Below are positions 1 through 64,000 of a stretch of DNA of 64,000 nucleotides, in pieces. The position numbers were made by a program, and so were the translations under genes. Source of the DNA: Brachybacterium timonense. Its GTDB lineage: Bacteria > Actinomycetota > Actinomycetes > Actinomycetales > Dermabacteraceae. Positions within the stretch are counted from its first letter, which is position 1; every line of letters starts with the position of its first letter. Location of the stretch: positions 865,615-929,614 of the forward strand of contig NZ_LT984895.1 of the NCBI RefSeq assembly GCF_900258505.1. The letters are read 5' to 3'. The notes beneath the pieces are model-generated. The model saw nothing but the letters and a program-made list of their open reading frames with translations. It had not been told where the DNA came from and did no database searches.

Positions 1-491
1 CGCACGTAGGAATTGAAGCCCGAGGGAGGTGAGGGCGTATCTATAAAGGTCTTAAGGTAGGGAGCTTCCGGGAACGGTAAGTTGTGCATCGCTTGTTTTT
101 TTTACAGGCAGAGGCCGGCATCCGGTATCAGGCTTGGTCACGTGGGAGCGGAGGTGTGAATGAGGGCCACGCCTCAGTCCCGATTCCCTCCACCCGCCTC
201 GAAGCCCCCGCCCGCAACGGTCGGCAGGACCCGGCCAGATCGGGTGTGCGTGGGTCGAGCAGGCCACGCTGGGGCGGGCCCACGCGGGTTAGGCGGGCCC
301 GGTCAGGGAAGGCCCGCGCGGGTCGAGCAGGCGCGCCACGCACGCACCCGAGCAGGCGCGCCACGCACGCACCCGAGCAGGCTCGCCACGCACGCACCCG
401 AGCAGGCTCGCCACGCACGCACCCGAGCAGGCTCGCCACGCACGCACCCGAGCAGGCGCGCCACGCACGCACCCGCGGACTCAGCTCGCGA
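1..491. other. Gene-free left end
   Basis: No convincing gene. Both strands carry open frames here, but they are repetitive Arg/Pro/Gly-rich translations of GC-rich DNA without family resemblance. A run of eight T lies at 96-103. A 7-bp inverted repeat (arms 293-299 and 311-317) could help end the leftward transcript of the acyltransferase gene. The main content is the 25-bp tandem array at 324-473. Any gene lying to the left ends before or within the first few tens of bases. Confidence 0.5.
324..473. repeat. Tandem array, six 25-bp units
   Basis: Six head-to-tail copies of a 25-bp unit beginning cgagcagg and ending gcacc, starting at 324, 349, 374, 399, 424 and 449. Units differ mainly by a g/t change at one position (aggcgcgcc versus aggctcgcc). 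The period is not a multiple of three and there are no unique spacers, so it is neither a protein repeat nor a CRISPR array. It lies just downstream of the leftward acyltransferase gene, in its likely 3' untranslated region. Confidence 0.9.
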
Positions 492-1505
492 TCACGCGCG
501 TCGCATATGCCCGGCGCCGCCCAGCCAGCCGCGCCCATCGAGGAAACGCTCCACCAGCCCATCACGCAGACGCGAATCTCGAGGCAGCTCCGCTACGTCG
601 TAGGGCGGACGCTTGCTGAACACGAAGAACACGGCGTCCTTCTCCGCATCCCAGGTGTTCTTTACATCCCAGCGCAGGGCGAAGTGCCCCAGGTTCGAGT
701 CCGCCCCGAGCATGGTGGCCAGCTCGTGGTTGATCATCCACGAGTGGCACTCAAAGTCCGTGCCGAACGGTGGGTATCCCTCGTGATCGAGATCCGCGAA
801 GTGCTCCCGGGCGAAGGCGGACATCCGCTCCAAGGACTCGTCCACCGACGTCGGCGTCAGCGGGCCGGTTGCCGGGATGTGCAGTCCGAGCACCCAGCGG
901 CCGGGCTGCTCCGACGATGCCCCATCCAAGAAGGTCGTGCGATGCAGGTCGATCTGCAGCCGGCCCAGCCAGAAAAGTCGCCCCGTCCAGTTCATGGCAG
1001 TCCAGCCGACGGTGTGCAGGCCCAGCTCGCCGAACACGCGCCGATGCACCACCGTCTGCTGGCCGAGGTCAGCAAGCGACGCCCAGGATGTGGTCTCGTC
1101 CACGCCGCGGGCGCGATGCCAGGCGCGCACCACATCGGTGCCGACCACGTGTGCGAGGATCGCGATCAGACCCTGGCCCGGCACGATCCGTTCCTGCAGC
1201 TCGTTCCACGCCTTCTGCTCCTGCTCAAGCGCAGGCGTGGGCGCCGTCAGCCCAGCGCCGGCACGCAGCAGGTTCGCGCCGCGGGTCACCTCAGACAGGA
1301 TCTCGTCGTCGGCTGTGACAGCGGGGATGAGCGCGCGCAGCTCCTCCTGGTCGATCCCGCGAATGCCCAGCAGGTCCAGCAGCGTCGGAAACGACGGGGC
1401 GGTGAGCATGAGGCGTACCGCGTCGGGCTCGAGCTGGTACCCGGGGCGGACCTCGGTGACGGGATCGCCGATCAGCTGCGGGCGGGCATCCTGGTTCTCG
1501 CGCAT
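492..1505 (-). CDS. GNAT-like acyltransferase domain protein
   Basis: A 337-residue soluble protein. The N-terminal ~130 residues are helical and Leu-rich, and the C-terminal half has the look of the GNAT-like C-terminal domain found in the paired NAT_N/GNAT_C acyltransferases (formerly DUF5596): the run HIPATGPLTP around residue 205 followed by a helix (DESLERMSAFAREHF) and a Trp/Phe-rich core with FECHSWMI. Substrate is unknown; the family is inferred from overall resemblance and there is no catalytic motif I can name. It is transcribed alone, divergently from the DUF853 gene with 185 bp between the starts. The ATG at 1505 is the first in frame and gives a sensible N-terminus. The 25-bp tandem array begins 18 bp past its stop. 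Confidence 0.5.
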   Translation of the reverse strand: MRENQDARPQLIGDPVTEVRPGYQLEPDAVRLMLTAPSFPTLLDLLGIRGIDQEELRALIPAVTADDEILSEVTRGANLLRAGAGLTAPTPALEQEQKAWNELQERIVPGQGLIAILAHVVGTDVVRAWHRARGVDETTSWASLADLGQQTVVHRRVFGELGLHTVGWTAMNWTGRLFWLGRLQIDLHRTTFLDGASSEQPGRWVLGLHIPATGPLTPTSVDESLERMSAFAREHFADLDHEGYPPFGTDFECHSWMINHELATMLGADSNLGHFALRWDVKNTWDAEKDAVFFVFSKRPPYDVAELPRDSRLRDGLVERFLDGRGWLGGAGHMRRA

Positions 1506-1677
1506 GGGGCCAATCTACTGGCCGACGGTTCACAGCCGACGGTGCGCGTCCGATTGGTGCGGGCCGCTGAAGATCGGCCCGGCCACGTGGGACGCCGCAT
1601 GGCACGCGGCCGCTTGGCGCGGGCCGCTGACTGTCTGGCGACGCACTGCGGCGGGCCCGTCACTGTGCCGGGACCAT

Positions 1678-1683
1678 TACGAT
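1678..1683 (+). promoter_or_regulatory. -10 box (TACGAT), leaderless start of DUF853 gene
   Basis: TACGAT ends 7 nt before the ATG at 1691, which places the expected transcription start at or next to the start codon. No Shine-Dalgarno sequence intervenes. This is the usual arrangement of actinobacterial leaderless genes and supports the chosen start. A 17-bp direct repeat (ttggYgcgggccgctga) lies upstream at about 1554-1570 and 1614-1630. Confidence 0.45.
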
Positions 1684-1690
1684 CAAGACC

Positions 1691-3598
1691 ATGACGCATC
1701 CGGAGCCCACCAGCGCCCCCATCGCCCCTGAACAGTCTGCCGGTGCCGGGCATGAAGCCAGCACGCAGTCGGCCCCGAGCGGGGAGCGTACTGGTGCCGC
1801 GGATACCGCACCCGCAGCCGGGCATGACACCAGCACGCAGTCGGCCCCGAGCGGGGAGCGTACTGGTGCCGCGGATACCGCACCCGCAGCCGGGCATGAC
1901 GCCAGCACGCAGCCGGCCTCGAGTGGTGACCGTGCCGCTGCCGCGGATACCGCACCCGCTGCCGAGCTCAGCGAGTCGGCGCGCGCGGTGCGTGACGCCT
2001 ACGCCTTCGAGGGCGGCCGCATCCACATCGGCGCCATGATCGAGAACGGCGAGCCGAACCCCGGCGTCGCCGTCAACCTGCCGGTTGCGATGCTGAATCG
2101 GCACGGCCTCATCGCCGGTGCCACCGGTACCGGTAAAACCCGCACCCTCCAGGTGATTGCCGAGCAGGCCGCTTTCGCTGGCGCTGCCGTGTTCGTGGCC
2201 GATATGAAGGGTGACCTCTCCGGTATCGCCGTTCCCGGCCCTGCTTCCGACAAGCTCACCGCACGCGCCGCAGCCCGCGGGCAGCAATGGGTCTCTCGCG
2301 CCGCCCCCACCGAGTTCTTCAGCCTGGGCGGCCAGGGTGACGGCGTGCCGATCCGCACCACCGTCAGCGACTTCGGCCCGATCCTGCTGTCCAAGGTGCT
2401 CGACCTGAACGAGACCCAGGAGAGCTCGCTCGGCCTGATCTTCCACTACGCCGATAGCCACGGCCTCGCGCTGCTGGATCTGAAGGACCTGCGCGCCCTG
2501 GTGCAGTTCCTCACGGCCGACGACCAGGGCAAACAGGAGCTGAAGAGCATCGGCGGCATCTCCAGCGCCACCGCCGGGGTGATCCTGCGCAAGCTGACCG
2601 CCTTCGAAGCCTCTGGGGCCGACGTGTTCTTCGGTGAGCCCGCTTTCGACGTCGAGAAGCTACTGCGCACCGCCGAAGACGGCACCGGCATCATCTCCTG
2701 CCTGGAGCTTCCCAGTGTGGCCCAGCGGCCCGAGCTGTTCTCCACCTTCATGATGTGGATGCTTGCCGAGCTGTACCAGGAGCTGCCTGAGGTAGGGGAC
2801 CAGGACGTCCCGAAGCTCGTGTTCTTCTTCGATGAGGCGCATCTGTTGTTCAAGGACGCCTCCAAGGCGTTCCTTGAGCAGGTGGTGCAGACGGTGCGGT
2901 TGATCCGCTCCAAGGGCGTCGGCGTTTTCTTCGTGACCCAGACTCCGAAGGACGTGCCCGGCGACGTGCTGGCTCAGCTCGGCAACCGCGTCCAGCATGC
3001 GCTGCGTGCCTTCACGCCGCAGGATGCGAAGGCGCTGAAAGCAACCGCCTCCACCTTCCCGACCTCCGAGCATGACCTCACCGAGGTGATCCCGGCGCTG
3101 GGCACCGGCGAAGCGATCGTCACCGTGATGAGCGAGGACGGCGCCCCGACGCCCGTTGCGATCACGGCGGTGCGCGCGCCGGAGTCCGCCATGGATCCCG
3201 CGGGTGAGGACGTCATCGCGAACGCGGTGAAGGCGTCGCCGCTCATCGCCGAGTACGGCACGGTGGTTGACCGCGAAAGCGCCTACGAAATCCTCACGCA
3301 GCGCGCCGCCGACGACCAGGATGAACGTGCGCAGGCTGAGCAGGAAGGATCCGCACAGGACGAGGCGCAGCAGCCGTCGGCCGCCGACGGGCGTGATACT
3401 GCCCAGCGTGGTGGCTCTGCGACCGCACCGCATGCTGCAGGGTCGCGTGGCCGCTCCGGTGGCGGCTCCACGTCCCGCGGCAAGGACGAGGGCGTGCTCG
3501 ACAATCCCGCGGTGAAGTCGTTCCTGCGCTCGGCCGGCACGGTGCTCGGGCGAGAGATCACCCGATCGCTGTTCGGCACCCGGCGCCGACGCCGCTGA
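1691..3598 (+). CDS. HerA-like DUF853 ATPase
   Basis: A 635-residue P-loop ATPase of the bacterial HerA/FtsK-superfamily group known as DUF853 (YjgR-like). Visible parts: a repetitive Ala/Gly/Thr-rich N-terminal extension (residues ~20-92), the ATPase core with Walker A GATGTGKT at ~143-150, Walker B VFFFDEAH with Asp381/Glu382, and a sensor-like segment FFVTQTPKDVP at ~420. The C-terminal ~110 residues are low-complexity (Gln/Glu/Ala, then Gly/Ser/Arg). Relatives are soluble hexameric ATPases whose cellular role is not settled. The extension shifts the conserved start (AYAFEGGRIHIG) to residue ~104, unlike shorter homologues. The gene stands alone, convergent with the C39-like peptidase gene, and ends before a strong hairpin. 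Confidence 0.85.
   Translation: MTHPEPTSAPIAPEQSAGAGHEASTQSAPSGERTGAADTAPAAGHDTSTQSAPSGERTGAADTAPAAGHDASTQPASSGDRAAAADTAPAAELSESARAVRDAYAFEGGRIHIGAMIENGEPNPGVAVNLPVAMLNRHGLIAGATGTGKTRTLQVIAEQAAFAGAAVFVADMKGDLSGIAVPGPASDKLTARAAARGQQWVSRAAPTEFFSLGGQGDGVPIRTTVSDFGPILLSKVLDLNETQESSLGLIFHYADSHGLALLDLKDLRALVQFLTADDQGKQELKSIGGISSATAGVILRKLTAFEASGADVFFGEPAFDVEKLLRTAEDGTGIISCLELPSVAQRPELFSTFMMWMLAELYQELPEVGDQDVPKLVFFFDEAHLLFKDASKAFLEQVVQTVRLIRSKGVGVFFVTQTPKDVPGDVLAQLGNRVQHALRAFTPQDAKALKATASTFPTSEHDLTEVIPALGTGEAIVTVMSEDGAPTPVAITAVRAPESAMDPAGEDVIANAVKASPLIAEYGTVVDRESAYEILTQRAADDQDERAQAEQEGSAQDEAQQPSAADGRDTAQRGGSATAPHAAGSRGRSGGGSTSRGKDEGVLDNPAVKSFLRSAGTVLGREITRSLFGTRRRRR
1748..1963 (+). repeat. 72-bp in-frame minisatellite in DUF853 gene
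   Basis: Three consecutive 72-bp units (1748-1819, 1820-1891, 1892-1963), each coding 24 residues of the type GH-x-x-STQ...GERTGAADTAPAA. The first two are nearly identical at DNA level; the third has diverged (ASSGDRAAAAD). The repeat lies upstream of the conserved ATPase domain, so copy number can change without breaking the frame. Confidence 0.85.
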
Positions 3599-3700
3599 GC
3601 GATGCCCCACGCGGGCGCTTGCCCGCTCCGGGGTTCCCCGCTCAGTGGTGGCGCCAGCCACAGAGTGAAGCGGGCCAGCGCCGGGGCGACGCAATGACAC

Positions 3701-3746
3701 AGCGCCGGGGCGGTGGATCCATATCGAATCGCACCGCCCCGGCGCT
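3701..3746. terminator. Hairpin between convergent genes
   Basis: Perfect 15-bp arms (agcgccggggcggtg at 3701-3715 and its complement at 3732-3746) around a 16-nt AT-richer loop. It sits between the DUF853 gene (+) and the C39-like peptidase gene (-) and can serve both. There is no U-run, as is common in high-GC actinobacteria. Confidence 0.7.
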
Positions 3747-3842
3747 GACCAGGGGGTCGAGTCAGTGACTCACGGGGGAGAGAAGCCCTGACTCGTGCGT
3801 GAACCCAGACTCCCGGGGGAGAGGAGTCGCGGGCTCAGGAGG

Positions 3843-4451
3843 TCACCAGAAGTAGCCGCGCTCGGCGCACAGGGTGGCCACGCGGTCGGCAGGCACCCAG
3901 TACACGCCCTTACCGTCGAAGTTCGCGGAATCGGCGATCAGCAGGTCGCGGTTGTCGTTGTAGCCCACCACGGTGGTGAAGTGCCAGATGGTCGAGCCAT
4001 TCGCGTAGCCGTTGGGGTAGGAGTGCGGCGGCACCACCCAGTTGCACACGGTGGCGAAGCCGGTGTCGATGTTCTTCTTGACACGGTCGAAGAAGACGGC
4101 CTTCTCCTCCGGCGTCGCGTCGCCGCCGGCGATCCACTGCTCGCGGTAGGTGGCGTCGGGGATGTTCTGGGTGAGGACAGGGGCGATCGCGCCGAAGTTG
4201 GTGCCGTCCTGGGTGGTGCCGAGCTGCTGGGCGAGAGCCTCCAGACCGGGGGAGCCGGCCTTCGCGGTGATCGCCATGTGCACGGCGGAGGGACCGCACC
4301 AGAAGAAGGTCGGCTGCACCACGTACTCGTACTTCAGAATGTGGTCTGCGGCGAACGCGGGAGCGGTGACGGCGGCGCCGAAGCCAGCCAGGACGGTCGC
4401 GCCGGCGGCGCGCAGAGCGGAACGACGGGTGAGCATCGGGGAGTCCTCCAT
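3843..4451 (-). CDS. Exported C39-like papain-fold peptidase
   Basis: A 202-residue protein of the peptidase C39-like family. Residues 1-34 form a twin-arginine-type signal (LTRRSALRAAGATVLAGF, then APAFAAD with likely cleavage after AFA). The mature part has Cys52 in FWCGPSAV, His157 in IWHFTTVVGYND and a downstream Asp (LIADSANF, ~175), matching the Cys-His-Asp triad of papain-like C39 domains. It is likely secreted and cleaves peptides or is a bacteriocin-processing-type fold used extracellularly; the substrate is unknown. The ATG at 4451 and the one at 4436 (MLTRRS) are both possible; the second gives a more typical signal. No transporter or precursor peptide gene is adjacent, so a classic bacteriocin-maturation role is not supported. 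Confidence 0.75.
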   Translation of the reverse strand: MEDSPMLTRRSALRAAGATVLAGFGAAVTAPAFAADHILKYEYVVQPTFFWCGPSAVHMAITAKAGSPGLEALAQQLGTTQDGTNFGAIAPVLTQNIPDATYREQWIAGGDATPEEKAVFFDRVKKNIDTGFATVCNWVVPPHSYPNGYANGSTIWHFTTVVGYNDNRDLLIADSANFDGKGVYWVPADRVATLCAERGYFW

Positions 4452-4668
4452 GCAGATGTCGAGGTCAGGGGCCCACGGCGATTCGGAGGTCAGGGGCGCG
4501 GGCCGCCGTTATCCGCCTCGCGTGGTACACCTGCCACGCTACGGGCGTTTGCCGAGGTCGGGCCATCGGCCATCAGTGCCGACTTCTCGGTGATCATTCG
4601 TCGATGTGGCACCTGCGATGCATCCCGTGGTCCGAAGGTGCCGGTCGGCGGTCACCGCAACAGATGAA

Positions 4669-4702
4669 CGGCGGGCCCATCCCTATAAAGACAGGCCCGC
4701 CG
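4669..4702 (-). terminator. Hairpin downstream of gpmA
   Basis: Perfect 9-bp arms cggcgggcc (4669-4677) and ggcccgccg (4694-4702) around 16 nt, beginning 47 bp past the gpmA stop on the minus strand. The rest of the 4452-4748 gap contains only a short hairpin near 4520 and presumably the promoter of the C39-like gene. Confidence 0.6.
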
Positions 4703-4748
4703 ATGGAGTGCTCATGCCCGCACGCTCAGCGGCACGCGGGCACGGTGG

Positions 4749-5495
4749 TCACTTCTTGCCCTGGTTCGCCACGGCCTCCGCAGCAGCCTTCGCCGCCTCC
4801 GGATCCAGGTAGCGGCCGCCCTTCGTGACGGGACGGAAATCCTCATCGAGCTCGTACACGAGCGGCTGGCCGGTGGGGATGTTCAGACCCGAGATCTCCT
4901 CATCGGAGATGTCATCGAGGTACTTCACCAGTGCCCGCAGGGAGTTGCCGTGTGCCGCGATGAGCACCGTCTTCCCGGCAGCCAGATCGGGCTTGATGCC
5001 CTCCTCCCAGTAGGGGAGGAAACGGGCGACGACATCCTTGAGGCACTCAGCCTTCGGCAGCTGCTCACCCAGGTCCGCGTACTGCGGATCGCGATCCTGG
5101 CTGAACTCGGTGCCGAACTCGATGTCCGGCGGCGGAGTGTCGTAGGAACGGCGCCAGGCCATGAACTGCTCCTCGCCGTACTTCTCACGGATCTCCGACT
5201 TGTTCAGGCCCTGCAGTGCGCCGTAGTGACGCTCGTTCAGACGCCAGTCGCGGCGCACCGGGATCCAGTGGCGGTCGGCGGCATCAAGCGCCAGGTTCGC
5301 GGTCATGATCGCGCGACGCAGCAGGGAGGTGTGGACGACGTCAGGCGTCACCCCGGCGGACTTCATCAGCTCGCCGCCGGCGGCCGCTTCCTGGAAGCCC
5401 TTCTCGGACAGCGGCACGTCGACCCAGCCGGTGAAGAGGTTCTTCGCGTTCCATTCGCTCTCGCCGTGGCGGAGCAGCACGAGTGTGTAGGTCAT
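4749..5495 (-). CDS. gpmA: 2,3-bisphosphoglycerate-dependent phosphoglycerate mutase
   Basis: A 248-residue glycolytic enzyme interconverting 3- and 2-phosphoglycerate in the cytosol. It has the histidine-phosphatase signature [10 protein letters not shown] with the phospho-acceptor His10, the [11 protein letters not shown] segment carrying the acid/base Glu, and the second catalytic His in [15 protein letters not shown]. Length matches the dimeric/tetrameric dPGM family. The C-terminus is Ala-rich and ends in Lys-Lys. It is followed by its own hairpin and preceded 56 bp upstream by the dtd gene on the same strand, so the two may be co-transcribed with the phosphotransferase gene further upstream. 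Confidence 0.95.
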
Positions 5496-5551
5496 GTCAC
5501 CACCCTACGCGGCGAGGTCGGAGAGATCGAAGGACTCTCGCGGGCGTCGGG

Positions 5552-5977
5552 TCACACGTCCAGCACGATGGTGAACGGTCCGTCGTTCGTGAGCGAGACC
5601 CGCATGTGCGCCCCGAACCGACCCGTCGACGCCGCGACGCCCCGTTCACGCACCGCCTGCACCACCTGCTCCACGATCGGTTCCGCCACAGGGCCGGGGG
5701 CGGCCTTCGACCACGACGGGCGGCGCCCCTTGCGTGCATCCCCGTACAGCGTGAACTGCGAAACGATCAGCACCTGCGCCCCTGCATCGAGCACCGAGCG
5801 CTCGCCCTCCAGGATCCGCAGCTCGCAGATCTTCCGGGCGATCGTGGCGACCTGCTCGGGACCGTCGTCGTGGGTGACACCCAGCAGCACCAGCAGGCCT
5901 TCGCCATCGACGAGGCCGACGGTTTCGCCGTCGACCGTGACCTCAGCTCCATCGACTCGTTGCAGCACAGCACGCAT
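5552..5977 (-). CDS. dtd: D-aminoacyl-tRNA deacylase
   Basis: A 141-residue homodimeric editing enzyme that hydrolyses D-aminoacyl-tRNA and glycyl-tRNA(Ala), protecting translation. The start MRAVLQRVDGAEVTVDGE, the active-site motif VSQFTLYGD (~residues 78-86) and the C-terminal NDGPFTIVLD motif are characteristic. The usual cross-subunit motif is GPVT; here it reads GPFT, keeping the Gly-Pro pair that provides chiral selection. Full length for the family. It lies between gpmA and the phosphotransferase gene, all on the minus strand. Confidence 0.93.
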   Translation of the reverse strand: MRAVLQRVDGAEVTVDGETVGLVDGEGLLVLLGVTHDDGPEQVATIARKICELRILEGERSVLDAGAQVLIVSQFTLYGDARKGRRPSWSKAAPGPVAEPIVEQVVQAVRERGVAASTGRFGAHMRVSLTNDGPFTIVLDV

Positions 5978-6088
5978 GGCTCGAGGCTATCCGGTGAGAC
6001 TCCCCGGACGCTCAGCCGCGCACGGCCTCGTCCTCGCGGAGCGCCGGGGCATCGCATGAGCAGCCTGAGTGCTCAGCCGCCCGCGGCC

Positions 6089-7717
6089 TCACAGCTGCAG
6101 TGAGTCGATCCGTCGTTCCTGCGTCGGGCCGTCGTCGGTCTCGTCGATGACCGGGTGCTGGAGGCTGTCAGTGGAATCGAGTGGGACCGTATGGCCCAGT
6201 TCCTCGTCCCCGCCCCCGGACTCGAACGCTGCGTGTCCCGTCTCCTGGCCAGCCATCGACTCGGGCGTGCGGGCCTGCTGCACGACCGTCGGCGCCGTCG
6301 GCGCCCCGATCTGCACGCCCGCTGGCGGGGCAACCGCTTCCGACGGGCCCGGCTGCGGCGGGCGGGATGGCATCGACGGATGCTGATCACGCACCCCGGT
6401 GCGATGCGGGCCATGCGGATGGGAGCTGCTGCGCGATCGCTCGATGCTCTGCGCCTGCTCCACCCAGCGCTCCGCGACCCGCACAATCGCCTCCGTCGCC
6501 GCTTCCCAGGCGGCCTCCTGCTGTCGGTGAGGCCCGGTGGCCAACGACAGCACCACAGCCGCGGCGCGCAGAGCCAGCTCCGTCGGATCCACGCGCGAGG
6601 TGAACACCGACTCCCACGCCGTGATCGCGTCCTGCACGCGCCGCTGCGTGTCCCGGTCGATCCGCCCGGAATTGCCGTAATCCGCCAGCACGCTCAGGTG
6701 CGCCAGAAGGCACGCCAGGTCATCGGCCCGGCGCCCGGGGCCGACGGTGTCAATGTCGAGCAGACCCACCACGCGGCCGCCGTCGACGAACACCTGCGCC
6801 TCATAGAAATCACCGTGCACCACGTCATGCGGGTGCATGTCCTGCCGACGCTCCAGCAGGGCGAGCCCCTCGCGGATCGACCGCACCAGCGTCTCCAGGC
6901 GTGGACGCAGCGCCGGCACCGAGCTCGACACGATCCCCGCATAGAAGTCCGCGGAGTCCGTCCATGGCGGGCGCAGCGGCAGCGTGTACATCGAGGCCGG
7001 CAGGCGGTCAAGCAGCGCCACCAGATCCTCGCCCCGGCACGCCGCCGGACCCTCCTCGATCACCGCGCGAGACAGCGGACGCCCCGGCAGCTCCTGGAGA
7101 ACCACCAAGCCGTTGTGATGCGCGATCACCTCCGGCACCGGCACCCCGGTGGCAGTCAGCCGCTGATGACGCTCCACGATCTCCCCACTGCGATGCGGCT
7201 GCATCACCTTCAGGAACACCGCCGAGGACCCCTGCGAGACGCGCAGCACCGCACGTCGGCCCGGCCGATACGAAATGACGTCAATGCCGATCGGGGCGCT
7301 CGGGTCAGGGCCCAGCACCACGCCGATATCGTGCAGCGTGCGACCCACCACATCGGGGTAGCAGACCAGCGGCAGCATCGGCAGCCACGGGTCATGCGGA
7401 TAGCGCCACACCCGCACATTGATGTCGCCGTCGGTCATCACCAGGGTCTGCTCGGCCACGTGCACGTGCTTCTCGCGCTCGCCGATGTGGGCGCTCGCAC
7501 CGAACAGCTCTTCGCGCGCCGGTGCCTGTGGGCCATCGAGATCCGGCCACGACACCATCGTCCTGAATAGGGCCTTTGTGCTGCGGCCGGGGCGATGGTC
7601 GACATGGTCGAGCTGCCAGGAATGCAGCACGCCGCCGGAGTTGCCGACGGCCGAGCGCAGGAGCCCACCGGCGTCGGGCCCCGTCAGCAGCTCTGAGCCG
7701 TCCTGGGTGTGTGCCAT
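6089..7717 (-). CDS. APH-family phosphotransferase with long tail
   Basis: A 542-residue protein containing an aminoglycoside-phosphotransferase/choline-kinase-like fold at about residues 140-400. The catalytic loop reads HGDFYEAQVFVD (301-312), with Gln replacing the usual Asn, followed by the Mg-binding LLDIDTVG (319-326). The first ~140 residues are an N-terminal domain seen in related actinobacterial proteins. The last ~110 residues are disordered, rich in Pro/Ser/Gln/Asp. The substrate cannot be read from the sequence; members of this broad group phosphorylate small molecules such as sugars or antibiotics. It is divergent from the DUF3151 gene, with start codons 55 bp apart. Confidence 0.7.
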   Translation of the reverse strand: MAHTQDGSELLTGPDAGGLLRSAVGNSGGVLHSWQLDHVDHRPGRSTKALFRTMVSWPDLDGPQAPAREELFGASAHIGEREKHVHVAEQTLVMTDGDINVRVWRYPHDPWLPMLPLVCYPDVVGRTLHDIGVVLGPDPSAPIGIDVISYRPGRRAVLRVSQGSSAVFLKVMQPHRSGEIVERHQRLTATGVPVPEVIAHHNGLVVLQELPGRPLSRAVIEEGPAACRGEDLVALLDRLPASMYTLPLRPPWTDSADFYAGIVSSSVPALRPRLETLVRSIREGLALLERRQDMHPHDVVHGDFYEAQVFVDGGRVVGLLDIDTVGPGRRADDLACLLAHLSVLADYGNSGRIDRDTQRRVQDAITAWESVFTSRVDPTELALRAAAVVLSLATGPHRQQEAAWEAATEAIVRVAERWVEQAQSIERSRSSSHPHGPHRTGVRDQHPSMPSRPPQPGPSEAVAPPAGVQIGAPTAPTVVQQARTPESMAGQETGHAAFESGGGDEELGHTVPLDSTDSLQHPVIDETDDGPTQERRIDSLQL

Positions 7718-7759
7718 GGGTCGTTTCTACCAGGTGAGGTGATCAGCGTGCGCAGGAAC

Positions 7760-7765
7760 TACCAT
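7760..7765 (+). promoter_or_regulatory. -10 box (TACCAT), leaderless start of DUF3151 gene
   Basis: TACCAT ends 6 nt before the ATG at 7772. This fits a leaderless transcript and argues against the upstream in-frame ATG at 7709, which would lie inside the divergent phosphotransferase gene and upstream of this -10. Confidence 0.5.
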
Positions 7766-7771
7766 GGCGGG

Positions 7772-8200
7772 ATGCCTGACACGATTTCTTCCGGCCCCCG
7801 CCAGAATCTCCTGGGCACCCCGGAGACCCGCCTGGCCGAGGACTTCATCGACGTTGAGATCGCCGACCGTTTAGACGACGGCGCCGAGCCGTCTGACCTC
7901 GCCCGGGAACACCCCGAGTCGCCCCTGGTGTGGGGCACTCTCGCGCAGGACGCCCTCGCCGAAGGTGAGGAGATCACGGCCTACGCCTGTGCACGCACCG
8001 GCTACCACCGGGGTTTGGATGCGCTGCGGCGCGCCGGGTGGCGCGGCCACGGCAGGATCCCCGCCGCGCACCGCCCCAATCGAGGTTTCCTGCTGGCCCT
8101 CGTGATGCTGGGGGAGACGTCGCGCCGCCTGGGCGATCAGGCCGAAGTCGACCGCGTCCAGGAGTTCCTCGCGGAAGCGGACCCGACGCTGCTGACCTGA
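7772..8200 (+). CDS. DUF3151 family protein
   Basis: A 142-residue cytosolic protein of the actinobacterial DUF3151 family; function unknown. Typical features are the start with QNLLGTPETRL, the central LAREHPESPLVWGTLAQDAL and the RTGYHRGLDALRRAGWRGHG stretch (~residues 88-107) followed by PNRGFLLALVMLGETSRRLGD. The all-helical pattern resembles a TPR-like repeat. It lies 98 bp upstream of purA on the same strand, but purA appears to have its own promoter. Confidence 0.85.
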   Translation: MPDTISSGPRQNLLGTPETRLAEDFIDVEIADRLDDGAEPSDLAREHPESPLVWGTLAQDALAEGEEITAYACARTGYHRGLDALRRAGWRGHGRIPAAHRPNRGFLLALVMLGETSRRLGDQAEVDRVQEFLAEADPTLLT

Positions 8201-8249
8201 CTCCCTGCCGCCGCCGCAGCCCGGCTCTGCTGCGCTGAGGCTGCCTTGG

Positions 8250-8255
8250 TAGGAT
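8250..8255 (+). promoter_or_regulatory. Probable -10 box (TAGGAT) of purA
   Basis: TAGGAT lies 43 nt before the purA ATG. A short leader with an AGGAG ribosome-binding site at about 8288-8292 follows. No clear -35 hexamer is visible. Confidence 0.35.
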
Positions 8256-8298
8256 CCCTGCGGTTTCGCGCCCTCACCTCAACCTCTCAGGAGCCGCT

Positions 8299-9597
8299 AT
8301 GCCCGCCGTCGTGATCGTCGGAGCCCAATGGGGCGATGAGGGCAAAGGAAAAGCCACCGACCTGCTCGGCGAGCGGGTCGACTACGTGGTCAAACCCAAC
8401 GGCGGCAACAACGCCGGTCACACCGTGGTGGTGCGCGGCGAGAAGTTCGAGCTGAAGCTGCTGCCCGCCGGCATTCTTTCCCCGCAGGTCACTCCCGTGA
8501 TCGGTAACGGTGTGGTGGTGAATCTTGAGGCGCTGTTCGAGGAGATCGACCTGCTCGCCGCCCGCGGCGTGGATACCGACCGGCTGCGCATCAGCGCGAA
8601 CGCGCACGTCGTCGCCCCATACCACCAGACGCTCGATAAGGTCACCGAACGCTTCCTGGGTAAGCGCGCCATCGGCACCACGGGCCGCGGCATCGGCCCC
8701 ACCTACATGGACAAGGCCGGGCGACTCGGGATCCGCATTCAGGACCTCTTCGACGAATCGATCCTGCGCCAGAAGATCGAAGGCGCCCTGCGGCAGAAGA
8801 ACGAACTGCTGGTCAAGCTGTACAACCGTCGTGCCGTCGACGTGGAGGAGACGGTGCAGGACCTGCTCGCCTACGCCGACCGCCTGCGCCCGATGGTGGT
8901 GGACACCACCATCCTGCTCAACGATGCTCTCGACCGTGGCGAGGTGGTGCTCATGGAAGGTGGTCAGGCCACCTTCCTGGACGTCGACCACGGCACTTAC
9001 CCGTTCGTGACCAGCTCGAACCCCACCGCCGGTGGGGCGCTCACCGGAAGCGGTATCGGGCCCGCCCGCGTCAGTGGCGTGATCGGTATCGTCAAGGCAT
9101 ACACCACCCGTGTGGGTGCCGGCCCGTTCCCCACCGAACTGTTCGACGAGGACGGTGAACGCCTGCAGCGGGTGGGCCACGAAGTCGGCGTGAACACGGG
9201 CCGTCCGCGCCGCTGCGGCTGGTACGACGCCCTCATGATCCGCCATGCCGTGCGCATCAACTCCTTCACCGACATCGTGCTGACCAAGCTTGACGTACTC
9301 ACCGGCCTGGAGCAGGTGCCGATCTGTGTGGCCTACGACGTGGATGGCGTCCGCCATGACCAGATGCCGATGACACAGACCGAGTTCCACCACGCCCAGC
9401 CCATCTACGAGATGATGCCCGGCTGGAGCGAGGACATCACCGCCTGCCGCAGCCTCGACGAACTGCCCCAGGCTGCGCGCGACTACGTGCAGCGCCTCGA
9501 GGAACTCGCCGGCTGCCGTATCAGCGCCATCGGCGTGGGGCCCGACCGTGCCGACACCATCGTGGTGCACGACCCGCTGGGACAGCGCGCCCGCTGA
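8299..9597 (+). CDS. purA: Adenylosuccinate synthetase
   Basis: A 432-residue GTP-dependent enzyme that joins IMP and aspartate to adenylosuccinate, the first step from IMP to AMP. The N-terminal GTP-binding loop [11 protein letters not shown] (8-18) with catalytic Asp13, the NNAGHTV segment with His41, [15 protein letters not shown], and the C-terminal TKLDVLTGL guanine-recognition motif are all present. Full length. It starts a run of same-strand genes (SCP-like, cutC, membrane protein) that leads to purF and purM, so purine genes are grouped though probably not in a single operon. Confidence 0.97.
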
Positions 9598-9613
9598 CCC
9601 GTCGTCCTTCGCT

Positions 9614-10015
9614 ATGACCCGCCGCACCGACCCCGACGCTGGCCGCGCCGCCCTCACCGCATGGGCCACGGCCACCGAACCTCTGCCTCGCCGCATCCTC
9701 GCCACTGCCGTGCGCTGGAGCCTTGAGCTCCTGGCCGACGAGTTCCCCGGCCGCGCAGTCGAGGTGCGCGTCCCACCCCACGGCGCCGTGCAGGCCGTCG
9801 CAGGGGTGCGCCACACGCGCGGCACCCCGCCTGCCGTGGTGGAGACCGACGCCGCCACGTGGCTCGCGCTCGCCAGCGGCGACCTGGACTGGGCCACGGC
9901 TCGCCGCACCGCGCGCGTGGACGCCAGCGGTGAACGGTCCGACCTGACAGAACTGCTGCCGCTGCCTGGCGTGCGTCGACTGGTCGCGCAGGCACGAGCC
10001 GAGGAGGGCACATGA
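9614..10015 (+). CDS. SCP2-like (bacterial SCP_3) protein
   Basis: A 133-residue protein resembling the actinobacterial 'sterol carrier family protein' group. Evidence is the arrangement LATAVRWSLELLADEFPGRAVEVRVPPHGAVQ near residues 30-60, TPPAVVETDAATWLALASGDLDWA (75-100) and an Arg-rich tail, i.e. the SCP2 beta-alpha fold where TWLALASG corresponds to the ligand-groove helix. A lipid ligand is an inference; no function is established. The ATG at 9614 lies 16 bp after purA, and the stop overlaps the cutC start by 4 bp (ATGA), so translation is likely coupled. Confidence 0.65.
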   Translation: MTRRTDPDAGRAALTAWATATEPLPRRILATAVRWSLELLADEFPGRAVEVRVPPHGAVQAVAGVRHTRGTPPAVVETDAATWLALASGDLDWATARRTARVDASGERSDLTELLPLPGVRRLVAQARAEEGT

Positions 10016-10809
10016 GCATCGCCGTTGAGATCGCCGTGCAGGACCTGGCCGGTCTCGAGGTCGCCGCGCATGCTGGCGCCGACCGCGTCGAACTGTGCAC
10101 GGACCTGGACCGCGGTGGCGTGACCGCGCCCGTCGAGCTCGTGGAGCAGGCCGTTGCCCGCGCCCGCGAGCTCGTCGCCGCCCGCGACGCGCGCGCCCAC
10201 TTCGACGTGCATGTGCTGATCCGCAGCCACGCAGGCGCCGACGACTTCCTGGGCAGGCCCGAGGAGTTCACGTACAGCGCGGAGCAGATCGACCTGATGG
10301 CCCAGCAGGCCCGCGACAGCGTGCAGGCGGGCGCCGCCGGCGTCGTGCTCGGTGTGCTGGATGCGCGTGCCCGGGTGGACGTCGGCGCTCTGCGCATCCT
10401 GCGCGACGCGGCGCTCGAGGCCGCACAGCAGGAGATGCGTGGCCTCAGCCTCACCTTCCACCGCGCCGTCGACACGTTGCCGGACCGGGCAGCGCGCTGC
10501 GCAGCGGTCGAGGTGCTGGTCGCGGAAGGCTTTCACCGAGTGCTCAGCTCAGGGGGAGCACACTGTGCAGTGGACGGAGCCGACGACCTCGCCGCTATGG
10601 TGAGGGCCGCCGACGGGCTGCTGGACGTGTGTGCCGGTGGCGGGGTACGCCCCGCTGACATCGCCGCACTGGTCCACAGCACAGGGGTGGGAGATGTCCA
10701 CCTCTCCGCGCGGCGCCGTCCCGGAGCCGACCCCGCGCCCGGGGTCGCCCCCGGAAGCACTGATCCGGCGATCGCCACCGCCGCCGTCGACGCAGCAGGA
10801 GCACTGTGA
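10012..10809 (+). CDS. cutC: CutC family protein
   Basis: A 265-residue TIM-barrel protein of the CutC family, historically linked to copper homeostasis although that role is doubted. Conserved segments: VEIAVQDLAG and AGADRVELCTDLDRGGVTAP (~22-42), HVLIRSHAGADDF, GVVLGVLDA, LTFHRAVDT and LSSGGAHCAVDG, plus the C-terminal CAGGGVRPADI. The C-terminal ~30 residues are Pro/Ala-rich and not conserved. It starts in a 4-bp overlap with the SCP-like gene and overlaps the next gene by 4 bp (GTGA). Confidence 0.85.
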   Translation: MSIAVEIAVQDLAGLEVAAHAGADRVELCTDLDRGGVTAPVELVEQAVARARELVAARDARAHFDVHVLIRSHAGADDFLGRPEEFTYSAEQIDLMAQQARDSVQAGAAGVVLGVLDARARVDVGALRILRDAALEAAQQEMRGLSLTFHRAVDTLPDRAARCAAVEVLVAEGFHRVLSSGGAHCAVDGADDLAAMVRAADGLLDVCAGGGVRPADIAALVHSTGVGDVHLSARRRPGADPAPGVAPGSTDPAIATAAVDAAGAL

Positions 10810-11234
10810 CCGAGCCCGAGAGTATGCAGCAGCAGCGAGAGGACGCCACTATCGGCTCCGACGCGGACCACCGCAGGACCGTCGAGGAGGCCACAGGCGC
10901 CACAGGCGCCGTGGAAGTCGCGGACGCTGCGGATGGCGCGGACACCGCGGATGCTGCGGACGCCGCCGATACCGCGGACGCCACGACCACTGTGTACGTG
11001 CGCCGCTCTCGCACCCCGAACCTGGCGTTCTGGGTGGTGCTGTTGATCCTCATCTCGTTCTTCGGCGGAGCCCTCGCTGCCGTGCTGCGCGGCGCCCTGA
11101 GCCTGGCCGCTATCTTCAACGCCGCGATGTTGGGGGCCGTTGTGATCGGTGTGCCGCTGACGGCGGTGGCCGCTGGCGTGGACACCATCATGGTGCGCCG
11201 CCGCGCCCGCACGCTGGAGCGCAGCCGCCGCTGA
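10806..11234 (+). CDS. Small membrane protein with Ala-Asp-rich leader
   Basis: A 142-residue protein with two predicted membrane helices (~77-98 and ~104-127), flanked by Arg-rich ends (VYVRRSR before, RRRARTLERSRR after). Residues ~30-65 are a cytosolic-type low-complexity Ala/Asp/Thr stretch made by short tandem repeats of gcggac/gatgct codons. No recognisable family. The GTG start is preceded by AGGAG and overlaps the cutC stop, implying co-translation. It ends 107 bp before purF. Confidence 0.6.
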   Translation: MTEPESMQQQREDATIGSDADHRRTVEEATGATGAVEVADAADGADTADAADAADTADATTTVYVRRSRTPNLAFWVVLLILISFFGGALAAVLRGALSLAAIFNAAMLGAVVIGVPLTAVAAGVDTIMVRRRARTLERSRR

Positions 11235-11341
11235 TCCGACCTAGCGCCTCGCCGACCACACCCCGTCAGCGGACACCAGCCACTGAGCGGACCCCGCCCC
11301 CGTCGCGTACTGAGCCCGCTGCGCTGTGGCATCATGGATGG

Positions 11342-12874
11342 GTGCGACGAGGTGACGGAACGCTGTCCCACGACCTGCTGCCCGGCGAGAAGGGACCCCA
11401 GGACGCGTGCGGCGTCTTCGGTGTGTTTGCCCCCGGAGAAGAGGTCGCCAAACTCACCTACTTCGGCCTGTATGCCCTGCAGCATCGCGGTCAGGAATCT
11501 GCGGGCATCGCCGCGTCTGACGGCCACCAGATCATGGTGTACAAGGACATGGGCCTGGTCTCGCAGGTGTTCGACGAAGCCTCCCTGGACACGCTCCAGG
11601 GCCATATCGCCATCGGCCACACCCGCTACTCCACAACCGGCAACTCCATCTGGTCCAACGCCCAACCCACCCTCGGGCCGCGCCCCGACGGCACCGTGGC
11701 GCTCGCTCACAACGGCAATCTGGTCAACACGCGTGAGCTGCTGAACCTGCTCGCTGAGCGTCGCCACGAGCTGCGCAAGAGCGAGATTGCGCGCGGTTCC
11801 ACCACCGACACCTCGCTTGTGACGGCTCTGCTGAACACCTCCGGATCGCTCACCGATGCGCTGCGAGACCTGATGGGGCGCCTGCGCGGCGCCTACTGCT
11901 TCACCCTCATGGACGAGACCACCCTGTACGCGGCTCGAGACGCCCAAGGGATCCGCCCCCTCGTGCTCGGCCGGCTTGAACGTGGCTGGGTAGTGGCATC
12001 CGAGACGGCCGCCCTGGACATCTGCGGTGCGAGCTTCGTCCGCGAGGTCGCCCCCGGTGAGCTGCTCGTGATCGACGAAGACGGCCTGCGCAGCGAGCAG
12101 GTGCTCGAGCCGCAGCCGCGCGGCTGCGTGTTTGAACACGTCTACCTGGCCCGGCCCGACACCCGCATCGACTCGCGCAGCGTGCACGAGTCCCGCACGC
12201 AGATGGGTCGTGCTCTCGCGCGCGAGCACCCCGTTGAGGCCGACCTGGTGATCTCTACGCCAGATTCCGGCACACCCGCCGCGATCGGCTACGCCCAGGA
12301 ATCCGGCATCCCCTACGGGCAGGGCATGGTGAAGAACGCCTACGTGGGCCGTACCTTCATCGAGCCCAGCCAGACCATCCGACAGCTCGGCATCCGCCTC
12401 AAACTCAATCCGCTCAAAGAGGTCATCGGCGGCAAACGCCTGGTCGTGGTCGACGACTCCGTCGTGCGTGGCAACACGCAGCGCGCCGTTGTGCGGATGC
12501 TGCGCGAAGCCGGTGCCCGCGAAGTGCATGTGCGCATCTCCTCCCCGCCGGTGCGCTGGCCCTGCTTCTACGGCATCGACTTCGCTACCCGCGCCGAACT
12601 GATCGCCAACGGCCTGGGCATCGAGGAGATCGCCCGCTCCCTGGGCGCCGACAGCCTGGGGTACATCTCGCTGGACGGCATGATCGCGGCCACCGGACAA
12701 CGCGCCGACCGCCTGTGCACCGCATGCTTCACCGGCGAATACCCCATCGACCTGCCTGCCGACGAAGGCCTGGATGGGCCGGGCATCGCCCCGCGGACGC
12801 AACAGACCGTCGCCGCCGTCGACGGCAACGTCGATGATGCCGACGACACCGTGACGAAGGACGTGACCGCATGA
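11342..12874 (+). CDS. purF: Amidophosphoribosyltransferase
   Basis: A 510-residue enzyme making phosphoribosylamine from PRPP and glutamine, the first committed step of purine synthesis. The N-terminal glutaminase nucleophile is Cys23 in DACGVFGVFAPGEE, exposed after removal of a 22-residue propeptide. The PRPP motif LVVVDDSVVRGNTQ is near residue 370. Cysteines in PRGCVFEH, RWPCFYG and LCTACF fit the 4Fe-4S (Bacillus-type) subclass. The GTG at 11342 is chosen because RRGDGTLSHDLLPGEKGPQDACG matches other actinobacterial PurF N-termini and a CATCAT -10-like box ends 6 nt upstream; a longer reading frame exists upstream but has no family similarity. It overlaps purM by 4 bp. Confidence 0.95.
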   Translation: MRRGDGTLSHDLLPGEKGPQDACGVFGVFAPGEEVAKLTYFGLYALQHRGQESAGIAASDGHQIMVYKDMGLVSQVFDEASLDTLQGHIAIGHTRYSTTGNSIWSNAQPTLGPRPDGTVALAHNGNLVNTRELLNLLAERRHELRKSEIARGSTTDTSLVTALLNTSGSLTDALRDLMGRLRGAYCFTLMDETTLYAARDAQGIRPLVLGRLERGWVVASETAALDICGASFVREVAPGELLVIDEDGLRSEQVLEPQPRGCVFEHVYLARPDTRIDSRSVHESRTQMGRALAREHPVEADLVISTPDSGTPAAIGYAQESGIPYGQGMVKNAYVGRTFIEPSQTIRQLGIRLKLNPLKEVIGGKRLVVVDDSVVRGNTQRAVVRMLREAGAREVHVRISSPPVRWPCFYGIDFATRAELIANGLGIEEIARSLGADSLGYISLDGMIAATGQRADRLCTACFTGEYPIDLPADEGLDGPGIAPRTQQTVAAVDGNVDDADDTVTKDVTA

Positions 12875-14013
12875 GCAGCCAGCCTCCCACCGACGGCATC
12901 ACCTACGCCGCCGCCGGGGTCGACACCGCCGCCGGTGACCGCGCCGTCCACCTCATGAAAGAAGCCGTGGCCGCCACCCACGGGCCCACCGTGCTGGGCG
13001 GCCTCGGCTCCTTCGCCGGACTCGTGGACGTCAGCGCACTGAAGGATTACGACCGTCCGCTGCTGGCCTCCAGCACCGACGGCGTCGGCACGAAGATCGC
13101 GATCGCCCGCGTCCTGGACCGTCACGACACCATCGGCCAGGACCTCGTGGCGATGGTTGTGGACGACATTGTGGTCGCAGGCGCCCGGCCGCTCGCCATG
13201 ACGGACTACATCGCCTGCGGCGCCGTGGTGCCGGAACGGATCGCGGACATCGTGCGCGGCATCGCCGACGGCTGCGCGCTCGCCGGATGCCCGCTCGTGG
13301 GCGGAGAAACTGCAGAACATCCCGGGCTCATGGCACCGGAGGACTACGACGTTGCGGGCGCCGCCGTCGGCGTCGTGGAGGCCGACGCGTTGCTCGGCGC
13401 GCACCGCGTGCGCCCCGGCGACGTGGTGCTCGGCATGGACGCCTCGGGCCTGCACTCCAATGGCTACTCCCTGGTGCGCGCCGTCGTGGACGCCCGCGGT
13501 GCTGCCCTCGACGAGCATGTCGAGCAGCTCGGCCGAACCCTGGGGGAGGAGCTGCTGGAGCCCACCCGCATCTACACCGCCGACATGCTCGCCCTGCTTG
13601 AGGAGCCGGCGATCGGCGACGGCATCCGGGCCCTCAGCCACGTGACCGGCGGTGGGCTCGCCGCGAACCTTGCCCGCGTGCTGCCGCAGGGCCTCGCAGC
13701 CCTGCTCGACCGCGGCACATGGACGCCGCTACCGGTGTTCTCCCTGGTGAAGACTTGGGGGCAGGTGCCGCAGCTCGACCTTGAATGCACCCTGAACATG
13801 GGCATCGGCATGGTGGCGGTGATCGCTGCCGACCAGGTGGATGCCGCACAGGCACTGCTGCGTGAGCGCGGACTCGATTCCCGGGTTCTTGGGCGCATCG
13901 TCGCCGAGGATGAGCTACCCGCCGCGCGCGCTGAACTCGACCACGCGGTTCGCGGGGCCAAGGGCGTTGATGGCGGCACGGTGATGCTGACGGGCCAACA
14001 TCCCGGATGGTGA
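12871..14013 (+). CDS. purM: Phosphoribosylformylglycinamidine cyclo-ligase
   Basis: A 380-residue ATP-dependent cyclase making aminoimidazole ribonucleotide. The start TYAAAGVDTAAGDRAV, the ASSTDGVGTK motif (~67-76), LVGGETAEHPG (~145) and DASGLHSNGYSLVR (~190) are diagnostic of PurM. Typical length is ~345; the extra residues are at the C-terminus. The start codon overlaps the purF stop (ATGA), so purF-purM are translationally coupled. A strong hairpin follows at 14041. Confidence 0.96.
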   Translation: MSSQPPTDGITYAAAGVDTAAGDRAVHLMKEAVAATHGPTVLGGLGSFAGLVDVSALKDYDRPLLASSTDGVGTKIAIARVLDRHDTIGQDLVAMVVDDIVVAGARPLAMTDYIACGAVVPERIADIVRGIADGCALAGCPLVGGETAEHPGLMAPEDYDVAGAAVGVVEADALLGAHRVRPGDVVLGMDASGLHSNGYSLVRAVVDARGAALDEHVEQLGRTLGEELLEPTRIYTADMLALLEEPAIGDGIRALSHVTGGGLAANLARVLPQGLAALLDRGTWTPLPVFSLVKTWGQVPQLDLECTLNMGIGMVAVIAADQVDAAQALLRERGLDSRVLGRIVAEDELPAARAELDHAVRGAKGVDGGTVMLTGQHPGW

Positions 14014-14040
14014 CGTGCCGAGCACGCTCCGAATGCGCGA

Positions 14041-14068
14041 CGACCAGGCGGGCAGAGCCGCCTGGTCG
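14041..14068. terminator. Terminator after purM
   Basis: Perfect 11-bp arms cgaccaggcgg (14041-14051) and ccgcctggtcg (14058-14068) with a 6-nt loop, between the convergent purM (+) and DUF3073 (-) genes. Confidence 0.7.
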
Positions 14069-14120
14069 GTGCGGGTGGAGCGGCCGCGCTCAGTGCTGGC
14101 GAGCGCTGTACGGCCTCACG

Positions 14121-14318
14121 TCAACGGCGGCGCGCCGGAGCGGAGTCCTCGTCGGCCCAGTCGTCGGCGTCGTCATCGGCCCACTTGTCGTACGGATCCT
14201 CACCGGAAGACTTGGCCTGGAGCTCCCGCTGCAGGGCGGAAAGGTCCGTTGGCGGGCTGTAGTACTTGAGGTCCCGTGCCACCTTGGTCTGCTTGGCTTT
14301 CTGTCGGCCACGACCCAT
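14121..14318 (-). CDS. DUF3073 family small acidic-tailed protein
   Basis: A 65-residue protein starting MGRGRQKAKQTKVARDLKYY, the hallmark of the actinobacterial DUF3073 family. A basic N-terminus is followed by SPPTDLSALQREL and a strongly acidic Trp-containing tail (WADDDADDWADEDSA). Function unknown. Location immediately beside purM is typical for this family in actinobacteria. The ATG at 14318 is fixed by the conserved MGRGRQ start; in-frame codons upstream have no similarity. Confidence 0.88.
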   Translation of the reverse strand: MGRGRQKAKQTKVARDLKYYSPPTDLSALQRELQAKSSGEDPYDKWADDDADDWADEDSAPARRR

Positions 14319-14503
14319 GGATCTGACCCCCTGTGCGTCGGCTATTGGGGCGCGTCGAGCGCCCGGAAGATGGCTGTGATTCGGGACCAGATAGTACATG
14401 GTGCCGATGCAAAGAGGCCACCGCGCCCGCGCCGATGTGGCCGAAGCGTCATCCTCGCCAGGGCTTTTGCTGATTCGCCGCACCCGGCGGGAGGGCATGC
14501 CTG

Positions 14504-15682
14504 ATGCAGTCGCCGATACCTGAGCTCAGAGGCGAAGATCCCGTCTTCGGTGCGGGGTGGGCGCTGTACGAGATCGACCTCGGGGTCGACGACGAGGGGC
14601 CCGTGGTGGCTTCCCTTGTACACCGCGAGAGAGGCGTGACGCCGTTGGCGGATTGGGACAGCCGTCGTGGACGCCGCGATCCCGAGCAGCGCCATGCAGT
14701 CGAGCAGCGCCATGTCGTCAAGCAAGGCCGTTCCGTCGAGCAAGGCCATTCCGGCGAGCAACGCCATGTGGTCCGGCAGCATGATGGCGATCAGGCCGAT
14801 GCACACGTCCACCAGCAGGGCCCCCACGGCGATGACCCCGCGGCGCCGCCACCGATCCTCGTGCTGCACGGCTGGTCCGACTACGTGCTGGACCGCCACC
14901 TGCTGGACCGGCTAGGCGAGCAAGGCCATGACGTGTGGGGACTGGACCTGCGCAAACACGGCCGTAGTCTGCGTGCGGGGCAGACCCCCACTGAGATCGA
15001 CCACCTCAACCGCTACGACGAGGAGATCGGTGCGGCCCTGCGTCTGATCGGCAGGCCACCGGTGATCCTCGCGCACTCCACCGGAGGCCTGACGGCGACC
15101 CTGTACGCCCAGCGGCACCCGCGCGCGATCCGGGCGCTCGCCCTGAACTCGCCCTGGCTGGAGATGCATCTGGGTGCCGTCGTGCGCGGACTCCTGCATC
15201 GGCCCGTCGGCGGCCTGGCGCGGTGCCGTGGCGCCCGACGCATCCTGCCGGTCGGCATGCCGCATTACGCTCGCACCACGCACCGGAACTGGGGTGGACG
15301 CTTCGACTATGAGCTTGACTGGAAACCGCCCGGCGGTCACGCCTTCCCGGCCGACACCCTCGCTGCTGTGCTCGATGGGCAGCGACGCCTGGAGGCCGCG
15401 GGGCCGCTCGCCATCCCGGTGCTCGTGCTGCGCTCCGACCGCAGCGTCGTCGGCCCCGTCTTCACCGAGTCGATGCGGCGCGCCGATACCGTGCTGGACG
15501 TGCGCACCATGACCCGGGCGGCGTGTCGACTCGGCTCTGACGTGCAGATCGACGTGATCCCCGGTGCTCGCCACGACGTGTTTCTCTCCGACGCCGACGC
15601 CCGTGCGCGCGCGATCACCGCTCTGGAGAGGTGGCTACGTGCGCTCAGCCCGGCCGCATACGATGTGCCCGAGCGCACCTGA
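14504..15682 (+). CDS. Alpha/beta hydrolase with repeat insertion
   Basis: A 392-residue serine hydrolase of the alpha/beta fold (hydrolase_4 / lysophospholipase-like). The oxyanion segment ILVLHGWSDY lies at ~118-127, the nucleophile elbow AHSTGG at ~190, and the catalytic His in PGARHDVFLSDAD at ~355. The N-terminal ~50 residues look like a normal first beta strand region, but residues ~61-90 are a low-complexity insertion built from 18-bp repeats (EQRHAV, EQRHVV and variants) between it and the core. The ATG has a GGGAGGG ribosome-binding site 8 nt upstream. Substrate unknown. The next gene starts 28 bp later. Confidence 0.8.
   Translation: MQSPIPELRGEDPVFGAGWALYEIDLGVDDEGPVVASLVHRERGVTPLADWDSRRGRRDPEQRHAVEQRHVVKQGRSVEQGHSGEQRHVVRQHDGDQADAHVHQQGPHGDDPAAPPPILVLHGWSDYVLDRHLLDRLGEQGHDVWGLDLRKHGRSLRAGQTPTEIDHLNRYDEEIGAALRLIGRPPVILAHSTGGLTATLYAQRHPRAIRALALNSPWLEMHLGAVVRGLLHRPVGGLARCRGARRILPVGMPHYARTTHRNWGGRFDYELDWKPPGGHAFPADTLAAVLDGQRRLEAAGPLAIPVLVLRSDRSVVGPVFTESMRRADTVLDVRTMTRAACRLGSDVQIDVIPGARHDVFLSDADARARAITALERWLRALSPAAYDVPERT
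14684..14773 (+). repeat. 18-bp in-frame repeats in hydrolase gene
   Basis: Five degenerate 18-bp units (14684, 14702, 14720, 14738, 14756), consensus gagcarsgccatgtcgtc, each coding six residues such as EQRHVV. The unit length preserves the frame, so this is an expansion within a surface loop or linker between the N-terminal strand region and the hydrolase core. Confidence 0.75.
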
Positions 15683-15710
15683 CCGTCGGCCCGAAGCGAA
15701 GGAGGCGAGG

Positions 15711-16259
15711 ATGACTGACACCTCCGCTCTTCGCGCACATGCTGCCGAGCTGCGTCGCGCGGCCGACCGCTTCAGCCTGATTCGCCTGCGCCTGGGCAAC
15801 GTGATCGCCCGCGCCCGCGACAGCGAGGACGCCGACGTGCACGCCACAGTGCGCGACATCCACGAGCACTGGACCGCCGTCGAGTTCACCGAACTGGGCC
15901 GTATCGCCACCGGGCTGCGTACCTCCGCCAAGCGCATGGAGGGTGCTGCGATCCAGATCGAACGCAGCAGCAGACGCCGCCTGGGTGGCTATGCGGGCGC
16001 CGGTTTCCTGGGGCGTGGCGACGATGCGCGACGGAAAGTCCAGCAGGTCGCCCGCTTCGTCGGCTCTCGCCACGGTGCAGGCATCGGATGGACGACGGTC
16101 GAGACCGGCTCTGACCTCAGCCCCGACGCCGGGGAGAGCTTCCTCCCGCACCCCTCGCACACTCTCGGTGCCGCCACACCCGGGTACTTCGGGGCCACCC
16201 CTGACTACAGCGTGATCACGCCTAACGACGATGAGGCCGCGCTCGACGGCGAGTCCTGA
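15711..16259 (+). CDS. Conserved-looking protein of unknown function
   Basis: A 182-residue soluble protein. Residues 1-110 are strongly helical with heptad-like Leu/Ala/Ile spacing (SALRAHAAELRRAADRF, TGLRTSAKRMEGAAIQIERS), as in small coiled-coil or WXG100-like helical hairpins; the last ~70 residues are Gly/Pro/Thr-rich and look disordered. No signal peptide or membrane helix. The ATG has an excellent ribosome-binding site (aaggaggcgagg). It is 28 bp after the hydrolase gene and probably shares its transcript; it is convergent with the next gene with only 12 bp between. No family was recognised. Confidence 0.6.
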   Translation: MTDTSALRAHAAELRRAADRFSLIRLRLGNVIARARDSEDADVHATVRDIHEHWTAVEFTELGRIATGLRTSAKRMEGAAIQIERSSRRRLGGYAGAGFLGRGDDARRKVQQVARFVGSRHGAGIGWTTVETGSDLSPDAGESFLPHPSHTLGAATPGYFGATPDYSVITPNDDEAALDGES

Positions 16260-16271
16260 CGACGCAGCCGC

Positions 16272-17399
16272 TCACGAATCGACTGGCCCCAAGGGGCGCG
16301 TTCGTACCGAACGCGGCACCGCTACCGCTGCTGCGCCGCCCGCGAGCACCGGCACCACCAGCGTGACCAGCGCGAAAAGCAGCATCGCCGATGCCGCCTG
16401 ACCCGCGCCGAGCCCGAGCGCCACGAGCGCCGCTGCCCCCACGGTCTCCGTCACGCCGGCGCCGCCCGGCGTGATCGGCACCAGTGACAGCACCCGTGCC
16501 AGCGCAAACACGGCCACGGCAGCGGTGAGCGAGAGCTCCGCTCCCACCGCCTGCAACGCCAGCACGAAGGCGACCGCTTGCACGACACGCGCAGCGAGAG
16601 TGGGCAGCAGCAGAGCCACCCAGCGGGTGGCCAGCAGCTCCACCAGCCCATCGCGCACCGGCATCACCACATCCCGCACCTGACGAGCATCAGTGGAGAT
16701 CAGCTCGAGCCGGCTCAGCAGAGAATCCAGCAGCGACCGGTTCAGCACCACGGCGCCCAGCGCAAGAAAGACGGCTGCGATGGCGAAGATACCGAGGACC
16801 GCACCGATACCGCCGGGCAGATCCAGGCTCGCCCCCGTGCCGTACACAGTCGCCGCCCATGCGCCCAGGCCCACCAGGGGCAGCAGGACAGAGCTGACAA
16901 CCACCTCCACGAGTGACGCCGTGATGAGGCCGACGAGGATCACGCCCATCGTCAGGCCCGCGCGATGCAGCAGCCACCCCATCAGCCCCATCCCGGCCAT
17001 GCCGCCGCCGGGGATCACGAGCATCATGCCGCTGGCTGCCGCATGCGCATGCACGCTGCGGCCATATCCGGCGCCCCGCGCCGCCGCGCTGACCGTAAGC
17101 GCCTCGAGCGCGATCGCCAGAACACCGAGCAGCACCATTACCACCGGCGCCCAGGCCGGTACCGACGTCAGTGCCGCGAAGATCTGGGTGCGAGAGCTGC
17201 CGGTCGCCCACGGCAGCCCGAACCACAACAACGCGAGGACCAGCAGTACCGATCCGATCGCCAGCATGATCCGCCCCGGGCTCAGCGCCGGGCGCTTGGT
17301 GAACGCTCCGATGCGGTCGCGCAGGGGGCCACTGGCAGAGATCGCCGAGTCGACACGCCCTTCCGGTCGGGGGTCGGCCCCGTTCTCTCGAACTGGCAT
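16272..17399 (-). CDS. LPG synthase-like membrane protein (UPF0104)
   Basis: A 375-residue integral membrane protein with about eight helices starting near residue 44 after a polar N-terminus. The C-terminal motif LVPITPGGAGVTETV (~316-330) is the signature of the lysylphosphatidylglycerol synthase transmembrane-region family (UPF0104/AglD-like). Without the soluble aminoacyl-transfer domain it is not an LPG synthase itself; members of this group are thought to move lipids or lipid-linked sugars, so a flippase-type role is an inference. It is divergent from pcrA with 53 bp between start codons. Confidence 0.75.
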   Translation of the reverse strand: MPVRENGADPRPEGRVDSAISASGPLRDRIGAFTKRPALSPGRIMLAIGSVLLVLALLWFGLPWATGSSRTQIFAALTSVPAWAPVVMVLLGVLAIALEALTVSAAARGAGYGRSVHAHAAASGMMLVIPGGGMAGMGLMGWLLHRAGLTMGVILVGLITASLVEVVVSSVLLPLVGLGAWAATVYGTGASLDLPGGIGAVLGIFAIAAVFLALGAVVLNRSLLDSLLSRLELISTDARQVRDVVMPVRDGLVELLATRWVALLLPTLAARVVQAVAFVLALQAVGAELSLTAAVAVFALARVLSLVPITPGGAGVTETVGAAALVALGLGAGQAASAMLLFALVTLVVPVLAGGAAAVAVPRSVRTRPLGPVDS

Positions 17400-17437
17400 G
17401 GCGCGATCCTCTCACGCGCACCGTGACAGACGCCGCC

Positions 17438-17443
17438 TATCCT
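17438..17443 (+). promoter_or_regulatory. -10 box (TATCCT) of pcrA
   Basis: TATCCT ends 9 nt before the ATG at 17453, giving a leaderless or near-leaderless transcript. It excludes the upstream in-frame GTG at 17423 as the start. Confidence 0.45.
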
Positions 17444-17452
17444 GGAGCCCTC

Positions 17453-20101
17453 ATGAGCTCCCTGTTCGATGATCTCTCCTTGCCCGACTCCTTCCGTCGC
17501 CTCGATGGTGTTCGGGCGGATCCGCATGCCCCGGGGCGTGACGGATCCACCGAGCAGGCGCCGCCCGTGGAGGACGCGCCACCGGAGGAGGACGCGCCAC
17601 CGGAGGAGGACGCGCCACCGGAGGAGGACGCGCCACCGGAGGAGGACGCGCCGCCGGAGGACGGCTGGCTCCCTCCCACCGAGCAGGAGCTCGCGCATGG
17701 TGGTGCCGCGCACGCCCTCACCGACCTCAGCGACCTGGTCGACGGCCTGAACCCGCCGCAGCGCGAGGCTGTCGAGCATCGCGGTAGCCCGCTGCTCATC
17801 GTCGCAGGTGCCGGCTCCGGGAAGACCCGTGTGCTCACCCGCCGTATCGCGCACCTCCTGCGCTCCGGCGAAGCGACGCCCGGCGAGATCCTCGCCATCA
17901 CCTTCACGAACAAAGCCGCCGCCGAGATGAAAGAGCGTGTGCAGGAACTCGTCGGCCCCGCAGCGCGCAGCATGTGGGTCTCGACCTTCCACTCCGCCTG
18001 CGTGCGCATCCTGCGGCGCGAAGCCACGGCTGTGGGCCTGAAGAGCTCCTTCACGATCTACGACAGCGCCGACTCGCTACGTCTGATCACGACCATTGCC
18101 AAAGATCTCGAGCTTGACACCAAGAAGAACGCGCCGCGCGCCCTTGCCTCTCGTATCTCCTCGCTCAAGAACGAGCTGGTGGACCCGATTGATTACGCGG
18201 ACCAGGCGGAGTCGGCGAAGAATCCGTTCGAGAAGACCCTTTCGCGGATCTACACGAACTACACCGAGCGGCTGCGGCAGGCCAACGCCGTGGACTTCGA
18301 CGATCTCATCGGCCTGACGGTGCAGCTGCTGCGCGAGAACCCCGCTATCCGCGAGAACTACCGTCGGCGTTTCCGCCACGTGCTGGTCGACGAATACCAG
18401 GACACCAACCCCGCGCAGTACGCCCTCGTGCGCGAACTCGTGGGGGAGGACCCACGGGCGGACCTCACCGTCGTGGGCGACTCTGACCAGTCGATCTACG
18501 CATTCCGTGGCGCGACGATCCGCAACATCATCGAATTCGAACAGGACTTCCCGTCGGCCCGCACCATCGTGCTGGAGCAGAACTACCGCTCCACACAGAA
18601 CATCCTCACCGCCGCCAACGCCGTGATCGAGGAGAACCAGGGGCGACGGAAAAAGAACCTGTGGACCGACCACGGTCAGGGCGACAAGATCACCCTGTAC
18701 GTGGCCGACGACGAACAGGCCGAGGCACGCTACATCGGCCGCCAGATCGACGCACTCGTGGACAGCGGCCGACGCGCTGGAGACATTGCGATCTTCTACC
18801 GCGCCAACGCCCAGTCCCGTGCCCTTGAGGACCAGCTGATCCGTGTGGGCCTGCCCTACAAGGTGATCGGCGGCACCCGCTTCTACGAGCGGCGCGAGAT
18901 CAAGGACGCCATCGCCTACCTGCAGGTGCTCGCGAACCCGGCCGATGAGATCAACCTGCGGCGCATCCTGAACGTCCCCAAGCGCGGCATCGGCGACCGT
19001 GCCGAGGCGATGATCGCCGTGTTCGCTGACCAGGAACGGATCGGCTTCGCTGAGGCGCTGCGCCGCGCCGAGGAAGCGCCGGGCCTTGCCACGCGGTCCC
19101 TCAACGCGATCCGCACCTTCGTGGCGATGATCGATGATCTGCGCGAGATGGTGCGTGAGGGCGAAGGCCCGGCTGTAGTGCTCGAGGCGATCCTCACCAA
19201 GTCCGGATACGAGGCATCGCTGCAGGGCAGCGATGATCCGCAGGACGAGTCCCGGCTGGAGAACCTGGCCGAACTGATCAGCGTGGCCGCCGAGTTCGAG
19301 GCGCAGCTCGAGGCCGCCCAGGCTGCGGCGAGTGAAGCGGATGATGAGGACGGTGATGGCGAGGCTGATACCCCTGAGGCGGACCTCATCGACCTCTTCC
19401 TGGAGAAAGTCTCCCTGGTGGCCGACGCCGACCAGCTGCCCGGCGCCGAAGACCAATTCGTCACCCTGATGACGCTGCACACCGCGAAGGGTCTCGAGTT
19501 CCCCGTCGTGTTCCTCACCGGTCTCGAGGACGGCACCTTCCCGCACCAGCGCACGCTCGGCGATCCCGAGGAGCTGCAGGAGGAACGGCGCCTGGCCTAC
19601 GTGGGCATCACCCGCGCCCGGGAGAAGCTGTACCTGACGCGCGCCCAGATGCGCGCCACCTGGGGTGCGCCCCAGTTCATGCCCGCCAGCCGCTTCCTCG
19701 ACGAAGTGCCCGAGACCGTGCTCGACGTGGCCCGTGCCGGCTCGAGCCTTGCCGGCAGCGGGTACGGATCCGCCAGCAGCTACGGCGGACGGGGCGGATC
19801 CTGGTCCGCCGACGGCTACGGGGCCGGCGCGTCACGGCGCGGACCATCCTTCAGCGGTGGTACCCGCGGCGGACGCAGTGACGTGAAGCGCCCCAGCTTC
19901 GGCTCTGGCCGCGCGCCCCGCGCCGCCGCTGACCTGCCACAGCTCGCCATCGGTGACCGCGTCACCCATGACTCCTTCGGCATGGGCACCGTCACCGACG
20001 TTGCCGGAGTCGGGGAGAAGACCCAGATCGAGGTGCAGTTCAAACCGCCCCACGGCACCAAGCGACTGCTGCTGCGCTACGCACCGATCACGAAGCTCTG
20101 A
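17453..20101 (+). CDS. pcrA: ATP-dependent DNA helicase UvrD/PcrA
   Basis: An 882-residue superfamily 1A 3'-5' helicase used in nucleotide excision repair and replication-fork clearance. Motifs: Q-motif LNPPQREAVEH, Walker A AGAGSGKT (~118-125), TFTNKAAAEM, Walker B LVDEYQDTNPAQ, DSDQSIYAFRGA, EQNYRST, and the C-terminal TLHTAKGLEFPVVFLTGLEDG and YVGITRAREKL. The tail after residue ~765 is Gly/Ser/Arg-rich and ends with the PcrA-type RNA-polymerase-binding (Tudor-like) module GDRVTHDSFGMGTV to LLRYAPITKL. An acidic Pro/Glu/Asp repeat at residues ~42-70 precedes the helicase. Single gene. Confidence 0.95.
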   Translation: MSSLFDDLSLPDSFRRLDGVRADPHAPGRDGSTEQAPPVEDAPPEEDAPPEEDAPPEEDAPPEEDAPPEDGWLPPTEQELAHGGAAHALTDLSDLVDGLNPPQREAVEHRGSPLLIVAGAGSGKTRVLTRRIAHLLRSGEATPGEILAITFTNKAAAEMKERVQELVGPAARSMWVSTFHSACVRILRREATAVGLKSSFTIYDSADSLRLITTIAKDLELDTKKNAPRALASRISSLKNELVDPIDYADQAESAKNPFEKTLSRIYTNYTERLRQANAVDFDDLIGLTVQLLRENPAIRENYRRRFRHVLVDEYQDTNPAQYALVRELVGEDPRADLTVVGDSDQSIYAFRGATIRNIIEFEQDFPSARTIVLEQNYRSTQNILTAANAVIEENQGRRKKNLWTDHGQGDKITLYVADDEQAEARYIGRQIDALVDSGRRAGDIAIFYRANAQSRALEDQLIRVGLPYKVIGGTRFYERREIKDAIAYLQVLANPADEINLRRILNVPKRGIGDRAEAMIAVFADQERIGFAEALRRAEEAPGLATRSLNAIRTFVAMIDDLREMVREGEGPAVVLEAILTKSGYEASLQGSDDPQDESRLENLAELISVAAEFEAQLEAAQAAASEADDEDGDGEADTPEADLIDLFLEKVSLVADADQLPGAEDQFVTLMTLHTAKGLEFPVVFLTGLEDGTFPHQRTLGDPEELQEERRLAYVGITRAREKLYLTRAQMRATWGAPQFMPASRFLDEVPETVLDVARAGSSLAGSGYGSASSYGGRGGSWSADGYGAGASRRGPSFSGGTRGGRSDVKRPSFGSGRAPRAAADLPQLAIGDRVTHDSFGMGTVTDVAGVGEKTQIEVQFKPPHGTKRLLLRYAPITKL
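17576..17665 (+). repeat. 18-bp in-frame repeats in pcrA
   Basis: Five 18-bp units of gcgccaccggaggaggac (the first four identical, the fifth degenerate), each coding APPEED. They form an acidic, proline-spaced N-terminal extension not part of the helicase core. Confidence 0.85.
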
Positions 20102-20152
20102 GCGCCGGGCGAGAGCGGGGCCTCCTGCGCGAGGCGGGCCGCACGGATGCGC

Positions 20153-21058
20153 TCAGGGAGCGACGACCTCGACCTCGATCCCTTCGGGGTCCTCGCCGTA
20201 CCAGGCGACATGGTCCTCGCCACCCGCGTGCGGGTAGCGCTCGGTGAACAGCTCATGCCAGCCGTGGGCGGGTGCGTCGGCGCGCAGCGCATCCAGAACG
20301 GCACGGGACCCGACCCGCAGCGCCACGTGGTTCATGCCCGGCGCGAGACGGTCGGCGCGCTCGCCGCGGACCGCGTCGGACTGCTCGAGCACGAGGTAGG
20401 AGCCGTCAGGATGATGCCAGACCCTGCCCTGGTCCCACCCCGGGATCCTTCGGGCCTGCCAGCCGAGGGTCGTGAGCAGCCAGTTCCAGGCCGGCGCCGA
20501 GGAGGCCAGGTCGGCGGTCCACAGCTCCAGGTGATGCAGCCCCGCGGCATCGCACAGCGGTCGCGTCCAGGTCCGCACGCTCGCCCCGGCGGGGTTGTCG
20601 GGACAGGGGCGCGGCTCGCCGCTCGGCACGTAGCACAGATGCTCCCAGAACGGATCGGCTCCTTCCGCGTTCGTGCTCACCACGCCCAGGCGCATCGTGG
20701 AGAGGCTCCCTTCGGCGATGAGCTGGGTGAGGACGCTGTCGTGGAGCAGACGCCCCAGCCCCTGCTGCGCACAGTCCTCCCGGATCAGGAGCAGGCCTAT
20801 GTGCGCTGTGCCCTCGACGGGCCAGTGCCGCACGATGTCGCACAGCCCCAGGAGCTCCGCTCCATCGCCGGTGAGCAGGCCCCACACGGTCTTCGCCGCC
20901 GGTGACGCACCCGGCGGCATCGTGGAGAGCACGGCGGCGCCGTCCGCGGCCCCCACATCTCGACCGAAGACGCGCGATGTGTACCCCGGCGAGCCCGCGA
21001 GCAGGTCCTGCACCAGCGGTGTGTCAGCGGCGGACAGGGGGCGGACGCTCCAGCTCAT
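20153..21058 (-). CDS. GNAT acetyltransferase-VOC domain fusion
   Basis: A 301-residue two-domain protein. Residues ~1-150 form a GNAT N-acetyltransferase: strand LGLCDIVRHWPVEGTAHIGLLLIRE followed by the acetyl-CoA loop QQGLGRLLHDSVL (~97-110). Residues ~170-301 form a VOC (glyoxalase-like) domain: GLHHLELWTADLASSAPAW, a central GMNHVALRVGSRA and the terminal DPEGIEVEVV, with His/Glu positions that could bind a divalent metal. Function is unknown; a resistance or detoxification enzyme would be a reasonable guess for either half. The ATG has AAGGAGGG upstream and overlaps by 4 bp the last frame of the preceding membrane-protein relic, suggesting it was or is in that transcript. Confidence 0.75.
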   Translation of the reverse strand: MSWSVRPLSAADTPLVQDLLAGSPGYTSRVFGRDVGAADGAAVLSTMPPGASPAAKTVWGLLTGDGAELLGLCDIVRHWPVEGTAHIGLLLIREDCAQQGLGRLLHDSVLTQLIAEGSLSTMRLGVVSTNAEGADPFWEHLCYVPSGEPRPCPDNPAGASVRTWTRPLCDAAGLHHLELWTADLASSAPAWNWLLTTLGWQARRIPGWDQGRVWHHPDGSYLVLEQSDAVRGERADRLAPGMNHVALRVGSRAVLDALRADAPAHGWHELFTERYPHAGGEDHVAWYGEDPEGIEVEVVAP

Positions 21059-21671
21059 TCATCCCTCCTTGACGAGAGTTGATGGGACAGGCCGCATCTG
21101 GGGCCGAGCGTCAGTGTGCCACGGGGCTGCCGGGCGGAGCGGACCGCCAGCCGCACGAGCGTCGCGGTGAGCCAGGCGGAGGAGGCGAGGTGCAGCAGCA
21201 GCGCGAGGCATCCCAGCACCGCCCAGCCCGTCAGCGCGCCGGCCGTGCACCCAGCACCCCGACCCCCATCCCCACCAGCCCGAGAGTGGCGCGGGCTGTG
21301 CCCGCGGGATCCAGGCGGGTGCGCAGGACGGTGGGCCACAGCGTCAGCAGCGTCGCGCTCACCGTCAGGCCGACGGAGAGCAGGCGGATCCGCAGCACCT
21401 GTCGGGGCCGGGACTCCTCGCCGAGCCGGGTCTTCAGCAGCGCCTCAGCGAAGTGCTGGCCCCAGACCATGATCGAGGTGGTGATCAGCCCCAGGGTCAC
21501 CATGTGCACGATCAGCCAGCGCGACTGGGGGACCCACGGATGCGCGACGACGGCGACCACCAGCAGCAGCATCCAGACCGACACCGGACGGGCCGCACGG
21601 CGGTGCCACGAGCGGCGGCCGGAGGCGGCGGGACGGACGGGACCGTCAGTGGGATCCGGGGCTGTGGGCAT
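21055..21671 (-). pseudogene. Relic of nitrite-reductase membrane domain
   Basis: From an intact ribosome-binding site (AGAAGGAC) and ATG at 21671, the frame reads WHRRAARPVSVWML, PQSRWLIVHMVTLGLITTS and MVWGQHFAEALLKTRLG, closely matching residues ~20-82 of the nirK-type protein encoded at 25157-28144. It then jumps from RIRLLSVGLTV to SATLLTLWPTVLRT, which in nirK are ~100 residues apart (internal deletion). A frameshift near 21240-21255 moves the remaining hydrophobic stretch (TGWAVLGCLALLLHLASS) into another frame that ends at 21055, overlapping the GNAT-VOC start. No copper domains remain. Best read as a decayed paralogue, though a short two-helix protein (stop at 21231) could still be made. 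Confidence 0.75.
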
Positions 21672-21891
21672 GTCCTTCTCACGGTCGGCGGAGCGGCGGG
21701 GACGGGACCACGGAGCGCCGCAGGGACTCCGGGAGCCTAGGGGGCGGTCCGCCCTGCGGGGCTGCGAAGGTCCCCGAAGGGGACGAACGCCGCGCCGAAG
21801 CGCCCCTCCCACCCCTACGCTAGAGTGTCGGGCCCGGTCTTCGGCCGCCGCCCGTCCTCGGCCGACCCCTCGTCCCCAGGAGCGACTGCGC

Positions 21892-23520
21892 ATGCTCATC
21901 GGCATCCCGCGAGAACCGGATCCCGCCCAGGCGGTGGTCTCAGCCACCCCGGACACGGTCACCAAGCTGATCCGCCTCGGCTACGAGGTCCAGGTGCAGT
22001 CGGGAGCAGGCGACCGCGCCGCCTTCCCCGACCAGCAGTACGCGCAGGCCGGGGCCGCCGTGGTCGGGGACGAGGTGTGGGACGCCGACGTCCTCATCAC
22101 CCTCGACGTCCCCCCGCAGGAGCTGCGCGAGCGCATCCGCCCGGGGCGCGTCCTCATCTCCCGGATGGCCCCCGGTCGTCATCCGGAGCTCGTCGAGGAG
22201 CTCGAGTCGCGGGCGATCACGGGCCTGGCCGTGGACGCCGTCCCGCGCATCTCCCGCGCACAGTCCATGGACGTGCTCTCCTCCATGGCGAACATCGCCG
22301 GCTACCGCGCCGTGATCGAGGCGGCCGGGGTGTTCGGCCGTCTGTTCACCGGCCAGGTCACCGCCGCCGGGAAGATCCCGCCGGCCGAGGTCTACGTGAT
22401 CGGCGCCGGGGTCGCCGGGCTCGCCGCGATCGGCACCGCGAACTCGATGGGAGCCGTCGTCCGCGCCACCGACCTGCGCCCGGAGGTCGCCGAGCAGGTC
22501 GCCTCGATGGGTGCGGAGTTCGTGCCGATCCCCGCGGCGGCCGAGCGGTCGGAGGACGGCTACGCCAAGGAGATGACTGCCGAGCAGGCCGCGGCGGCCG
22601 CTCGGCTGTATACCGAGCAGTCCGCCGCCACGGACATCGTCATCACGACCGCCAACATTCCCGGGCGCGCCGCCCCACGCCTACTCACCGCCCAGGACGT
22701 CGCCGGCATGCGCCCCGGCAGCGTGATCGTCGACATGGCCGCCGCCAGCGGCGGCAACTGCGAGCTGACCGTGCCCGGTGAGGTCATCACCACCGACGGT
22801 GGGGTCACCATCGTGGGGCACACCGACCTGGCCGGCCGCCTGCCTGCCCAGGCCTCCCAGCTGTACGGTCAGAACATCGTCAACCTTCTCACCCTGATGA
22901 CGCCCGAGAAGGACGGGATGCTGCAGATCGACCTCGACGACGAGATCATCCGCGGCATCACCGTCACCCGTGCCCGCATCGACCGCGAGGGTGAACGGCC
23001 CCGCGTTGTGGCCGACGTGCTGTGGCCGCCGCCACCTGTGCAGGTCTCCGCCGCCCCCGCGACCGGCGCCACAGGCGCGAACGCCAACGCCCACGCGGCT
23101 GGCGCAGCAGCCGGTTCCGGTGACGCCGCGCAGATGGGCGCAGACGATCCAGAGGCGGACGCGGCCTCGGGAAATCGCCTGGGCCGTGGCGTCTGGGCGG
23201 CACTCGGGGTACTGCTCGGCGCCGGCCTCATCCTCGCCAGCCCGCTCGCGGTCGCCGGCCAGTACGTGGTGCTGCTGCTCGCTGTCGTCGTCGGCTTCTA
23301 CGTGATCACCGCCGTCACCCACGCGCTGCACACACCCCTGATGAGTGAGACCAACGCGGTCAGCGGAATCATCCTCGTGGGCGCGATCCTGCAGGTGGGC
23401 TCCAGCAACTGGGCCGTCAGCGCCCTCGCCTTCCTCGCCATCGTGGTGGCCTCGATCAACATCTTCGGCGGGTTCACCGTCACGCACCGCATGCTCGGCA
23501 TGTTCAGGAGGGACGCCTGA
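21892..23520 (+). CDS. pntA: Proton-translocating transhydrogenase subunit alpha
   Basis: A 542-residue subunit that carries the NAD(H)-binding domain I and the first membrane helices of the NAD(P) transhydrogenase. [20 protein letters not shown], the [23 protein letters not shown] motif (~113-136) and the Rossmann motif [20 protein letters not shown] (~168) are diagnostic. After an Ala/Gly linker (~385-430) come membrane helices ([20 protein letters not shown] and three more). Alpha1 and alpha2 parts are thus fused, as in E. coli. The ATG follows AGGAG. A TACGCT box near 21815 could be the promoter. The stop overlaps the pntB start (TGATG). Confidence 0.95.
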
Positions 23521-24965
23521 TGGAAATCGAGCTGCTCGCATGGGCGCTGCGCCTGTCCAACCTGGCATACATCATCGCCGCCCTGCTGTTCATCCTCGCG
23601 CTCGCCGGGCTGTCGAAGCAGACCACGGCCCAGCGCGGCAACACCTTCGGCATCATCGGTATGACCATCGCCGTCGGCGCCACCATCCTGCGCGCCGTCG
23701 CCGTCTCCCACGCCGAACCGGACACCCAGCATCCGGCACTGGTGACGCTGCTGCTGATCATCCTCGCCCTGGGCATCGGTGCCGTGATCGGCGTGCTGCG
23801 CGCCCGCCGCGTCGAGATGACTGGCATGCCCGAACTGATCGCCATGCTGCACAGCTTCGTGGGCTTCGCCGCCGTGCTGATCGGCTACAACTCCTTCCTC
23901 GAACCGCAGGGCGTCACACCTGACGTCGAGGTGTTCCACCTGGCCGAGGTGTACCTGGGCATCTTCATCGGTGCGATCACCTTCACCGGTTCGATCGTCG
24001 CGTTCCTGAAACTGTCGGGCCGCATCAAGGGCGCCCCGCTCATGCTTCCGCTGCGGCACCTGCTGAACCTCGCCGCGATCATCGTGGTGGTGCTGCTCGG
24101 GGTCGGCTTCGTGCTCACCGACGGGCACGGGCCGCTCGCCTGGGGCTGCCTGCTGCTGATGACCGTCATCGCCCTGCTGATCGGCGTGCACATGGTGGCG
24201 GCGATCGGTGGCGGCGATATGCCCGTGGTCGTCTCCATGCTGAACTCGTACTCCGGGTGGGCTGCGGCTGCTGCCGGTTTCATGCTCGGCAACCCGCTGC
24301 TGATCATCGTCGGCGCCCTCGTGGGCTCCTCCGGCGCGTACCTCAGCTACCTCATGTGCAAGGCCATGAACCGCTCCTTCGTCTCCGTGATCCTGGGCGG
24401 CTTCGGCTCCGACGGCGGTGCGGTTGCCGAGGACACCGACCACGCGCCGCACACGGAGATCACCGCTGAACAGACGGCAGCGTTGCTGAAGGGCGCCACA
24501 AAGGTCGTGATCACCCCCGGATACGGCATGGCTGTCGCGCAGGCTCAGTACCCCGTGGCGGACCTTGCCCGCACGCTGCGCCAGGCCGGCGTGGACGTCA
24601 CCTTCGCGATCCACCCCGTCGCCGGGCGCCTGCCGGGCCATATGAACGTGCTGCTCGCCGAGGCCAAAGTGCCCTACGACATCGTGCTCGAGATGGACGA
24701 AGTGAACGACGACTTCGCTGGCGTGGACGTGGTGCTCGTGATCGGCGCCAACGACACCGTCAACCCCATCGCGGAGCAGCCCGGGTCGCCGATCGCCGGC
24801 ATGCCGGTGCTGAAGGTGTGGGAGGCGAAACATGTGGTCGTGTTCAAGCGCTCCATGGGCGCCGGCTACGCCGGTGTGCAGAACCCGCTGTTCTTCCACG
24901 AGAACACCGACATGCTGCTCGGGGACGCGAAGGCCAGCGTCGACGCCATCAACGCGGCGCTCTGA
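23520..24965 (+). CDS. pntB: Proton-translocating transhydrogenase subunit beta
   Basis: A 481-residue subunit with about eight N-terminal membrane helices (residues ~5-270) and the C-terminal NADP(H)-binding domain III ([20 protein letters not shown] at ~325, [43 protein letters not shown], then [16 protein letters not shown]). With PntA it couples proton entry to NADPH formation from NADH at the cell membrane. Start overlaps the pntA stop by one base, so expression is coupled. Confidence 0.96.
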
Positions 24966-25026
24966 TCCGGCTCCGGGGAGGGCTGATCCGTCTCCGGGGC
25001 GGGCTGGTCCGGCTCCGGTGGCGGGT
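24964..25026. repeat. Three 21-bp repeats after pntB
   Basis: Three imperfect head-to-tail 21-bp units (gatccggctccggggagggct and variants) at 24964-24984, 24985-25005 and 25006-25026, beginning within the pntB stop codon. Noncoding. Confidence 0.7.
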
Positions 25027-25064
25027 TCAGGCGGGTTTGGTCTGGGGGATGTCGAGTGGTGGCG

Positions 25065-25108
25065 GTATTCGTGGAGCCGTGCCAATACTGCCGCGGCTCC
25101 ACGAATAC
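25065..25108. terminator. Terminator between pntB and nirK
   Basis: Perfect 15-bp arms (gtattcgtggagccg at 25065-25079 and its complement at 25094-25108), 14-nt loop, between convergent pntB (+) and nirK (-). Likely bidirectional. Confidence 0.7.
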
Positions 25109-25156
25109 GTCCCTCGATGTACGTCCCTGGAGTGACAGCGAACAGCGGCGACGGCG

Positions 25157-28144
25157 TTACGCCGTCACCTCGATCAGCGCTCGTGCCCCACGCTCCATAT
25201 CGGCGAAGACGTGATTGACCGCCGTGTAGGTGCCGGGCTCATCGAACACGAGCTCCACGAAGCCGCCCTGCGCCGCACCCAGATGGAGGGCCTGGGCGCC
25301 GCCGCCGGTGGGGGTGTCCGGTCGCAGCAGGTACTCGCCCTCCGCGAAGACGGTGTCGAACACGCCGCCCACCACGTGGAAGGAGATGCCGCGCGACGGC
25401 CCAGCGGCCAGCACCCAGATGCGCACGCGCTCGCCGACCTTCGCCGTCAGCGGCTCATGCACGTACTGATTCGCGTGCCCGTTGAACACCGTGACGTCGG
25501 GCCGCTCGGCGGCGATTTTCTCCGGGCTCACCGGGTGTGCCGCCACGGGATCATCGGGCTCGCACAGCGGACAGGCGCCGTCGTCGGCCGGATTCTGCAC
25601 CGACGGCGTCGCCCATCCTTCGGCGCCCTCGGGAACCAGATAGTGGTCCGACTGCACCAGCACGTACTCGCGGTCGGCAGCGGCAAGACCCTCGGGCGGC
25701 ACGATGAGCGCGCCCAGCATGCCGGCAGCGAGGTGGACCGTCATCGGCATGGTCGAGCAGTGGTAGAGCCACACGCCCGCATAGTCGGTGGTGATCGTGT
25801 ATTCGAGCGACTGGCCGGGTGGGATCGTGCGCATCACCGCGTCGGGAGAGACCCGCCCGGCGTGCAGATCCAGCGAATGCCCCATCGAGCCGTTGTTCAC
25901 CAGGTCCACGGTGAGACGTCCGCCCAGCTGCGAGCGGATGACCGGCCCCACCACACCGCCACCGAAGGTCATCGCTGCCATCGTGACGCCAGGCGCGATC
26001 TCGAGGTCGTGCTCGGTGATCTCCAGCGTGAGCCGCTGGTCAGGTCCGGGGTCAGGCGGCAGCACCGGGTCGCGTCGTGCATGATCGGCCGACGGGGCCG
26101 CCTGCAGATCAGCGACAACCGGGGTGAGAGCATCGACCGTCGTGCCCGACCCGTCGGAGCCGCCGCCCCCACCCGGCGTCTGCGTGGAGGCGCCCTGCGC
26201 CACCACCGCTAGGGTCATGCCCATCGCGCGATGGCCGACGATCGAGCACCAGCCCGCGACGTCCTGGCCGATCACGCCTGCATCGACGGTGGCTGACTCG
26301 CCAGGGGAGAGACGACCTGAGGTCACGCCACTATCCAGCACGAGGTCGTGCACCTCAGCCGCGTCGTCGTTGCGAAGCTCGATCACGAGGCGGTCGCCCG
26401 CTGGCACGGTGAGCACATCAGGCGTGAACCGCATCGCGTTCATCGACACGGTGATCGTGGTGGTGCGTCCGGTGGGGGAGACCGCGCTTGCGGACTCCTT
26501 GCGCCCAGCACCGCCACCGGCCGACGAGCCCGACGGAGCGCCGGCGGCGCCACCAGCAGCCAAGCGGTCGAGCGCCCCGCCCATCGCGTTCAGGCCGAGC
26601 ACACCGCCGGTGCCGAGCAACACACCGGTGAGGTGACGGCGCTGGACTGGGCTGGTGGAGTCGGCGGGACTGGGGACCGTTGGGGGCCCGCCCTGGCGCG
26701 ACGTCGCGCGTGCCGAGTGTGCAGACTGGGACGCAGACGGCTGCGTGCGGACGGTGTCGGGTGCGGCAGCGGGCGGTGGCACATCGCGGTCCAGTTGCGC
26801 CGCCTGACGCTCACGCAGGCTCACCATCACCATCTGCACCAGCAGCACAACGAACCAGGCGAGCCCCAGGAAGGCCCCGGCGGAGACGAGCACGCGGCTC
26901 CACGAGCCGAATGCGTCGAGGCTCCCGGTGCCAAATGTGGCGCCCGCGAAGATCACCTCGCCGCCGACCGCAGGCAGCTGCGCGGCGACGAACAGCACGA
27001 GAGCAAGATTCACGACGGCGACTCGGAAAGCCGCCGCACGGGACATCACTGCGAGCGATGCCCGCACGGCCCGTGGGCCGCCGCCCATCACCGTCGGCAT
27101 CAGGTAGCTCATCGCTCCCAGCAGCACCTGCAGCGCGAAGCCCACCACGAACGGCACGGTGAGCGCCTGCACGTCCTGGGCGAGCAGCGAGGTACCCATC
27201 GGCTCGGTGCGCACCGTGAGCCAGAGCACCAGCAGTCCCGCCACAGACAGGACGAACCACGTCACCCCTGCGCCAATCGACAGGATCGGGAACCAGGGAA
27301 GCTCGATCCGATGCGGGCGTGACGCTGAGAGCTGAGCAGCGAGCATCAGCCCCAGACACAGCCACAGCAGGCCGCCCAGGTACACCGCGATGAACAGTGC
27401 ACCCGCCACCGCGATCCCCAGCGTCGCGCTGACGCCAGCGCCGAGCACGCCAAGAACCATCACCGGCAGGCCATATCCGCTGCGTCGCACCACCACCGCA
27501 GGAAGGGCGGTGCGTAGCACAGTGGGCCACAGGGTGAGCAGTGTGCCCGCCACCGTGAGCCCCACGAAGCCCAGCACGTTCACGATCTGGTGCGCCAGGA
27601 GCAGGCGTCCCTGCCACGGCTCGCCTGGACTGAAAGCCAGCAGCGTGCCCAGCACAGCGCCGACGGGCAGCAGACAGGCCGCCATCACGTACGCCCGCAC
27701 TGTCGCGCCGTAACGCGGCGCGATGGACGCGCGGATCTGCGCAGCCAGCGCCCACGCATACCAGAGCATTGCCGCGGAGATCGTAAGCGCCCCGAGCAGC
27801 ACCACCACCGGCCACGCGCCGACGATGCCGGCACTTGCGACCACCACACCGACGGTGAGTAGCCAGATCCGCCGCACCTGCATCGGCCGGGTCTCGGGCC
27901 CCAGTCGTGTCTTCAGCAGCGCTTCAGCGAAGTGCTGGCCCCAGATCATGATCGACGTGGTCACCAGGCCCAGCGTCACCATGTGCACCAGCAGCCATCG
28001 GGACTGCGGCACGAAAGGATGGGTCAGGACGAGCGCGATGAGCGCAAGCATCCACAGGGAGACAGGTCGACCAGCCCGGCGATGCCAGGCGCTGCGGGAG
28101 GTCGGATTCGGCCGACGGGATTCCGTCTGTTGCGGGCTTGTCAC
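25157..28144 (-). CDS. nirK: Membrane-anchored copper nitrite reductase, three cupredoxin domains
   Basis: A 995-residue fusion. Residues ~28-445 contain about ten membrane helices; 505-525 is another hydrophobic segment. Residues ~560-650 form a cupredoxin with type-1 copper ligands His599, Cys633, His638 and Met641. Residues ~700-995 are the two-domain NirK body: His756, Asp759 and His761 (HSLDLH), His795-Cys796 (LYHC), His804, Met809, and His923 (SFHVVGG), matching type-1 and type-2 sites plus the catalytic Asp of NO-forming nitrite reductases. It should reduce nitrite to NO outside the membrane, with the extra cupredoxin delivering electrons. The membrane part resembles NnrS/haem-copper-like helices only loosely. 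The GTG start overlaps the upstream gene's stop (GTGA). Confidence 0.85.
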   Translation of the reverse strand: MTSPQQTESRRPNPTSRSAWHRRAGRPVSLWMLALIALVLTHPFVPQSRWLLVHMVTLGLVTTSIMIWGQHFAEALLKTRLGPETRPMQVRRIWLLTVGVVVASAGIVGAWPVVVLLGALTISAAMLWYAWALAAQIRASIAPRYGATVRAYVMAACLLPVGAVLGTLLAFSPGEPWQGRLLLAHQIVNVLGFVGLTVAGTLLTLWPTVLRTALPAVVVRRSGYGLPVMVLGVLGAGVSATLGIAVAGALFIAVYLGGLLWLCLGLMLAAQLSASRPHRIELPWFPILSIGAGVTWFVLSVAGLLVLWLTVRTEPMGTSLLAQDVQALTVPFVVGFALQVLLGAMSYLMPTVMGGGPRAVRASLAVMSRAAAFRVAVVNLALVLFVAAQLPAVGGEVIFAGATFGTGSLDAFGSWSRVLVSAGAFLGLAWFVVLLVQMVMVSLRERQAAQLDRDVPPPAAAPDTVRTQPSASQSAHSARATSRQGGPPTVPSPADSTSPVQRRHLTGVLLGTGGVLGLNAMGGALDRLAAGGAAGAPSGSSAGGGAGRKESASAVSPTGRTTTITVSMNAMRFTPDVLTVPAGDRLVIELRNDDAAEVHDLVLDSGVTSGRLSPGESATVDAGVIGQDVAGWCSIVGHRAMGMTLAVVAQGASTQTPGGGGGSDGSGTTVDALTPVVADLQAAPSADHARRDPVLPPDPGPDQRLTLEITEHDLEIAPGVTMAAMTFGGGVVGPVIRSQLGGRLTVDLVNNGSMGHSLDLHAGRVSPDAVMRTIPPGQSLEYTITTDYAGVWLYHCSTMPMTVHLAAGMLGALIVPPEGLAAADREYVLVQSDHYLVPEGAEGWATPSVQNPADDGACPLCEPDDPVAAHPVSPEKIAAERPDVTVFNGHANQYVHEPLTAKVGERVRIWVLAAGPSRGISFHVVGGVFDTVFAEGEYLLRPDTPTGGGAQALHLGAAQGGFVELVFDEPGTYTAVNHVFADMERGARALIEVTA

Positions 28145-28650
28145 CGTCTGTGCTCTTCGTCGGCGCGGTCCGGCTCGTCGCCGGGCCCGCCCTGCTTGTC
28201 GTCGGCGCGGCCACGCGGCGCGAACTGTGCGTACAACGCCCAGCCGAAGCGCAACACCATCACCGCGAGCACCACACCGATCACGACCTGGAACGGGATC
28301 TGCACGCCCGTGCGCGTGACCACGAACCAGATGGCGAACAGCGCGGCACCCATGATCAGAGCGTCACGGACGGCGGCAAGGATTCGCTTGCCGATCTGCG
28401 CCTTCTGCGCCCGACGCCCGGCCACGGTCACGGCTGCGCTGGAGCGTCGGCGCCACTGATCCGCATCACGACGCAGCTGGCCGCGGCTTTCCCGTGTGCC
28501 CTCATCGGCGGCCGTGCGGGCAGCGCGCGCGTAGACCCCGGCGCGCTCAGCGGAGCGGCGTGCGGTCTCCTCCACGGCTCGGCGCGCGCCCGGCGCCTGC
28601 TTCCGTGCGGTGTTTCGTGCGGCTTTTGCGTACGTGCGCCAGTCAGCCAC
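28141..28650 (-). CDS. Membrane protein in nirK operon (1)
   Basis: A 169-residue protein with a long basic, Ala/Arg/Glu-rich helical N-terminus (YAKAARNTARKQAPGARR onward) and two membrane helices at ~95-112 and ~118-140, followed by a charged tail (DDKQGGPGDEPDRADEEHRR). The GTG at 28650 is chosen for its AGGAGGGA ribosome-binding site; longer readings upstream translate the opposite low-complexity tail of the preceding gene. It overlaps the preceding gene by 8 bp and nirK by 4 bp, so the three form one operon. Family not recognised. Confidence 0.6.
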   Translation of the reverse strand: MADWRTYAKAARNTARKQAPGARRAVEETARRSAERAGVYARAARTAADEGTRESRGQLRRDADQWRRRSSAAVTVAGRRAQKAQIGKRILAAVRDALIMGAALFAIWFVVTRTGVQIPFQVVIGVVLAVMVLRFGWALYAQFAPRGRADDKQGGPGDEPDRADEEHRR

Positions 28651-29146
28651 GCGTATCCCTCCTGTCGTCCCGCCTGCCCACCCGGCTGTTCTCGTGGTCC
28701 GTGCCTGTCCATTCGGGCCGACGGGGGTCGTACTCCCGGGGCCGATCTCGATCATCGCGGGGATGGCGGTCGCGGCCGTCAGAGAATCGTCGGTCTCGAT
28801 CGCGCCGCCCCGGGTGATGGTGGTCGCGGCCGTCAAAGGGCTGTCGGTCTCGTTCGTCGCGCCGTCGGCGGTCGCGGTCGTCCGGATCTGCGCGCCGCCA
28901 GCGGATGTCCTCGTCGACACGGTCGTCGCGCCGGCCCGAAGCTCGCCCTGACCGCGCCCGGTGGTCGTAGTAATAGGACAGGCCAACGTTCAGACCGATC
29001 GTGATGATGATCGACAGGAACAGGCTCGGGATGGTCGAGCGCACGCCCACCAGGCGCAACAGGATGAACAGGACCAGGATCGCGACCACGCTGAACCCAA
29101 GGGTGTCGCGGATCCGCTGGGTGAGGCTGCGGGGTCGAGGGCTCAT
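28643..29146 (-). CDS. Membrane protein in nirK operon (2)
   Basis: A 167-residue protein. Residues ~14-60 contain two membrane helices (FSVVAILVLFILLRLVGV and SLFLSIIITIGLNVGLSY), reminiscent of the small DUF4229-like actinobacterial membrane proteins, but I cannot confirm this. The C-terminal ~100 residues are almost only Arg, Asp, His, Gly and Pro, with repeated RDR/DGRD units (e.g. FDGRDHHHPGRRDRDRR and FSDGRDRHPRDDRDR). The ATG at 29146 precedes the membrane region best. First gene of the three-gene operon ending in nirK; divergent from sucC. Confidence 0.55.
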   Translation of the reverse strand: MSPRPRSLTQRIRDTLGFSVVAILVLFILLRLVGVRSTIPSLFLSIIITIGLNVGLSYYYDHRARSGRASGRRDDRVDEDIRWRRADPDDRDRRRRDERDRQPFDGRDHHHPGRRDRDRRFSDGRDRHPRDDRDRPREYDPRRPEWTGTDHENSRVGRRDDRRDTRG

Positions 29147-29285
29147 GCGGTCATGGTAGAGGTGCCTCCTGCGCGTCTTCGTGGCACGGGTGCGCATCGG
29201 GTGCCGACGACGTGACATGCGGCAGATTTTCCGGAGTGCGGGACGGAGGTCCTGATCCGCGGTGCGACCAGCGCGTGAGACGCGT

Positions 29286-29291
29286 TACGCT
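29286..29291 (+). promoter_or_regulatory. Probable -10 box (TACGCT) of sucCD
   Basis: TACGCT lies in the 220-bp divergent gap, about 75 nt before the sucC GTG; a purine-rich ribosome-binding site (ggaaggaag) lies at about 29351-29359. Confidence 0.35.
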
Positions 29292-29366
29292 GGCGTCGAT
29301 CACAGGGGCGGCACCGAGGCCGAGAGCGGCCACCGCCCGCTGCCGAATCGGAAGGAAGACACCCCC

Positions 29367-30536
29367 GTGGACCTGTTCGAATACCAGGCCCGCGACCTCT
29401 TCGAGAAGCACGGGGTCCCCGTGCTCGGAGGAGTCGTCGCGGAGGACCCGGCCGCCGCCAAGGCCGCTGCCGAGCAGCTCGGCACCCCCGTCGTCGTCGT
29501 GAAGGCCCAGGTCAAGACCGGCGGTCGCGGCAAGGCCGGCGGCGTCAAGATCGCGAAGTCCCCGCAGGAGGCCGAGGAGAAGGCCGCCGAGATCCTGGGC
29601 ATGGACATCAAGGGCCACACCGTGCACCGCGTCATGGTGGCTGCCGGCGCCGACATCGCCGAGGAGTACTACTTCTCCCTGCTGCTGGACCGCGCGAGCC
29701 GCAACTACCTTGCCATGTGCTCCGTCGAGGGCGGCATGGAGATCGAGCAGCTCGCCGTCGAGCGTCCTGAGGCTCTTGCCAAGGTCGCCGTCGACCCCAA
29801 CGTCGGGATCGATGAGGCCAAGGCCAAGGAGATCGTCGAGGCCGCCAAGTTCGACGCCGAGACTGGCGCGAAGGTCGCCCCCGTGCTGCAGAAGCTGTGG
29901 GAGGTCTACCGGGACGAGGACGCCACCCTGGTCGAGGTCAACCCGCTGGTGAAGACCGGCGCCGGCGACATCGTCGCGCTGGACGGCAAGGTCACCCTGG
30001 ACGACAACGCCGAGTTCCGTCACGAGGACCACGGCGCCCTGGTCGACACCAAGGCGGAGGATCCGCTGGAGGCCAAGGCCAAGGCCCTGGACCTCAACTA
30101 CGTCAAGCTCGACGGCGAGGTCGGCATCATCGGCAACGGTGCAGGCCTGGTCATGTCCACCCTCGATGTGGTCGCGTACGCCGGTGAGAAGCATGGCGTC
30201 AAGCCCGCGAACTTCCTCGACATCGGCGGCGGTGCTTCCGCCGAGGTGATGGCCAACGGCCTGGACGTGATCCTCGGCGACGAGCAGGTGACCGCCGTGT
30301 TCGTGAACGTCTTCGGAGGGATCACCGCCTGCGACGCGGTCGCCAACGGCATCGTCGGCGCACTGGGCAAGCTCGGCGACGCCGCCACCAAGCCGCTGGT
30401 CGTGCGCCTGGACGGCAACAACGTCGAGGAGGGTCGCAAGATCCTTGCCGACGCCAACCACCCCCTGGTCACCCTGGCCGACACCATGGACGGCGGCGCC
30501 GCGAAGGTCGCCGAGCTCGCTGCGAACGGAAAGTGA
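29367..30536 (+). CDS. sucC: Succinyl-CoA synthetase beta subunit
   Basis: A 389-residue ATP-grasp subunit of the TCA-cycle enzyme that makes succinate and NTP from succinyl-CoA. [37 protein letters not shown] (~43-60), [10 protein letters not shown] (~195) and the C-terminal [12 protein letters not shown] and [10 protein letters not shown] motifs are diagnostic. The GTG at 29367 gives the conserved N-terminus. sucD follows 12 bp after the stop. Confidence 0.96.
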
Positions 30537-30548
30537 ACCGAACCTCCC

Positions 30549-31439
30549 ATGTCTATCTTTCTTGACGAGAACAGCAAGGTCATCGTCCAGGGCATGACCG
30601 GCTCGGAGGGCATGAAGCACTCCCAGCGCATGCTCCACTCCGGCACCGCCATCGTTGGCGGTGTGAACCCCCGCAAGGCCGGCCAGACCGTGTCCTTCGA
30701 GGAGGGCCACGACGTGCCGGTGTTCGGCACCGTCGCTGAGGCGATGGAGGCCACCGGCGCGAACGTCTCGGTGATCTTCGTGCCGCCGAAGTTCGCTAAG
30801 GATGCCGCGATCGAGGCGATCGACGCGGGCATCGAACTGCTGGTGGTCATCACCGAGGGCATCCCGGTCAAGGACACCGCCGAGTTCTTCAACTACGCGC
30901 AGGCCAAGGGCGGCACCCGCATCATTGGCCCGAACTGCCCAGGCCTGATCAGCCCCGGCAAGTCCAACGCCGGCATCACGCCGTCGAACATCACCGGCGC
31001 CGGCAAGCTGGGCCTGGTCTCCAAGTCCGGCACGCTCACCTACCAGATGATGTACGAGCTGAGCGACATCGGCTTCACCACCTGCATCGGCATCGGCGGA
31101 GACCCGGTGATCGGCACCACCCACATCGACGCTCTCGAGGCCTTCGAGAAGGACCCGGAGACCGTCGGTGTCGTCATGATCGGCGAGATCGGCGGCGACG
31201 CCGAGGAGCGCGCTGCGAAGTACATCGCGGAGAACATGACCAAGCCGGTGGTCGGCTACGTCGCGGGCTTCACCGCTCCGGAGGGCAAGACCATGGGCCA
31301 CGCGGGCGCGATCGTCTCCGGCTCGGCCGGCACTGCGCAGGCGAAGAAGGAGGCCCTCGAGGCCGCCGGCGTCAAGGTGGGCAAGACCCCCACCGAGACC
31401 GCCGAGCTCATGCGCGAGATCATCCGGTCCCAGGCCTGA
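30549..31439 (+). CDS. sucD: Succinyl-CoA synthetase alpha subunit
   Basis: A 296-residue CoA-binding subunit carrying the phosphorylated histidine. [21 protein letters not shown], the CoA-binding [15 protein letters not shown] region and the active-site [13 protein letters not shown] (~248) are all present. Forms the heterodimer/tetramer with SucC. The pair ends at a hairpin at 31451-31487. Confidence 0.97.
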
Positions 31440-31450
31440 TCGACCACTCG

Positions 31451-31487
31451 ACGGCGGCCGCTCTCCACGACCGGGGGCGGCCGCCGT
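31451..31487 (+). terminator. Terminator of sucCD
   Basis: Perfect 10-bp arms acggcggccg (31451-31460) and cggccgccgt (31478-31487), 12 bp after the sucD stop. Confidence 0.65.
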
Positions 31488-31599
31488 GGTGTCTCCACGC
31501 GGCGACGGTCCGTGCAGGCCCTGCCCTCACTGTCGAGAGAACAACCGTGACATGACCGCGGATAGACTGCCCTCGGTCTGATGCGAAGGAGGCCGGCTC

Positions 31600-32487
31600 A
31601 TGAGCGGCGACCTGATCGACACCACCGAGATGTACCTCAAGACGGTGTACGAGCTGCGTGAGATGGGGATCGCCCCGATGCGCGCCCGTATCGCTGAGCG
31701 CCTCGGTCACTCCGGGCCCACGGTCTCTCAGACTGTGGCGCGTATGGAACGTGATGGCCTGCTCCGGCTGGGTAGCGGCCGCGTCATCGAACTGACCGAT
31801 GAGGGCCGACGCACCGCTACCGCTGTAATGCGCAAGCACCGGCTGGCTGAGCGGCATCTGCTGGACGTGATCGGGCTTGATATTGCGCAGGTGCACGATG
31901 AGGCCTGCCGTTGGGAGCACGTCATGAGCCGCGAGGTCGAAAAGCGCATCGCCGCGGCACTCGCCCCGCCCTACCTCGACCCGTTCGGCAACCCCATTCC
32001 CGGTCTGCGCGAGCTGGGTGTTGACCCGCAGGTTGCCGAAGCATCGATGGGTTCCGATACGCCGACGGACCCCGGGGATTCGACGGGCGAGGATCGTTCG
32101 ACAGGCGGGGACCGACCGACGGGCGAGGGGGCAGACCCCGGGGGTGCTGCCCACGCCATCGCGTCAACTGCCCGTGAGTCTCGCCCATATCTCGAGACCG
32201 GCGTCACGCCGCTCGGTAAAGCCTCTGCCAGCGATATGCGCCCGCTCACGCGAGCTCTTCATGACGACGGCCCGGTGGACCTGGTGCTCGCCCGCATCGG
32301 TGAATGGGCGCAGGCTGACCGCGAACTCCTGGACGACATTGCACGTCAGGGCATTCTTCCCGGCACGCACATCCAGGCGCGACGGATCGCTGATGCGATC
32401 GTTCTCGAGACCGCTTCGGGGAACAGCCTCGCGCTCGATGACGTCGCCGCAGGTCAGTTCCTCGTCACCGCGCCGGCCGACGAGTAA
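31600..32487 (+). CDS. ideR: DtxR/IdeR-family metal-dependent repressor
   Basis: A 295-residue iron- (or manganese-) activated repressor. The N-terminal winged helix ([31 protein letters not shown]) is followed by the metal-binding dimerisation domain with ligands matching DtxR: Met11, His/Glu in [12 protein letters not shown], and [11 protein letters not shown] (the His, Cys, Glu, His set). A C-terminal SH3/FeoA-like domain closes the protein. Normal length is ~230; here ~50-60 extra residues (~148-205; Asp/Gly/Thr/Pro-rich) separate the dimerisation and SH3 domains. ATG preceded by aaggagg and a TAGACT box. Targets cannot be read here; no full DtxR box was seen in the window. Confidence 0.9.
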
Positions 32488-32493
32488 AGCCCA

Positions 32494-32560
32494 GGTCAAA
32501 CCTTGCTCAGAACATCTTCGTAGCCCTCGGATCGGGCCGGGGGTCCTCCTAAAGTTGTAG
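32494..32560 (+). promoter_or_regulatory. Promoter element shared by the NlpC/P60 genes (copy 1)
   Basis: GGTCAA at 32494-32499 and CCTCCTAAAGT at 32545-32555 (TAAAGT a possible -10, 32550-32555) followed by TGTA. The same two blocks occur at exactly the same 51-bp spacing upstream of the second NlpC/P60 gene. It implies a ~110-nt leader before the GTG at 32669. Confidence 0.5.
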
Positions 32561-32668
32561 CCGTGCCTGGCAGACGAGCCCGGCATGACCTGCCCGGAAG
32601 CCCCGAGAACGCGCCGGATACAAGGTCTGCGATTCGAGCAAGGCGTGAACGGGGCCGGGAGCTCAACT

Positions 32669-33523
32669 GTGTCGAAGTCTGTGAAGAACACGCACCGTCG
32701 CCAGATGCGCACCGTCACCCCCATCGTCCGCAGCCGCCGCTTCGCCGCCAGCGCCGCGGTGGCCTTGGGGATGATGGCCACCGGTGGCTCTGTTGCCACC
32801 GCTGACTCCGGCTCCGACGCTGCTCCTCAGGCTGAGGGCCCTGCCTCCTCCGTGATCCCTGCCGCCTCTGCAGACGCCGTCACCATTCCTGGCGCGCAGT
32901 CGCAGGCTGTTGAGGGTGCTGATACCGCTTTGGCGCCCACTGCCGGCGCGATCTCCGTCGCTGCCCCTGAGGTGTTCGAGGATGACGAGCAGGACTCCTC
33001 GGAGACCCGCTCGGAGGATTCGCGCTCGAGCCGCTCCTCGGAGACCCGCTCGGAGGATTCGCGCTCGAGCCGCTCCTCGACGCGATCCGACCGCAGTGAC
33101 GATTCCGACGATGAGCACGATCGCGCGGGTAAGAAGTCGTCGTCTCGTCAGAAGGACTCGGAGGAGAGCTCCTCCACCGGTGGTGCCCGTGGCAGCAGCA
33201 TCGTGTCGACTGCCCGCAATCAGCTGGGCAGCCGCTACGTGCTCGGCGCGTCCTCCCCGGGCCGTGGCTTTGACTGCTCCGGCCTGGTGCACTGGGTTTA
33301 CGCCCAGCACGGCATCTCCACGCCCCGCACCTCCGGGCAGATCGCCAGCGCGGGCCGCTGGATCTCCCGTTCCGAGGCTCGCCCCGGCGACATCGTCGTG
33401 TGGTCCGGTCACGTCGGGATCTACGCGGGAGACGGCAAGGTCATCGATGCCTCGAGCTCGCGCCGCGTCGTGATGGAGCGCTCCATCTGGGGATCCCCGA
33501 AGGGCTTCGTCACCTACCGCTGA
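32669..33523 (+). CDS. Secreted NlpC/P60 cell-wall hydrolase (1)
   Basis: A 284-residue exported peptidoglycan endopeptidase. Residues ~1-46 are a signal peptide (basic THRRQMRTVTPIVRSRRF, hydrophobic AASAAVALGMMATGG, cleavage near VATA-DS). A long linker follows: Ala-rich, then Ser/Arg/Glu/Asp-rich with two perfect 13-residue repeats. The C-terminal ~110 residues are the catalytic NlpC/P60 domain: FDCSGLVHWVY with nucleophile Cys, SGHVGIYAG with the base His, and a downstream polar residue. The GTG start matches the paralogue at 33928 (VSKxVKNTHRR). No SH3 or LysM domain; the charged linker may bind the wall. Confidence 0.85.
   Translation: MSKSVKNTHRRQMRTVTPIVRSRRFAASAAVALGMMATGGSVATADSGSDAAPQAEGPASSVIPAASADAVTIPGAQSQAVEGADTALAPTAGAISVAAPEVFEDDEQDSSETRSEDSRSSRSSETRSEDSRSSRSSTRSDRSDDSDDEHDRAGKKSSSRQKDSEESSSTGGARGSSIVSTARNQLGSRYVLGASSPGRGFDCSGLVHWVYAQHGISTPRTSGQIASAGRWISRSEARPGDIVVWSGHVGIYAGDGKVIDASSSRRVVMERSIWGSPKGFVTYR
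32996..33073 (+). repeat. Two perfect 39-bp repeats in NlpC/P60 linker
   Basis: 32996-33034 and 33035-33073 are identical 39-bp units coding 13 residues (SSETRSEDSRSSR). In frame, in the linker. Confidence 0.85.
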
Positions 33524-33580
33524 TCCGGAGGTGTGCACGGTCGTGTATGCACACGGCTGAGCACATGGACATTCCACGCA

Positions 33581-33606
33581 AGGCCGTCACCGTGAGGTGG
33601 CGGCCT
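33581..33606 (+). terminator. Terminator after first NlpC/P60 gene
   Basis: 11-bp arms aggccgtcacc (33581-33591) and ggtggcggcct (33596-33606), one G-U pair, GTGA tetraloop. Confidence 0.65.
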
Positions 33607-33763
33607 CTCGCGTGCGTGCAGGCGCGTGCAGGGGACGAGGGGCCACCCGCAGGTGTGGATGCAGCCACCCGCTGTCGCCGCGATACGTGCATGCCTCCGC
33701 TGCGGCACCTGTCACCGTGCAGGGAAAGACACGGTGAGTTCCGGTGCAGCTGAGTAAAAACAG

Positions 33764-33830
33764 GGTCAAGCTCTGCCCCAGATACCTCCGGATCACTGGG
33801 TGAGCCGCTCGCCCCCTCCTAAAGTCGTAT
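33764..33830 (+). promoter_or_regulatory. Promoter element shared by the NlpC/P60 genes (copy 2)
   Basis: GGTCAA at 33764-33769 and CCTCCTAAAGT at 33815-33825, then CGTA, matching copy 1 with identical 51-bp spacing. About 100 nt of leader precede the GTG at 33928. Confidence 0.5.
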
Positions 33831-33927
33831 GCGCCCCGGGCGGAATGCCTGGGTTGCCCCGTCCGGTGACGCACCGGATGTGGATGGACCGGACTTGTGA
33901 CGACGTGACGACCGCAGGAGCAGATAA

Positions 33928-34848
33928 GTGTCGAAGCCAGTGAAGAACACGCATCGCCGCGCGATGCGCACCGTCACCCCCGCTGTGCGCGCAGGGCGTT
34001 TCGCAGCAGGTGCTGCCATGTCACTGGGCATTCTCGTCACCGGCTCCGCTGCGGCTACCGCCGAAGGGAAGGCCGACGCTGCCCCTCAGGCTGATTCCGC
34101 CGCCTCCGCCGTGATCCCGGCGATCTCCGCCGAGGCTGTCGCGATCCCCGCCGCGGTCACCGATGCCGCGAAGGATGCCCCCAGCCTCGCGCTCGCCCCC
34201 GCTGCCGGTGCGATCTCGGTCTCCGCCCCGGCTCCGGAACCTGAGCCGGAGCCTGCTGATTCCTCCACAGAGGATTCCACCGACGAGTCCGAGAGCTCCA
34301 CGCAGACGCGCTCGTCCACGGACCAGGCAAGCCGCTCTGAGCGTCGCTCGAGCCGCTCCGACAGCTCGAACAACGACAACTCCACCGAGACGAACCGCTC
34401 CTCCCGCGAGCGGTCCTCGAATGAGCGTGACCGGTCTGACGCTGACGACTCCGGCCGCAAGAAGAACAAGAAGCAGGAATCCTCCGACTCCTCTGATTCC
34501 GGCATCTCGCCCGGCAAGGGCTCCTCGATCCTGGCCACTGCCCGCTCCGGCATCGGTGTTCCGTACGTGTACGGCGGATCGAGCCCCTCGGGCTGGGACT
34601 GCTCCGGCTTCGTGAAGTGGGTCTACGCTCAGCACGGCATCAGCCTCCCGCATGGAGCAGGCGCCCAGGTCGCCGGTGCGAAGCGGATCTCCCGCTCCGA
34701 AGCCCGCCCCGGCGACCTCGTCTACAAGCCCGGCCACATCGGCATCTACGCTGGCGGCAACAAGTTCGTCGACGCCGGCAACAAGCGCGTGGACACCTCC
34801 GAGCGCAAGATCTACTCCGGCAACTGGAGCTTCTACCGCGTCGGCTGA
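33928..34848 (+). CDS. Secreted NlpC/P60 cell-wall hydrolase (2)
   Basis: A 306-residue paralogue of the preceding hydrolase. Signal peptide ~1-45 (THRRAMRTVTPAVRAGRF, hydrophobic AAGAAMSLGILVTGSA). The linker is longer and differs: PEPEPEP, then Ser/Asp/Arg/Asn-rich to residue ~200. The catalytic domain has WDCSGFVKWVYAQHGI with the Cys nucleophile and KPGHIGIYAGGNKFVDAG with the His. The two genes are a tandem duplication with diverged linkers, and both signal peptide and promoter are conserved. Ribosome-binding site gcaggagcag upstream of GTG. A strong terminator follows. Confidence 0.85.
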   Translation: MSKPVKNTHRRAMRTVTPAVRAGRFAAGAAMSLGILVTGSAAATAEGKADAAPQADSAASAVIPAISAEAVAIPAAVTDAAKDAPSLALAPAAGAISVSAPAPEPEPEPADSSTEDSTDESESSTQTRSSTDQASRSERRSSRSDSSNNDNSTETNRSSRERSSNERDRSDADDSGRKKNKKQESSDSSDSGISPGKGSSILATARSGIGVPYVYGGSSPSGWDCSGFVKWVYAQHGISLPHGAGAQVAGAKRISRSEARPGDLVYKPGHIGIYAGGNKFVDAGNKRVDTSERKIYSGNWSFYRVG

Positions 34849-34896
34849 CCCCTTCGGGTCGCTCACGGTCAGCCTCTGACCACCCCCGCGTCCCCA

Positions 34897-34928
34897 CGAC
34901 AGCCCTGCACACTGGTGCAGGGCTGTCG
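34897..34928 (+). terminator. Terminator after second NlpC/P60 gene
   Basis: Perfect 14-bp arms cgacagccctgcac (34897-34910) and its complement (34915-34928) with ACTG loop. Confidence 0.8.
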
Positions 34929-35057
34929 CGCGTCCCGGCGTCCGGGCGTCGTCGAGTGGCTCCGGGCCATCGCAGGCTGTAGCCAGATCAGGCAACCGAG
35001 CCATCACCCCAGTGGCGGGCTGCGATATGCAGGTGCTTCAGCACCGTCCGCTACCGT

Positions 35058-35909
35058 GTGCGCGTGGCCATCCTGCGTGATCTCCTCGCAGTGCTGCTCG
35101 CACTCGGTGCGACAGCGCTCGCGGCACTGTGGATTCCCGCCGTGTGGGTGCAGCACAACATCGTCGATGAACAGGGGTTCCTTGCGATCGTCGCGCCCCT
35201 TGCCGATGATGCCCGCTTCCAGCGAACCCTCACCGACCCCGCCGTCGACCAGGTGCTCGGCGATGAACGAGTCCCGCCCATCGTCGCCGATACCCTGACC
35301 CCGATCGCGAAGGATCAGGCTTCTCAACTCACCGGCACCGACATGTACGCCTCCCTGTGGACCTCAGCAATGCGCGAGTTCCACGATGCCGTGTTCACCC
35401 CGGGCGCATCGGATGTGCAGGTGGATCTCATGCCCGCCGTGGAACGCATTCTGAGCGGTGCCGAGGATGCGCTACCGGTCCGCGTCTCCCTGCCACGGCC
35501 GGACAACGCGACGGTGACCCTTGCCCGGATCCCCGATGTGCCGCTGCTGCCTCGCGCAGCGCAGCTCGCCCCCTGGGCATCACGCCTGCTTCCGGGGGCG
35601 TTGATCGCCGCTGCACTGTCCCTGCTGCTGGCACGGCGCCGCACCATGATGCTCCTGCTGCTCGGCATCGGCGCGATCGCGGCGGGCATCGCCGTGCAGA
35701 TGCTTGGCGCACGCATCAGTGATCTGGTGCCCGACAGCGTGGACCAGACCGTGTTCGTCGGCCCGATCGTGCAGGTGCTCGAGCAACGCTTCAGCGCCGG
35801 CGTCACCGACCAGTCTGTATGGCTGTTCGGCGCAGGCGCTGTGCTCACCGCCCTGGGAATCGCCGTGATCGTGATCAGGCGGTTGCGCGCGACCCGAGAG
35901 CCTGCGTGA
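35058..35909 (+). CDS. Actinobacterial membrane protein of unknown function
   Basis: A 283-residue protein: one N-terminal membrane helix (LLAVLLALGATALAALWIPAVWV), an extracytoplasmic domain of ~150 residues beginning VDEQGFLAIVAPLADDARFQ, and three C-terminal helices ending in a basic tail ([11 protein letters not shown]). The IVD-x-QGFLAIVAPLA pattern recurs in actinobacterial membrane proteins of unknown role. GTG at 35058 or the second GTG two codons on could be used. Its 3' end overlaps the convergent hutG gene by 35 bp. Confidence 0.65.
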   Translation: MRVAILRDLLAVLLALGATALAALWIPAVWVQHNIVDEQGFLAIVAPLADDARFQRTLTDPAVDQVLGDERVPPIVADTLTPIAKDQASQLTGTDMYASLWTSAMREFHDAVFTPGASDVQVDLMPAVERILSGAEDALPVRVSLPRPDNATVTLARIPDVPLLPRAAQLAPWASRLLPGALIAAALSLLLARRRTMMLLLLGIGAIAAGIAVQMLGARISDLVPDSVDQTVFVGPIVQVLEQRFSAGVTDQSVWLFGAGAVLTALGIAVIVIRRLRATREPA

Positions 35910-36924
35910 GAGCGAGATCAATCAGGCGCGCCGCCGTGCGCGCGGTGCGCTGATCCTGATCCAGGTGCGGGTTCAGCTCCACCACATCCAGTACCGCGAG
36001 CGTGCCTGTTTTCGCCGCAGTGCTGACCGCGAGGGCGATCAGGCCGGGATCAACACCCAGGCCCGCCGGTGCACTCACCCCGGGCGCTACCGAGGCCGGC
36101 AGCACATCGAGATCGATCGACAAATGCAGCACGTCGAGGCCTGCACAGAACTGCTCGACGAACTCGATCACCGCGGGTGCGCCGCCGCGCAACACCTCCA
36201 AATCGGTCATCCAGCGCGTACCGATCTGCTGAGCCCGCTCGAACAGCACACCGGTATTCGACGGTTCGGCGATGCCCAGCACGGCGTACTGCAGCGTACG
36301 CCCTTGCTCCTGCTCGGCACAGGCCATCTGCCAGAACGGGGTGCCGGAGGTCGGGCGGGGTGCCTCGCGCAGATCAAAGTGCGCATCAAGGTTCAGCACG
36401 CCCACGCGGGGGCGCGGCCGCGCGGTGGAGAGCCGACGGCTCGCCTGCAGCCCCTGGTACGTGGCCCAGGCGGTCTCGTGTCCGCCGCCCAGCACGATCG
36501 TGAACAGGTTCCCGGGGGTATCGAGGGCCGCGGTGATGCGATCGGCCGCCTGTGCCTGCCCGCTTTCGAGAGCCTCGCCGACGGTCACGGCGTCACCGTG
36601 GTCGAGCAGGCGCACTGACCCGTCGGCGCAGGGACCATGCAGGGCAAGCGGGGACAGAGCTCGGCGCAGTGCCTCCGGCCCATTGGCTGCACCGACGCGG
36701 CCCGCATTACGACGCACCCCCTCGTCACTGCGGAAACCGACCAGCGCCACATGGGGCGCATCGACCGCATGGCCACGGCCTGCATTGGCCGCGTCGGCGA
36801 TGCGCTGATGCCAGCGGGCGTGCTCGGGGCCGTCGCCGTCGATGCGGCCCGTCCATGGGGAGGAAGCCCGCGCGGTGGGGTTCTGGTCGGAGACGGCGGG
36901 GGAGGAGTCGGGCAGTGCAGTCAT
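35875..36924 (-). CDS. hutG: Formimidoylglutamase (arginase family)
   Basis: A 349-residue Mn-dependent ureohydrolase. Metal ligands lie in [12 protein letters not shown] (~146), [10 protein letters not shown] (~177) and [19 protein letters not shown] (~272). Context with hutU-hutI-hutH argues for hydrolysis of N-formimino-L-glutamate to glutamate and formamide, the last step of histidine breakdown, rather than arginase or agmatinase. The N-terminal ~40 residues are non-conserved. It is divergent from hutU (167 bp between starts), which contains a 7-bp dyad. Confidence 0.88.
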
Positions 36925-36995
36925 GCCGCCACCGTAAAGGCCGCAGGCGAGCGATGGTGATGATCGCGTGTGCCGTGGCCCCGCACAGCGCGCTC

Positions 36996-37017
36996 GGCGT
37001 CCGGAATCCTGGACGCC
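36996..37017. promoter_or_regulatory. Dyad in hutG-hutU divergent promoter region
   Basis: Perfect 7-bp arms ggcgtcc (36996-37002) and ggacgcc (37011-37017) separated by 8 nt, roughly mid-way between the divergent starts. A candidate operator for a hut regulator; no regulator gene is in the window, so this is speculative. Confidence 0.3.
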
Positions 37018-37091
37018 ACCCTGTGTGGATCGATGCCTGTGCGCCCGCCCGCATGGTTCCCTGGGCAGACCCCGTCCTGAAGGAGAACGAC

Positions 37092-38780
37092 ATGACCCTG
37101 CCCGGAGCCCGCCCCGTCCGCGCCCCGCGCGGCACCGACCTGCACGCGAAGACCTGGCAGACAGAGGCTCCGCTGCGCATGCTCATGAACAACCTCGACC
37201 CCGAGGTGGCCGAGCGCCCCGATGATCTCGTCGTCTACGGCGGCACCGGCCGCGCCGCCCGCTCCTGGGCCGCCTTTGACGCGATCGTCGAGACGCTGAA
37301 GGACCTCGAGGCCGACGAGACGCTGCTGGTGCAGTCCGGCAAGCCCGTCGGCGTACTGCGCACCCACGAGTGGGCGCCGCGCGTGCTGATCGCCAACTCC
37401 AACCTGGTCGGCGACTGGGCCACCTGGCCCGAGTTCCGCCGCCTCGAGGCCGAGGGTCTGATGATGTACGGCCAGATGACGGCCGGTTCCTGGATCTACA
37501 TCGCCACCCAGGGCATCCTGCAGGGCACCTTCGAGACCTTCGCCGCCGTCGCCACGAAGCGCTTCGGCGGGACGTTGGCCGGAACCATCACTCTGACCGG
37601 CGGTTGCGGCGGCATGGGCGGCGCCCAGCCCCTGGCGGTCACCCTCAACGATGGCGTCTGCCTGATCGCGGACGTGGACCGCGCACGTCTGGAGCGCCGC
37701 GTCGCCAAGCGCTACCTGCATGAGATCGCCGACGACCTCGAGGACGCCATCGCCCGGGCCAACGCTGCCAAGGCCGAGAAGCGCGGCCTGTCCATCGGCA
37801 TCGTCGGCAACGCCGCCGAGGTCTTCCCGGCGCTGCTGGAGCGCCACCGCGCCGGCGACATCTCCATCGACGTGGTCACCGACCAGACCTCCGCCCACGA
37901 CCCGCTCAGCTACCTGCCGCTCGAGATCGGCGTCGAGGACTGGCAGCGTGAGGCCCAGGCCGACCCTGACACCTTCACCAAGAAGTCCCGCGAGTCGATG
38001 GCCCGCCAGGTGCAGGCCATGGTCGAGTTCCAGGATGAGGGCGCCGAGGTGTTCGACTACGGCAACTCGATCCGCGACGAGGCCCGCCACGCCGGCTATG
38101 ACCGTGCCTTCGCCTTCCCAGGCTTTGTCCCCGCCTACATCCGCCCGCTGTTCTGCGAGGGCCTCGGGCCCTTCCGCTGGGTGGCCCTCTCGGGCGACCC
38201 CGAGGACATCAAGGTCACCGATGCGGCGCTGAAGGAGCTGTTCCCCGAGAACGAGCACCTGCACCGCTGGCTGGATGCCGCCGGCGAGTACGTCGAGTTC
38301 GAGGGCCTGCCGGCGCGGATCTGCTGGCTCGGCTACGGTGAGCGCCACCAGGCTGGCCTGCTGTTCAACCGGCTGGTGGCCGAGGGGAAGGTGAAAGCCC
38401 CGATCGTCATCGGCCGTGACCACCTCGATTCCGGATCCGTCGCCTCCCCGTACCGCGAGACAGAGGGCATGCTCGATGGCTCCGATGCGATCGCCGACTG
38501 GCCGTTGCTGAACGCTCTGACCTCCACCAGCTCCGGCGCCACCTGGGTGTCGATCCACCACGGCGGCGGTGTGGGCATCGGCCGCTCCATCCACGCCGGC
38601 CAGGTGGGCGTGGCCGACGGCACCGAGCTGGCCGCCCAGAAGCTGGAGCGCCTGCTCACCAACGACCCGGGCATGGGCGTGATCCGTCACGTGGACGCCG
38701 GCTACACGCGCGCCGCCGAGGTCGCCACCGAGCGCGGCGTGCGGGTGCCGATGGAGCCTCGACTGAGGGACGCCCAGTGA
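37092..38780 (+). CDS. hutU: Urocanate hydratase
   Basis: A 562-residue NAD-dependent enzyme converting urocanate to imidazolonepropionate. [38 protein letters not shown], the Gly-rich [18 protein letters not shown]-binding stretch (~170-184), the [22 protein letters not shown] active-site segment with its conserved Cys (~356), and [15 protein letters not shown] near the C-terminus are family hallmarks. The ATG follows gaaggagaacgac. Stop overlaps hutI start (GTGA). Confidence 0.96.
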
Positions 38781-40045
38781 CTACGACACTGCTCACCGGC
38801 ATCAGCGAGCTGTGGACCTTCGACCCTGCCCTCGAGGAACCAGGGGAGCGGGGTGCGGCCGACGGGCAGGTGCTGCACGACGCCGCGGTCGTCATCGACG
38901 GCGACCGCATCGCCTGGACCGGCCCGGCCGCGCAGGCGCCGGACGCGGATGAACGTCATGATCTGGGCGGGCGCGCGGTGCTGCCCGGCTGGGTCGACTC
39001 CCATTCACACCTGGTCTTCGCCGGTGACCGCTCCGCAGAGTTCGAAGCCCGCATGGCAGGTGAGTCCTACGCCGCAGGCGGTATCCAGGTCACCACCGAT
39101 GCCACCCGGGCCGCGTCCGACGAGGCCCTGCGTGCTCTCGTGCTGGCACGGATCGCTGAGGCTCGCCGCGGCGGCACCACGTGCCTGGAGACCAAGACCG
39201 GCTACGGGTTGACGCTCGAGCAGGAGAAGCGGGCCGCGCAGCTGCTCGCAGACCTCGTGGCCGAGGGAGAACTCGATGAGGCGACCTACCTCGGCGCACA
39301 CCTGGTGCCCGCCGAGTTCGACGGCCGTGACGGACGGCCGGGTGCGGATGCGTACGTGGACCTTGCCGCCGGGGACATGCTGCAGGCGGTGCTGCCGTTC
39401 GTACGCTGGGCTGACGTGTTCTGTGAGAACGGCGCCTTCGATGTCGCACAGTCCCGACGGGTCCTCGAGGCTGCGCGCGAGGCCGGGTTGGGTCTGCGTG
39501 TGCACGGCCACCAGATCGAGCGCAGCGGTGGCGTCACCGTGGCCTGCGACCTGCAGGCCGCCAGCGTTGACCACCTCAATGCCATGACGGGCGAGGACAT
39601 CGAAGCGCTTGCGGCAACCGCGCAGCGCCCCGTCGTCCCCACCGGCGATGGGCTGCTGGATGCGCAGCACGGCCCCACGGTCGCCACCGTGCTGCCCGCC
39701 TGCGACCTGTCCACACGGGCCCCGCTCGCCCCGGCACGCGAGCTCCTCGACGCCGGGGCGCACCTGGCGATCGCCTCGAACTGCAACCCCGGCACCAGCT
39801 ACACCTCGTCGATGACCTTCTGCGTGGGCACTGCCGTGCTGCAGATGCGGCTGAGCCTCGCCGAGGCGATCCGTGCCGCCACCCGCGGTGGAGCGCTTGC
39901 CCTGCGGCGCAGCGACGTGGGGCATCTCGGCGTCGGCGCGCGAGCCGACCTGCATGTGCTCGATGCGCCTGCCGCGATCCACCTGGCCTACCGGCCCGGC
40001 ATGCCGCTGACCCATCGCGTGCTGCGCGCTGGGACGGCGGTCTGA
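38777..40045 (+). CDS. hutI: Imidazolonepropionase
   Basis: A 422-residue amidohydrolase opening the imidazolone ring to formiminoglutamate. Metal-binding segment [20 protein letters not shown] (~74-93), [27 protein letters not shown] (~237-248) and [10 protein letters not shown] (~333) are diagnostic. The common DCHTHLVF is here DSHSHLVF, keeping both histidines. GTG start overlaps the hutU stop by 4 bp. Confidence 0.94.
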
Positions 40046-40392
40046 TCTGAGGGTCGTGATGCCCCGCCGACGCAGTCTGCTCCTGACACCTGTCACATTC
40101 TGTCTCGCGGCCTGTGGGCCGAGGAGCGGCACTGACGAGGATCCGCCGCCGCCGGCCCCCTCTGTCGACCCGCTCGCGAGGGGTGACTGGATCCACTGCC
40201 GTTGCTGCTGGTGTCCGGGCGGACGGACAGCAGCGGTGGTCATGGTGGTCACGGACAGGCCAATCCCCGGTGCACATGGCCCGTCGGCACCTACAGTGAA
40301 GCGATGGACGGGCCCCGGCGTTCGCCGACGTCCGGTCCCCGACAACACGCAGAGCGAGCCGAGCGAACAGGACCATCAGAAGGAGACACGCG
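40046..40392 (+). other. hutI-hutH gap with lipoprotein-like ORF start
   Basis: A 347-bp gap inside the hut cluster. An ATG at 40059 opens a frame that begins exactly like a lipoprotein: basic MPRRR, hydrophobic SLLLTPVTF and lipobox LAAC followed by GPRSGTDEDPPPPAPS. After ~45 residues the reading becomes unusual (Cys/Trp-rich HCRCCWCPGG) and runs on into hutH in another frame, so the gene is either broken by a frameshift or truncated. It may be a decayed lipoprotein gene. Low confidence. Confidence 0.3.
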
Positions 40393-41946
40393 ATGAGCGA
40401 CGAGACCATGACAGTGCGCCTGGGTGCAGGCACGCTCGCCGCCGAGGATGTCCTCGCCGTTGCGCGGCGCCGAGCACGCGTGGACCTCGACCCGGCCGCA
40501 CGCGAGCGCGTGGCCGCGGTCCGTGCCCATGTCGATGCCCTCGCCGCCCCCGGTCACAAGCCCGTCTACGGCGTCTCCACCGGGTTCGGCGCCCTCGCCG
40601 ACACGGCGATCGCGCCCGAGATGCGCAGCGCCCTGCAGCGCTCCCTGATCCGCTCCCACGCTGCCGGCACCGGGCCGGAGGTGGAGCCGGAGGTCGTGCG
40701 TGCTCTCATGCTGCTGCGTGCCCGCACCCTCGCCTCTGGCCGCACCGGTGTGCGCCCTGAGGTGCTGGAGACCATGATCGCCCTGCTCAATGCACAGATC
40801 ACCCCAATCGTGCACGAATACGGCTCGCTCGGGTGCTCCGGTGACCTCGCGCCACTCGCCCACTGCGCGCTCGTGCTCATGGGGGAGGGGCGTGCCCGCG
40901 GCGCCGACGGCCGCGAACGCCCCGTGAAGGACCTTCTGGCCGACGCTGGCATCACCCCGATCGAGCTGGCGGAGAAGGAGGGGCTGGCCCTCATCAACGG
41001 CACCGACGGCATGCTGGGCATGCTGCTCATGGCCATCGCTGACCTCGATGAGCTCGTGAAGGTCGCCGACGTCACCTGCTCGCTCAGCGTGCAGGGACTG
41101 CGCGGCCGCGACACCGTTTTCCATCCCGAACTGCACACGCCTCTGCGCCCGCACCCCGGGCAGGCGGACGCCGCCGCCAACATCCTGGCCCTGCTCGAGG
41201 GTTCCGACATCATCGCCGACGTTGCCGCTGAAGGCTCCCGTGTTCAGGACGCCTACTCACTGCGCTGCGCCCCGCAGGTGGCCGGCGGCGTGCGCGACAC
41301 GATCGAGCACGCCCGTACCGTCGCCGAGCGTGAGCTCGCCGCCGCCATCGACAACCCTGTCGTGCTTGAGGACGGCACCGTCACCTCCAACGGCAACTTC
41401 CACGGCGCCCCCGTGGCGTACGTGCTGGACTTCCTTGCCGTCGTCGCCGCTGACCTCGCCTCCATCGCGGAGCGGCGCACCGACCGGATGCTCGACAAGG
41501 CCCGCTCCCATGGCCTGCCGCCGTTCCTGGCCGACGACCCCGGTGTCGACTCCGGTTTCATGATCGCCCAGTACACCCAGGCCGCTCTGGTCGCGGATAT
41601 GAAGCGCCTGGCTGTGCCGGCGAGCGTCGACTCGATCCCGTCGTCGGCGATGCAGGAAGACCATGTCTCCATGGGGTGGCATGCGGCCCGCAAGCTCCGC
41701 ACGAGCGTGGACAACCTGCGCCGCGTGCTCGCCATCGAACTGCTCACGGCAGCCCGCGCCTGCGACCTGCGCGCACCACTGGCCCCGTCGGCCGCAGGTG
41801 CGGCGGCGATCGCGGTGCTGCGCGGCACGGTCGACGGGCCCGGGCCTGACGCGTTCCTCGCGCCCGACATCGCGGAAGCAGAGGCGCGCTTGGCCGACGG
41901 TTCCGTGCTCGAAGCGGTTCAGAGCGTCATCGGCGAGCTGCGCTGA
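40393..41946 (+). CDS. hutH: Histidine ammonia-lyase
   Basis: A 517-residue enzyme deaminating histidine to urocanate, the first step of the pathway. VYGVSTGFGALADT (~58-71) and the MIO-forming region GSLGCSGDLAPLAH (144-157) define it; the autocatalytic triad is Cys148-Ser149-Gly150 rather than the common Ala-Ser-Gly. The region INGTDGMLGML, FHGAPVAY and SSAMQEDHVSMGWHAARKLR complete the active site. RBS agaaggagaca. Followed by a strong terminator. Confidence 0.95.
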   Translation: MSDETMTVRLGAGTLAAEDVLAVARRRARVDLDPAARERVAAVRAHVDALAAPGHKPVYGVSTGFGALADTAIAPEMRSALQRSLIRSHAAGTGPEVEPEVVRALMLLRARTLASGRTGVRPEVLETMIALLNAQITPIVHEYGSLGCSGDLAPLAHCALVLMGEGRARGADGRERPVKDLLADAGITPIELAEKEGLALINGTDGMLGMLLMAIADLDELVKVADVTCSLSVQGLRGRDTVFHPELHTPLRPHPGQADAAANILALLEGSDIIADVAAEGSRVQDAYSLRCAPQVAGGVRDTIEHARTVAERELAAAIDNPVVLEDGTVTSNGNFHGAPVAYVLDFLAVVAADLASIAERRTDRMLDKARSHGLPPFLADDPGVDSGFMIAQYTQAALVADMKRLAVPASVDSIPSSAMQEDHVSMGWHAARKLRTSVDNLRRVLAIELLTAARACDLRAPLAPSAAGAAAIAVLRGTVDGPGPDAFLAPDIAEAEARLADGSVLEAVQSVIGELR

Positions 41947-41952
41947 GCGAAC

Positions 41953-41980
41953 CAGGGCCCGGTCCTGTGACCGGGCCCTG
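41953..41980 (+). terminator. Terminator of hutUIH
   Basis: Perfect 12-bp arms cagggcccggtc (41953-41964) and gaccgggccctg (41969-41980), CTGT loop, 7 bp after hutH. Confidence 0.75.
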
Positions 41981-42000
41981 ACCAGCGGAATGCACAGAGA

Positions 42001-42487
42001 TCACATGTGCACGAGGATCTTCACCTCGGTCTCGCCGTGGTCACGAAGGCGCGTGTAGCCGTCCTCGACGATGTTCTCGACGTGGATCTTCCTGGTGATG
42101 AACTTCGAGAGGTCGAGCTTGTCGCTGCGGGCCAGCTCGATCGCCTCCACGTGGTCGTTCGCATAGCCGATGGAGCCACCGACGACCTTGTCACCCATGA
42201 TCAGCTGACCGGTGAGGTCCAGTTCCACCGGATTGACGTGGATCGCGACCACCTTGAGACGTCCGCCCGGTCGCAGGGACGCCAGCAGCGCGTCGACCAC
42301 CGGCGCAGAGGTTGTACTGGTTCGCGCGGCACGGTGGGCACTGGCCGCAGACCATCAGCGGCTCCACGACGACGTTGTCGCCGACGGCGAGACCCTCAAC
42401 GCCCTCACCCACCTCGGTGATGGTGCCGGAGAACTCGTGACCGAAGACTACCGGCAGCTGCTCACCAGAGAGGGGTACGGCGCATCA
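42001..42487 (-). pseudogene. Broken zinc-dependent butanediol/alcohol dehydrogenase
   Basis: On the minus strand, from ~42487, a frame reads VPLSGEQLPVVFGHEFSGTI then VEPLMVCGQCPPCRANQYNLC, the catalytic-zinc and structural-zinc regions of 2,3-butanediol-dehydrogenase-like MDR proteins. Directly after NLCA it jumps, in another frame, to VVDALLASLRPGGRLKVVAI and IGYANDHVEAIELARS through to the normal C-terminus at 42001. About 170-200 central residues (Rossmann fold) and the first ~50 residues with any start codon are missing. The product cannot be functional. Confidence 0.85.
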
Positions 42488-42520
42488 ACCGGCGCCGGCG
42501 CGTGACCGGGCATGCATATC

Positions 42521-42538
42521 TCGTGACCACGGTCATGG
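42521..42538. promoter_or_regulatory. 18-bp dyad upstream of two-component system
   Basis: TCGTGACC-AC-GGTCATGG, centred 43 nt before the histidine-kinase start codon. An almost identical but perfect palindrome lies upstream of the CPBP protease gene (47863-47880). Candidate operator for the response regulator encoded at 43922-44569. Confidence 0.5.
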
Positions 42539-42560
42539 GACGCAGCCCGACACCAGACCA

Positions 42561-42566
42561 TACGGT
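42561..42566 (+). promoter_or_regulatory. -10 box (TACGGT), leaderless start of histidine kinase gene
   Basis: TACGGT ends 6 nt before the GTG at 42573. With the start site at the GTG, the dyad is centred near -43, the position typical of activators that replace the -35 contact. Confidence 0.45.
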
Positions 42567-42572
42567 GGGCGG

Positions 42573-43925
42573 GTGACCTCGAGCGATATCGGTGCAACAG
42601 CAGTGGGGAGGGAACGTTCCCTCCCGATCCGTCGGCTGTTGCGTGCCCTGCAGATCATGGCTGTGTTGTGCATGCTGACCTCGGCAGTGCATAACTATGG
42701 TCTCGCTCTGCACGGCGGTGAGGACTGGGCTGCATACCGTTGGGACACCGGCGATCTGCATGCCGTGCAGGCCGTTGTCGTCTCCCTGCTGTGGCTGCTG
42801 CGTGGGCGTATGCGCACCCGGCGTTCCCGAGCCGCTGTCGCCTTCCTCGCTGTCCTTGCCGTGATGCCCATGTTCATGATCGGCAGGATCGCCGAAGCCG
42901 GGTTCATGATCCCCGTGCTTCTGGTGGCCTACGCCCTCGTGGTGCTGGACGGCTGGATGCGCGCGGCGCTGATCCTGGCTGGGCTCGAGTGCCTGAGCGC
43001 CATCGCTGTACATCTGATGGTGCGACCAAGTCCGGTGGGCTTGGTGATCGGCATGGCCAACGCGGCACCGGTGTTCGTCCTGCTCATGATCGGAATCGTG
43101 CTCGGGGCTGCCCTGGCCGCCTATGAACAGGGCCGACGAAGCGACGAGCAAACCATCGCCGAGCGCGACGATGCGCTCCAACAACTCGAGGACGCCCTGG
43201 CCCAGCTGCACAGCCAAGCGCAGACCGAGAAGGAGCTGATGCTCGCCGATGAGCGGGCACGCTCCGCCCGGGACCTGCACGACGGCCTGGGACACCGGCT
43301 CACGCTGATCTCCATGAGCCTGGACTATGCACGCCGCATGCGTGAGCGGGATGCAGCGGCGGCCTGGTCCGAGGTCGACACTGCCGCCCAGACATCTGCC
43401 GATGCCCTCACCGAGATGCGTACCTGGGTGCGAGCGCTCAGCCCTGTGCGCGACCGGAATGCGACCGGCACCGCCGCGATCGACGCCATCGCCGAATCCT
43501 TCCGCGGCACCGGCCTCGACGTTGCTCTGGAGCGCAGCGGCCCGGAGCCGATTCTCGACGAGGACACTTCGCTGCTGATCTACCGCGCCGTGCAGGAGGG
43601 CCTGACCAATGCACTGCGCCACGGACGGGCGCGGCAGGTGCGGATGCGCGTGGAAACAACGGCCGACACCGTTCACCTCACCCTGCGCAACGACCTCGAT
43701 GCGGCCGCCCGGGCAGCGATCCCCGTCGGCCCCCTCGCCCCCGGCTTCGGCCTGCGCGGGCTCACCGACCGGGCCGACGCTCTTGGTGGCGACGTGCGAG
43801 CCTGCCGCGACGGCGACGAGGTTGAGCTGCGCGTCACCGTACCGTCCCCGGCCACACGCGGCGCGGTCGCCCCCGTTCGCCCGTGCGATTCTGTGCCGAC
43901 CGCCGCCCAGGAGGCGACACGATGA
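42573..43925 (+). CDS. Sensor histidine kinase (HisKA_3 type)
   Basis: A 450-residue membrane sensor. Six or so membrane helices span residues ~25-183 without a sizeable extracellular domain. A short coiled coil (DEQTIAERDDALQQLEDALAQ region, ~190-225) leads to the HisKA_3 dimerisation domain with phospho-His236 in ARSARDLHDGLGHRLT, and a HATPase_c domain with N-box EGLTNALRHG (~348) and GFGLRGLTDRADALGG (~390). Signal unknown; intramembrane-sensing kinases of this form often respond to membrane stress. The response regulator overlaps by 4 bp. Confidence 0.88.
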   Translation: MTSSDIGATAVGRERSLPIRRLLRALQIMAVLCMLTSAVHNYGLALHGGEDWAAYRWDTGDLHAVQAVVVSLLWLLRGRMRTRRSRAAVAFLAVLAVMPMFMIGRIAEAGFMIPVLLVAYALVVLDGWMRAALILAGLECLSAIAVHLMVRPSPVGLVIGMANAAPVFVLLMIGIVLGAALAAYEQGRRSDEQTIAERDDALQQLEDALAQLHSQAQTEKELMLADERARSARDLHDGLGHRLTLISMSLDYARRMRERDAAAAWSEVDTAAQTSADALTEMRTWVRALSPVRDRNATGTAAIDAIAESFRGTGLDVALERSGPEPILDEDTSLLIYRAVQEGLTNALRHGRARQVRMRVETTADTVHLTLRNDLDAAARAAIPVGPLAPGFGLRGLTDRADALGGDVRACRDGDEVELRVTVPSPATRGAVAPVRPCDSVPTAAQEATR

Positions 43926-44569
43926 CCGACTCGACACCACTGCGGATCCTGCTGGTCGATGACCAGCAGCTGCTGCGCCGCGGCCTCATGATGCTGCTAT
44001 CCACCGTGGACGGCCTCGAGGTCGTCGACCAGGCGGCCGACGGCGCCGAGGCACTCGCCCGCATCCCGGCCGCCCGCCCCGATGTGGTGCTCTCCGACGT
44101 GCGGATGCCGGGCATGGATGGCCTCGAGCTCGTCGAGCGATGCCGAGAAGCGCACCCCGGACTGCCCGTGCTCCTGCTGACCACCTTCGATGACGAGCCC
44201 GTCGTGCGCGGCGCACTCGCCGCCGGCGCCGCGGGATTCCTACTGAAGGACACCTCCACCGACGCTCTCGCCCAGGCGATCCGCTCTGTGGCAGATGGCG
44301 GTATGGTCCTGGACCCGCGCGTGGCACGCATCGCCATGACGCCCGCGACGGAGTCGGAGTCTGATCCTGATGAGCTCGCCGTGCTCACCCGCATGGAGCG
44401 TCTGGTCGCGCAGCAGGTCGCCGAGGGCCGCACGAACAGTGAGATCGCCGCCGACCTCGTGCTCGCTGAAGGCACCGTGAAGAACCACGTCTCCGCGCTG
44501 CTGCGCAAGCTCGACGCCCGCGACCGCACAGCACTGGCCCTCATGCTCTACAAGACGTTGCACGGCTGA
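43922..44569 (+). CDS. NarL/FixJ-family response regulator
   Basis: A 215-residue regulator. Receiver domain with acidic Asp13-Asp14 and phospho-acceptor Asp59 in VVLSDVRMPGMDG, Thr in LLLTTFDDE and Lys in FLLKDTS. The LuxR-type HTH at ~150-210 (VAQQVAEGRTNSEIAADLVLAEGTVKNHVSALLRKL) binds DNA as a dimer. Translationally coupled to the kinase gene (ATGA). Likely acts on the 18-bp dyad at 42521 and 47863. Confidence 0.92.
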   Translation: MTDSTPLRILLVDDQQLLRRGLMMLLSTVDGLEVVDQAADGAEALARIPAARPDVVLSDVRMPGMDGLELVERCREAHPGLPVLLLTTFDDEPVVRGALAAGAAGFLLKDTSTDALAQAIRSVADGGMVLDPRVARIAMTPATESESDPDELAVLTRMERLVAQQVAEGRTNSEIAADLVLAEGTVKNHVSALLRKLDARDRTALALMLYKTLHG

Positions 44570-44608
44570 GCACAGCGGCGCCCGGTCCACGAGAGCTCAG
44601 CACGATGG

Positions 44609-46348
44609 TCACCGCGGAATGTTGCGCACGTTCGAACGCGCCATGTCGACCATCTTGCCGACGCCGCCGCCGAGCACCACCTTGGTGGAGCTCATGGCGA
44701 AACCACGGATCTGGTGCGCGGTGATCTTCGGCGGCATCGACAGCGCCAGCGGATCGGTGACCACGTCGATCAGCACCGGACCCTTCTTTTTCAGGGCTGC
44801 GGCGAGCTCCTTCTTCAGCTTCTTCGGATCGGTGATCCGTACCGACTCGATGCCAGCGCCCTTGGCGATCGCGGCGAAATCCACCTTCTCGTGATCGGTC
44901 TCGTGATCCGGGAGCCCCTCCACGAGCATCTCCAGCTTCACCATGCCCAGGGACGAGTTGTTGAACACGACGATCTTGGTGTCCAGCTGGTGCAGCTTCA
45001 CCGTGAGCAGCTCGCCCATCAGCATGCCCAGGCCACCGTCGCCACTCATGGAGATCACCTGTCGGCCCGGCTGCGAGGCAGCCGCACCGATCGCCTGCGG
45101 CAGGGCATTGGCCATGGTGCCGTGATGCCAGGAACCGAAGATGCGGCGCTTGCCGTTGGGGGAGATGTAGCGGGCGCCCCACACATTGCACATACCGGTA
45201 TCCACGGTGAACACGGCGTCGTCGTCGGCCAGCTCGTCCAGAACGGACGCCACGTACTCGGGGTGGATCGGCTTCATCCGCCCCACATTCTTGGTGTACG
45301 CGGCCACCACGCCGGTCAGTGCCTTCTCGTGCTTGCGCAGCATCGAGTTCAGGAACTTCCGGTTCTTCTTCGCCTTCACCATCGGCATCAGGGCGCGAAG
45401 GGTGAGCGCCACATCGCCGTGGATGCCGAGATCCAGCGGGATGCGACGGCCGAGCCGGGAGGCATCGGCGTCGACCTGCACAACCTTCGGGCCGTCCTCA
45501 GGCAGGAACTCGGAGTAGGGGAAATCGGTGCCCAGCAGGATCAGCAGATCGCACTCGTGGGTCGCCTCGTAGGCGGCGCCGTAGCCCAGTAAACCGGACA
45601 TGCCCACGTCGAAGGGGTTGTCGTACTGGATGAACTCCTTGCCGCCGAAGGCGTGGCCGATCGGTGCCTTCACCAGCTCTGCCAGCTCCAGCACCTCACT
45701 GCGGGCACCGGCTACACCGGCGCCGCAGAACAGGGTGACCTTCTGTGCGCGATCCACCAGGGTAGCGAGCTCGGACACCGCATCCGGGTGGGGCGCGACC
45801 GCGCCGAAGCGGGTGGTCAGTGTGCGGGTGAACGCGCCGTCGACCTCCTGGTCGGCCACGTCCCCGGGCAGAACCAGCACGGAGACGCCGCGCTCGGCCA
45901 GAGCGGTCTGGGCGGCGATGTGCAGCATCTTCGTGCCGTGCTCGCCGGAGTTGATCATCTCGCAGAACGCCGAGCACTCCTGGAACAGCTTCTCCGGGTG
46001 GGTCTCCTGGAAGAATCCGGTGCCGATCTTGTCGGAGGGGATGTGCGAGGCCAGCGCCAGCACGGGCGCTCCGTCGCGGTGGGCGTCGTACAGGCCCTGG
46101 ATCAGGTGGGTGTTGCCAGGGCCGCAGGATCCGGCGCACACGGCGAGCTTCCCGGTGATACGGGCCTCGGCGCCGGCAGCGAAGGCGGCGGCCTCCTCAT
46201 TGCGCACATGCACCCATTCGATGCCGTCGGTGGTGCGCACCGCGTCGACGACCGGGTTGAGGGAGTCGCCCACGACGCCGTAAATGCGCTCGACCCCCAT
46301 CTCTTGCAGCTGGGTCACGAGCAGTCGGGCCAGCGAAACCTTCGCCAC
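44609..46348 (-). CDS. poxB: Pyruvate oxidase / quinone-dependent pyruvate dehydrogenase
   Basis: A 579-residue thiamine-diphosphate flavoenzyme that decarboxylates pyruvate to acetate and passes electrons to quinone at the membrane. IYGVVGDSLNPVVDAVR, HVRNEEAAAFAAGAEA with the TPP-activating Glu, GPGNTHLIQGLYDAHRDGAPVLA, and the TPP-binding GDGGLGMLMGELLTVKLHQLDTK (residues ~435-457) identify it. The C-terminal region is present, needed in E. coli for membrane binding. The GTG start at 46348 has GGAAGGA upstream. Convergent with the response regulator gene (39 bp apart). Confidence 0.93.
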   Translation of the reverse strand: MAKVSLARLLVTQLQEMGVERIYGVVGDSLNPVVDAVRTTDGIEWVHVRNEEAAAFAAGAEARITGKLAVCAGSCGPGNTHLIQGLYDAHRDGAPVLALASHIPSDKIGTGFFQETHPEKLFQECSAFCEMINSGEHGTKMLHIAAQTALAERGVSVLVLPGDVADQEVDGAFTRTLTTRFGAVAPHPDAVSELATLVDRAQKVTLFCGAGVAGARSEVLELAELVKAPIGHAFGGKEFIQYDNPFDVGMSGLLGYGAAYEATHECDLLILLGTDFPYSEFLPEDGPKVVQVDADASRLGRRIPLDLGIHGDVALTLRALMPMVKAKKNRKFLNSMLRKHEKALTGVVAAYTKNVGRMKPIHPEYVASVLDELADDDAVFTVDTGMCNVWGARYISPNGKRRIFGSWHHGTMANALPQAIGAAASQPGRQVISMSGDGGLGMLMGELLTVKLHQLDTKIVVFNNSSLGMVKLEMLVEGLPDHETDHEKVDFAAIAKGAGIESVRITDPKKLKKELAAALKKKGPVLIDVVTDPLALSMPPKITAHQIRGFAMSSTKVVLGGGVGKMVDMARSNVRNIPR

Positions 46349-46757
46349 GTCTCATCCTTCCGGTGGCCGCGCCAACGGACGCGGCATGATCAGGAGCACA
46401 CGGGCCGCCGTCGGGGCCGAAGGGCCCGCGTCCACGACGGTACGCCGCTCCAGCAGCACATTCAGAATTGTGTCGACGACGTCACGGTGAGCGCGTGGGG
46501 CCGATCACGTCGGTTCATGCAGGCCAGGCCCGCGGCCGGGGCAGACAGGTGGGGTCAGGCCCACGGCGTGGTCAGCATGGACCGCACGGTTGGGGCTGCG
46601 AGCGCCGGTGCGCTGATCTGTTGCCGTGGCGATGTGCTTCGGGGTGGCGGCGTCAGGGGTGGGAGAGCGGGCGCCGACGTGACGCGGTGCTGGCGAGGCG
46701 CATGGATGGGAGCCTGTGCCGGCGAGCGGGCGTCGACGGGACCCGTCGCTCGCGGAC
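46349..46757. other. Gap between poxB and CPBP protease genes
   Basis: About 410 bp with no gene. The poxB promoter should lie here; an imperfect dyad CACATTC/GAATTGTG at about 46457-46472 is a possible binding site. The right end holds the hairpin of the leftward CPBP gene. The rest is GC-rich noncoding DNA with no recognised element. Confidence 0.5.
46722..46753 (-). terminator. Bulged hairpin downstream of CPBP gene
   Basis: gcgag (46722-46726) plus cgacggg (46734-46740) pair with cccgtcgctcgc (46742-46753), a 12-bp stem with a 7-nt bulge, 4 bp past the stop codon on the minus strand. Confidence 0.45.
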
Positions 46758-47825
46758 TTAGCGACCGTAGGGGCCCTGCTCGGCAACCTCCGCCCAGCGG
46801 GAGGCCGGGATTCGGACCGCGATCACGAGGCCCAGCGCGAGGTGGGCCAGGCCCAACACCAGGTGCACCGGGATGCCCCAGGGCAGCTCCAGCAGGATCA
46901 CTCCGGCCACAGCGTTGCCGACGTGGAACCCGCCGTGGATGCCGATGGCAGCCCAGACGCTGCGCATGGCGATCGCCAGGTAGCCGGCGGAGACGCCGAA
47001 GCCGAAGGGGATCAGCAGGTAGACGAGGTGATCGAGCAGGTTCTGCTGTCCGCCGGTCGAGGTCAGGTGCGGGATGCAGAAGGCGAAGGCGCTCAGCCAC
47101 ACCGCGGCATGCGGGCGGCGGGCCAGGGACTGCATGAGATAGCCGCGGAACAGCAGCTCCTCACCGATGCCCTGCAGCACGTAGGCGCGCACCAGCAGCA
47201 TGATGAGGGTCAGGACGATCAGCAGCGGCCCCATCGGCCCGGCCTCCACCCCTGCAGCGCCGGCAGCTTCCATCGGAGCGCCGAGCCCGGCCACTGCGGC
47301 GACGCCGTACCCGGCCACCGCGATCACGACGGCGAGCATGGTGCCGATGCCGAGAGCCTTGGCAGCGTTGCGGTTCCAGGTCAGGCCAAGGGCGCGGAAG
47401 GGGCGACGGTCCACCCAGCGCACCAGAGCCCACGAGAACAGCAGATAGGCGATCAGCGGCAGGGTCCAGCAGGCGATCCGTACCACCATAGCGATCTCGT
47501 CGGTCTGCCAGAACAAATCCTGCTTCCCGAACAGGGAGAGGACACCCAGGCCCAGGAGCGTCGCGCTCGCGGCCGGGATGATCAGGAAAGCGGTCAGCAG
47601 GATGCGGGCCCAGGCCGGCAGGCGAGGCGGCAGATCGGTGCGGCGCTCGCCGTCCGGCGAAGTTGGCGCGGAACGCGGGGGCGTGGGGCTGTCAGGGCGG
47701 GCGGTGTTGTCGATTCCGCCTGTGGCGGCAGAGCATGCGGGAGCGGGACGGTGTGGATGGCTCATCGATGTCATGCCTGCGACGCTACGGAGCAGAGCCT
47801 GCCCCTCAGCAGTGGCGGCCGTCAT
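46758..47825 (-). CDS. CPBP-family intramembrane glutamic protease
   Basis: A 355-residue membrane protein with about eight helices from residue ~72 on. Signature residues of the CPBP (CAAX protease/bacteriocin-processing) family: Glu222-Glu223 and Arg227 in GEELLFRGYLMQSL, His253 in FCIPHLTS, and IHGGFHVGNA near 305. Family members cleave within membranes, e.g. prenyl-protein or peptide precursors; the substrate here is unknown. The start is uncertain: ATG at 47825 (GGAGG only 2 nt upstream), 47774 or 47765; the first ~65 residues are disordered. A perfect 18-bp dyad upstream suggests control by the neighbouring two-component system. Confidence 0.85.
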   Translation of the reverse strand: MTAATAEGQALLRSVAGMTSMSHPHRPAPACSAATGGIDNTARPDSPTPPRSAPTSPDGERRTDLPPRLPAWARILLTAFLIIPAASATLLGLGVLSLFGKQDLFWQTDEIAMVVRIACWTLPLIAYLLFSWALVRWVDRRPFRALGLTWNRNAAKALGIGTMLAVVIAVAGYGVAAVAGLGAPMEAAGAAGVEAGPMGPLLIVLTLIMLLVRAYVLQGIGEELLFRGYLMQSLARRPHAAVWLSAFAFCIPHLTSTGGQQNLLDHLVYLLIPFGFGVSAGYLAIAMRSVWAAIGIHGGFHVGNAVAGVILLELPWGIPVHLVLGLAHLALGLVIAVRIPASRWAEVAEQGPYGR

Positions 47826-47862
47826 GACCTCCAGAGCAGACCCGTGACACCCGCGTGGCGAA

Positions 47863-47880
47863 CCATGACCGTGGTCATGG
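47863..47880. promoter_or_regulatory. 18-bp perfect dyad upstream of CPBP gene
   Basis: CCATGACC-GT-GGTCATGG: 8-bp perfect arms with 2-nt spacer, centred ~46 bp upstream of the ATG at 47825. It shares 14 of 18 positions with the dyad before the histidine-kinase gene at 42521-42538. The rest of the 47826-48013 gap shows nothing else. Confidence 0.55.
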
Positions 47881-48029
47881 GCGCTCGTGATCCTCTCCGG
47901 CGGATGCTTGCATCAGGAAGTGAGGCGCCCGGCCATGCGGCGCCCCGCCCCGGCCCGCCCTTACCCGGCCCTTATTCTCGCGAACTTGGTGCGAAGAGCA
48001 TGTCAAACCGCCCTGACCTGCCCCCACGG

Positions 48030-48905
48030 TTAGGTCCGGACGTTGTGCGAGTCGTCGGTTTCCATGTGATGGGTGCACTGCCGAGCGTAGTCGGCCGGTG
48101 CGAGATAGCCCAGCGATGAGTGCCTGCGGTCGTGGTTGTACTCGGTCTTCCAGTCGCTGATCACCACGCGGGCGTGGAGCAGCGAGTAGAAGGTGTTGAT
48201 GTTGAGGCACTCGTCGCGGATCCTGCTGTTGAACGACTCGATGTAGCCGTTGCGCCACGGTGACCCGGGCGGGATGTAGCTCAGGCCGGTGCGGGTGCCG
48301 GCCCAGTGCGCCATGGCCTCACTGATCAGTTCGGGCCCGTTGTCGCAGCGCAGCGTCGCTGGGGCGCCGCGGACAGCGACGAGCGCTTCGAGGTGGTCGG
48401 TGAGCTTCGTGGCGGTGATCGAACGGTCGACCAGGCCTCCGATGCATTCGCGAGTGTGCTCGTCGATGATGGAGCAGATCTTGATCGGCCGGCCGCGTTC
48501 GTCGCTGTCGAATTGGAAGTCGACCGCCCACACCAGGTTCGGCGCCGAGGCGGAGGGCGCGTCGGCGGTGGAGGCACCCACGCGTTTGCGGCGGCGACGT
48601 TGCGGCACGCGGAGGCCCTCCTCGCGCCACAGGCGTTGGATCTTCTTGTGGTTCACCATCCAGCCCTCTGCGCGGGCGTCGTGATACGCCCTGCGGTATC
48701 CCCATCGTGGGTGCTTCTTCGCGTACGCCCGGAGCCAGTCGCGTCATGCCCGGTCCGGATCCGCGGCCGTTTCCCGGTGCAGGGGGCGCCGGTAGGCGGA
48801 GCGCGACAGCCCGGCCAGACGGCACGCCATCCGCTCACTGACCCGCAGTGCCCGGATCAGGTGAGCGACGGCGGCGCGGCGTCTGCCCGGGCCTAGAAGT
48901 TTCCC
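48030..48905 (-). pseudogene. IS407-type transposase orfB, nonsense-mutated
   Basis: DDE integrase-type transposase. The frame opens as a -1 extension of orfA (KLLGPGRRRAAVAHLI, ERMACRLAGLSRSAYRRP) and carries WAVDFQFDSDERGRP, DNGPELIS and SPWRNGYIESFNSRIRDECL with the three acidic residues. A TGA at 48744-48746 interrupts it between DPDRA and RDWLRAYAKKHPRWGYRRAY; both sides are in the same frame, so a single base change inactivated the full-length product. A shorter protein from 48659 would lack the N-terminal DNA-binding region. Confidence 0.85.
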
Positions 48906-49177
48906 TCCGCCAACTCCTTCAGCGCGGCCTTCTCGAGCTCCGCCTCGGCCAGCAGCCGCTTCAGCGTGGCGTTCTGCTTCTCGAGCTCCTTGAGCCGTTT
49001 CGCGTCGTCGGCTTTCAGCCCGCCGTACTGGTTCCGCCACCGGTAGTACGTCTGCTCGGACACCCCGAGCTCCCGGCACACCGCCGCGACATCCTGCCCG
49101 TCAGCGAGCATCCTGTCCGCCTGCCCGAGGTTACGAACCACCTGCTGCGGCGTGTGACGCTTCCTGCTGTTCGACAT
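48893..49177 (-). CDS. IS407-type transposase orfA
   Basis: A 94-residue HTH protein: NSRKRHTPQQVVRNLGQADR, ELGVSEQTYYRWRNQYGG (helix-turn-helix) and a leucine-zipper-like tail (LEKQNATLKRLLAEAELEKA). It ends in EGNF, where the canonical slippery heptamer G-GGA-AAC (complement of 48899-48905) allows -1 frameshifting into orfB. Intact. Confidence 0.85.
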   Translation of the reverse strand: MSNSRKRHTPQQVVRNLGQADRMLADGQDVAAVCRELGVSEQTYYRWRNQYGGLKADDAKRLKELEKQNATLKRLLAEAELEKAALKELAEGNF

Positions 49178-49256
49178 GATCTGACCAGTCTCCCTGCCCG
49201 CGGCCGCGGGCGACAGGACAACTCCCACAATGACTGGACCTACAAAAGGGGGGTCA

Positions 49257-49665
49257 AGTCCCTGGAGCACGCACTTCTCTCAATGGGGCAAGCAGGAATG
49301 AAAGCGGATCGATCCACCATTCTGACAGGGGTAGCCAGTACGTCCCGTTGGCCTATTCAGACGCGCTCGTCACGGCAGGTGTGAGAGCTTCAGTCGGTAC
49401 CGTCCGAGATAGTTACGATAACGCGCTGGCAGAGACGACAGTGAACGGCCTCTACAAGATGGAGCTGATCCACTCGAAGCGGATCTGGGAATCCGTCAGC
49501 GAGGTCGAGCCCGCCACGACGGGCTGGGTCCACTGGTGGAACACGGCCCGGCTCCACTAAGCTCTCGGCTACCGCTCCCCAGCAGCGGTCGAATCGGCCT
49601 ACACTCACCCCACGACGACCGCGCCCGCGACCGTCTAACCACGGAACGAACCCCAGGGCGCTTCA
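49257..49665 (+). mobile_element. Truncated IS3-type element (3' fragment)
   Basis: The last ~410 bp of an IS3-family element related to the copy at 51059-52391, cut at the right end of the IS407-type element. It codes LEHALLSMGQAGM, then after a frameshift near 49310 HHSDRGSQYVPLAYSDALVT, DSYDNALAETTVNGLY and WVHWWNTARLH, where TAA at 49558-49560 replaces the expected Glu codon before ALGYRSPA. The terminal inverted repeat (complement of TGAAGCGCCCTGGGGTTCG) ends at 49665. Nonfunctional. Confidence 0.85.
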
Positions 49666-49759
49666 GTACATAGCTGTCCTGTTGGGGCGCGCTTGTTCGT
49701 CGCGCACTTCGATACGGGAGGAGGCTGCCGGCATAGAGCTGGGACGTGAGGCCGCTTAT

Positions 49760-50719
49760 TCACGTTGGACGCAGCGAGGCGCCCTCTTCACGGTCCCACC
49801 GCGATTGGACCAGCGTTAAAAGACTGTCGCGGGCCCTACGACGGTGAGCCTGGAGAGTTGGAAGACCGGGGTCCACGGGTTTGCGGGCGGCGTCGACGAA
49901 GAACCCAAGGATTCCGACCAGCACATCGGTTCCCACAGTTGGGGCGATATCATGCCGGGCGAGCACCCCGTCGACGAGACCACTAACGTCCAGGGTTCCG
50001 CAGGGGTCCTCCACTGAAGACAGGAGCTGGAGCGCGTCCGCCACTCGGCTACCGCGGCACGCCCAGGCCCAGTCCACGAGGGTCACGACCCCACGCTCAG
50101 TAATCAGGATGTTGTCCGAGCGCAGATCGGAGTGACACAAGGTGTCCCCCTCTAATGCCGCAATCCCCGCCCGCGCGGACAGGCAGAGCCGAGGAAGGCG
50201 CGACTGGATCCACGGGTCGAGACCCTCAGGCGGGTCTTCAGTAACGCGCTCAAAACCCAGCATGTCGGGACCTAGTGTGGCGACCAGGGTGGGTACGTCA
50301 CCAAGGGGGCATGGCGTGACAGCCTGTTGCAGCGAATCCAACGCAGTCAGAACTGTCTCCAACTGACGAGATGTCCACGGCGTCTCTGGCATGCATCCCG
50401 GTGCCACCTCAGTAACCAGCACGATCCAGTCGTCATGCGTAAGGACAGTGAGGAGTCGCGGTGCAGGAACGGCCGACGGGAGCCTGGAGAGAGTGGCCGC
50501 TTCGATCCGGTTCAGGCGCGCTGTCTCGGGGTTTTCCAGTTCCCGTATGGCCTTTACGAAGAGTTCTTGACCTTTAGTCGAACGCACGATCTCGGCAGTG
50601 CTGCGTGAGAAACCACCACTGCAGGAACGCACATCGATGACAGGGGCACCCAAGACACCTTCTTCGATGGATGCACGAAGGGCGTGCGGAAGGTCATCCC
50701 AGCTCAAGCGTCGCGACAT
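49760..50719 (-). CDS. APH-family kinase, cargo between inverted IS copies
   Basis: A 319-residue aminoglycoside-phosphotransferase-fold kinase. ATP lobe: GGFSRSTAEIV and ELFVKAIRE with the nucleotide-binding Lys. Catalytic loop CHSDLRSDNILI (~218-229) with HxDxxxxN complete, and the metal-binding VDWAWACRG. It is unrelated in detail to the larger phosphotransferase at 6089-7717. Substrate unknown; similar proteins inactivate antibiotics or phosphorylate other small molecules. The ATG at 50719 is preferred because upstream in-frame residues are not family-like. It lies between an IS fragment and an inverted related IS, so it may have been mobilised. Confidence 0.75.
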   Translation of the reverse strand: MSRRLSWDDLPHALRASIEEGVLGAPVIDVRSCSGGFSRSTAEIVRSTKGQELFVKAIRELENPETARLNRIEAATLSRLPSAVPAPRLLTVLTHDDWIVLVTEVAPGCMPETPWTSRQLETVLTALDSLQQAVTPCPLGDVPTLVATLGPDMLGFERVTEDPPEGLDPWIQSRLPRLCLSARAGIAALEGDTLCHSDLRSDNILITERGVVTLVDWAWACRGSRVADALQLLSSVEDPCGTLDVSGLVDGVLARHDIAPTVGTDVLVGILGFFVDAARKPVDPGLPTLQAHRRRARDSLLTLVQSRWDREEGASLRPT

Positions 50720-51058
50720 AGACGCATCTTGCCACAAGTGCTTACACTGACAGAATCGAAGTATGGAAGCACGAGCCATCGACCGAGCTGGCACCCTACC
50801 GAGATAGTGCCTCCTGTGAAATGTCTCGCCACCAGGAACTCGTAAACGGGCTCTTCAGAGTTGAGTGTGGGCGCGCCGGTGATGCGGGGTAGCTGGGGAT
50901 ATGCGTCGAGGTCCTTGATGATGAGCGGACTTCTACCCCCGCTGACCTCAAGGACCTCGACGATGCCCAACCTTAGTTGCGCATGCCCTGACGCGCTCGA
51001 TCGCTGCGACCGATGCGACTTCCTTCTGAACTTCACGGGCCTTCATCTGGTGGCCGTC
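50720..51058 (-). other. Truncated ORF region beside IS
   Basis: About 340 bp between the kinase gene and the IS. On the minus strand an open frame at 50704-51036 reads LRLGIVEVLEVSGGRSPLII, LDAYPQLPRITGAPTLNSEE and VYEFLVARHFTGGTISVG, protein-like but not recognised, and would overlap the kinase start by 16 bp. It may be a remnant of a gene cut by the IS. A second short frame just right of it (MKAREVQKEVASVAAIERV) faintly resembles small toxin-antitoxin proteins; not supportable. Confidence 0.3.
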
Positions 51059-51085
51059 TGAAGCGTCCTGGGTTTTGTTCCGTGG

Positions 51086-52052
51086 TCAGGACGCAACGGG
51101 TGCTGAGTTCTGGTGGTGAGTGTAGGCCGCCTTGGCCTTTGCGGGAGTGCGGTAGCCCAGGGCCTCGTGGAGACGGCGCGTGTTCCACCAGTGCTCCCAC
51201 CCCATGGTGGCCAGCTCGACCGCCTCGACGGACTCCCAGAACCGCTTGGAGTGGATGAGCTCGGCCTTGTAGAGCCCGTTGACCGTCTCGGCCAGGGCGT
51301 TGTCGTAAGAGTCGCCCACGGTGCCTACCGAAGCCGTCACCCCGGCGGTGATGAGGGCATCACAGTACGCCAAACTGACGTACTGAGAGCCCCTATCGCT
51401 GTGGTGGATCAGGCCCTGTCGGCCGCGGGTAGCGCCGGTGGAGACCAGTGCGTGCTCCAGGGCGAGCAGCGGCAGTCCCGCGGTGTGGAGACTGGTCGAG
51501 ACGGCCCATCCCACGATGCGGCGGGAGTAGACGTCGGTGATGAACGCGACGTAGCACAAGCCCGTCAGGATCCTGACGTAGGTGGGGGCACCTCCCGCTT
51601 GCGGGGGAATGTCAGCGACCCACAACTGGTTGGGGCCGTTCGCGGTGAACTGCCGCTCCACCACGTCAGGGCGGGTATCCGGCTCACCAGTGGGCTTCGT
51701 CGTGATCGGCTTGCGGTCACGCCGAACCCCTTCGAGGCCGGCGGCCTTCATCAGCCGCCCGACCTGGTCTCGGCCGATCTTCCAGCCGGCCCGGACCATC
51801 GCGTGGTGCATCTTCCGGACCCCGTAGACCCCGTAGTTCTCGGCGTGGATCCGCTCGAGCTCCTCGATGAGGAGCTCGTCTTGTAGAGCCCTCGCGGAGG
51901 CAGGCCGTCTCTTCGCGGCGCGGTAGCCGCCAGAGGTGATGAACCCACGTTCCGTTGCGCTGAGCACGCGGCAGATGGCCCAGGCCCGAACTGATCGCGG
52001 TGTTCGTCGATGAAACGGATCATCTCGTCGTGGGGCGGTCGAGCTCCGCTGC
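51086..52052 (-). pseudogene. IS3-type transposase orfB, frameshifted
   Basis: The integrase core is intact in the frame 51086-51967 (ELERIHAENYGVYGVRKMHH, QLWVADIPPQ, HHSDRGSQYVSLAYCDALIT, NALAETVNGLYKAEL, WWNTRRLHEALGYRTPAK). Its N-terminal part MIRFIDEHRDQFGPG lies in another frame; a single-base loss near 51975-51980, just before the LSATERGFIT segment, separates them. A slippery T-TTT-TTC (complement of 52053-52059) for orfA-orfB fusion is still present. Confidence 0.8.
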
Positions 52053-52340
52053 GAAAAAAGCCGAGGCCTTGCGCAGGATCTCGTTCGCGCGTCGTAGCTC
52101 GAGGTTCTCCCTGCGTAGCCTGGTGATCTCCTCGGCCTCAGCGGTGCTCAGCCCTGGAGCCTGGCCCTGGTCGATGCGGTCCTGCTTCCACCAGTTCCGC
52201 ACAGTGTGAGGCGAGATCCCGCCGAGGGCTTCGCCCACGGCGGTGCAGGCGACCCAGCCCGAGCACTACTCGGCACGGACGCGTTCGTCGATGAGCTTCA
52301 GGGCACGGGCCTTGAACTCGGCGGTGTACTTCTGGGGCAT
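52020..52340 (-). pseudogene. IS3-type orfA, nonsense-mutated
   Basis: HTH_Tnp_1-type protein starting MPQKYTAEFKARALKLIDER. A TAG at 52266-52268 interrupts it after VRAE; the same frame continues CSGWVACTAVGEALG, SPHTVRNWWKQDR and a zipper-like tail ending at 52020. A CAG-to-TAG change would explain it. The remaining downstream frame could start at an internal GTG only. Confidence 0.8.
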
Positions 52341-52461
52341 GCTCCGATCCTCCTTGAAGAACTAGGCCGGAACGAAACCCAGGACGCTTCAGCGTGGGGG
52401 TAGGGCATGCTTGGGCGAGCGCGCGTGGCAAGCGCGTGCACTCTCAAACCGCACTGCTTCG

Positions 52462-52467
52462 TAAGCT
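52462..52467 (+). promoter_or_regulatory. -10 box (TAAGCT), leaderless start of mtr
   Basis: TAAGCT ends 6 nt before the GTG at 52474, 70 bp from the IS end. Confidence 0.45.
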
Positions 52468-52473
52468 GGGACG

Positions 52474-53904
52474 GTGACCCACTACGACATCGCCCTCATC
52501 GGCTCCGGCTCCGTCAACTCATTCCCCGGCCCTGATCTCGCTGACAAGCGAATCGTCCAGATTGACCGCGGTGTGGGCCCGCATGGCGTCTTCGGTGGCA
52601 CCTGCCTGAACGTCGGCTGCATCCCCACAAAAATGTTCGTGCACACGGCGAACGTGGCCGCCGACGCAGCCGAAGCCGCCCGCTTCGGTCTCGCCCCGGC
52701 GCAGCTCGCGCCCGACTGGCCAGCGATCCGCGACCGCATCTTCGGCCGCATCGACCCGATTGCCGAGGGCGGCGAGGAATACCGCCGCGACCACGAGGAC
52801 AACGCGAATCTCACCCTGCTGCGCGGCACGGCCCGCTTCACCGCGCCCACACAGGTCGAGGTGGAACTCGCGGACGGTGGCACCGAGCAGGTGAGCGCCG
52901 ACGTGTTCGTGCTGGGTGCCGGTTCACGACCCTCGATCCCGTCGATCCCCGGTCTGCGGGAGGCACAGCCTCATACGTCGGACACCGTCATGCGCCTGTC
53001 TGAGCTGCCCGCTTCGCTCGCGATCCTGGGCTCCGGCGTGATCGCTGTGGAAATGGCGCATGTGTTCGCGAGCCTCGGCGTGGAGGTCACGATCATCGCC
53101 CGCTCGCAGCGGCTGCTGCGTGCCGCCGATCGCGACATCTCCGAGCGCCTGACCGAGCTGCTCGCCGCACGCGTGCATGTGGTCACCGGCTTCGCCACCG
53201 AACGCGTCGAGCGCACGGCCCAGGGCGTGATGCTTCACGGCACGAGGGAGGGGAGCCCTGCTCAGCTGCACGCTGAGGAACTGCTGGTCGCGACCGGGCG
53301 TCAGCCCAACAGTGACCTGCTGGACTGCGCCGCCGCCGGAATCGACACAGATCAGGCGGGGCGTGTGGTGGTGGATGCGTATCAGCGGGTGCTCGGTCAC
53401 GGGCAGGTGCTCGACGGCATGTGGGCGCTCGGTGACCTCTCCAGCCCGGCGCAGCTCAAGCACGTGGCGAATCACGAGCTGCGGACCGTGCGGCACAACA
53501 TCCTGCATCCGGGCGAGCTGCGTCGCTCAGACACGATGCCCGTGCCGTTCGGAGTCTTCACCTCCCCGCAGGTGGCGTGGGTGGGCCTCGATGAGGTTGC
53601 TGCACAGGACCGGGCGCAGGCGACGGGCCGACAGGTCCGTGTGGCGATGCAGGAGTACGCGTCGATCGCGTACGGCTGGGCGATGGAGAACACCACTGGT
53701 TTCCTCAAGCTTGTCGTGGATGCGGAGACCACCGAGATCTTGGGGGCGCACCTGATCGGCCCCGAGGCCACCACGTTGATCCAGGTGCTGGTTCAGGCCA
53801 TGAGCACCGGGCAGACGGCGAGGGATATTGCCCGCAGCCAGTACTGGATCCACCCAGCCATGCCTGAGCTGATCGAGAACGCGCTGCTGCAGGTTATCGA
53901 CTGA
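52474..53904 (+). CDS. mtr: Mycothione reductase
   Basis: A 476-residue FAD/NADPH disulfide reductase keeping mycothiol reduced. HYDIALIGSGSVNSFPGPDLADK is typical of Mtr rather than lipoamide or glutathione reductases; the redox pair is Cys44/Cys49 in GGTCLNVGCIPTK. NAD(P)-binding SLAILGSGVIAVEMAHVFASLG (~175-196) and the C-terminal interface YWIHPAMPELIENALL with the catalytic His-Glu follow. Mycothiol is specific to actinobacteria, which supports the taxonomic assignment. Stands alone; 53905-53957 separates it from the convergent LCP gene. Confidence 0.93.
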   Translation: MTHYDIALIGSGSVNSFPGPDLADKRIVQIDRGVGPHGVFGGTCLNVGCIPTKMFVHTANVAADAAEAARFGLAPAQLAPDWPAIRDRIFGRIDPIAEGGEEYRRDHEDNANLTLLRGTARFTAPTQVEVELADGGTEQVSADVFVLGAGSRPSIPSIPGLREAQPHTSDTVMRLSELPASLAILGSGVIAVEMAHVFASLGVEVTIIARSQRLLRAADRDISERLTELLAARVHVVTGFATERVERTAQGVMLHGTREGSPAQLHAEELLVATGRQPNSDLLDCAAAGIDTDQAGRVVVDAYQRVLGHGQVLDGMWALGDLSSPAQLKHVANHELRTVRHNILHPGELRRSDTMPVPFGVFTSPQVAWVGLDEVAAQDRAQATGRQVRVAMQEYASIAYGWAMENTTGFLKLVVDAETTEILGAHLIGPEATTLIQVLVQAMSTGQTARDIARSQYWIHPAMPELIENALLQVID

Positions 53905-53957
53905 GACGCACGCGACGGCAGTGAGACGCACGGACGCACGTGATGGGAGCGTGCGCC

Positions 53958-56153
53958 TCAGCCCTCGGCGTTCTCGTCGTAGCCAGGCATGCAGGACTGG
54001 AGCGGGTCCTTCTCGACCGTCGGCTGCGTCGTCGGCTTCTCGGAGCCCGACGTCGACTCATCATCCGTGGCCGATTCAGATGGCGTCTCCGATGCGGTGG
54101 GGCTCTCCGACTCCGTGGCGGACTCGGAGTCTTCGCTCGCCTCTGGCGATGTGGCGGGCTTCTCCGACTGCGGGGCGCCCGAGGCTGACGTCGACTCGTC
54201 CGCGCCGGTCACGGACTCTGGCGCTTCCTGTTGCATGGAGTCCTCAATCGACGCCTGTGTCCAGGCTTTCACATACTCCCAGTCAGGGTCCCCGGAAGGG
54301 GTGACGTCCTGCGTGATCGGGTACGACGTGAAGCCGGCATCCTTGATCCGTAGTGCAAGCTCCACGAAGGCGTCTACGTCGGTCGTGGGGATGTCGGTGA
54401 CGATGTTCTTCTCCGTGGCGGAGACGAGGCCCGGGATGCTGAGCGCGAGGGTCTGCGGGTTCGCTTCTTCGGTGACCACGCGCACGATGCGCTGCTGGCG
54501 GCACATGCGGTTGAAGTCGTCGGAACCCTCGCGAGAGCGGGCGTACCACAGGGCGTGGTAGCCGTCGAGCTTCTGCTCACCTGGTTCGATATAGCCGGTG
54601 ACCTTGTTCTTCCTGCCGGTCGCCTGATTGATGCCGCCCCCGATGGGGATGCGGCGCTCGACCACCATGTTCACGCCACCGATGGCGTCCACCAGGTCCT
54701 CGAAACCCTGGAGGTTCACCATGGCGTAGTAGTCGGTCTTCAGGCCCAGGGTCTCCTCCACTGCCCAGCGCGTGGCGGTCAGGCCCGGTTCGGGATCTCC
54801 GGGGAACAGGTCTTTGCGGTCCTCGGCCCAGGTCCACACGGCGTTGATGAGGTCCTGGTTACGGCCGAAGTAGCGGAAGCCGTCGGGGAACTCCTTGGCA
54901 GCAACGGTGCCCTTCGGGAAGCGCACATGCTCGAGATTGCGGGGGATCGAGAACAGGGCGGTGCGGCCTGTCTCGGTGTCGATCGACGCCACCATGATCG
55001 TGTCGGGTCGGGTGCCGGTGCGGTCGGCACCGGCGTCCTGCCCGAGCATCATGATGTTGACGCGGCCCACACCAGCCCATGGGTCGGGGCCCTCGACGAC
55101 ACGACCCTCACCATGCTTTCCACCGAACACGTACTGGGAGCCGAGCAGGCTCTGCGCGGCCCACAGTGATTGAATGCCGCGGCCGAACGGTAGCGCGACA
55201 ACGGCGACCATCACGGCGGCGAGCACCAGGGCAGCGACGCGTTTCCCACCGCGCAGGCGTTCCTTCGTGGACTGGGCGAGACTGGTCGCCACGATCTGCA
55301 GACACCACACGATGCCGGTGCCCACAACGAGCGCGAGCAGTGCCCACAGCACGCCGCGCCGCGAGAGCAGACGCAGACCGGTGCGCACCGGATCGGTGAA
55401 GAGGTAGAAGCCCGCCGCGGCCAGAACAGCGACGATCAGCAGGCCCAGCAGGATCAGGCCCACACGACGCAACCTCGTGGTGATCAGGCCGGTACCTGGC
55501 ACCGCGGAGGTGAGGACCGTCCAGAGCGCGACCTTCGGCAGCCCGGAGCCGGGGGAGTGTTCTCGGCGCTGGCCGGAGCGTTGCGGGGTGGTGCGGGCAG
55601 GAGCATCGCTGGTCGTGGAGTCCGCCTGGGGGGTGTTCTGCGGGGTGCTCGGCTCGCCTGTCGCGCCGGCTTCGGTGGTGGCGTCAAGGTTGTGTCCGGG
55701 GCCGGTGCTGGCTGCGGCTGCCTCCATGTGAGGGCCCCAGGCCGAGGTTGCGGCGTCCGTCTCGTCCTCGGGGAGGGTGCGTCGGCGTCGGCCATGACGT
55801 GGGGTCAGGGCTGCCGTGTCGACGTCTGGGTCGGACGCGGCGGAACCGTCACGCTGTGATTCGTCGGGGCCCTCAAGCTCGGCAGGCATTGGCGAGGAGG
55901 GATGCTGCTCGTCAGCGGCGTCGGCGTGTGGTGCCGGGTCCTGTGGCTCAGGTGCGTCGGGCTGTGCCGTCTCGGCGTCGCTGGCATGCGCGGCGAGCCA
56001 GGTCCGCTTCGTCTCTCCGAAAATGGCCTGGCGGTTCTGCCGCGCCTCCTGCTCAGAGGCTCGCTGAGGGGGCTGTGGACGACCAACACCCCTGTGTCGG
56101 CCCGCGCGGCGGCGCCGCGGGCGGTCCGAGAACTGGTCCGTCATGCGCGTCAT
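53958..56153 (-). CDS. LytR-CpsA-Psr (LCP) family cell-wall ligase
   Basis: A 731-residue protein. Residues 1-~210 are a disordered, acidic and Pro/Ala-rich cytosolic region; about three to four membrane helices follow (~225-345, e.g. VGLILLGLLIVAVLAAAGFY). The extracytoplasmic LCP domain begins at MLGQDAGADRTGTRPDTIMV with the conserved Asp/Arg phosphate contacts and continues SIPRNLEHV, DAIGGVNMVVERRIPI and LDGYHALWYARSREGSDDFNR. The C-terminal ~100 residues are Ser/Glu/Thr-rich. LCP enzymes attach lipid-linked polymers to peptidoglycan. ATG at 56153 (or 56144) chosen for the upstream AGAGGA. Divergent from guaB1. Confidence 0.88.
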   Translation of the reverse strand: MTRMTDQFSDRPRRRRAGRHRGVGRPQPPQRASEQEARQNRQAIFGETKRTWLAAHASDAETAQPDAPEPQDPAPHADAADEQHPSSPMPAELEGPDESQRDGSAASDPDVDTAALTPRHGRRRRTLPEDETDAATSAWGPHMEAAAASTGPGHNLDATTEAGATGEPSTPQNTPQADSTTSDAPARTTPQRSGQRREHSPGSGLPKVALWTVLTSAVPGTGLITTRLRRVGLILLGLLIVAVLAAAGFYLFTDPVRTGLRLLSRRGVLWALLALVVGTGIVWCLQIVATSLAQSTKERLRGGKRVAALVLAAVMVAVVALPFGRGIQSLWAAQSLLGSQYVFGGKHGEGRVVEGPDPWAGVGRVNIMMLGQDAGADRTGTRPDTIMVASIDTETGRTALFSIPRNLEHVRFPKGTVAAKEFPDGFRYFGRNQDLINAVWTWAEDRKDLFPGDPEPGLTATRWAVEETLGLKTDYYAMVNLQGFEDLVDAIGGVNMVVERRIPIGGGINQATGRKNKVTGYIEPGEQKLDGYHALWYARSREGSDDFNRMCRQQRIVRVVTEEANPQTLALSIPGLVSATEKNIVTDIPTTDVDAFVELALRIKDAGFTSYPITQDVTPSGDPDWEYVKAWTQASIEDSMQQEAPESVTGADESTSASGAPQSEKPATSPEASEDSESATESESPTASETPSESATDDESTSGSEKPTTQPTVEKDPLQSCMPGYDENAEG

Positions 56154-56251
56154 CCTAGTTTTTCCTCTGCCGGCATCCGGGGATCTGACTGTGAGAACTT
56201 CGTGAATACGTGTGGTGTGCGCTGTCAGCCCCGCAGTACCCGTGGGGTCTC

Positions 56252-56257
56252 TATCGT
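56252..56257 (+). promoter_or_regulatory. -10 box (TATCGT) of guaB1
   Basis: TATCGT ends 7 nt before the ATG at 56265, again compatible with a leaderless transcript. Confidence 0.45.
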
Positions 56258-56264
56258 GGAGTCC

Positions 56265-57725
56265 ATGCGCCTGATCCATACGCCCACCACGGACCTCACC
56301 TACGACGACTGCTTCTTCCTGCCTGCGCGTTCGGCAGTGACCAGCCGCTTCGACGTGGACCTCGCCAGTGATGACGGCACCGGCACCACCATCCCGCTGA
56401 TCGCCGCGAACATGACCGCGGTCACCGGGCGACGCATGGCCGAGGTGATGGCGCGCCGCGGCGGACTCGCCGTGCTGCCGCAGGACCTTGCCCCGGAGCG
56501 AATCGAGTCGATTGTGCGCTCCCTCAAGGAGCGTGACCTGCTGGTGGACCGCGCTCTGACCCTCGGGCCAGACGGCACGCTCGGCCAGGCTGCCGATCTG
56601 CTGCCCAAGCGACCGCATGGCGTGGTGGTGGTCGTGGATGAGCAGCGCCGGCCGCTGGGGGTGGTGAGCGAGCATGAGATCGCCGGACGCGACACCTTCG
56701 CCCGGGTCAGCGATGTGCTCAGCGAAGACGTGCTGCGCCTGAGCCCCGACGAGGCTGCTGGTGACCCCGCCGCTGTGCATGCGCGGATCGCCGCCACGCA
56801 TCACGATGCGGCGCTCGTGCTGGAGGCCGACGGGTCGCTGCGCGGCATCCTCACCTCCCGCGGTGTGCTGCGCTCGACGATCTACCGGCCCGCCACAGAT
56901 GAGCAGGGCCGACTGCGCGCTGCCGTCGCTGTTGGCATCAACGCCGACATCCGCCGGCGCGTGCGGGAGCTCATTGACGCCGGCACTGACGTGATCGTGC
57001 TGGACACCGCCCATGGACATCAGGAGCGCATGATCGAGGCGCTGCGCCTGGCCCGCGAGGAGATCGGCGAGGCGGATTCCACCCCGGTTCGACTGGTGGC
57101 CGGCAACATCGTGACCGCGGAGGGCACCCGCGATCTGCTCGATGCGGGGGCCGACATCGTGAAGGTCGGTGTGGGCCCGGGAGCGATGTGCACCACGCGC
57201 ATGATGACCGGTGTGGGCCGTCCGCAGTTCTCCGCGGTGCTCGAGTGTGCCCGGGAAGCCGCCGCGAGCGGGCATCACATCTGGGCCGACGGCGGTGTGC
57301 GGCATCCTCGGGACGTGGCGCTCGCTCTCGCTGCCGGCGCCTCCAACGTGATGATCGGCTCCTGGCTCGCCGGCACCTATGAGTCGCCCGGACAGATGCG
57401 CACCGATGAGACGGGGCGACGCTACAAGGAGTCCTTCGGCATGGCGTCCAAGCGCGCCGTCTCCCAGCGCACCGCGCAGGAGGATGCCTTCGCGCGTGCC
57501 CGTAAGAGCCTGTTCGAGGAGGGCATCTCCACGTCCCGCATGTACCTGGCTGAGGGCGCCGGAGGCGTGGAGGATCTGATCGATGCGATCACCGCGGGGG
57601 TGCGCTCGTCCTACACCTACGCTGGTGCGCGCACCACCGCTGAGTTCCGGGAACGCGCCGTGATCGGCCTGCAGGGCGCCGCCGGCTATGCAGAAGGACG
57701 CCCGGTCTCGAGCTCCTGGACCTGA
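56265..57725 (+). CDS. guaB1: GuaB1-type IMPDH-related protein (probable GMP reductase)
   Basis: A 486-residue TIM-barrel enzyme of the IMPDH/GMPR family with an inserted CBS-domain pair (~95-205). [69 protein letters not shown] and the active-site loop [18 protein letters not shown] (catalytic Cys309) are present. It belongs to the actinobacterial GuaB1 subgroup, a mycobacterial member of which has been shown to act as a GMP reductase (GMP to IMP with NADPH) regulated through the CBS domains. That assignment by subgroup is an inference. It would salvage guanine nucleotides toward the purA branch. Confidence 0.85.
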
Positions 57726-57967
57726 TCGCACGGGGGCAGACGCTGGCCTTGCATGGTATGACCCGCCTTTGGGTAGGCCTGCCGTGAGGCGGTGACCGCA
57801 GCTCTGATTGGCCTTCCCGGGTGGCTCGACTGGTGCAGCGGGTGGCTCACGATGATCCGGAAAAGGGTGCCGCAGCATCCGCCTAGGTGCTAGTTTCTGG
57901 ATAGCGGGATGCTCACTTTGGCACTCTGATTGCGGAGCGTGCGGGCAACTAACGATGAGGTGGTTTC

Positions 57968-58102
57968 ATGACGCTTACATTTCCTATGTTCGCCGAAGTG
58001 CTGTTCGGGCTCGGTTGGGTTGTTTTGGCTGTGGCCCTGGGCGTCGGGGTGGTAAGGATGATTCGGCGCTCTTCCACCGGGAAGCGGGGTGGTAAAAGAT
58101 GA
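57968..58102 (+). CDS. 44-residue single-helix membrane peptide
   Basis: MTLTFPMFAEVLFG then a hydrophobic helix (LGWVVLAVALGVGVVRMI) and a basic tail RRSSTGKRGGKR. GAGGTGG lies 5 nt before the ATG. The stop overlaps the next gene's ATG (ATGA). The surrounding 57.7-58.7 kb is visibly less GC-rich than neighbours. No family recognised; partner of the following secreted protein by gene coupling. The 242-bp gap before it (57726-57967) shows no clear promoter or terminator. Confidence 0.6.
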   Translation: MTLTFPMFAEVLFGLGWVVLAVALGVGVVRMIRRSSTGKRGGKR

Positions 58103-58640
58103 AGATACTGAACAAGGGTAGTCGTGCGTTCATAGCGGGCGTTGTTGTGGTGTTACTTGGGTTTAATATGCAGGCGGTTCAACGTCGACTTTCGTGTCCG
58201 CATCGGCGGGCAGTGGATCTTCGGCTCGGACTGAGGGTGAGTACCGGGATGACGGCGGAGCCAACATCCGTCCTTACGCCGTCGCGGTGAAGGATGTCGG
58301 ATGTGCATCAAAGAAGTCTTCTGGCGGCAAGGTTTTCTACACTCAATGCTTGGTGAAGGCTATCTACCTGATCGGGACAGCGTCGTTCTATTTCGACGGA
58401 ACTCGCGCGTCAGGAAAGTTCACCATCGACCGCGTCTATGGGGGTGCCTGCAACTACTTGCTTAGTTGCGGTGCTCCCAAGGTCCAACGCAAGATCTCTT
58501 CTTCGACGAGGCACGCGCTAGCAGACATGACTGTGCGGGGAACGCCGGTCAAGGGTGTCGGCTGGACGCAGTACCTTCTCGTCCGCGTGACGAACAAGGG
58601 CGTGATGACCGCCTACGGGGACTACGGATACATCAAGTAG
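58099..58640 (+). pseudogene. Secreted protein gene with frameshift in signal region
   Basis: From ATG 58099 (ribosome-binding GGGGTGG upstream) the frame reads a signal peptide, KILNKGSRAFIAGVVVVLLG FNMQA; at about 58174-58178 the reading must shift by one base (a lost g in gcgggt) to continue STSTFVSASA-GSGSSARTEG and the mature part. The mature ~140 residues contain four Cys (VGCASKK, YTQCLVK, GGACNYLLSCGAP) and many aromatic residues, ending VMTAYGDYGYIK. Unknown family. Either a recent inactivation, a sequencing slip, or a start at the internal GTG 58194 without a signal. Confidence 0.6.
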
Positions 58641-58782
58641 TTGGAGACGGTGTCTTGAAGCGTGGAACGTACTGATGTGCTCCTGTCTGCGCCCCTCCGG
58701 GAGGATCGGAGCTGGGTGTAGCGTGCGGCGGGGTTCGATGCGGATGATGGCGGGGTCCCGCTCCGCCTGTGAGCCAGCTCGC

Positions 58783-58788
58783 TATGCT
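58783..58788 (+). promoter_or_regulatory. -10 box (TATGCT), leaderless start of galE
   Basis: TATGCT ends 6 nt before the ATG at 58795; no ribosome-binding site between. Confidence 0.45.
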
Positions 58789-58794
58789 GACGCC

Positions 58795-59763
58795 ATGACG
58801 ACTCTCGTGATCGGTGGTGCCGGGTACATCGGGTCGCACGTGGTGCGGCTGCTGTTGGAGAAGGGAGAGAGGGTCGTCGTCATCGACGATCTGTCCACCG
58901 GGTTCCGTGAGCGCACGACGGGCGCGGAGCTCGTCGAGCTCGACGTGACTCGGCCTGATGCGGCGGAGAAGCTCGCATTCCAGATGAAAGCCTCCGGCGC
59001 CAACGCCGTGATCCACTTCGCCGCCCATAAGCAGGTCGGGGAGTCTGTGGCGAAGCCGGAGATGTACTGGCACGACAATGTGGCCGGTCTCGCGCATGTG
59101 CTCGAGGCCTGCGCCACCGCCGGTGTGCGCGACGTGGTGTTCTCCTCCTCCGCAGCGGTCTACGGCATGCCCGATGTGGATCTCGTGACGGAGGACCTCA
59201 CCCCGCAGCCGATCAACCCCTACGGAGCCACCAAGTACGTGGGTGAATGGATGCTGGCCGATGCCGAGCGTGCCCACGACCTGCGCACCGTGGCACTGCG
59301 CTACTTCAATGTGGCCGGCGCTGGCTGGCCGGAGCTCGCCGACACCCTGGTGATGAATCTCGTGCCGATCGTGCTAGATGCCCTCGAACAGGGGAAGACG
59401 CCGATCGTGTTCGGGAACGACTACAACACCCCCGACGGCACCTGCATCCGCGACTACGTGCATGTGCTGGACCTGGCCGATGCGCATATCGCCGCACTCG
59501 AGTACCTCCGCGGCGAGGAGCGCCCCCACCGGGTGTTCAACGTCGGCACCGGCACCGGTTCGAGCGTGCTTGAGGTGATCGAGGCGATCGGCCGGGCGCT
59601 CGGACAGGAGATCACGCCGACGATCGGCGAGCGTCGTCCCGGCGACCCGGCTCGCCTGATCTGCTCCACCGACCGCATCCGCGAGACGCTCGGCTGGTCG
59701 TCCACCAAGACCCTCGACGATATCGTCCGCTCCGCCGTGGAGGCTCGTCGCGCCGCACAATGA
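58795..59763 (+). CDS. galE: UDP-glucose 4-epimerase
   Basis: A 322-residue extended short-chain dehydrogenase interconverting UDP-glucose and UDP-galactose. NAD-binding GGAGYIGSH (7-15), SSSAAVYG, catalytic Tyr143/Lys147 in NPYGATKYVGE, RYFNVAGAG and GNDYNTPDGTCIRDYVHVLDLADAH near 215 are typical. Provides UDP-galactose for cell-surface sugars. The pullulanase gene follows 122 bp later. Confidence 0.95.
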   Translation: MTTLVIGGAGYIGSHVVRLLLEKGERVVVIDDLSTGFRERTTGAELVELDVTRPDAAEKLAFQMKASGANAVIHFAAHKQVGESVAKPEMYWHDNVAGLAHVLEACATAGVRDVVFSSSAAVYGMPDVDLVTEDLTPQPINPYGATKYVGEWMLADAERAHDLRTVALRYFNVAGAGWPELADTLVMNLVPIVLDALEQGKTPIVFGNDYNTPDGTCIRDYVHVLDLADAHIAALEYLRGEERPHRVFNVGTGTGSSVLEVIEAIGRALGQEITPTIGERRPGDPARLICSTDRIRETLGWSSTKTLDDIVRSAVEARRAAQ

Positions 59764-59885
59764 CGGCAACGACGGGCCTAACGGCCTGGAGCTGTCGAGT
59801 CTGACCTGGAATGCTGGGGCAGACCCTGCACCGGCCCCTTGCCTGCCCGCAGGATCTCCCCATCCACATCGCAAAGGAGCGACCT

Positions 59886-62800
59886 GTGACGCCGACAGCG
59901 CACACCGCTCGGGCGGTGACGTGGTCACGGATCGTGCTCGTCGTTGTGAGCACGCTGGCACTTCTCGTACCGACGGTCGGCGCCATCGCGCCTGCCCGTG
60001 CGGAAGCCCCGGCCACCGTCACTCTGCCCGGAAGCCACAACACGGCCATGGGCTGTTCGGAGGACTGGCTGCCCTCCTGCGCCGAGGCGGAGCTCACCTG
60101 GGACGAGTCCATTGGGCTGTTCACCGGTACCTTCGACATCCCCGCCGGCGACTACGAGTTCAAGGTCGCACACAACCTCAGCTGGGACGAGAGCTACGGC
60201 ACGGGCGGCGCCTCGGGAGGTGACAACATCGCCTACACCCATGAGGGTGGACCTCTGACCTTCCTCTACGACCCCGTCACCCACGAGGTGCAGAACTCCG
60301 CGCAGGGCCCCTTCACCACGTTGCCCGGCTCCTTCAATCAGTCGCTCGGCTGCGGCGATGACTGGGCACCGGACTGCCTCGCCACCTGGATGCGCGACAG
60401 TGACGGTGACGGCGTGTACACCTTCTCCACCAACCGCATCCCCGAGGGTTCCTACGAGCTCAAGGTCTCCGAATCCCAGTCATGGGACGTCAACTACGGC
60501 GCGGATGGTGCACAGGGTGGCGCGAACTACCAGATGTCCGTTGCCGCAGGCAAGACCGTCACCTTCACCTACACCCGAGAGACTCATATGCTCCAGATCG
60601 ACGTCGAGGATCCTCCGGCTACTGGCGCCGGCCAGTCTCTCGGATACTGGCTCGCCCCCGACGTCGTCGCCTGGCCCGACAATCTCGACGCCACCGCCGA
60701 GGGCACCACCCTCGAGCTGTGGAACGCCCCTACCGGTGGTCTTTCTCTGGCCGACGGGCAGGTCGTGGGCGGCGCCAAGATCGCCGACCTCACCGTCGAT
60801 GCGAAGGGCCTGACCACAGACCAGCTTGTCTATCGTCAGCAGCTGAAGAGCTACCTGGCGTTGCGGGCCACGGCACACGGTGAGCCACTGACCGCCGAGG
60901 TCGCCGCTGACCTGCTGACCGGCCAAAACCTGGTCATCCAGCGCACTGCGTCCGGCGAGGTTACCGTGTTCACGGGCCTGCAGAGCGCCGGTGTGATCGA
61001 TGCTCTCTACGCCGACAAGGTGGGCGAGGCCAGCGTCCCACGCGGTCTGACTGTCACCAGCGATGGCGTCTCGCTCAACGTGTGGGCGCCAACCGCGAAG
61101 AATGTCGGTCTCATCCTCGACCCAGGCACCGCCACCGAGCGAACGGAACCGATGACCCGCGAAGCCGACGGCTCCTGGACCTTCACCGGCCCCGCGTCGC
61201 TCGTAGGCCACAGCTACCTGTACGACGTCGAGGTGTACGTACCCACGACAGGCCAGGTCGAGCACAACCGGGTCACGGACCCATATTCGGTGGGCCTGAT
61301 GCAGAACTCCACCGCCAGTGTCATCGTGGACCTGAAGGACCCGGCGAACGCCCCGGCCGTGTGGACCGAGAACCAGTCCGCACCCGTGTCGAATCCTGCC
61401 GCGCAGACCATCTATGAGCTGCACGTGCGTGACTTTTCCATCAGCGATGAGACTGTCCCGGAAGAGCTGCGCGGCACGTACGCCGCGTTCGGTGTCGAGG
61501 ACTCCGCCGGCATGTCGCACTTGCGGGAGCTCGCTGACGCAGGCCTGACCACTGTGCACCTGTTGCCCACCTTCGATATCGCCACCATCGAGGAGGACCG
61601 CAGCAAGCAGGAGGTCCCGACCATTCCGGCCAATGCGGGCCGCGATTCCACCGAGCAGCAGGCCGCCGTCAACGCGGTCAAGGCCCGGGATGCATTCAAC
61701 TGGGGCTATGACCCGTTCCACTTCTCGACCCCGGAGGGCTCCTACGCCTCCACCGCTCACCAGGATGGTGCCGCTCGTACCGTCGAGTTCCGCACCATGG
61801 TCGGCTCACTGCACCAGGCCGGTCTTGGAGTCGTTCTCGACCAGGTCTTCAACCACACCGCAGCCTCGGGCCAGGACCCCAAGAGTGTGCTCGACCAGGT
61901 CGTGCCCGGCTACTACCACCGCCTATCGCCGACCGGCTCAGTCGAAACGTCCACCTGCTGCCAGAACGTGGCCACCGAGCACGCGTTCGCTCAGGACCTG
62001 ATGGTCGACTCGATCGTCATGTGGGCCCGTGACTACAAGGTCGACGGCTTCCGCTTCGACCTCATGGGTCACCACAGCCGCGACAACATGGTTGCGATCC
62101 GTGAGGCCCTGGACGCCCTCACCGTCGAGAAGGACGGCGTGGATGGCACAAGCATCTACCTGTACGGCGAGGGGTGGAACTTCGGCGAGGTCGCCGACAA
62201 CTCCCGCTTCACCCAGGCGACCCAGGGGCAGCTCGATGGCACCGGCATCGGCGCCTTCAATGACCGTCTGCGCGACGCTGTCCACGGCGGCGGGCCGTTC
62301 GACTCCGACAAGCGCGAGGGGCAGGGCTTCGGCACCGGCGGCTACACCGACCCCAACGGCATCTCCCAGGCGTCCGAGGAGGAACGGCGCGCCGATCTGC
62401 TGCACCGTACTGATCTCGTCCGCCTCAGCATGGCCGGAAACCTCAAGGACTACACATTTGTGACCAGCGCAGGTATAGAGCAGAAGGGCAGCGAGATCGA
62501 CTACAACGGCGCCCCGGCCGGGTACGCCAGCCAACCCGCCGAGTCGGTCAACTATGTCGACGCCCACGACAACGAGACGCTGTGGGACTTCGGCCTGTGG
62601 AAACTCCCGCAGGACACGTCGGTCGACGATCGCATTCGGATGAACAACGTGTCCCTGGCAACCGTAGCCCTCGGCCAGTCGCCGAGCTTCTGGCATGGCG
62701 GCACCGACCTGTTGCGCTCGAAGTCCATGGACCGCGACTCCTACAACTCCGGCGACCACTTCAACACCCTGGACTGGTCCATGCAGACCAACAACCAGGG

Positions 62801-63671
62801 GGTGGGCCTGCCGCCAGCGGAGAAGAACGAGGCCGACTGGCACATCACCGGCCCGCTCCTCGCGCAGGAGGCGCTGCAGCCATCTCCGGATCAGATCGCG
62901 CACTCGAGCGCGATCAGCATGGACCTGCTGCGGATCCGCTCCAGCTCGCCGCTGTTCTCCCTCGGCACTGCGGAGCGCATCCAGCAGAAGGTTACCTTCC
63001 CGGGCAGCGGTCCCGAGGCTACACCTGGCCTGATGGTGATGCGAATCAACGACGCCGTCGGTGAGGACGTGGATCCCTCGCTGCAGGACATCGTGACCGT
63101 CTTCAACGTCTCCCCAGAGGCGATCACGGAGGTGATCCCCGGTCTTGATGGGAAGACCTACCGTCTGCACTCCGTGCAGGCCGAGGGCTCCGATGAGATC
63201 GTGAAGACCGCGAGCCTGGACAATGGCACGGTCTCCATCCCCGCGCGCACTGTCGCGGTGTTCGTTCTGGACCAGGAGACCGCCACTCCCGACGATCCGG
63301 ACACGGAAGGCCCGGGAACAGAGGACCCGGGCACAGAGGATCCGGGTGCAGATGATCCCGGTACGGAGAACCCCGGCACGGAGAACCCGGGCGATCAGGA
63401 GCAGCCCGGTGACCGGGATGACCAGGGCGCCGGCGACCACGGTACCGATGACCAGGGCCAGCCCGGAGGTGCGGGCGACCAAGGTCAGGGCGATCCCGGT
63501 CAGCACGGCACTCAGCCGGGCCAACGGCCTGAAACGTCGGCCGAGCAGCCGATGAGAAGTGGCCGCATGGCGCGCACCGGTGTCGAGGTCGTAGGCCTTG
63601 CTGCTGTCGCGCTCGCTCTACTCATCGGCGGTGCGCTGCTGGCCCGTCGGCGGCGAGATAGCGGCACCTGA
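59886..63671 (+). CDS. pulA: Cell-wall-anchored pullulanase (GH13_14)
   Basis: A 1261-residue secreted debranching enzyme for alpha-1,6 bonds of pullulan, starch and glycogen. Signal peptide ~1-38 ([19 protein letters not shown] to APARAEA). Two X25-type modules at ~48-200, each with a Cys pair ([26 protein letters not shown]). Then N2/CBM48-like and catalytic domains with [19 protein letters not shown], the nucleophile Asp725 in GFRFDLMGH, acid/base Glu762 in YGEGWNFG and Asp895 in DAHDNE. A Pro/Gly/Asp/Glu linker with EDPGT repeats leads to a sortase signal: MARTG, a hydrophobic helix and RRRR, an LAxTG-like variant. GTG start with AAAGGAG. Confidence 0.92.
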
Positions 63672-63716
63672 GCCTGCCCGTGCGGGCACACGGTGAGCGC
63701 CCGCACCGACGTGCAG

Positions 63717-63754
63717 ACGACGCGGCCGGTCCCACCCTGGGTCGGCCGCGTCGT
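63717..63754. terminator. Terminator between pulA and ilvA
   Basis: Perfect 12-bp arms acgacgcggccg (63717-63728) and cggccgcgtcgt (63743-63754), 14-nt loop, between convergent genes. A smaller hairpin (tgcccg/cgggca) lies at 63675-63688. Confidence 0.75.
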
Positions 63755-63770
63755 TGTCCCTACCGGAAGC

Positions 63771-64000
63771 TCAGGTCAGGTACCGGTAGATCGGGTCGTT
63801 CGGGTCGATCCGCTCGATGCTCATCCCGCTGGCGGCCATCCGCCCCAGCAGCGGTTCGAGCGCGTCCTTCGACCCGATCTCGAGGCCCACCAGCGCGGGG
63901 CCTTCCTCGCGGTTGCTGCGTTTGATGTAGTCGAACAGTGTGATGTCGTCGTCGGGCCCGAGCACGCGATCCAGGAACCGGCGCAGTGCCCCCGGCTCCT
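63771..64000 (-). CDS. ilvA: Threonine ammonia-lyase, C-terminal part
   Basis: The window edge cuts this gene; only the last 76 codons are visible. RFLDRVLGPDDDITLFDYIK, REEGPALVGLEIGSKDALEPLL and IERIDPNDPIYRYLT match the C-terminal regulatory (ACT-like) end of biosynthetic IlvA, which makes 2-oxobutanoate for isoleucine synthesis. The rest lies beyond 64000. Confidence 0.88.
   Translation of the reverse strand, partial: EPGALRRFLDRVLGPDDDITLFDYIKRSNREEGPALVGLEIGSKDALEPLLGRMAASGMSIERIDPNDPIYRYLT

Follow-up and report, generated by a model that had tools for sequence, protein, structure and literature searches.

A probable operator dyad shared by a NarL-type two-component system and a CPBP membrane-protein gene in Brachybacterium and other Actinobacteria

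Two kinds of described system bear on the locus analyzed here. Escherichia coli NarL activates ogt from dimer sites at −44.5 and −77.5, acting through the C-terminal domain of the RNA polymerase alpha subunit; each operator has the 7-2-7 format, which is defined as two inverted 7-bp elements 2 bp apart (PMC7419079). CPBP/Abi membrane proteins have been tied to two-component systems in Staphylococcus aureus, where WalKR induces spdC and SpdC inhibits WalK (PMC5854430), and in group B Streptococcus, where Abx1 is linked to CovSR in a role that is independent of its putative catalytic residues (PMC3578759). More distant comparisons are offered by LiaFSR and VraSR, which combine an intramembrane-type HisKA_3 kinase with autoregulation, and by BceRS-AB modules, in which a two-component system lies beside an ABC transporter of LolD/FtsX type. 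The regulators of the SpdC/WalKR, Abx1/CovSR and Bce systems are OmpR-type.

The window, a 64,000-nucleotide stretch of the Brachybacterium timonense genome, contains a kinase-regulator gene pair and, beyond the regulator gene and poxB, a CPBP gene, each of the two promoters having its own copy of an inverted repeat (Table 1). The original prediction was that the NarL-type regulator controls both itself and the CPBP gene. Both dyads lie where it had placed them and are, as it stated, identical at 14 of 18 positions on the forward strand; the CPBP gene runs on the reverse strand, so the match rises to 16 of 18, the AC center included, when each is read in the direction of its gene. The repeat has the NarL-type operator format and, over 30 tabulated kinase-side sites, conforms to CRTGACC-NN-GGTCAYG. 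We consider it very probable that the dyads are operators of the regulator encoded at 43922–44569, which would act as an autoregulated activator of a small envelope-defense module.

Table 1. Coordinates of the features discussed (window positions unless a relative's locus or contig is given)
Feature	Position	Strand	Basis or remark
Kinase-promoter dyad, CGTGACC-AC-GGTCATG, 7-2-7	42521..42538 (core 42522-42537)	+	center 42529.5 = −43.5
−10 box TACGGT of kinase promoter	42561..42566	+	sequence
Sensor histidine kinase, HisKA_3	42573..43925	+	GTG start, taken as leaderless
NarL/LuxR-type response regulator, Response_reg + GerE	43922..44569	+	4-bp overlap with kinase stop
CPBP (Rce1-like/Abi) putative membrane protease	46758..47774	−	PF02517, 1.6e-16
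−10 box TAGCGT of CPBP promoter	47782..47787	−	7 nt before ATG 47774; same in most orthologues
Secondary half-site TGAC	47821..47824	−	implied center 31.5 bp from −10, the kinase-type position
CPBP-promoter dyad, CATGACC-AC-GGTCATG, 7-2-7	47863..47880	−	center 84.5 bp (8 turns) from first base of −10
Probable relic operator before frameshifted ABC ATPase	L105 (G009) 6529-6912		
C-terminal CPBP fragment	G009:C5:5523-5906		

Pfam domains place the pair among NarL/FixJ regulators with HisKA_3 kinases (PF00072, 2e-28; PF00196, 1.9e-15; PF07730, 1.8e-15); the HATPase_c domain of the kinase scores below its gathering threshold (21.5 against 26.4). The pair is no equivalog of MctRS, MadRS or UhpAB by NCBIfam cut-offs (MctS, 84 against 700; MadR, 146 against 300; UhpB, 74 against 408). 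The closest solved structures to the regulator are those of LiaR and VraR (5hev, 7ve6, 4gvp), and the LiaFSR/VraSR likeness would extend to the intramembrane-type kinase and to autoregulation. However, the kinase reaches only 39.8 bits against the LiaS equivalog cut-off of 450, and the neighbor of the pair is a CPBP protease or ABC transporter gene rather than a LiaF-like one. The kinase has five or six hydrophobic segments, taken as membrane helices, and no large extracellular domain.

The CPBP protein has the Rce1-like Pfam domain of the CPBP/Abi family and its EExxxR, FxxxH and HxxxN/B motifs, the last appearing here as HxxxH; these residues (E205, E206 and R210; F232 and H236; H280 and H284) are invariant in 18 orthologues. 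A search of PDB sequences with the CPBP alignment returned no match. The predicted model (pLDDT 85, pTM 0.82) has SpdC (6u0o) as its best structural match, with a TM score of 0.62 by target length, a probability of 1.00 and an E value of 1.2e-3.

The kinase promoter proved to be as originally described, with TACGGT followed by 6 nt and the GTG at 42573, and it has no recognizable −35 hexamer. The dyad center, predicted at about −43, computes to −43.5 if the mRNA is leaderless. That figure follows from taking a start 6–8 nt after the −10 box as leaderless; leaderless genes are common in Actinobacteria (PMC3160421). Spacing from dyad center to the first base of the −10 box is nearly fixed, at 31.5 bp (16 loci) or 30.5 bp (11 loci) in 27 of 28 assignable kinase promoters; the sole exception, G064, has 39.5 bp. 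In G064 the kinase frame is also broken after ∼130 codons (L100, 7801-8190). A kinase-type promoter could not be assigned in 8 of the 24 wider loci (L138, L142, L144, L148, L149, L150, L152 and L153). Upstream of the kinase dyad in the window, positions 42007-42500 (−) hold the remnant of an alcohol-dehydrogenase-like gene, in which the relative G026 carries ∼410 bp more.

The CPBP promoter is built differently from what was predicted. A TANNNT box, in most cases TAGCGT, is common to the orthologues and is followed by 6–8 nt and ATG, so the start is most likely the ATG at 47774 and not 47825; three orthologues (L136, L142 and L146) have no such box near the start. Both dyads had been placed ∼35–55 bp from their start codons, a figure that fails for the CPBP gene, where the dyad is 97.5 bp upstream of the likely start. 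In 23 loci the distance from dyad center to −10 box was 52.5–53.5, 62.5–64.5, 73.5–75.5, 84.5–86.5, 95.5 or 106.5 bp, with none between, the boxes having been picked by reading frame and start codon independently of register. The period is 10.5–11 bp (R = 0.87–0.89; Rayleigh p about 2e-8, related genomes not being independent samples), and the phasing persists when the set is thinned to 16 (p 5e-5 by simulation). Of 23 effector promoters (22 CPBP genes and the small membrane-protein gene described below), 20 carry TGAC or GTCA as a half-site exactly where the kinase dyad would be relative to the −10 box, again with relatives that are not independent; shuffled spacers gave a mean of 0.35 and a maximum of 4 in 5000 shuffles. 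No in-register half-site was found in the remaining promoters of the 23 (G005, G031 and L132). The ABC-side promoters of Phycicoccus and Arachnia, in lineages discussed below, also carry it. Directly behind the CPBP dyad in the window is an IS3-type transposase gene pair (48030-49270, −), which may have removed whatever gene was divergent from CPBP there.

The site is rare in its host. In the 3.09-Mb Brachybacterium genome (G000), TGACCNNGGTCATGGG occurs three times, upstream of the kinase gene, the CPBP gene and, outside the window at C1:832188, a small membrane-protein gene following guaB. This 16-base site is present in 9 of 47 family genomes, the reversed-pattern control in none of the 47; eight of the nine also have the kinase, with the site adjoining it. 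The shorter TGACCNNGGTCA, matched exactly, is found at 15 places in G000 against three for its reversed control, and only three of the 15 have a downstream TANNNT box and start codon with the site in register. A strict kinase-type composite (dyad, 24–25 nt, TANNNT, 4–8 nt, RTG) matched the kinase promoter and nothing else genome-wide, and its control matched nowhere. Genome scans with RTGACCACGGTCAY allowing two mismatches were discarded as too loose (144 + 131 matches; reversed control, 30 + 26).

The third gene (L004, G000:C1:832188-832625) encodes an unclassified 122-amino-acid protein with three hydrophobic segments. Its promoter has the architecture of the other effector promoters at an otherwise unrelated gene. 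No dyad was found at its orthologues in other species, and we regard it as a strain- or lineage-specific member by sequence comparison. The original prediction counted poxB within the unit, but the best site upstream of it matches at only 7/10 positions; poxB was rejected as a member and is probably a bystander. The regulon as identified comprises three sites, of which one is ∼76 kb distant; membrane stress as its theme is no more than plausible.

In relatives the usual order is CPBP (reverse), dyad, kinase and regulator, so that one dyad lies between divergent genes, and the locus is often beside hutIH, as it is in the window. The order in the window could have arisen by tandem duplication of the CPBP-dyad-kinase-regulator unit followed by loss of one CPBP gene and one kinase-regulator pair. 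Among 47 family genomes, 11 have both kinase and CPBP gene, 34 have neither, one has only the kinase and one only CPBP (p 8e-9). The unpaired CPBP gene, in G009, is reduced to a C-terminal fragment; the unpaired kinase, in G064, is accompanied by an ABC transporter in place of CPBP. Within the family the arrangement occurs in Brachybacterium, Dermabacter and Helcobacillus; outside it, the exact dyad and arrangement were found in Actinomyces, Schaalia, Propionibacterium, Mobilicoccus, Agilicoccus, Enemella, Micropruina and Propionicimonas. Loci in A. israelii, R. rhodnii, Phycicoccus, Ornithinimicrobium, Arachnia and G064 lack CPBP and have instead a divergent ABC ATPase and FtsX permease, a transporter of LolD/FtsX type; the regulator tree requires two such changes of partner. 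Across both kinds of locus the regulators have an almost unvarying recognition helix, GTVKNHVS. The motif scan and the orthologue comparison, on which the original prediction had staked its case, came out in its favor: the site is rare and is conserved before orthologous kinase and CPBP genes. Control of the regulator's own promoter, from the site at −43.5, and of the CPBP gene thus has comparative support.

Loss of the pair leaves traces. In the nearest relative (G026; L104, 6848-7066) the first 73 kinase codons are followed directly by the C-terminal end of the regulator, a natural deletion of the pair. The kinase promoter is still recognizable, one conserved base of the dyad has been lost (GGTCA to GGCCA), and no CPBP gene was found anywhere in the genome. 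In G009 a frameshifted ABC ATPase gene of the same kind has a dyad 42.5 bp upstream of it. Given that gene and the CPBP fragment elsewhere in the genome, we set aside chance as the origin of this dyad and read it as probably a relic operator. An exact stray dyad, with an ambiguous promoter register, was seen in G031 (L106, 5801-5812), upstream of an M23 peptidase gene.

The sequence of the site, its positions, conservation, co-occurrence with the kinase and phasing are matters of direct observation, and they bear on three other accounts of it. The separation of the kinase and CPBP genes by rearrangement in the window would allow the second dyad to be a duplicate, so that the pair is a chance repeat or a functionless copy of one ancestral site. 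We give this almost no credence: spacing, phasing and half-sites are conserved across genera whose kinases are only 40%–55% identical, a third copy with the same architecture stands at an unrelated gene, and the composite promoter shows no genome-wide excess at random places. By these comparisons the dyad pair marks a conserved control circuit rather than an accidental repeat. The dyad might also be thought the operator of another regulator, such as a TetR- or GntR-type repressor controlling the kinase and CPBP genes, since many families use short palindromes, binding by the regulator encoded here is deduced from sequence, and some dyads occur near other genes, the M23 peptidase gene of G031 among them. 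Yet the site goes with the kinase-regulator pair from family to family, no matter which effector gene is divergent, has the NarL 7-2-7 format, lies upstream of the −10 box and not over it, and decays where the pair is deleted, which makes another regulator very unlikely.

The NarL-type regulator itself, phosphorylated or not, might instead repress both divergent promoters until a signal relieves it. The sign of regulation is not readable from sequence, and one dyad shared by divergent promoters fits either sign. However, a −35 hexamer is lacking from the kinase promoter, whose site is fixed at −43.5; upstream sites shift only by whole turns, as fits contact with polymerase; and −10 boxes and starts are free of overlapping sites. 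A site at −43.5 with turn-phased sites upstream is typical activator geometry, and we hold repression to be improbable. The preferred reading can be compared with NarL at ogt, with which this locus shares the 7-2-7 dimer site and the placing of one site near the −35 region and one upstream; activation through the alpha subunit C-terminal domain (PMC7419079) would be a further likeness. Here, unlike at ogt, the core is TGACC/GGTCA, the signal and kinase differ, and the upstream site is the strong one, its distance varying between species by whole turns.

Binding, the sign of the control, the signal and what the proteins do, protease activity included, are inferred, and the activator model is put forward in those terms. 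CRTGACC-NN-GGTCAYG would be the binding site of phosphorylated regulator dimers. A single dimer at −43.5 of the kinase-regulator promoter would replace the −35 hexamer and give positive autoregulation. At effector promoters, a strong dyad lies farther upstream, a whole number of DNA turns from a weaker half-site at −43.5, and the two would activate cooperatively from the same side of the helix. The effectors would be the CPBP protease, the ABC transporter in other lineages, and the small membrane protein in this strain; they probably protect the envelope against membrane-active antimicrobials. Because membrane helices are its only input, the kinase probably senses damage inside the membrane. 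Feedback of the CPBP protein on the kinase is a further possibility, in the way that SpdC acts on WalK (PMC5854430). The present circuit differs from SpdC/WalKR and Abx1/CovSR in its NarL-type regulator, divergent gene pair and single shared operator. CPBP-less lineages resemble BceRS-AB modules, but the transporter here is exchangeable with a CPBP protease, and Bce permeases differ from those found here.

The kinase-CPBP control circuit is apparently undescribed so far; in the open-access literature, of which coverage was incomplete, we found no description of a CPBP-linked two-component system in Actinobacteria. A bolder view is that of a widespread actinobacterial cassette in which a conserved regulator-operator core is paired with exchangeable envelope-defense effectors, either a CPBP protease or an ABC transporter of FtsX type. 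Its effector promoters would evolve only by whole-turn steps of the strong distal site against a fixed proximal half-site, and CPBP would restrain the kinase by feedback, much as SpdC inhibits WalK. We offer this view tentatively, as conceivable rather than probable.

With this circuit, an intramembrane-type sensor kinase and a CPBP protease that occur together in Actinomyces, Schaalia, Propionibacterium, Dermabacter and Brachybacterium acquire testable targets. The comparative spacing data amount to a natural helical-phasing experiment and predict which base changes and insertions (5 versus 10–11 bp) would break activation; the broader question of NarL-type activation from distal sites is therefore open to direct test. 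The role of CPBP proteins such as these is often unknown. Their exchange with ABC transporters suggests that they may be equivalent in job to transporters for peptide export or detoxification.
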